Assembly: GCA_947494085.1 (NCBI GenBank)
Contig: CANLTP010000006.1
Span: forward strand, 1-23,064
DNA length: 23,064 nt
Source of the DNA: Actinomycetota bacterium
GTDB taxonomy: Bacteria > Actinomycetota > Actinomycetes > Nanopelagicales > Nanopelagicaceae
Direction of reading: 5' to 3'
Shown: piece by piece, positions 1-23,064 of the stretch
Numbering within the stretch: position 1 is the stretch's first letter
Layout: each line of letters begins with the position of its first letter
Translations under genes and position numbers: made by a program
The notes under the pieces: generated by a model
Database searches by the model: none
What the model was told of the DNA's origin: nothing
What the model saw: the letters and a program-made list of their open reading frames with translations, nothing else

Positions 1-129
1 CCACGGCTAGCTTGATACCAACCGCGCTAACCGCGCACGGTGGTTCCGATGGAAGACCTGCTGGCGATGAAAGACACCGCCAGAAGAGCGGATCTTCTAT
101 TTATGGGGTCCATTAAGGGCTGGTTTGTT

Positions 130-678
130 ATGTCATATGTAGTTTGCACAACTTGTTATTGGTTAAGCGATGTTACAACAAGAGGGCCGAACAGAGGCCC
201 GCAGAGATGTAGCTGCGAAGAACAGGTGAAGCGGCAAGATGTTTCGCTGGATTGTCCGAGCGGATTTCACTTGTGTTATATCTGCGCAACAACTTTGGTT
301 GGTGGGACAAGTCGGTGGTCTTGGGAGGCGTGCAAGTTTTGCTTGGGAGTTAATTCCAGCATGCAGAAGGAGTTTGGTTTCAGTCTGGCACTGGGCCGAC
401 ATTCGATAATGAATGGGATTTCGATTCCATTAAGGGAGAAGCTTGCAGCGGATGATCAAAGGGTTGTGGATTTGATGAACTTCGCAAACTTCTCGGTGAG
501 ATTGTCGGACTGGGGCACTTTGCGAGCGCGGGAATTGTTCGAGTCAGTGCCGGAGTGGGAGTCTCTCAAGGTAGTTTCTTTAGAAGATTGGCAAAAGAAG
601 TTTAAAAGCAACCGCAAGACTTCTTTAGAAGCTCTAAAGAACTATTACGGCGTTAAAGAATTTAGCGACCTTCTTTAG
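130..678 (+). CDS. Cysteine-rich conserved actinobacterial protein of unknown function
   Basis: A 182-residue protein starting at the ATG at 130, with AAGGG about 11 bases upstream. An upstream in-frame GTG at 40 would add 30 residues of unlike composition, so I prefer 130. The first 71 residues carry nine cysteines in zinc-site-like spacing: C6/C9, C27/C29, C42, C49/C52 and C68/C71. The segment DCPSGFHLCYIC followed by GGTSRWSWEAC resembles a conserved hypothetical family I associate with Actinobacteria, with no function I can name. Residues after 75 have no cysteine and are charged and probably helical. Its last codons fall inside a cluster of short inverted repeats (576-716), and the stop codon is part of one copy. 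No signal peptide or membrane segment is seen. Function unknown; structural zinc binding is an inference from cysteine spacing. Confidence 0.7.
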   Translation: MSYVVCTTCYWLSDVTTRGPNRGPQRCSCEEQVKRQDVSLDCPSGFHLCYICATTLVGGTSRWSWEACKFCLGVNSSMQKEFGFSLALGRHSIMNGISIPLREKLAADDQRVVDLMNFANFSVRLSDWGTLRARELFESVPEWESLKVVSLEDWQKKFKSNRKTSLEALKNYYGVKEFSDLL

Positions 679-716
679 GGTTTTCTGGTTTTTGGCTAAA
701 GAAGTTTCTAAAGAAG
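576..716. repeat. Cluster of six TTCTTTAG / CTAAAGAA octamers forming alternative hairpins
   Basis: The octamer TTCTTTAG occurs at 576-583, 621-628 and 671-678, and its reverse complement CTAAAGAA at 634-641, 696-703 and 708-715. Copies 621-629 and 633-641 form a perfect 9-bp stem with a 3-base loop inside the end of the cysteine-rich gene. CTTCTTTAG at 670-678 can pair over 9 bp with either 696-704 or 708-716, two mutually exclusive hairpins just after the stop. No run of T follows, so a standard intrinsic terminator is not obvious. The cluster ends about 35 bases before the damage-type promoter at 752. Confidence 0.75.
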
Positions 717-751
717 TAAGGACTTGCCCTTTTTGGAGGCTTGGCCAGGAA

Positions 752-773
752 TGTCAGTGGCTAGTTATAAGTT
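752..773 (+). promoter_or_regulatory. RecA-NDp (PafBC-type) DNA-damage promoter of the short TPR gene
   Basis: The sequence reads TGTCAGTG (752-759), eight bases, then TAAGTT (768-773). This matches the published mycobacterial RecA-NDp consensus TTGTCRGTG-N8-TAnnnT except for its first base. In Mycobacterium this promoter class is activated by PafBC after DNA damage, independently of LexA. The element around it (740-760) matches 1627-1647 in 18 of 21 positions. The -10 is 32 bases before the inferred start at 800. Confidence 0.75.
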
Positions 774-799
774 AGGCATAAGTAAGGAAAGGAGAACCA

Positions 800-1327
800 A
801 TAGAAGATAACGACGATTATGAGGATGAGATTGAAGAAGGTCCAGAACTACTGGCTCAATCTCTATTCAACGTTGGAGTGGCTTACAGTCACTTAGGAAA
901 TTATCCCGAAGCTATCAACCAATATCGGCAGGCTCGGGAAATATTCAAAGAAGAGAAGATGGTTACCGAAGTTGGGCAATGCGATCTACATATCGCAGAA
1001 GCAAACTTTGAATCAGGAAATACCATCGAAGCAATTGCCGCAGGTAAGAAAGCAGTAGATGTAGCTTGGTTTACTTACGGCGATGATATGCACGCAAGAT
1101 CGCATATAGTTCTTATCAAAGCGTATTTAGCGCTCGGGGAATTAGAAGTTGCGGTCCGGCATCTTGTTGATGCCCAAGCTTTAGTAAATTTCACTACTGA
1201 TAAGGACTGGGAGCTCGTAGTAGAAGTAGAACAACTTCGAGCAGACCATATGAAAGCCGGCGGATTAGAAGCCGACACCACTGAGATCGATCGTCGACTA
1301 GCAACTATCCGAGAAATTCTCGGATAG
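800..1327 (+). CDS. Short TPR-repeat protein, apparent ATA start, paralogue of the gene at 1688
   Basis: The reading frame is open from 782 and coding-like from 800, although the first ordinary start codon (GTG 878) lies inside the first TPR helix pair. A strong Shine-Dalgarno (GGAAAGGAG, 786-794) is followed five bases later by ATA at 800, which gives 175 residues. The N-terminus is very acidic (EDNDDYEDE), followed by about three TPR-like helix pairs beginning near residue 18. Residues 18-170 align without large gaps to residues 147-297 of the TPR protein at 1688-2614, with shared GE...CD..IA and GN..EA blocks, so this is an N-terminally shortened paralogue. TPRs mediate protein-protein contacts; no catalytic domain is seen. 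If ATA is not used, translation would start at GTG 878 and break the first repeat. Damage induction is inferred from the promoter. Confidence 0.7.
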   Translation: MEDNDDYEDEIEEGPELLAQSLFNVGVAYSHLGNYPEAINQYRQAREIFKEEKMVTEVGQCDLHIAEANFESGNTIEAIAAGKKAVDVAWFTYGDDMHARSHIVLIKAYLALGELEVAVRHLVDAQALVNFTTDKDWELVVEVEQLRADHMKAGGLEADTTEIDRRLATIREILG

Positions 1328-1329
1328 TT
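1303..1329. repeat. Perfect 27-bp palindrome (13-bp arms) over the stop codon
   Basis: The left arm is AACTATCCGAGAA (1303-1315), the centre is A1316, and the right arm TTCTCGGATAGTT (1317-1329) is its exact complement. As RNA it would give an 11-bp stem with a five-base loop. It includes the TAG stop of the short TPR gene (1325-1327) and ends 14 bases before the Shine-Dalgarno of the zinc-ribbon gene. No T-run follows. Confidence 0.85.
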
Positions 1330-1352
1330 GGGCGGAAATTGTGGAGGAAAAG

Positions 1353-1613
1353 ATGAGTTCAAGGCAAAATAAAATTGATACCAAGTTAAGGGCGTCGGCT
1401 TGCCCTCGATGCGGAAAGGTCGAAGTACTGCAACCAATTATTTACGGGCTGCCTAATGAAGACTTTGATTTTGAAAATAATATTTCTGGCGGATGTTTAG
1501 TCGGTGGCTATATGCCGAATATCGGGTGCATCGAATGTGGATGGAAAGGTCTTCAAAATCCTTATACTGGGGAGATTATTGATAAAAATGCGGTTGATTT
1601 AGAGGAAGACTAG
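1353..1613 (+). CDS. Small zinc-ribbon protein
   Basis: An 86-residue protein. The ATG at 1353 is chosen because GGAGG (1343-1347) sits five bases before it; the GTG at 1341 would overlap that site. Two CxxC knuckles, CPRC (C17, C20) and CIEC (C59, C62), frame a YGLP motif (31-34) and a GGC at 46-48. That is the pattern of a small bacterial zinc-ribbon family (CPxCG...YGLP...GGC...C..CG). The protein is short, soluble and ends in acidic residues. It lies 25 bases after the short TPR gene and probably shares its transcript from the damage-type promoter at 752. Zinc binding is well supported by pattern; the cellular role is unknown. Confidence 0.75.
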   Translation: MSSRQNKIDTKLRASACPRCGKVEVLQPIIYGLPNEDFDFENNISGGCLVGGYMPNIGCIECGWKGLQNPYTGEIIDKNAVDLEED

Positions 1614-1638
1614 CTCGACACGAAGGCTTGCCCGGCAA

Positions 1639-1660
1639 TGTCAGTGGGGGTAAATAGGTT
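1639..1660 (+). promoter_or_regulatory. Second RecA-NDp (PafBC-type) promoter, before the long TPR gene
   Basis: TGTCAGTG (1639-1646), eight bases, then TAGGTT (1655-1660), matching TTGTCRGTG-N8-TAnnnT. The -10 lies 33 bases before the ATG at 1688, against 32 bases at the first copy, so promoter and gene appear to have been duplicated together. Confidence 0.75.
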
Positions 1661-1687
1661 TAGCGGTCCTAGGAAGAAAGAGGGCAG

Positions 1688-2614
1688 ATGAAGAACGAGG
1701 ATGAAAAGTTAGAGGCCGAGCTTTGGGAGATGGCTTCTAAGGCTGATGGTGAAGAGAAAGTTGATGCGTTAATTCAATTGAGTTATCGCTCATTTAATCG
1801 CGGGGATCACGCGGAATCTTTGGCGTTGTGTGAGACGGCGCGGGATTTGTATGAAGCACTTGGTGCGAAGGCAAATACTTCGACACTTGCGCATATCTAT
1901 ACCGGTATTGGGTATTCGCTAAATAGATTGCGGCGGCACACTGATGCGGCGGCGGCTTTGGATCGCGCGGTTGTTTTGTATCGCGAGATTGGATCTACTG
2001 AGGCGATTGTGCAACTGCGATGCGAAGGTGATTCTTGGTATGACGCGAAGGAATATGAGAAGGCGCATGATGCGTATGTTGCTGCGATTAATGAGGCGAA
2101 TCCAGATGTTGCTGATCGCGAAGTTGCAATTAATTATGCAAATGCGGGAAGTGCGTTAATAAAGTTGAAGCGTTGGTCAGAGGCGCTGACGAATTTCTTA
2201 GCTGCGCGGGCGATTTATAAAACATTGAAGATGCCGGGTGAAATTGTGCACTGCGATGAAGAGATTGCACTCTGTTATTTCTGGCTGGGCAATGGCATGG
2301 AAGCTTTGCATCATGCCCAACTTGCAATGGACTTTGCAGATACTGCAGAAGATGAATTTCATAAGATGTGGGCGCTGGCTCGGATGGGTTTGGCAAAGAA
2401 GGTTTTGGAAGAGTATGCCGAGGCGCTGGATTTATTTGCTGATGCGAAGTCGCGGATGGTTCGGGTGGAGAATCCAAATTGGCGAGCGATTATCAAATTG
2501 GAACGTCAGGTTGCATCGATCCTTGTGATTAAGGGGCGGGTGTCAGAGGCGCAAGAAATCGAGCGACGCATTGCGTCAATGGCCGAGGTTGTCTTCGATG
2601 AGGGTGAAGAATAG
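1688..2614 (+). CDS. TPR-repeat protein
   Basis: A 308-residue all-helical protein made of repeated 34-40-residue TPR-like units with the usual A/G/Y/A pattern. Examples are ALIQLSYRSFNRGDHAESL near residue 27, IYTGIGYSLNRLRRHTDAAA near 70, and INYANAGSALIKLKRWSEAL near 148. It has no signal peptide, membrane segment or enzyme domain. ATG 1688 is preceded by AGAGGG. Its C-terminal half is homologous to the short TPR protein at 800-1327. The high content of GCG/GAT/TTG codons gives this gene a slightly different look from the transporter genes to the right. It overlaps the next gene by 17 bases. The promoter predicts DNA-damage induction. Its partner is unknown; candidates are the zinc-ribbon and secreted proteins beside it. 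Confidence 0.8.
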   Translation: MKNEDEKLEAELWEMASKADGEEKVDALIQLSYRSFNRGDHAESLALCETARDLYEALGAKANTSTLAHIYTGIGYSLNRLRRHTDAAAALDRAVVLYREIGSTEAIVQLRCEGDSWYDAKEYEKAHDAYVAAINEANPDVADREVAINYANAGSALIKLKRWSEALTNFLAARAIYKTLKMPGEIVHCDEEIALCYFWLGNGMEALHHAQLAMDFADTAEDEFHKMWALARMGLAKKVLEEYAEALDLFADAKSRMVRVENPNWRAIIKLERQVASILVIKGRVSEAQEIERRIASMAEVVFDEGEE

Positions 2615-3104
2615 CGACGTGAAAAAAGTTGCACTTGGGTTGGTTGTCGTAATGATTGCCGGGGCTTTGCTCTCGGGGATTGCTGGGATAACTGGGGCTG
2701 GCGTTGATCAGCCAAGTGAATCGGGTGGCGATTTAATTTCAATTGATGGCGTTTTATCTCAGGATGTTTACACATTTGTTTGTGAGATTCCAGAACAACA
2801 GAAGCCAGAGTTGGTTTATTTTGCTTGCGCAGATGGCAATGAAGGAATTGGAAAGATCGAATGGTCTACTTGGGAAGCGAGTGGTGCCCGCGGTGTTGGT
2901 GAGTATTTCGCTAATGATTGCGAACCGGATTGCGCAAGTGGAACTTTTGAGTTTGCAAGAGTGAATGTTGCAATTGATCGACCAATGGGCGTTGATGGCA
3001 AGGTGCATTTAGCTGATCTGACTTATGAATCAGTTGACGAAGGTGGCGTATCTGGGGCAATAAATCTTGCCGAGTTTTATTCGATCATGAAAGAGAACGA
3101 ATAA
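2598..3104 (+). CDS. Membrane-anchored or secreted actinobacterial protein, function unknown
   Basis: A 168-residue protein. ATG 2598 gives a short basic N-terminus followed by a hydrophobic segment (about residues 11-31), a signal peptide or signal anchor. It overlaps the end of the TPR gene, and GAGG (2585-2588) lies nine bases upstream. The exported part has four cysteines (C62, C77, C108, C112), likely two disulfides. The pattern CADGN...IEWSTW...GVGEYFANDC.P.CASG is that of a family of small actinobacterial secreted proteins, which I know only as uncharacterised. Translational coupling to the damage-type TPR gene is suggested by the overlap. An alternative start at GTG 2619 would leave the hydrophobic segment intact. 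Confidence 0.7.
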   Translation: MRVKNSDVKKVALGLVVVMIAGALLSGIAGITGAGVDQPSESGGDLISIDGVLSQDVYTFVCEIPEQQKPELVYFACADGNEGIGKIEWSTWEASGARGVGEYFANDCEPDCASGTFEFARVNVAIDRPMGVDGKVHLADLTYESVDEGGVSGAINLAEFYSIMKENE

Positions 3105-3108
3105 CTGG

Positions 3109-3128
3109 ATCGCCTTGTTGGCGATTTT
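3109..3128 (+). terminator. Intrinsic terminator after the secreted-protein gene
   Basis: ATCGCC (3109-3114), a five-base loop, then GGCGAT (3120-3125) running into TTTT (3125-3128). It starts five bases after the TAA at 3102-3104. The stem is short and the T-run modest. Confidence 0.55.
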
Positions 3129-3157
3129 CGCTAATTTAATGATTTCGATTATTAATA

Positions 3158-3265
3158 GGCGGGAGGCTCACCCGGAAGACGAGTGAGCCCAAAGCACCAC
3201 AAATCCCTCTAACGAAGGGTAGGTGGCTCGGGAAGAAATTCCCGAACCATCTGGCGAAAGCGTAT
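3158..3265. ncRNA. Unassigned cluster of strong stem-loops, candidate structured RNA
   Basis: This GC-richer stretch lies in a 216-base gap between two convergent genes. Stem 1 is GGCTCAC (3165-3171) with GTGAGCC (3183-3189). Stem 2 is CCCT (3205-3208) with AGGG (3216-3219). Stem 3 is TCGGGAA (3228-3234), a GAAA tetraloop (3235-3238), then TTCCCGA (3239-3245). It is extended by 3221-3226 with 3247-3252 through one C-A mismatch and one G-T pair. A GC-GAAA-GC mini-hairpin follows at 3254-3261. I could not match it to tmRNA, RNase P RNA, SRP RNA, 6S, 5S or the common riboswitch signatures. Transcription and strand are not shown by the sequence, and the flanks are AT-rich. Confidence 0.35.
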
Positions 3266-3320
3266 ACCAACTTGTGTCGACGAAGTAAGAAAATATTTAA
3301 AAATCGCTAACTACTTTAAG

Positions 3321-4127
3321 TTAAACAGTGCGGGAACCGATTAGTTCTCCCGCTGCATTTACTAACAAAATTACGTCGAGTAGCGCGACTAGCATTAACA
3401 ATTTGAAGAGAATAAATCTTGGGGCGAAGATACTTAAGGTTGCAGCGATAATTCCAATTACCAGAATTGGCGTATTTGCACTTGCGCTGTTTAGAACAAT
3501 TGTGGCTGCGATAAGAAACGTTGCTGCGATAAGTCTGGATGGGATCCGACCCAAAGTTATTGGCAAGCTCTCGATGCCACTTGCTTTATCTTCATTAAAG
3601 TCTTTCAAAACATTTGCGAAGTGCGCAGATAGGCCAAGTAGTCCGCCGGCCCAGAGAATCCAGAGTGGTGGTGTGCGGTCAGTAGAAATAACGAGTGCTG
3701 CGGGCAAAAGTGCGAAGGCCAGTGCGTATGGAATTGGGGAGAACGCAGTTGGTTTCAAGTAGAAGTTATAGGCAACACCGATTCCAATTCCGAGAATAGA
3801 AATTGAACCGGCCTTTAAACCAAGAGGTCCAAGAAGATTAAAAATAATCGCGATTGGTAAAACGATAAATATTGCACGCGTTAGCTCTGCTGGCTTTAGC
3901 GCACCGGAAACTAGTGGCTTACTGTTTCGATTATGTTTTAGATCATCGCGGAAGTCGTAGAGATCATTTGTCCAGCCAACGATTAATTGCCCCAGGAAAA
4001 TACCGAAAGCAATGATGAAAGCTGGACCTTCCCACCAGAGTTGGGTGGCAAGTAAGAAAGTAACGGCTGTTACGAGAAGAGTTGGGCCGAAGTGGGATGC
4101 AACTAGATAACTTCTAATTTTGGCCAT
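3321..4127 (-). CDS. UbiA-family prenyltransferase
   Basis: A 268-residue integral membrane protein with about seven to nine hydrophobic helices. The first aspartate-rich motif is NDLYDFRDD (residues 54-62) and the second DFNED (176-180), followed by GIESLPITLG. Both are hallmarks of UbiA enzymes, which use magnesium and a polyprenyl diphosphate to prenylate an acceptor such as dihydroxynaphthoate, hydroxybenzoate, a lipid or a porphyrin. I cannot tell from motifs whether it is MenA-like or a lipid/carotenoid-pathway member. It overlaps the upstream gene by 14 bases, so translation is probably coupled. It is the last gene of its run and faces the plus-strand secreted-protein gene across the stem-loop region. 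Confidence 0.85.
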   Translation of the reverse strand: MAKIRSYLVASHFGPTLLVTAVTFLLATQLWWEGPAFIIAFGIFLGQLIVGWTNDLYDFRDDLKHNRNSKPLVSGALKPAELTRAIFIVLPIAIIFNLLGPLGLKAGSISILGIGIGVAYNFYLKPTAFSPIPYALAFALLPAALVISTDRTPPLWILWAGGLLGLSAHFANVLKDFNEDKASGIESLPITLGRIPSRLIAATFLIAATIVLNSASANTPILVIGIIAATLSIFAPRFILFKLLMLVALLDVILLVNAAGELIGSRTV

Positions 4128-4797
4128 TTGGAGCTTCGATTACATTCTGTAATTTAGGTTCTTCACTTGGAATTCTTTTCTCTAGACCAGTAATTTCTTT
4201 CATTACGCGATCGATTCCATCAGAGACATAGATAAGTGCAAATGCGAGAAAACGATTAAATTCTTCGCCCATATCTTTTTCAAATAAGATACCGGAAGAT
4301 TTTTTACGATTTGAAACATGGAAAATAAAATCGCCACCATCAGGGCTGGCACCAGCGCCAATCCACTTATCGAACTTCCACTCTGCAGTATTTGTGCCAC
4401 CATTGAAAATCACGCGATCGGTTGTTAAATAAACCTGACCAATATCTTTGTAGATTTGAACTTCTTCACCTGGCACAAAGGTTCCACGTTGGGCACCAAC
4501 TCGATATCGGATACCAGCACCAATCGGAATACTTAAACCTTGACTAGAGCCGACATATTGCCCGGCTGTTCTTCCCGCTTCGTGAAATTGACCGATACCT
4601 GCCCAGATAACTACTTCACCTGGTTTAGTAATGATGTTGTGGCTTTCAGAATCTTCGCCGTCTTGAACTGCGATAAAAGATTCTTTTAATTTAGCGAGAG
4701 TGGCAACATCTTCGCTCCACTCCTTATGCAAACGTGCGACTTCGCGTTTTGCTTTCTTGCCCGCAGGATCACCGAATAAGTCATTGAAAAATCCCAT
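4114..4797 (-). CDS. Bacterial PH-like-domain protein, function unknown
   Basis: A 227-residue soluble protein. The N-terminus has FxxLFGDPAGKKAKREV followed by a helical segment to about residue 55. The middle (about 58-165) reads as a beta-rich domain with PGEVVIWAG, VYLTTDRVIFNG and EWKFDKWIG, the turn pattern typical of bacterial PH/GRAM-like folds. The C-terminus is helical and ends in a loose polar tail. No signal peptide. AGGA lies six bases before the ATG. It starts 27 bases after the dehydrogenase stop and overlaps the UbiA start, so it likely belongs to one transcript. A membrane- or lipid-related role beside a UbiA enzyme is possible but only inferred. Confidence 0.6.
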   Translation of the reverse strand: MGFFNDLFGDPAGKKAKREVARLHKEWSEDVATLAKLKESFIAVQDGEDSESHNIITKPGEVVIWAGIGQFHEAGRTAGQYVGSSQGLSIPIGAGIRYRVGAQRGTFVPGEEVQIYKDIGQVYLTTDRVIFNGGTNTAEWKFDKWIGAGASPDGGDFIFHVSNRKKSSGILFEKDMGEEFNRFLAFALIYVSDGIDRVMKEITGLEKRIPSEEPKLQNVIEAPNGQN

Positions 4798-4824
4798 GTT
4801 TATCCTGCAATCATGTTGAAGTTT

Positions 4825-5838
4825 TTATGCATTTGGATTTACCAAAATTTTTGGGCCAACACCCAAGCGTGCTGGGCGATTGCCGAGGAAGACATTTCCA
4901 GCTTCACTCATTCCTACGGTGCCACCGAGAATCTTTTTAGGATCAATCTTTCCTTCAGCGATGAACCGGATTGATTCTTTAAATCCCGGTGAACCAGAGA
5001 GAATTCCGACAACTGTAATATCGCGGAAAACTAATTTGCGTGAATCAATTGGCGCAGCATGATTATCAACACCGATTAAAACAATTCGCCCACCTGGCTC
5101 GACGATATCCACTAACTTTGCCGGGACAGTTGCATCGAATGTTGCATCAACAACTGAGTGATAACCACCATCGATTTTTTTAACTTCAGTTCCTGCACTT
5201 GTAACACCAATTTCTAGAGCTAAAGCGATTGTTTTTGGATCCATACCAACCATATGAACATCCGCGCCCATTGCTAAACAAAACTGTGCGGTTAGCAGAC
5301 CAACGGTTCCAGTTCCCCAGATTAAAATTCGTTTGCCTGGTGCAGGTTTAGCACCATCGGCTACGCGCCACGCATTTGCAGCTGGTTCAACTAGTGCTGC
5401 TAATTCAAAATCAAAGTCATCTGGAAGAACATAAATGAAACGTGCGGGAATCAATAACTTATCTGCAAGTGCGCCATCAAAACCATTTCGGATTCCAAGT
5501 TCATAGCGATCTGCGCAAGTATGTTGGCGACCATCGCTGCAACGTGTGCACTTGCCACAGCCCATCATTACATCGCTGGTTACTTTCTTGCCGAGCAGAG
5601 ATTTATCTACACCTTCGCCAACTTCAATAACCGTGCCAGACCATTCATGGCCAAGGCGCATTGGAAGTTTTGCTTGTCCGTCATGGAGATACGGCATGAC
5701 ACCATTAAAGAATTCAACATCGGTTCCGCAGATGCCAACACGTTCAATCTTGGCGACAATCTCGCCGGCACCGGCTTTTGGTTCTGCAACATCTTGGATT
5801 TCAAAGGTCTTGGGTGCAGTAACAACAAAGGCTTTCAT
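4825..5838 (-). CDS. Zinc-dependent MDR alcohol/polyol dehydrogenase
   Basis: A 337-residue medium-chain dehydrogenase that oxidises an alcohol or polyol with NAD(P). Catalytic zinc ligands are C37 (GICGTD), H64/E65 (GHE) and E151. The structural zinc site is complete: C94, C97, C100 and C108. The Rossmann motif GTGTVG is at 175-180, with D200 at the end of the next strand favouring NAD. I start at ATG 5838 (MKAFVV), the normal family start; an in-frame GTG at 5889 would add 17 atypical residues. It is transcribed divergently from the catabolic operon at 5912 with a 73-base gap, so co-regulation is plausible. Closest families are sorbitol/idonate/threonine dehydrogenases; substrate not determinable. 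Confidence 0.88.
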   Translation of the reverse strand: MKAFVVTAPKTFEIQDVAEPKAGAGEIVAKIERVGICGTDVEFFNGVMPYLHDGQAKLPMRLGHEWSGTVIEVGEGVDKSLLGKKVTSDVMMGCGKCTRCSDGRQHTCADRYELGIRNGFDGALADKLLIPARFIYVLPDDFDFELAALVEPAANAWRVADGAKPAPGKRILIWGTGTVGLLTAQFCLAMGADVHMVGMDPKTIALALEIGVTSAGTEVKKIDGGYHSVVDATFDATVPAKLVDIVEPGGRIVLIGVDNHAAPIDSRKLVFRDITVVGILSGSPGFKESIRFIAEGKIDPKKILGGTVGMSEAGNVFLGNRPARLGVGPKILVNPNA

Positions 5839-5899
5839 AGTGCCGCTATCTAACCAATAATCTTGCGCGAAAGAAAGGTCAACTTCCACAAAATTGAAC

Positions 5900-5905
5900 T
5901 AAACT
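5900..5905 (+). promoter_or_regulatory. Putative -10 element giving a leaderless mRNA
   Basis: TAAACT fits the actinobacterial TAnnnT -10 and lies six bases before ATG 5912, the spacing expected when the A of the start codon is the transcription start. No Shine-Dalgarno precedes this gene. No convincing -35 is seen. Confidence 0.45.
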
Positions 5906-5911
5906 TCAAAC

Positions 5912-6622
5912 ATGAAACCAATTGTTCAAGTATCACTCGACCTAACCGATATCAAAGAAGCGCTAGAAATGGCACACACTGCCATCAGAGCTGGAGTTGA
6001 TTGGATTGAAGCCGGAACTCCACTTATTTTGGCCGAGGGTTTACATGGTGTTCGAGCACTTCGTAAAGAATTTCCTAATCATCCAATCGTCGCAGATTTG
6101 AAAACTATGGATGGTGGATATCTAGAGGCCGAGATGATGGCTAAAGCAGGTGCAACACATGTTGTTGTTATGGCGAGATCGCACCCTGAAACTATTAAAT
6201 GCGTTGTTCAAGCTGGAAAAGATTATGGTGTAAAAGTTATGGGAGACAATTTAGGTTGTCCCGACATGGTTCAAGGTGCGCGCGAATTAGAAGAACTTGG
6301 TTGTGACATGGTGATTCACCATATTGGTTATGACGAACGACGCGGTCTTGCAGCTGCAGGCAAGCCATGGAAGAATCCACTAGATCAATTGCGTGAAGTT
6401 GTGGATGCAGTAAGCGTCCCAGTGCAAGCAGTCGGTGGCTTAACACTTGAACAAGCGATTGCTTGTCCTTCATATGGTGCGCCACTTGTTGTGATCGGTG
6501 CTCCCCTCGCAATCGATGCTGATTCATTTAGCCAAGGCGCCGGAAATGTTGAAGAAGTTCTGCGCAAGATTTGTGATGCGGTGCATGGCTTTGGCGATGT
6601 AAAAGTTAAGGGAGAAAAATAA
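5912..6622 (+). CDS. 3-hexulose-6-phosphate synthase-like lyase (OMPDC superfamily)
   Basis: A 236-residue (beta/alpha)8-barrel protein. Superfamily residues are visible: D10 in the first strand, E33, the DxKxxD motif D62-K64-D67 (ADLKTMDGG), H136/H137 in HHIGYD, GG at 175-176 and a phosphate-site-like GAP at 196-198. The pattern is closest to hexulose-phosphate synthase (formaldehyde plus ribulose 5-phosphate, reversible aldol reaction); 3-keto-L-gulonate-6-phosphate decarboxylase is a relative. No partner isomerase (HxlB) or kinase lies in the window, and the neighbours are dehydrogenases, so an aldol cleavage in sugar or sugar-acid catabolism is at least as likely as formaldehyde fixation. 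First gene of a five-gene operon; the next gene starts directly after its stop. Confidence 0.75.
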   Translation: MKPIVQVSLDLTDIKEALEMAHTAIRAGVDWIEAGTPLILAEGLHGVRALRKEFPNHPIVADLKTMDGGYLEAEMMAKAGATHVVVMARSHPETIKCVVQAGKDYGVKVMGDNLGCPDMVQGARELEELGCDMVIHHIGYDERRGLAAAGKPWKNPLDQLREVVDAVSVPVQAVGGLTLEQAIACPSYGAPLVVIGAPLAIDADSFSQGAGNVEEVLRKICDAVHGFGDVKVKGEK

Positions 6623-7657
6623 TTGAAGTCTGCTGGTGTAGTTAACTTTTCATCCGAACCCCACAGCGTTGAAGTCCGTGAAGTCGAACGTCCAGCTTGC
6701 GGCGATGACGATGTAATTGTTCAGGTTGAAGCTGCAAGTGTTTGCGGATCTGACTTGCACCAATGGGAGGGCACGAATTCTTGGCCCGTCAATTATCCAG
6801 TTGTTTTAGGGCACGAATTCGGTGGCCACGTTGTTGAACTTGGAAAGAATGTAGTTGCTGCTGGCAAGTGGCGAGAAGGCGACCGCATCGTAAGTGAAAC
6901 TGCTGCTGTCGTTGATATGTCTGGCGTGATGTCACGTCAAGGTTTGTATAACTTAGATCCAAGTCGCAAAGGCTTTGGTTATGGTGTGAATGGCGCAATG
7001 ACTAGATATGTAAAGGTTGCATCCCGGTTGCTTCACAAGATTCCAGATAACGTCTCATTTGATCATGCATCTATGACCGAACCATGCGCAGTTGCTTACT
7101 CTTCAACAATTGCACCTGGGCATATCCGACCTGGTGATCGCATTGTTGTTCTTGGACCCGGACCAATCGGCATTTTGTCTGGTGCGATGGCAAGACTTGC
7201 TGGTGCTGAAGTTGCAATCGTTGGACTAGAACGCGATAAAGCGCGGTTAGAAGTTGCCAAGAAATATGGCTGTGATGTTGTTATCGGTGATGTAAAAGAT
7301 TGGGCGATGGCAGTTGATGGTCTTGGCGCAGATGGTGTTGTAGATGCGGCAGGAGTTTCAGCAACGCTAAAAGTTGCACTTGATGTCATCAGACCAAATG
7401 GTTGGATTTCGAAAGTCGGCTGGGGTCCACAACCAGTTAATTTCTCACTCGACCAACTAGTTCAGAAGAATGTGCGACTTGAAGGATCATTTAGCCACAA
7501 CTGGCCAATGTGGGAACGCGCGCTTCGGATGCTTGGCACTGGGCAATTAGATTTAACTCCGGTTCTTGGTGGAACTTTTCCAATCGAACAATGGGAAACC
7601 GCATTTAAGAAGATGCACTCAGGCGAATTTATCAAATCTGTAATTAAGCCGGCTTAA
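6623..7657 (+). CDS. MDR-family alcohol dehydrogenase lacking the structural-zinc cysteines
   Basis: A 344-residue dehydrogenase with a TTG start immediately after the upstream TAA; AAGGGAG lies eight bases before it. Catalytic zinc ligands are C41 (VCGSDLH), H64/E65 (GHEF) and E153 (TEPCAVA). The cofactor motif is GPGPIG (178-183). The lobe that usually holds four structural cysteines (about residues 92-118) contains none and includes instead SETAAVVDMSG and a QGLYNL segment. Some MDR members naturally lack this zinc. It is the second gene of the operon and likely oxidises a hydroxyl of the same substrate as the SDR that follows. Sorbitol-dehydrogenase/threonine-dehydrogenase-like; exact substrate unknown. 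Confidence 0.85.
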   Translation: MKSAGVVNFSSEPHSVEVREVERPACGDDDVIVQVEAASVCGSDLHQWEGTNSWPVNYPVVLGHEFGGHVVELGKNVVAAGKWREGDRIVSETAAVVDMSGVMSRQGLYNLDPSRKGFGYGVNGAMTRYVKVASRLLHKIPDNVSFDHASMTEPCAVAYSSTIAPGHIRPGDRIVVLGPGPIGILSGAMARLAGAEVAIVGLERDKARLEVAKKYGCDVVIGDVKDWAMAVDGLGADGVVDAAGVSATLKVALDVIRPNGWISKVGWGPQPVNFSLDQLVQKNVRLEGSFSHNWPMWERALRMLGTGQLDLTPVLGGTFPIEQWETAFKKMHSGEFIKSVIKPA

Positions 7658-7658
7658 T

Positions 7659-8432
7659 ATGCGACTAAAAGATAAAGCAATAATCATTACTGGTGGCACA
7701 TCTGGAATAGGTGCCGCAATTGCAGCTACTGCGATCCGTGAAGGCGCGAAAGTTTTGGTTCATGGAATCAATGAAGAAGAGGGCCGCGCAACCGTTGAAA
7801 AATTGGGAGCCAACGCTGTTCTCTGCATTGCAGATTTAGCCGAAGATAGCGCACCAAAAGAGATCGTTAGCGCTGCACTTAAAGCATTTGGCAAGGTTGA
7901 TGGCGTTGTAAATAATGCTGCGATATTTGGTGGATCGAATATTTCTGACCAAGAAGTTGAGCATTTCCGCAAAATGATTCAGATCAATCTAACTGCTCCG
8001 CTCTTTTTGATTAAAGCAGCTTTCGAAGAGCTTAAGAAAACTGGCGGCTGCGTTCTTAACATCGGTTCAATAAATGCCCACACTGGCGAATCTAAGTTAC
8101 TTGCTTACAGCATCAGCAAAGGCGGCATGCAGACAATGACTCGAAACCTTGCTAATGCCAACGGTGTTCATGGGATTCGAGTTAATCAGATTAATCCTGG
8201 TTGGGTTCTGACCGATCGGGAATATCGCGACAAGATGGCAGTTGGTATGAAATCAACCTGGCCCGAAGATTTATCGCGCACTGAAATTCCTTCCGGAAAG
8301 ATGACAACGCCAGAGCAAATGGGAGAAGCTGCTATTTATTGGTTAAGTGATGAATCAAAACCATTTACCGGTTCAGTTGTTGATCTTGAACAATTCACAA
8401 TCATTGGCAGAAACCCGGAGAAGTTGGGATGA
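7659..8432 (+). CDS. Short-chain dehydrogenase/reductase (SDR)
   Basis: A 257-residue classical SDR. The cofactor motif is TGGTSGIG (11-18), then NNAA (85-88), N110, and the catalytic S137, Y150 and K154 (YSISK). The C-terminus keeps the family pattern GSVVDLEQ in place of the common GxxxxVDGG. An NAD(P)-dependent oxidation or reduction of a hydroxyl/keto group is expected. ATG follows the previous stop by one base, and its own TGA overlaps the next ATG, so it sits mid-operon and is probably translationally coupled. Substrate not determinable from sequence. Confidence 0.88.
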   Translation: MRLKDKAIIITGGTSGIGAAIAATAIREGAKVLVHGINEEEGRATVEKLGANAVLCIADLAEDSAPKEIVSAALKAFGKVDGVVNNAAIFGGSNISDQEVEHFRKMIQINLTAPLFLIKAAFEELKKTGGCVLNIGSINAHTGESKLLAYSISKGGMQTMTRNLANANGVHGIRVNQINPGWVLTDREYRDKMAVGMKSTWPEDLSRTEIPSGKMTTPEQMGEAAIYWLSDESKPFTGSVVDLEQFTIIGRNPEKLG

Positions 8433-9325
8433 TCGACAAACCAAAAATTGCCGCTTTTCCTAAAGGTTGGATCCGGGATTTAGTTGCGCCAGATAAGTTA
8501 AGTATTTACGAGTGGATTGATATGTCACAGGCCATGGGCATCGAAGGCCTTGAGATGTACAACAACTTCGCAGATTTTAAAGATGAAGCGAATTGGCCGA
8601 AGATTCGCAAGTATGTAGAGGCTACTGGAATGGTGATTCCGATGATGTGCTGTTCTCCGGATTTCACAATTCCAGATCCAGTTCTGCGTCAGAAAGAAGT
8701 TGATCACGAAATACATAGCATTCGGATGTCGGCCGAACTTGGTGCTAAATATTGCCGGGTTTTATCGGGTCAACGCCGCAAAGATATTACCCGCGAGCAA
8801 GGCATGGGCTATGTCGTTGATTCAATCGAAAAGTGTCTGGTCGAAGCTGAGAAGTTAGACATGATTCTGGTTATTGAGAATCACTATAAAGATGATTTCT
8901 GGACCGAGCCAGAATTTGCTCAGATGATGGATGTCTTTGTTGATTTGGTTTCACGCATTGATTCACCACGTTTTGGTGTGCAATTTGATCCATCTAATGC
9001 AATTGCAGCTGGCGAGGAACCACTAGAATTACTGGAGAAAGTAAAACATCGAGTGCTGACCGTTGGTGCGAGTGATCGACATTTAGCCGGTGGAAGTATT
9101 GAAGAACTTCGAAAGCAAGAGGGTGGCAGCGCTGGATATGTTTCCTTCTTTAAGCATGGTGTTATCGGCCAAGGGCTAAATGATTATGACGCTATCTTTT
9201 CAACCCTCAAAAGCGTAGGATTTTCGGGCTGGGTCAGCATCGAAGATGGTGTTGATGGTATGCAAAACATGATTGATAGTGCAGACTTCTTAAAGGAAAA
9301 AATCGCTAAGCATTGGGGAAATTAA
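8429..9325 (+). CDS. Sugar-phosphate isomerase/epimerase-like TIM-barrel protein
   Basis: A 298-residue member of the xylose isomerase-like / AP-endonuclease-2 barrel superfamily. Likely metal ligands in order: E150 (VIENHY), D187 (QFDPSN), H218 (SDRH) and E272 (SIEDG), with a GQGLNDY turn near 247. Members isomerise, epimerise, decarboxylate or dehydrate sugar-like compounds, often 3-keto sugars or inosose. It starts in an ATGA overlap with the SDR gene. Placed after two dehydrogenases, it may rearrange or decarboxylate their keto product; that step is inferred from gene order only. Confidence 0.78.
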   Translation: MIDKPKIAAFPKGWIRDLVAPDKLSIYEWIDMSQAMGIEGLEMYNNFADFKDEANWPKIRKYVEATGMVIPMMCCSPDFTIPDPVLRQKEVDHEIHSIRMSAELGAKYCRVLSGQRRKDITREQGMGYVVDSIEKCLVEAEKLDMILVIENHYKDDFWTEPEFAQMMDVFVDLVSRIDSPRFGVQFDPSNAIAAGEEPLELLEKVKHRVLTVGASDRHLAGGSIEELRKQEGGSAGYVSFFKHGVIGQGLNDYDAIFSTLKSVGFSGWVSIEDGVDGMQNMIDSADFLKEKIAKHWGN

Positions 9326-9976
9326 GTGGCACATGATTTAGTTGAACTTCGTAAGATTTTTACATCAGCTCTGGCTTCAGATTGCCTGGATAAATTGGGC
9401 TATGGCCGACAAGTATTGAATGAAGATATTCTCATGATTTCGGGTTCCGGAATCATGCTGGGATATGCCTTTCCAGTTCGCTTAGAGAGTGTTGATGCCT
9501 TCCCGGAAGTTCCTTACATCGGATTATTAAAAGCTCTTGATGCGGTAGGCAAAGATCAGGTTTATGTGACTCCAACAAATCGCACCGGACGTGCCGCACT
9601 TTGGGGCGAGCTACTTGCAACTGCTTGCGCGTTTAAGGGTGTTGCCGGCGCTCTTACTGATGGCCCAACTCGCGATCTATCGCGCACCGATGCCATGGGC
9701 TTTAAAGTCTTTGCAACCGGAACCTTGCCGGTAGATATAAATGGCCGCTACGAAGTTGTTGCACACAATGTGCCATGCGAAATCGATGGCGTTGCGATTA
9801 ATCCTGGTGATCTAATTGTTGGTGACAGCGATGGTGTAACTATCGTTCCAGTCGCAGCAATTGATGCGGTTGTTGAAGCCGTTATCGAGAAGAATTCTGG
9901 CGAGAACTTATTCCGCAAGGCAGTCAAAGAGGGAATGCCTCCTAGCGCCGCCTTTGCGAAATATGGCGTTCTTTAA
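9326..9976 (+). CDS. RraA-like / HMG-aldolase-family protein
   Basis: A 216-residue protein with a GTG start directly after the upstream stop; GGGGA precedes it. Family motifs are GELLA (94-98), GALTDGPTRD (108-117, with the R116-D117 pair typical of the class II pyruvate aldolase branch) and GDLIVGDSDGVTIVP near residue 161. Enzymatic members cleave 4-hydroxy-4-methyl-2-oxoglutarate-type 2-oxo acids or decarboxylate oxaloacetate with a divalent metal; others (RraA) only bind RNase E. The catabolic neighbourhood favours an aldolase/lyase. HPS-like and RraA-like domains are fused in some prokaryotes; here they open and close one operon. It ends three bases from a convergent gene. Confidence 0.8.
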   Translation: MAHDLVELRKIFTSALASDCLDKLGYGRQVLNEDILMISGSGIMLGYAFPVRLESVDAFPEVPYIGLLKALDAVGKDQVYVTPTNRTGRAALWGELLATACAFKGVAGALTDGPTRDLSRTDAMGFKVFATGTLPVDINGRYEVVAHNVPCEIDGVAINPGDLIVGDSDGVTIVPVAAIDAVVEAVIEKNSGENLFRKAVKEGMPPSAAFAKYGVL

Positions 9977-9979
9977 AAG

Positions 9980-11170
9980 TTAACCCCCGATAGGGATTAC
10001 AAAGCGTCCAAAAGTCATAACTCCTTTTGGTCTTTCGATGCAAGACATATCGGTCATGGGATTGCCTTCAACAAAAATCAGATCCGCAGCGGTTCCTGGA
10101 GTTGGTGTTGTTTGCCCACCAAGACCATTAAGTTCACGGGCACTTGCTGTCGCTGCATGTAGAACTTGAAGTCGAGACATGCCTGCTGATTCAAGAAGTG
10201 TTATTTCACGATGAGTTTTTGGGCCAATTGGATTTAAGTCTGCACCGGTCGCAATTTTTACACCAGCTGCAATACATGCCATAAGACTTTCTGCATGCTT
10301 ATTGGCGGCAACTACTGCTTTCTCTCTTGCATGAATTGGCCATTCATCATTTTCCATCATCTCTACATCGTGTGTAACACTTATTGTTGGCACGAGCCAT
10401 GTGCCATTCTTTGCAAGGGTCGCTGCGGTTTTTTCATCTAAGGCGTATCCATGTTCAATTGAGCGTCCACCTAAATCTGAAAAGCGTTCAGCAATTCGAG
10501 CGCCACCACAATGTGCAGCTACTGGAATTCCTCTATTACGTGCTACTTCCATAACTGCTACAAGTTCATCATCAGTAAATTGACTATCTTCAACAGTTTC
10601 ATGTTCGCTATAAAGTCCACCAGTAATCATTAATTTGAGCCAATCAACACCTTGTTCCACCAAAGAACGCGCAACTTTTCGCATTTCATCAGCACCATCG
10701 GCTGGAATTTCCCAAACTGCATCTGTTGCATGTCTTGGAAAAGCGGTTCCATGTCCACCCGTCGTGCGGATTCCTGCACCTGCGCAAAGAAGTCGTGGTC
10801 CTAAATATTTTCCTTCAGCAAGTGCTTTCGCCCAAGCGATATCTACGCGACTTGCATCCGCTACGGCCCGAATTCCGGTAACACCGTATTTTGCAGCTTC
10901 GAGTAAATTCGAACCAGCTCGGACGGCCCATTCTGCTGGTCCTTCAAAATATCCTGCCGCGCTAAGGTCATACATCAGCCCGCCTGGATGAGCGTGACAA
11001 TCCCACAGACCAAACATTGCAGTTAAACCCGATGCATCAACTATTTGGGGATTAACCAAGGAACTTGGATCTACAACTTGACCATCTTTTACTGCAAGAT
11101 CTCGAACCTTAGATTCACCGTTCGCGCTATCAAATACGGCTGCACCTTTAATTAGAATTTGATTATTCAT
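9980..11170 (-). CDS. Metal-dependent amidohydrolase (prolidase/imidazolonepropionase-like)
   Basis: A 396-residue cytoplasmic amidohydrolase. Metal ligands read H59/H61 (DCHAHPG), the probable carbamylated K179 (WLKLMITGG), H220 (AAHCGG), H240 (SIEHGY) and D311 (TGADLNP), a complete binuclear set. H140 lies in a GGHGTAF loop. This subgroup contains Xaa-Pro/Xaa-Arg dipeptidases and cyclic-amide hydrolases. AGGGGGAG lies nine bases before the ATG, and the gene starts 15 bases after the ATPase stop, making it the last gene of the hyu-dpp operon. It probably hydrolyses the imported compound or the product of the HyuAB step. No signal peptide, so it acts in the cytoplasm. Confidence 0.85.
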   Translation of the reverse strand: MNNQILIKGAAVFDSANGESKVRDLAVKDGQVVDPSSLVNPQIVDASGLTAMFGLWDCHAHPGGLMYDLSAAGYFEGPAEWAVRAGSNLLEAAKYGVTGIRAVADASRVDIAWAKALAEGKYLGPRLLCAGAGIRTTGGHGTAFPRHATDAVWEIPADGADEMRKVARSLVEQGVDWLKLMITGGLYSEHETVEDSQFTDDELVAVMEVARNRGIPVAAHCGGARIAERFSDLGGRSIEHGYALDEKTAATLAKNGTWLVPTISVTHDVEMMENDEWPIHAREKAVVAANKHAESLMACIAAGVKIATGADLNPIGPKTHREITLLESAGMSRLQVLHAATASARELNGLGGQTTPTPGTAADLIFVEGNPMTDMSCIERPKGVMTFGRFVIPIGG

Positions 11171-11185
11171 ATTGTTTTACTCCCC

Positions 11186-12151
11186 CTATTTCTTGGCTAA
11201 ATCTGGAAAAATCTCTTGAACTCTTAGACATGAACTTTCACGATTGGCAGCAAAAGTCTGAATATTGATTTCTTCTTCTCTGCATAAGGCGATTGCGTGT
11301 GGGCACCTGGTAGAAAATGGGCAACCCTTTTGAGGGACTTCTTCCCGTCGGAAAAGCTTTAACTTCTCCCTTCCTTCATCACTCTCTTCGCTAAAAGTTG
11401 ATGCTGAGAGTAGCGCCTGCGTATACGGATGAATTGGAGATTCACAAATATCATCTGTGTCACCAATCTCCATAATTTTTCCAGCATACATAACCGCAAT
11501 TCGATCAGATATGTGACGGACAACTGCCAAGTCATGACTAATAAATAGCATCGCTACACCCAGACGCTTTTGAATATCAAGAAATAAGTTAACTATCTGT
11601 GCTTGAACCGAGACATCAAGAGCTGAGACTGGTTCATCGCAAATAATTAGTTTTGGTTCCAAGGCGAGAGCTCGTGCGATATTAACTCTTTGAAGCTGTC
11701 CCCCCGAAAGTTGTCCTGGATACTTGGTCGCAAAGCTCTCGTCTAAAGCGACAGCGGCAAGCAACTCGAGAACTCGAGCACGTCGAGTTGTAGAATTTCC
11801 GATTTTGTTAATTACTAAAGGTTCGGCGATGGACCACGCGATGGTCTTCCTTGAATCAAGCGAAAGCAAAGGGTGCTGAAAAACTGCCTGGACTTCACGA
11901 CGAAATAATTTCGACTTGTCCTTTAACAATTCCTCAAGCTCAACGCCCTCAAACTTGATTGATCCAGAATCCAACTTCTCTAATCCCAAAACAAGATTTG
12001 CCAATGTCGATTTTCCAGAACCTGATTCACCAACTAACCCGACTACCTCTCCCTCGCCAATTGTTAAGTTGATTTCTTGACAGGCTTTTACCTTTGAATT
12101 CCCAGATTTAAATGTCTTATTTACATCAAGAATCTGAAGTAATTGAGCCAT
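11186..12151 (-). CDS. dppF: Peptide ABC transporter ATPase, DppF/OppF type
   Basis: A 321-residue ATPase. Walker A is GESGSGKST (41-49), Q-loop Q91, signature LSGGQ (147-151) and Walker B ending in DEP (171-173). The C-terminal oligopeptide/dipeptide extension GCPFSTRCPHAIALC plus a later SSC gives four cysteines; in mycobacterial Dpp/Opp ATPases the equivalent cysteines bind an iron-sulfur cluster. GGAGGTG lies four bases before the start, which overlaps the end of the partner ATPase gene by 26 bases. It pairs with the upstream ATPase to drive peptide import. Gene symbol by family analogy, not proof of substrate. Confidence 0.88.
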   Translation of the reverse strand: MAQLLQILDVNKTFKSGNSKVKACQEINLTIGEGEVVGLVGESGSGKSTLANLVLGLEKLDSGSIKFEGVELEELLKDKSKLFRREVQAVFQHPLLSLDSRKTIAWSIAEPLVINKIGNSTTRRARVLELLAAVALDESFATKYPGQLSGGQLQRVNIARALALEPKLIICDEPVSALDVSVQAQIVNLFLDIQKRLGVAMLFISHDLAVVRHISDRIAVMYAGKIMEIGDTDDICESPIHPYTQALLSASTFSEESDEGREKLKLFRREEVPQKGCPFSTRCPHAIALCREEEINIQTFAANRESSCLRVQEIFPDLAKK

Positions 12152-13115
12152 TTGACACCTCCAATAATTTCTTAACTTCAGAGTGTCTATGACAAGCGAC
12201 GTTTGTTTCGCCGATTAATTGGAGCTCCGGTTTTTGAGAATTACATATCGGAATTACTAATGGGCAACGGTTGGCATATACGCATCCTTGAGAAGAAGCA
12301 TTACGCACCTCATTCGTATAAAGGTTAACTTTCCGAGGCTGATCCATTGCCGGCATAGAACGAATCAAATTCACTGTATATGGATGTTTTGATGAATTAA
12401 TGAGAGTAGAGGTCGGTCCCTCCTCAATAATCTCTCCTGAATACATAACCACGGTGCGTTCTGCGATTTGTGATACAACAGCAAGATTGTGGCTTACCAA
12501 GAGCATTGCTAGCCCTTGTTCTTTTCGCAGTTCACTCAATAAATTTAACAAATCGGCTTGGACTGTCACATCCAATGCGCTTGTAGGTTCATCAGCGATT
12601 AGTAGGACGGGGTTGCCCAATAAAGCCCCGGCAATCATTGCGCGTTGCATCATTCCCCCGCTTAACATATACGGATACATGTCAATGACTTGTGCAGCTT
12701 TATCTATACCAACTTTTTCCATAAAACTTATTAGTTTTTCACGTCGCTCAGGTCGCTCGGACTTGTCAAAAGCATCAAGCAGTTGTGTTCCCACTTTGCG
12801 TGAAAGATTCCAGCTAGCAATTGGATCCTGAAAAACAATTCCAATTCGCTCTCTCCTTAATTTCCGCAATTCTTTCTTTGAGGCATTTAGAATGTTTTGC
12901 CCCTCAAAGAGGATTTCAGATGCCTTCGTGTTTGCACTATTTTCTAGCAGTCTTGCGATTGCCAAGGCCGTGGTTGATTTACCAGATCCACTTTCACCAA
13001 CAATCGCTAAGCATGTTGCAGGTTGAATTTCAAAGCTAACACCCTTTACCGCCTTGGTAGAACCAGTTAAATATGTAACTTCAAGATTCTTTACAGATAA
13101 CAAGGGTGTGCTCAT
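12126..13115 (-). CDS. dppD: Peptide ABC transporter ATPase, DppD/OppD type
   Basis: A 329-residue ATPase. Walker A GESGSGKST lies at 40-48, signature LSGGM at 151-155 (the common D-type variant), and Walker B ends in DEP (175-177). The C-terminal extension GCVYANRC...C...C again carries four cysteines as in iron-sulfur-bearing actinobacterial homologues. ATGA overlap (4 bases) with the permease gene upstream and a 26-base overlap with dppF downstream mark strict operon organisation and coupled translation. Confidence 0.88.
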   Translation of the reverse strand: MSTPLLSVKNLEVTYLTGSTKAVKGVSFEIQPATCLAIVGESGSGKSTTALAIARLLENSANTKASEILFEGQNILNASKKELRKLRRERIGIVFQDPIASWNLSRKVGTQLLDAFDKSERPERREKLISFMEKVGIDKAAQVIDMYPYMLSGGMMQRAMIAGALLGNPVLLIADEPTSALDVTVQADLLNLLSELRKEQGLAMLLVSHNLAVVSQIAERTVVMYSGEIIEEGPTSTLINSSKHPYTVNLIRSMPAMDQPRKVNLYTNEVRNASSQGCVYANRCPLVIPICNSQKPELQLIGETNVACHRHSEVKKLLEVSNGSITSDS

Positions 13116-13957
13116 CTTTCAGCTCCTGAAAAACGATCAGCTGCATAGATGAAAAGTGAAACAATAAGAAGAATTGCAATTCCAGGAAAAACTGAATACC
13201 ACCAAGAGGCAAGCACGTAGCTCCGTGCATTTGAAATCATCAATCCCCACTCAGGACTTGGATTTTGAGCACCGAGCCCAAGAAAAGAGAGTCCAGTTAA
13301 TGAAATAAGTACATAACCCACATCCATAGATGCGCGAACTCCAACAGTTCTATAGGTATGCGGGATGATGTGCCAAAATAGAATTTGAAAATTACTAGCT
13401 CCAACAGTTCGTGCCGCTCGAATAAAAAGTCGCTCTTTAATTGACAACACTTGTCCGCGAACCATGCGGGCATACGAAGGCCACCACACAAGTATGAGAG
13501 CCAAAATTGCTGAACGCATATCCCGACCAAGAGAAGCAGCGAGAGCCATTGCAAGAACTAAATAGGGAAACGAGAGAAATACATCGACCATTCTCATCAA
13601 GTAAAAGTCAATCTTCCCGCCAAACCAGCCAGCGATTGCGCCAAGAATTGTTCCAGCTCCACTAGCCATCAGAACAATCACGATTGAGGCACCTACAGAA
13701 TCCTTTGTTCCATAGAGCACCCTAGAAAAAATATCTCTTCCACCCTCATCTGTTCCGAATAAATGTGCCTTTGATGGCGCCTGAAGCCGATTGATTACAT
13801 CAAGTTCCAATGGATCGTAAGGTGCAAAAAGACCTGGGAAAAAAATTACTGTTAATAGAAAAATTACAAAAGCCGAAAAACTCCACCTGCCAACTTTGTG
13901 CGAGATCTTCGCTGATTTGCCGCGATTCGAAAAGATTTTTGATCTCAATCGAATCAT
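13112..13957 (-). CDS. dppC: Peptide ABC transporter permease, DppC type
   Basis: A 281-residue inner-membrane permease with about six hydrophobic segments, the first at residues 26-46. An N-terminal DppC motif FAPYDPLELDVINRLQAPSK precedes HLFGTDEGGRDIFSRVLYG. The ATPase-contacting EAA-like loop is AARTVGASNFQILFWHIIPH. GAGGGAGAG precedes the ATG, and the gene overlaps dppB by four bases and dppD by four bases. It forms the translocation pore with DppB. Confidence 0.9.
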   Translation of the reverse strand: MIRLRSKIFSNRGKSAKISHKVGRWSFSAFVIFLLTVIFFPGLFAPYDPLELDVINRLQAPSKAHLFGTDEGGRDIFSRVLYGTKDSVGASIVIVLMASGAGTILGAIAGWFGGKIDFYLMRMVDVFLSFPYLVLAMALAASLGRDMRSAILALILVWWPSYARMVRGQVLSIKERLFIRAARTVGASNFQILFWHIIPHTYRTVGVRASMDVGYVLISLTGLSFLGLGAQNPSPEWGLMISNARSYVLASWWYSVFPGIAILLIVSLFIYAADRFSGAER

Positions 13958-14979
13958 TTTCTCTCCCTCAATTTTGGATCCAAAAGCGGATACAAAAGCG
14001 CTACCAACTCATTCACAACTACGAATGTAACTGTTATCACTAAAGTTATGGCAAGAATTGGATTGTAATCAAAGGTTCGAAAAGCATTAAAGCTATACAG
14101 ACCGAGGCCGGGCCAAGAGAAAACTACTTCAACAAGAATTGTGCCACCAAAAAGCCAGCCGAATTGAAGTCCCAACATTGTCACTACCGGATTTAGGGCA
14201 TTGCGTAAGGCGTCAAATATTGTTATTTTCCACTCGGCCACACCACGAGCTCTAGCAGTTCTTACATAATGTTGCCTTAATTCGACTTCCAGCGTTGATT
14301 TTGTCAACCTTGTTGCAATTGCTATTTGAGAAAGCACAAGAGTTGTAACAGGCAGAATTACTGCCAAAGTTGCAGCTCTAAGTGCTTCAGAGTTCCAAGA
14401 AAGAATCGAATCAAGAATTCCCATTCCCGTGTAACGAGTAATATCGAAATCTTGATATTGGAGACTCCCCGCAAGTGGAAGCCACTGTAATTTTGCTGCA
14501 AAGATTAATTGCAACAAAAGGCCCACCCAGAAAACCGGCATCGCAACACCTAAGATGGAAGTAAACGACAAAAATTTGGAAAAAACATTCCTTGGAAAAC
14601 GCGCCCACAGCACACCGAAAAGAACGCCTAAAATTGCATAAATAAAAAATGAAAGGAATACAAGTTCGAGGGTTACCGGTAGATAGCGAACAATGTCATC
14701 TAATACTGGTTGGCGAGTTTGAATTGAGTCGCCTAGATCGAGTCTTAAAATGTCTTTTAGATAGGTGAAGTATTGAATAATGAGGGGTTTATCGAGTCCC
14801 AGAGCTTTTTTTACTTCAAGCACTTGCTCTGGTCCCGCTTGGAGCCCAGCCGCCAATCTTGCTGGATCTGCTGGAATAACTCTTGAAAGAATAAAGGTCA
14901 AAGTTAATGAAGCCCAAACAACAAGCAACATCCACGAAAGGCGTTGTGCAAATTTTCTGATTCTCTTGAATTTATTCAT
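13954..14979 (-). CDS. dppB: Peptide ABC transporter permease, DppB type
   Basis: A 341-residue permease with six hydrophobic segments. Family signatures include LSRVIPADPARLAAG near the N-terminus, LGLDKPLIIQYFTYL, LGDSIQTRQPV and the EAA-like loop TARARGVAEWKITIFDALRN. I start at ATG 14979 (MNKFKR). An in-frame GTG at 15015 would add 12 residues, but it lies inside a strong hairpin (14990-15021) and makes an atypical N-terminus. No clear Shine-Dalgarno is seen before 14979, and the hairpin ends ten bases upstream. Partner of DppC. Confidence 0.88.
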   Translation of the reverse strand: MNKFKRIRKFAQRLSWMLLVVWASLTLTFILSRVIPADPARLAAGLQAGPEQVLEVKKALGLDKPLIIQYFTYLKDILRLDLGDSIQTRQPVLDDIVRYLPVTLELVFLSFFIYAILGVLFGVLWARFPRNVFSKFLSFTSILGVAMPVFWVGLLLQLIFAAKLQWLPLAGSLQYQDFDITRYTGMGILDSILSWNSEALRAATLAVILPVTTLVLSQIAIATRLTKSTLEVELRQHYVRTARARGVAEWKITIFDALRNALNPVVTMLGLQFGWLFGGTILVEVVFSWPGLGLYSFNAFRTFDYNPILAITLVITVTFVVVNELVALLYPLLDPKLRERK

Positions 14980-14982
14980 GGC

Positions 14983-15021
14983 GAGAAAAGCTGTAGTGAA
15001 CCGGGACCGATTCACTACAGC
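14983..15021 (-). terminator. Hairpin with T-run between binding-protein and permease genes
   Basis: On the minus strand GCTGTAGTGAA (15021-15011), a ten-base loop, and TTCACTACAGC (15000-14990) form a perfect 11-bp stem followed by TTTTCTC (14989-14983). It looks like an intrinsic terminator that leaks, letting the binding protein be made in excess over the permeases, or an RNA-stabilising 3' end for dppA. Confidence 0.75.
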
Positions 15022-15064
15022 GTCATTTCTCTTAGTTTCGATTAACTTGCCTTAATTAACTCGA

Positions 15065-16627
15065 TTAACTCTTCTTGCTGGTATAGAAGAATCGAATCGT
15101 ATAATTTGCATCAAGTGAATCGTAGAAACCAGTCCAGCCTTTACGAACAGGCTGTGCCAGTTGTGGCTCTGCTACATAAATAGCAAGATACTTATCCTTG
15201 ATTGTTGAGTTAACAGCCAATGTTGCTTTCATTCTTGCAGCATCGTCTTTTATTTGGGAAAGTCCGGCAATCTTCTTATCGAGTGCAGGCTCTTCAATGA
15301 AGGACCAGTTGTATCCACCATTATTGCCAGATGAAGCGGATGAATATGATTGACCCAAGAAATTGCCCGCATCGTTAGTGAATGCTGACATATTCAAGAA
15401 TGAGATATCGTAAGCAGTATCTTGATTCTTATAAGCCTCTGCCATTTGTGGCCAAGGAACCAATGTCTGCTCTAGCTTGATACCAATTTTCTTTAGATTG
15501 GACTGAAGTAAAGTGCCGGCAAACTCTTCATAGGAAAGCCCCTTTAGTCCCAAATAGGTCATGGTGAAACCCTTTGCATATCCAGCCTCTGCAAGTAACT
15601 TCTTAGCAGCGGTGATGTTCTGGGCCATCTTCGGAGATTTGGCTAGCGTTGGGCTAAAAGCATTTGGAAGCGGCCCGGAGGCTGCTTCTGCATAACCCTT
15701 GTAAAAGTCAATCATTCCCTTGTAATCAAAAGCTAATGAAATAGCTTTACGTACTCGGACATCCTTTAGTGGTCCTCTTGTTACATTCATTGGCATAAAT
15801 TGGATGTAATAAGAAGGTGACACAAGTACTTGCAAGTTCTTATTTTTTGCAGCGGCAGCTGAGTCATCTGGACCAACTGCGCCCATAAAGTCAACTTGGC
15901 CACTACTCAAAAGCTGCATCGCTGTAGTGATATCTGGATCAACGCGAAGAACAACCTTTGTTGGAGTCTTTGCTCCGAATGCCCGCCAATAAGTTGGGTT
16001 CTTAGTTATTGTAATTGCTTGGTTACGTGCCCAATTATCGAGAACATATGGACCGCTTCCGGCTTCATTTGTAGCAAACCAAGTTTTAGCCCAAGGATCG
16101 TCAGCAGTTTTGTTCTTCTCGATTGCAGCAGCGCTCACGATCGGTAACTTTGGAAGCTTTCCTAGGAATGTGAAATCCTTAGTCTTCATAGTGATTTTAA
16201 CTTGTGAAGAAGAAGTAGCCACCATGTCAGAAACATTTGTCATCATTGTTGCTGGCCCCTGGTTAACAGCCTGAATTCTCTTTAGCGCTGTAACAACACC
16301 ATCTGCGTTGAGTGGTGAACCATCATGAAACTTCACGCCTGGACGAAGATCGAATGTAAATGACAGACCATCAGCTGAAGCTTTCCAGCTTTTAGCAAGT
16401 ACGCCTTGAAGCGTCATGGTGCCCGGCTTATATTCTAGAAGTCCTTCATAAACATTTCGAACAAAGACGAATCCGTCGGAGCTAAATGCAATTGCTGGAT
16501 CCAAAGTCGCGGTCTCTGCGATGTTTGAATATGTTGCAGTTATTGGAGCCGCTTGTACAGGAGGTGCAATCGACACTAAAAGGCCTGCCATACTCAGCAG
16601 TCCAATTTTACTTAGTACTTTTTTCAT
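15065..16627 (-). CDS. dppA: Peptide ABC transporter substrate-binding protein (family 5)
   Basis: A 520-residue extracytoplasmic binding protein. The signal peptide is KK plus a hydrophobic core, ending VQA-AP near residue 27. There is no cysteine there, so it is not a typical lipoprotein. The family 5 pattern is clear: TLDPA near the mature start, NVYEGLLEY, the FDLRPGVKFHDGSPLNADGV block near 110, and VRKAISLAFDYKGM near 305. It binds a peptide or related solute and delivers it to DppBC. AAAGG lies before the ATG, 34 bases after the hyuB stop. The actual ligand is unknown; the hyu and amidohydrolase neighbours suggest a cyclic or modified peptide-like compound. Confidence 0.88.
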   Translation of the reverse strand: MKKVLSKIGLLSMAGLLVSIAPPVQAAPITATYSNIAETATLDPAIAFSSDGFVFVRNVYEGLLEYKPGTMTLQGVLAKSWKASADGLSFTFDLRPGVKFHDGSPLNADGVVTALKRIQAVNQGPATMMTNVSDMVATSSSQVKITMKTKDFTFLGKLPKLPIVSAAAIEKNKTADDPWAKTWFATNEAGSGPYVLDNWARNQAITITKNPTYWRAFGAKTPTKVVLRVDPDITTAMQLLSSGQVDFMGAVGPDDSAAAAKNKNLQVLVSPSYYIQFMPMNVTRGPLKDVRVRKAISLAFDYKGMIDFYKGYAEAASGPLPNAFSPTLAKSPKMAQNITAAKKLLAEAGYAKGFTMTYLGLKGLSYEEFAGTLLQSNLKKIGIKLEQTLVPWPQMAEAYKNQDTAYDISFLNMSAFTNDAGNFLGQSYSSASSGNNGGYNWSFIEEPALDKKIAGLSQIKDDAARMKATLAVNSTIKDKYLAIYVAEPQLAQPVRKGWTGFYDSLDANYTIRFFYTSKKS

Positions 16628-16661
16628 TTGGAACCTTTCTATTTGTTGTTTGAGTTAGTTT

Positions 16662-18308
16662 TTATAAGTTGTAAAACGCTTTCGTTGTATATTCATCAGC
16701 TAAGTCGTTCTCAATAAGTTCAGGACTCCTAGCATTGACAGATCCGTAGCCGCCACCACCTCCCGTCTCAACTAGAACTCGAGAACCTTTTGTAAGGGGT
16801 AGGGCATTTGCCTTCAGCATAAATATCTCTTCATCCCCACGCTGGATTGTTATTTTTGCGGGCTTGGCAGCTTCGCCACCGAAAAGTCCCCACGCTAAAG
16901 TTTGAGTTCTTTCAAACCAAAGTGAAACAGTGGCATTTTCGACTAGAACTTCATATTCTCTTTGGATTCCAAGACCACCACGAAACTCTCCGCGTCCGCA
17001 TGAGTCGACACGTAGCGCATATTTGTGAATCAGAATTGGATAACGATTCTCATAAACTTCTACCGGATAATTCTTTAAATCGCCGCCACCATAATTGATT
17101 TGAGCATTGCTTCCATCGCCAGTGCTGTAGGCGCCCCAGCCCACGCCGCTAGCTTCTCCAGTGAAAAATTGCTTGCCATCAATTGGTGAGGTTCCAACAA
17201 AGAGAATATTCATTGCATCAGAAGGCTGACCAGCTACAGCAAGGTGCGGTAATCCTGTAGATAACGCCTTAATGAAAAGATCAATCATTAACCCAAGGTG
17301 CGGGTAATAGAACTGACATGCTGCTGGTTCTTGCGCATGGAATGCTGAACCAACATCTGTTAAAACTTCCAAATTTCTAAAGGTCCCACCAGTTGCAGGA
17401 ATTTCTGGATTTACCAGGAACTTAAATGCAAGTTTTGCTGCCGAGATTGTTTGTGCGACTCCACAATTAACTGAACCACCAGTCTGGGGAGACGATCCAC
17501 GTAGATCCAAAATCATTTTGTCATCTGCAATAGTGACCTTAACCTTCACGGGAACTGGCTTTCCTCCAGGACGATCGGAATCCAGTGCGCCTTCAGCAGA
17601 ATAAATACCGTCAGGGATCTTTCTTACTTCTTGACTGTCAAGAATTTCGCATTGCTTCCAAATTCTTTCTGTGGCTTCAAGAATTACTTCTTCACCAAAC
17701 TTTTCGTATAACGCTTGCAGTCTTATCTCGCCAGTTCTACAAGCTGCAATTTGCGCATGCATATCTCCCCAAACGGATCGTGGAAGACGACTATTTCTCG
17801 TAAGGAAATCAAGAATGGCATCCTGCGGAACTCCCTCTTTGTAAAGGTGCACTGGGCCAATTCGATAACCTTCTTGATAAATCGAAGTCGAATCCATTGA
17901 TTGACCAGGATCTTTAGAACCGATATCAAGCCAGTGTGCTTTGGTGGCACCGAATCCAACCAGTTTTCCGCCAAAGAAAATTGGTGAGAAAATTGTTACG
18001 TCGTTTAGGTGACTTCCAACAAGGTAACTATCGTTGATTGCATAAACGTCACCTGGTTTATAAATATCCCAGCCACCAAAGTGATCAGTTGTAGCAAATA
18101 TTGCAGACTCTAGTGCCCCTAAAAAGATAGGTAACCCAGGAGCTTGGCCCAGAAGGCGGCCGCGGTGGTCGAACAATCCAACTGAACAATCTTTCATCTC
18201 ATAAATAATTGGCGTGTAAGCAGAACGAGCCAAATTGTTATTCATTTGCGAGCCTATTGAATCAAACGCATTACGGATAACTTCAACTGTAACTGGATCG
18301 AGCTCCAT
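16662..18308 (-). CDS. hyuB: Hydantoinase/oxoprolinase subunit B (HyuB family)
   Basis: A 548-residue HyuB-type subunit. The start MELDPVTVEVIRNAFDSIG and the following EMKDCSVGLFDHRGRLLGQ, GDVYAINDSYLVGSHLND and GGGGGYG near the C-terminus are family signatures. With HyuA it forms an ATP-dependent enzyme that opens cyclic amides such as N-methylhydantoin, hydantoin or 5-oxoproline; acetone carboxylase is a distant relative. It starts one base after the hyuA stop. Length is normal for a separate B subunit. Substrate cannot be set by sequence, but the peptide importer and amidohydrolase in the same operon favour a cyclic amide or a pyroglutamyl-type compound. Confidence 0.88.
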   Translation of the reverse strand: MELDPVTVEVIRNAFDSIGSQMNNNLARSAYTPIIYEMKDCSVGLFDHRGRLLGQAPGLPIFLGALESAIFATTDHFGGWDIYKPGDVYAINDSYLVGSHLNDVTIFSPIFFGGKLVGFGATKAHWLDIGSKDPGQSMDSTSIYQEGYRIGPVHLYKEGVPQDAILDFLTRNSRLPRSVWGDMHAQIAACRTGEIRLQALYEKFGEEVILEATERIWKQCEILDSQEVRKIPDGIYSAEGALDSDRPGGKPVPVKVKVTIADDKMILDLRGSSPQTGGSVNCGVAQTISAAKLAFKFLVNPEIPATGGTFRNLEVLTDVGSAFHAQEPAACQFYYPHLGLMIDLFIKALSTGLPHLAVAGQPSDAMNILFVGTSPIDGKQFFTGEASGVGWGAYSTGDGSNAQINYGGGDLKNYPVEVYENRYPILIHKYALRVDSCGRGEFRGGLGIQREYEVLVENATVSLWFERTQTLAWGLFGGEAAKPAKITIQRGDEEIFMLKANALPLTKGSRVLVETGGGGGYGSVNARSPELIENDLADEYTTKAFYNL

Positions 18309-18309
18309 T

Positions 18310-20325
18310 TTAATTCCTTTCCAGAATTAGATGTCTGCCTGAAACCATTTTTGCGTGCCACCCTGGTGGAATAGTGGTCGTGCAGTCATTCTCAAGAATC
18401 GTTGCAGGACCAACGGTTTTGGAACCAATTTCCAAAGAATCTCGCCAATAGATTGTTGCCTCATGCCAACTTCCATCAAAAAATGTCTTTTGCGTTCCTG
18501 AAGTAAGGGATGAAAGTGGTGAACCTGTGTCAGAAATTTTAGACTTTCTTGCTAATCCAATACCGCTCAATCGGATATTAACAAGTTCTATATCTTCGCC
18601 AGGATTATTATGGCCATAACGAACTAAATGCTGTGATTCGAATAATTCTGTCAATGAGCTAAGAACGCCATCAATTGCAAGAGTTGGATCCCATTCAACT
18701 GTGACTGTGTATTCTTGACCTACATAACGCAGATCTGCTGCAGGTTGAATAACCATATCTTTTGCAGTGATTCCCTCTTGGGTTAATATCTGCTTAGCTT
18801 CAGCCTCGAGTTTCTTAACACCTTCTTCAAATTTCGCTTTATCTATCGATTTCAATTTTGAATAAAAGTTCATTACAAGGTCATGGCGGGAATCAGCTTG
18901 AAGCATTCCCCATGCAGAAAGAACACCTGGATTTGCTGGAACAATCACCGAACCAAGTTCTAACTCGGCAGCGATTGCGACTGCATGAAGTGGGCCCGCG
19001 CCACCATATGCAACTAACGAATACTCTCTTGGATCAATTCCCCGTGACACAGTGATTTCTCGAATTGCATTGGCCATCGCCGCGTTGATGATTGCGACAA
19101 TTCCAGCAGCTGTTTCTTCCGTGGATAGATTTAGTTTTGAACCGACTGAATCGATTGCTGATTTTGCTAGATCAAGATTTAAATTCATGTTGCCAGCCAA
19201 CTTTGATTCATGTGGCAATCGACCAAGAAATAGATTCGCATCAGTTACTGTCGGTTCGGTTCCACCGCGGGCATAACATGCTGGACCAGGAAATGCACCA
19301 GCTGATCGCGGCCCAACTCGAAGTGCGCCAGCTGATACATAAGCAATGCTTCCGCCACCAGCGCCGATTGTGTGCATACTTACCGATGGCGAAAGCAAAG
19401 GATGACCTTCCATCTCGGCTTGCGCTTCGATATCAGCTTTTTTATTTACAACAAGACTGACATCAAAAGAAGTTCCGCCCATATCAACGCAGATGAGCTT
19501 GTTATGTTCAAGCATTTTTCCAATCTCAACACCAGCGATAGTTCCTCCAACTGGCCCAGAAAGAAGTGTCTGAACTGGCTTTGAGCGCGCAGTTATTGCG
19601 CTCATAACGCCACCATTTGATTGCATAACTTTAAGTTCCGGAGCTAGACCAACTTCTTTCAACCTTGTGCCGAGCTCATGCAAATACTCATTAATTATTG
19701 GGGCGATATAAGCAGAAATCGCAGTCGTGCTTGTTCTTTCATATTCACGCCACTCAGGCGCTACAACTGATGACGTCACAATAGAAAGATTTGGAAGAGC
19801 TGAAGTCAGATACTTAGCTATCTCCTGTTCGTGAATCGGATTTTTATATGAGTGGAGTAACACGATTGCGACTGCGTCGTAATTAGCTTTCAGATGAGGA
19901 ACAAGTTCTTTGATCTCGTTCATATCTACTGGTGTGTGAACTGCGCCACTAGAAGTAAGGCGTTCAGTTACTTCAAATCGATCGCGTCGCTCTATTAATG
20001 GACGGGGCGATTTATATTTCAGGTTATACATATCTGGGCGATTAGCGCGGCCGATTTCATATACATCACGGAATCCTCGAGTTGTAATCAAAGCAACGCG
20101 TGCACCACGCTTCTCCAAAAATGCATTTAACCCTGCGGTTGTTCCATGAACAAAGTAATCAATAGCAGAAATATCAATATTCAAAGATTCTATTGCTGAT
20201 AAAACTCCATCAGCTAATCTTCCGGAAGTGGTCAGCGCTTTAGCTGTTGAAATTTCTCCAGTTTCAGAGATTGCAATTGCATCAGTAAAGGTGCCACCGA
20301 TGTCTACTCCAACTCGCAAAGACAT
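18310..20325 (-). CDS. hyuA: Hydantoinase/oxoprolinase subunit A (HyuA family)
   Basis: A 671-residue HyuA-type subunit. The ATP-site motif DIGGTFTD is at 8-15, FVHGTTAGLNAFLEKRG near 62, GFRDVYEIGRANRPDMY near 93, and the second nucleotide-binding motif VDMGGTSFDVSLV near 278. It supplies the ATP-dependent activation of the cyclic amide and pairs with HyuB. AAGGGG lies five bases before the ATG. First gene of the eight-gene operon, with a well-formed promoter and a dyad operator in its 5' region. Cytoplasmic, full length, no defect seen. Confidence 0.9.
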   Translation of the reverse strand: MSLRVGVDIGGTFTDAIAISETGEISTAKALTTSGRLADGVLSAIESLNIDISAIDYFVHGTTAGLNAFLEKRGARVALITTRGFRDVYEIGRANRPDMYNLKYKSPRPLIERRDRFEVTERLTSSGAVHTPVDMNEIKELVPHLKANYDAVAIVLLHSYKNPIHEQEIAKYLTSALPNLSIVTSSVVAPEWREYERTSTTAISAYIAPIINEYLHELGTRLKEVGLAPELKVMQSNGGVMSAITARSKPVQTLLSGPVGGTIAGVEIGKMLEHNKLICVDMGGTSFDVSLVVNKKADIEAQAEMEGHPLLSPSVSMHTIGAGGGSIAYVSAGALRVGPRSAGAFPGPACYARGGTEPTVTDANLFLGRLPHESKLAGNMNLNLDLAKSAIDSVGSKLNLSTEETAAGIVAIINAAMANAIREITVSRGIDPREYSLVAYGGAGPLHAVAIAAELELGSVIVPANPGVLSAWGMLQADSRHDLVMNFYSKLKSIDKAKFEEGVKKLEAEAKQILTQEGITAKDMVIQPAADLRYVGQEYTVTVEWDPTLAIDGVLSSLTELFESQHLVRYGHNNPGEDIELVNIRLSGIGLARKSKISDTGSPLSSLTSGTQKTFFDGSWHEATIYWRDSLEIGSKTVGPATILENDCTTTIPPGWHAKMVSGRHLILERN

Positions 20326-20341
20326 GAATACCCCTTCGTAT

Positions 20342-20363
20342 ACGCAATGTAGTTACAATGCGT
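20342..20363. promoter_or_regulatory. 22-bp dyad, likely repressor operator of the hyu-dpp operon
   Basis: ACGCA-A-TGTA-GT-TACA-A-TGCGT is symmetric except at the two central bases and one symmetric A/A pair. The core TGTAGTTACA fits the t-GTa-N2-tAC-a layout of FadR-subfamily GntR operators. It covers the predicted transcription start of hyuA, where a bound repressor would block initiation. No regulator gene is present in the window. Confidence 0.6.
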
Positions 20364-20367
20364 TACT

Positions 20368-20397
20368 AAAGTATGCTCCTTGGTTTTTGGAAGTCAA
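20368..20397 (-). promoter_or_regulatory. Housekeeping-type promoter of the hyuA operon
   Basis: On the minus strand -35 TTGACT (20397-20392), 18-base spacer, -10 TACTTT (20373-20368), fitting TTGACA/TAnnnT. The start would fall near 20361, inside the dyad, giving a leader of about 35 bases before the ATG at 20325. Confidence 0.65.
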
Positions 20398-20559
20398 CAG
20401 TTTTTAAAATCAAAATTCCAGAACAGAATTTTTAGATGAAGGTTGAGCCCTATTTAAAGCGTGATAATTCTTAGTTTCCAAAAATTTGGTGCGCATTACG
20501 AACTTAGGCAAGACAACTTACAACAAGAAGTCATGCCGCACTGAAAAGATTTCAAAGAC

Positions 20560-20588
20560 AGAAAAAGAAAACCCAGCTCTTCCGGATT
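20560..20588 (-). terminator. Weak candidate terminator after the sugar permease genes
   Basis: On the minus strand AATCC (20588-20584), nine bases, GGGTT (20574-20570), then a pyrimidine-rich TTTCTTTTTC. The stem is only five pairs with one wobble. The rest of the 279-base gap 20326-20604 holds the hyuA promoter and dyad and an AT-rich inverted repeat AAAATTC (20412-20418)/GAATTTT (20426-20432), but no gene I can support. Confidence 0.35.
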
Positions 20589-20604
20589 TAACTTCTGCTA
20601 ACGC

Positions 20605-21501
20605 TTAACCCTTTAAAGAACCAGAGAGCAGACCGCGCAAGAAGTAGCGGCCAAGGAACATATAGACCAGCAGCGTTGGAATCGAGACGATTAACGATGC
20701 TGTCATATTGTTTCCGTAATAAACCTGGTTACCGGATCCGGTAATGAAGTTAAGCGCTGTTGTAGCAACAGATAACTTCGGCGAACCACCCGTTAGGAAG
20801 ATTGCAAAGAGGAAGTCGTTCCAGGCTGACGTGAACTGCCAAATCAATACCACCACAAAGCCGGGTATCGATAGCGGCAAGATAATTGAGCGATAGATAT
20901 GAGTCATGCTGGCGCCATCAACGCGCGCAGCTTCGATCAATTCATTTGGAATACCTTGGTAATAGTTACGGAAGATCAATGTGCAAATTGGGATTCCGTA
21001 AATGATGTGTGCAAAGACCAGAACATAAATTGTGCCACCGATACCGGCCCACTTATTGAATTGAGTAAGTGGAATCATGATTGCTTGGTAAGGAATGAAC
21101 ATACCGAATAAGAATGAAGTGAAGATGACGGTTGAACCCTTAAAGCGCCACTTAGCAAAAACGAAACCATTAATTGATCCGATTATTGCTGAAATGATTG
21201 AGGACTGAAGAACGAAGACCAGGGTTCGGAACATTGGTTCGCGCAGGATTTCCCAGGTTGGGCCCCAAGCACCGAAGTTAAGTGATGTCGGTGGAATAAA
21301 TGCTGCGGATTGACTTACGCCGGTAATTCCTTTTACAGAGTTAATGACCATGATGTAAATCGGTAGCGCAGCAATAACAAAGAGAAGCGCAAGTGCGATG
21401 TAACGGAAGACCAACCAGAATTGGCCAACCCCGTCGAGCTTCTTCTTATTGCGCGAAATATCTTTTGAAGTTGTAACGCGGGATGCGAGATCAGAACTCA
21501 T
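20605..21501 (-). CDS. Sugar ABC transporter permease, MalG/GtsC type (CUT1)
   Basis: A 298-residue permease with six hydrophobic segments, the first at about residues 32-52. The EAA loop is ELIEAARVDGASMTHIYRSIILPLSIPG near residue 185, exactly the CUT1 form. The C-terminus RYFLRGLLSGSLKG is typical of MalG-type subunits. It overlaps the upstream permease gene by four bases. Together with that permease and the binding protein it forms a carbohydrate importer; no ATPase gene is in the window, so a shared MsiK-like ATPase elsewhere is likely (inference). Last gene of its operon. Confidence 0.9.
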   Translation of the reverse strand: MSSDLASRVTTSKDISRNKKKLDGVGQFWLVFRYIALALLFVIAALPIYIMVINSVKGITGVSQSAAFIPPTSLNFGAWGPTWEILREPMFRTLVFVLQSSIISAIIGSINGFVFAKWRFKGSTVIFTSFLFGMFIPYQAIMIPLTQFNKWAGIGGTIYVLVFAHIIYGIPICTLIFRNYYQGIPNELIEAARVDGASMTHIYRSIILPLSIPGFVVVLIWQFTSAWNDFLFAIFLTGGSPKLSVATTALNFITGSGNQVYYGNNMTASLIVSIPTLLVYMFLGRYFLRGLLSGSLKG

Positions 21502-22433
21502 TTATTCGCCTCCTCTGTCTTATTTACATAGATTAGATATGGAATAACTACTACTGCAATCAACACAAGGATGACAACGGCGATTGCCGCGCCCTTGGCA
21601 TAGTTCTGGAAGTCGAAGATAACTTGCCACATATAAATCGCAAGCACCTTTGTTACATAACCCTTGCCAGAAATTCCGTAAATTAAATCGAATACCTTCA
21701 TCGAGATATGGCCCAGAATGATTAGAACAGTTAAGAAGGTTGGGCTTAGTTGTGGGAATAAAATATGACGATAAATCTTAAATTCTGAAGCGCCATCTAC
21801 TCGGGCAGCTTCGCGTAAATCATCTGGGATTCCACGGAACCCTGCCAAGAAGAGCGCCATCACATATCCGGACATCTGCCAGATGGCGGGAAGTGCCATG
21901 GCATACATCGAACCCTTTTCGGAGGTATACCAACTATTTTCAAGTGAACTTAAACCAACTTTGTTGAGAATTAAGTTAAGACCAGTTGCTTTCTCGCCTT
22001 GCGCTGAATCCATAAGCCAGCGCCAAGAAGTTCCCATTGCGATAAATGAAATCGCCATTGGATACAAGTAAATTGAGCGGAAGAAACCCTCGCCTTTAAT
22101 TCCTTTTTCCAAGAGCAGGGCCATAATCAGACCAGAAATCAAAGTTCCAATCATGAAAACTAAAGTGAATTTTACTAAGTTTGAAAATGCGTGCGTGAAT
22201 TCTGGATCTTCAAGGAGACCAGTAAAGTTTTTTAAACCAGCAAAACTATTGTCCTTACTCCATGCACTTGTTCGATTACTAAAAGAGAATTTGAGGGTCC
22301 AACCGATCATTCCGTATACGAAGATCGCCATCGCAATAATGGATGGGAGAACAAAGAAGAAGCCACCCCAAGGACTTTGGATATGTTTTTTGGTGCGTGG
22401 AACTTGAACTTTGGCCGGGCTCTTAACTGCCAC
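21498..22433 (-). CDS. Sugar ABC transporter permease, MalF/GtsB type (CUT1)
   Basis: A 311-residue permease with a GTG start; AGAGGTGAG lies seven bases upstream. Six hydrophobic segments; the EAA loop is REAARVDGASEFKIYRHILFPQLSP near residue 208. SIYLYPMAISFIAMGTSWRWLMD and ISGKGYVTKVLAIYMW match sugar permeases of the glucose/mannose (Gts) branch. It is preceded by a 197-base gap containing a strong hairpin after the binding-protein gene, and it overlaps the next permease by four bases. Confidence 0.9.
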   Translation of the reverse strand: MAVKSPAKVQVPRTKKHIQSPWGGFFFVLPSIIAMAIFVYGMIGWTLKFSFSNRTSAWSKDNSFAGLKNFTGLLEDPEFTHAFSNLVKFTLVFMIGTLISGLIMALLLEKGIKGEGFFRSIYLYPMAISFIAMGTSWRWLMDSAQGEKATGLNLILNKVGLSSLENSWYTSEKGSMYAMALPAIWQMSGYVMALFLAGFRGIPDDLREAARVDGASEFKIYRHILFPQLSPTFLTVLIILGHISMKVFDLIYGISGKGYVTKVLAIYMWQVIFDFQNYAKGAAIAVVILVLIAVVVIPYLIYVNKTEEANK

Positions 22434-22565
22434 CTAAACACTCACCTCTCGAAAACTTAAGCTTCAAATCTGCCTCGGCGAGCGCGGACTGTTTCGCGAA
22501 CTCTAGCCAACTTTTTTCAAATACTTCTAATTCTCCGTCAACTTAATTCCCCTACTAACTGCAAA

Positions 22566-22597
22566 TTCTGGTGAAGCCGTTTCGGGCCTCACCAGAA
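22566..22597 (-). terminator. 13-bp hairpin between sugar-binding-protein and permease genes
   Basis: On the minus strand TTCTGGTGAGGCC (22597-22585), loop CGAAAC, GGCTTCACCAGAA (22578-22566), with a single G-T pair. Only a short TTT-containing stretch follows, so it may act as an attenuator or a 3' stabiliser of the binding-protein mRNA. The rest of 22434-22565 shows no gene. Confidence 0.65.
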
Positions 22598-22630
22598 CTC
22601 TTCTGCAATTTACTTCAGCTTAATTATTAA

Positions 22631-23064
22631 TTAAGCCTTGTCAGCATCGTAAGCAGCGATTAAGCCAGTTACAAAGCCAGCCTTGTCCTTAGCTCCACCT
22701 GTGTAGAACTTACCTACGGCAGAGTTAAGTGCGGCCATACCTGCGTTGCCATAGTTAACGCCGTGAACTGTTGAACCAACGAGGGTATCAACCTTCCATG
22801 ACTTCATAGCAGCTTGTAGGTAGTCGTCGAACTTAGATGGGTCTGAGTCAGTACGAACTGAGATAGAACCCTTCTTTGGGTTAAACGCATCTTGTCCTGC
22901 AAGTGATCCGCAAACCTTCAACCATGCAAGTCCTGCGGCACGGTTAGGTGCGCCAACTGGCAATGTGAATGAGTCAGATAGCCATTGGTAAATGCCATCA
23001 GTACCTGGACCTGGAGCCCATGTGTAGTCAGTTCCAAGAACTAGACCTTCTGATTGCCATTGTG
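22631..23064 (-). CDS. Sugar ABC transporter substrate-binding protein, GtsA-like, C-terminal part
   Basis: Partial: the frame is open to the window end and the N-terminus lies beyond it, leaving 144 codons including the stop. The visible part reads WAPGPGTDGIYQWLSDSFTLP, then GSISVRTDSDPSKFDDYLQ and VGSTVHGVNYGNAG. This is the C-terminal pattern of glucose/mannose-type (GtsA) binding proteins of the CUT1 family. It is the first gene before the two permeases. Signal peptide and any lipobox cannot be seen. The ligand is probably a hexose by family, but this is inference from a fragment. Confidence 0.82.
   Translation of the reverse strand, partial: QWQSEGLVLGTDYTWAPGPGTDGIYQWLSDSFTLPVGAPNRAAGLAWLKVCGSLAGQDAFNPKKGSISVRTDSDPSKFDDYLQAAMKSWKVDTLVGSTVHGVNYGNAGMAALNSAVGKFYTGGAKDKAGFVTGLIAAYDADKA

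Follow-up and report, generated by a model that had tools for sequence, protein, structure and literature searches.

In mycobacteria and other actinobacteria, the PafBC regulon is marked by promoters of the RecA-NDp type, for which the accessible text of PMC5656591 gives the consensus tTGTCRgtg-N8-TannnT. According to the available part of PMC11804915, PafBC is activated by binding of single-stranded DNA to its WYL domains; the contact to the –26 element is made by PafB and that to domain 4 of SigA by PafC. Several genes of the regulon, recA among them, carry both an SOS box and a RecA-NDp element, and uvrA and uvrC are also named in connection with such double elements (PMC8223512, in the sections available). 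The 23,064-nucleotide stretch of actinobacterial DNA analyzed here (the window) contains two sites of this type in front of genes for tetratricopeptide repeat (TPR) proteins. Judging from sequence comparison, each site is likely to be a PafBC-dependent (RecA-NDp) promoter, and the TPR genes that follow probably belong to the actinobacterial DNA-damage regulon as accessory members. The features of the locus are as follows.

752..773, + strand: RecA-NDp/PafBC-type promoter 1, –26 element TGTCAGTG, –10 hexamer TAAGTT at 768-773 (exact match; relative L005 also has an exact site in front of this gene)
788..794, + strand: AAAGGAG, a probable ribosome-binding site 5 nt ahead of ATA 800 (from the sequence; K/R-G-E/D at this place in six upstream-extended relatives, KGE in three of the six)
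800..1327, + strand: TPR gene 1, paralogue of the C-terminal half, with a probable ATA start (Pfam, homology)
1353..1613, + strand: small zinc-ribbon-like protein, CPRCG...CIECG (from the sequence; homologues stand alone or fused to a trypsin-like protease)
1639..1660, + strand: RecA-NDp/PafBC-type promoter 2, –26 element TGTCAGTG, –10 hexamer TAGGTT at 1655-1660 (exact match; identical 22-mer in genome G002)
1688..2614, + strand: TPR gene 2, ATG 1688, 308-residue all-helical TPR solenoid of the accessory clade (Pfam, tree, structure model)
2598..3104, + strand: small, probably exported protein overlapping the end of TPR gene 2 (N-terminal hydrophobic helix and conserved Cys/Trp/Gly domain)

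The sites at 752-773 and 1639-1660 were the only exact matches to TGTCRGTG-N8-TAnnnT on both strands of the window, where 0.01 were expected. Two matches were reached in none of 100 dinucleotide shuffles, and the claim of the original prediction that both sites fit the RecA-NDp/PafBC consensus was thereby borne out. An A precedes TGTC at both sites, at a position where the full consensus has a T, written in lower case. The window signal consists of the two exact sites, because matches with two mismatches showed no excess (six found, 8.6 expected). The original prediction had also put the sites 32 and 33 bases before the gene starts and had pointed to similar flanks. The distances are correct when counted from the first –10 base (768 and 1655) to 800 and 1688, the former only if gene 1 starts at ATA 800; the flank identity of 18 out of 21 bases is likewise correct, though nine of these bases are the motif itself. 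The identity outside the motif (9 of 12 bases) and the missing excess at two mismatches would suit a chance likeness to RecA-NDp of an ordinary sigma-70 promoter or of some repeated element, a reading that we weigh below against the data from related genomes.

From its sequence, TPR gene 1 seems to start with an ATA codon behind a good ribosome-binding site; the first ATG, GTG or TTG past the preceding stop of this frame is GTG 878. The two TPR genes are homologous, as had been proposed, with 30% identity over 154 residues (E 3e-15). Within TPR2, the 175 residues of TPR1 matched the C-terminal half alone; inspection by eye showed the same for full-length relatives such as P0163. Pfam TPR_12 scored 54.1 bits for TPR2 and 50.2 bits for TPR1 (cut-off 30.1), and the predicted model of TPR2 was an all-helical solenoid with a pLDDT of 94. 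Repeats above the Pfam cut-off together with a helical solenoid place these proteins in the TPR superfamily, while Pfam returned no catalytic, DNA-binding or HTH domain for them. The zinc-ribbon-like protein had no Pfam match; its gene is probably on the same transcript as TPR gene 1. The exported protein is characterized by the domain pattern CADG..I.W..W...G.G....N.C.P.CA.G, and its model combined a hydrophobic N-terminal helix with a beta-rich domain.

At the start place of TPR gene 1, relative L005 likewise has ATA, and six upstream-extended relatives (P0144-P0148, P0152) have Ile, with variable residues before and conserved residues after it. Positions 40-678 of the window encode a Cys-rich protein of 212 residues, for which Pfam gave no match. 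Its homologues occur near TPR genes at four other loci (L153, L155, L169, L170), and at L169 a one-mismatch motif starts 90 nt before the homologue. TPR2 is encoded at 90–95% identity on five MAG contigs from genomes of 0.9–1.3 Mb. Three of these contigs are titled Actinobacteria; the two labelled Bifidobacterium breve (L002, L004) have a TPR2 that is 93–95% identical, in genomes of 1.2–1.3 Mb, and the label looks wrong. Going by some isolate names, the bacteria carrying accessory TPR genes appear to be lake-dwelling actinobacteria, putatively freshwater Nanopelagicales (acI).

A search of the family revealed TPR2 homologues in 138 of 151 genomes. Upstream regions were compared in a set of 73 rows, made up of the window, two named contigs, 30 loci of the 151-genome search and 40 further chosen places, which were second copies and mostly long single contigs. 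The motif, allowing one mismatch and a distance of up to 250 nt, was present in 16 of the 73 rows (10 exact), while the reversed pattern was found in none of the same 73 regions. This control and the shuffles rule out that the sites arose by chance. In the tree, the 16 rows comprised 15 of the 21 members of the window's clade and the long-branch row L130; two of the 16, L127 and L130, have weak sites and long branches. Counted by type, 16 of 22 accessory homologues had the motif versus 0 of 51 core homologues, with the reservation that such counts are not independent events because the sampled loci are often related. The motif is thus confined to the accessory clade, the widespread core TPR paralogue is devoid of it, and a motif common to all TPR homologues can be dismissed. 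Three of the other accessory rows had it 0.9–1.1 kb upstream, before a protease gene preceding the TPR gene (exact in L001 and L024, one mismatch in L025); L003 (723 nt of upstream sequence available), L034 (about 70 nt) and L032 (two mismatches) were without a near site.

A second search with a different accessory TPR query against 296 family genomes yielded 14 matches at E 1e-60 or better, ten of them new compared with the 73 rows. At these ten further loci the motif was exact in eight and had two mismatches in two, so that the recurrence before TPR homologues in related genomes, proposed as a check in the original prediction, was indeed observed. In an alignment of 14 upstream regions, which takes in L270 (111 nt) and L276-L278 (one to two mismatches), the mean pairwise identity was 0.94 in the specified columns of the motif and 0.54 in the LexA box, as compared with 0.23 in the remaining columns; the 66 of these that were filled in 80% or more of the rows gave 0.57. 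In the ten-region subset without L270 and L276-L278 the values were higher, with 100% in the motif, 90% in the LexA box and 40% in all other columns. A search of 394 genomes drawn from the class gave no accessory-type TPR gene outside the family: the seven matches above 425 bits all lay in genomes from the family search and the other matches listed all had at most 269 bits.

The original prediction had called the promoters LexA-independent. This is true of the window, where no LexA box (CGAACN4GTTCG) was found at up to one mismatch near either TPR gene, but not of the clade, because relatives carry exact LexA boxes. Eight of the 22 accessory TPR loci had an exact box 114–157 nt upstream, whereas none of the 51 core loci had one even with one mismatch allowed. 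The ten further loci contributed six exact boxes, and one of the others has only 111 nt of upstream sequence. In three single-contig genomes the LexA box started 83–84 nt before the PafBC-type site. The boxes are independent evidence for a putative damage role of the accessory TPR genes, under a double control resembling that of recA.

As a positive control, the upstream regions of 26 recA loci were searched (four of 30 were left out, since the match was partial or at a contig edge). The motif was detected in 23 of the 26 with up to one mismatch, an exact LexA box in all 26 and the reversed motif in none. The LysM gene divergent from lexA, which by reading stands upstream of an nrdR-like gene, had both the motif and a LexA box in the five genomes looked at; we take its product to be of the ChiZ/YneA type. 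Adjacent WYL (PafB/PafC-like) pairs were present in 28 of 30 related genomes, one of them cut by a contig end, and were missing from G003 and G152. Among the five genomes with a TPR2 of 90–95% identity, four have the pair and the fifth, G003, is without it. The single PafB compared, that of G001, matched the PafBC structure 6sj9 (1e-35). The absence of PafBC genes from the host, which would speak against the assignment, is therefore not what the relatives display. In G014 no exact site was found in the genome despite a WYL pair.

The recurrence of the motif, the pafBC-like pairs of the relatives and the recA and LysM controls jointly support the proposed tie of the TPR block to the DNA-damage response. 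They also bear on the reading as an ordinary promoter or repeat with a fortuitous resemblance. Flanks diverge between clades while the motif is kept, the reversed pattern is absent from the upstream regions, recA and the lexA-side LysM gene carry the same motif, and LexA boxes co-occur with it. We consider that reading very improbable.

Over 25 genomes, a sample somewhat enriched because genomes with TPR sites were included, 87 exact sites were counted versus 25 matches to the reversed pattern; some of the 87 are expected to be single sites that happen to precede unrelated genes. Five genomes gave 17 exact sites versus 3. Among the products of genes after these other exact sites are the LysM protein, a DnaQ-type exonuclease, CarD, DNA methyltransferases and Rce1-like proteases; at 210–330 nt there are also genes for NlpC/P60 proteins and a DnaE-type polymerase. 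Pfam assignments were made for one representative per gene type and for two Rce1-like proteins.

Several details of these genes were recorded. Rce1-like (CAAX/CPBP) intramembrane proteases lie behind sites in L154 (2986), L181-L183, L216 and L221, assigned by Pfam for L154 and L181 and by reading for the rest. A membrane-anchored trypsin-like protease lies behind the motif in L170 (1085-2122), L171 (1665-2513, one mismatch), L172 (7223-8071) and L156 (4449-5276), and was once found fused to a zinc ribbon. An exact site precedes the gene for CarD, an RNA-polymerase-binding regulator, by 24 nt in L185, L189 and L191 (Pfam for L185). Exact sites also precede DNA cytosine methyltransferase-like genes in L017, L201, L204, L215 and L222 (Pfam for L215), at a distance of 8–18 nt in four genomes and 279 nt in L204, which may link modification to damage. 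A protein of about 115–131 residues is encoded after exact sites in four genomes (L180, L208, L212, L214), the one of L208 being without a Pfam match. Close relatives differ in the order of the genes that follow the promoter, which has been reshuffled.

Where a genome is available as a single contig, its accessory TPR genes were situated in variable stretches that hold further exact sites. For instance, four of the six exact sites of G021 fall within 30 kb (427985-457178) and four of the five of G066 within 43 kb (414718-457195), both stretches ending at the lexA/LysM locus. In G087, five of the seven exact sites are on contig C100. The accessory TPR genes are often island-borne. Their neighbours in relatives include NERD-helicase, T5orf172/MUG113, DNA methyltransferase and helicase genes. 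These neighbours speak for another reading, in which the TPR genes are part of an anti-phage defence or abortive-infection set; single-stranded DNA is exposed during phage replication, and the damage regulon could in this way sense infection. PADLOC matched neighbours in relatives to RTasNERD-Hel (1e-30) and to a PbeA-like helicase (6e-41), the membrane trypsin-like protease to RT-Protease_XI (1e-9) and PDC-S45 (2e-8), and the T5orf172 protein to PDC-S57 (1e-7). However, none of the five window proteins run (TPR1, TPR2, the zinc ribbon, the exported protein and the 40-678 protein) gave a PADLOC match, and the neighbours change from one genome to the next, with the promoter remaining at the TPR gene. 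A defence function of the TPR genes is rather unlikely on this balance.

The exported partner is a variable companion as well. At 21 loci it overlapped or directly abutted the TPR gene in 11 cases (one a fragment), was 1 kb off in one and divergent in one, and was absent beside the TPR gene in eight; at the ten further loci, some on short contigs, it was beside the TPR gene in one and missing in nine. The motif stays where the partner is missing, which excludes that it is tied to the partner and not to the TPR gene. Since the partner comes and goes, what stays constant is the promoter together with the TPR gene. These figures can be read in two ways for the idea that the TPR proteins are damage-induced envelope or division checkpoint factors whose effector would be the exported protein, in a role like that of the LysM protein or of Caulobacter DidA. 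The close coupling at about half of the 21 loci fits it, as do the envelope-facing genes behind the motif (LysM, NlpC/P60, Rce1-like intramembrane proteases and the membrane-anchored trypsin-like protease). On the other hand, the partner is lacking at the loci just given, its model matched nothing in the PDB at E < 0.001, and genes without an envelope function (recA, the exonuclease, methyltransferases and CarD) stand behind the motif too. We regard the checkpoint idea as possible, though doubtful.

Returning to the preferred assignment as PafBC-dependent promoters, we propose the following course of events. Damage or replication trouble would expose single-stranded DNA, and PafBC loaded with it would redirect the housekeeping RNA polymerase to the TGTCAGTG/–10 promoters. 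Two short transcripts would result, one for TPR gene 1 and the zinc ribbon and one for TPR gene 2 and the exported protein, with putative operon limits. In many relatives LexA would add a second, SOS-controlled input, as at recA. Damage induction of the TPR genes is predicted here from promoter sequence. The TPR proteins themselves may be cytosolic adaptors with variable partners whose target during damage belongs to the envelope or the cell cycle; we propose this because no catalytic domain was found and because they look like peptide- or protein-binding solenoids, so that the suggestion derives from the modelled fold alone. More tentatively, streamlined freshwater actinobacteria might use the PafBC promoter, in some cases together with a LexA box, as a plug-in control of rapidly changing, island-borne non-repair effectors, namely TPR adaptors with exported or membrane-protease partners. 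If true, this would amount to a damage- or phage-triggered envelope, arrest or defence response apart from DNA repair.

Several described systems can be set beside this locus. The nearest structural neighbours of the TPR2 model were the TPR domains of LGN, Rap/RapI and kinesin light chain (TM by query length mostly 0.5–0.7, E 3e-9 to 3e-6), which are protein or peptide binders; at 13–17% identity to TPR2 this is a resemblance of fold only. With the Rap/RRNPP peptide sensors, which have an effector or HTH domain and a cognate secreted peptide, the similarity observed is likewise one of fold, no HTH being among the Pfam matches. In the SOS-independent DriD-DidA checkpoint of Caulobacter, regulator and promoter differ from the PafBC type. 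As in the case proposed here, a WYL-type regulator drives a damage-induced non-repair gene there (PMC4211646, PMC12340889, as far as their text was available). DidA, however, is a division inhibitor (PMC4211646, same portion), and the TPR proteins are only candidates for such a role. Genes with both an SOS box and a RecA-NDp element are closer, since the same pair of elements precedes the TPR gene in many relatives; they differ in that the TPR proteins are by their domains not repair enzymes and in that the window is without a LexA box. The double control by LexA and PafBC in relatives makes the prediction of a damage role strong and cheap to test.

Among the best matches in the open-access literature, none dealt with PafBC in freshwater actinobacteria or with TPR genes as part of the PafBC regulon. 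A damage-linked role is thus suggested for a gene family that, where named at all, is named only TPR repeat or hypothetical protein, and the findings suggest that the PafBC regulon reaches past repair into variable, partly envelope-facing genes. With the RecA-NDp/PafBC regulon as described in mycobacteria and further actinobacteria the present one shares the consensus, the PafB/PafC-like pair and recA as a target. It differs in that its members here are accessory and often island-borne, and in that the portions of the literature at hand do not list TPR genes, the CADG-type exported protein, the zinc ribbon or Rce1-like proteases among the members. The TPR genes would accordingly represent a new membership in the known PafBC regulon, a regulatory assignment that is well supported by sequence comparison.
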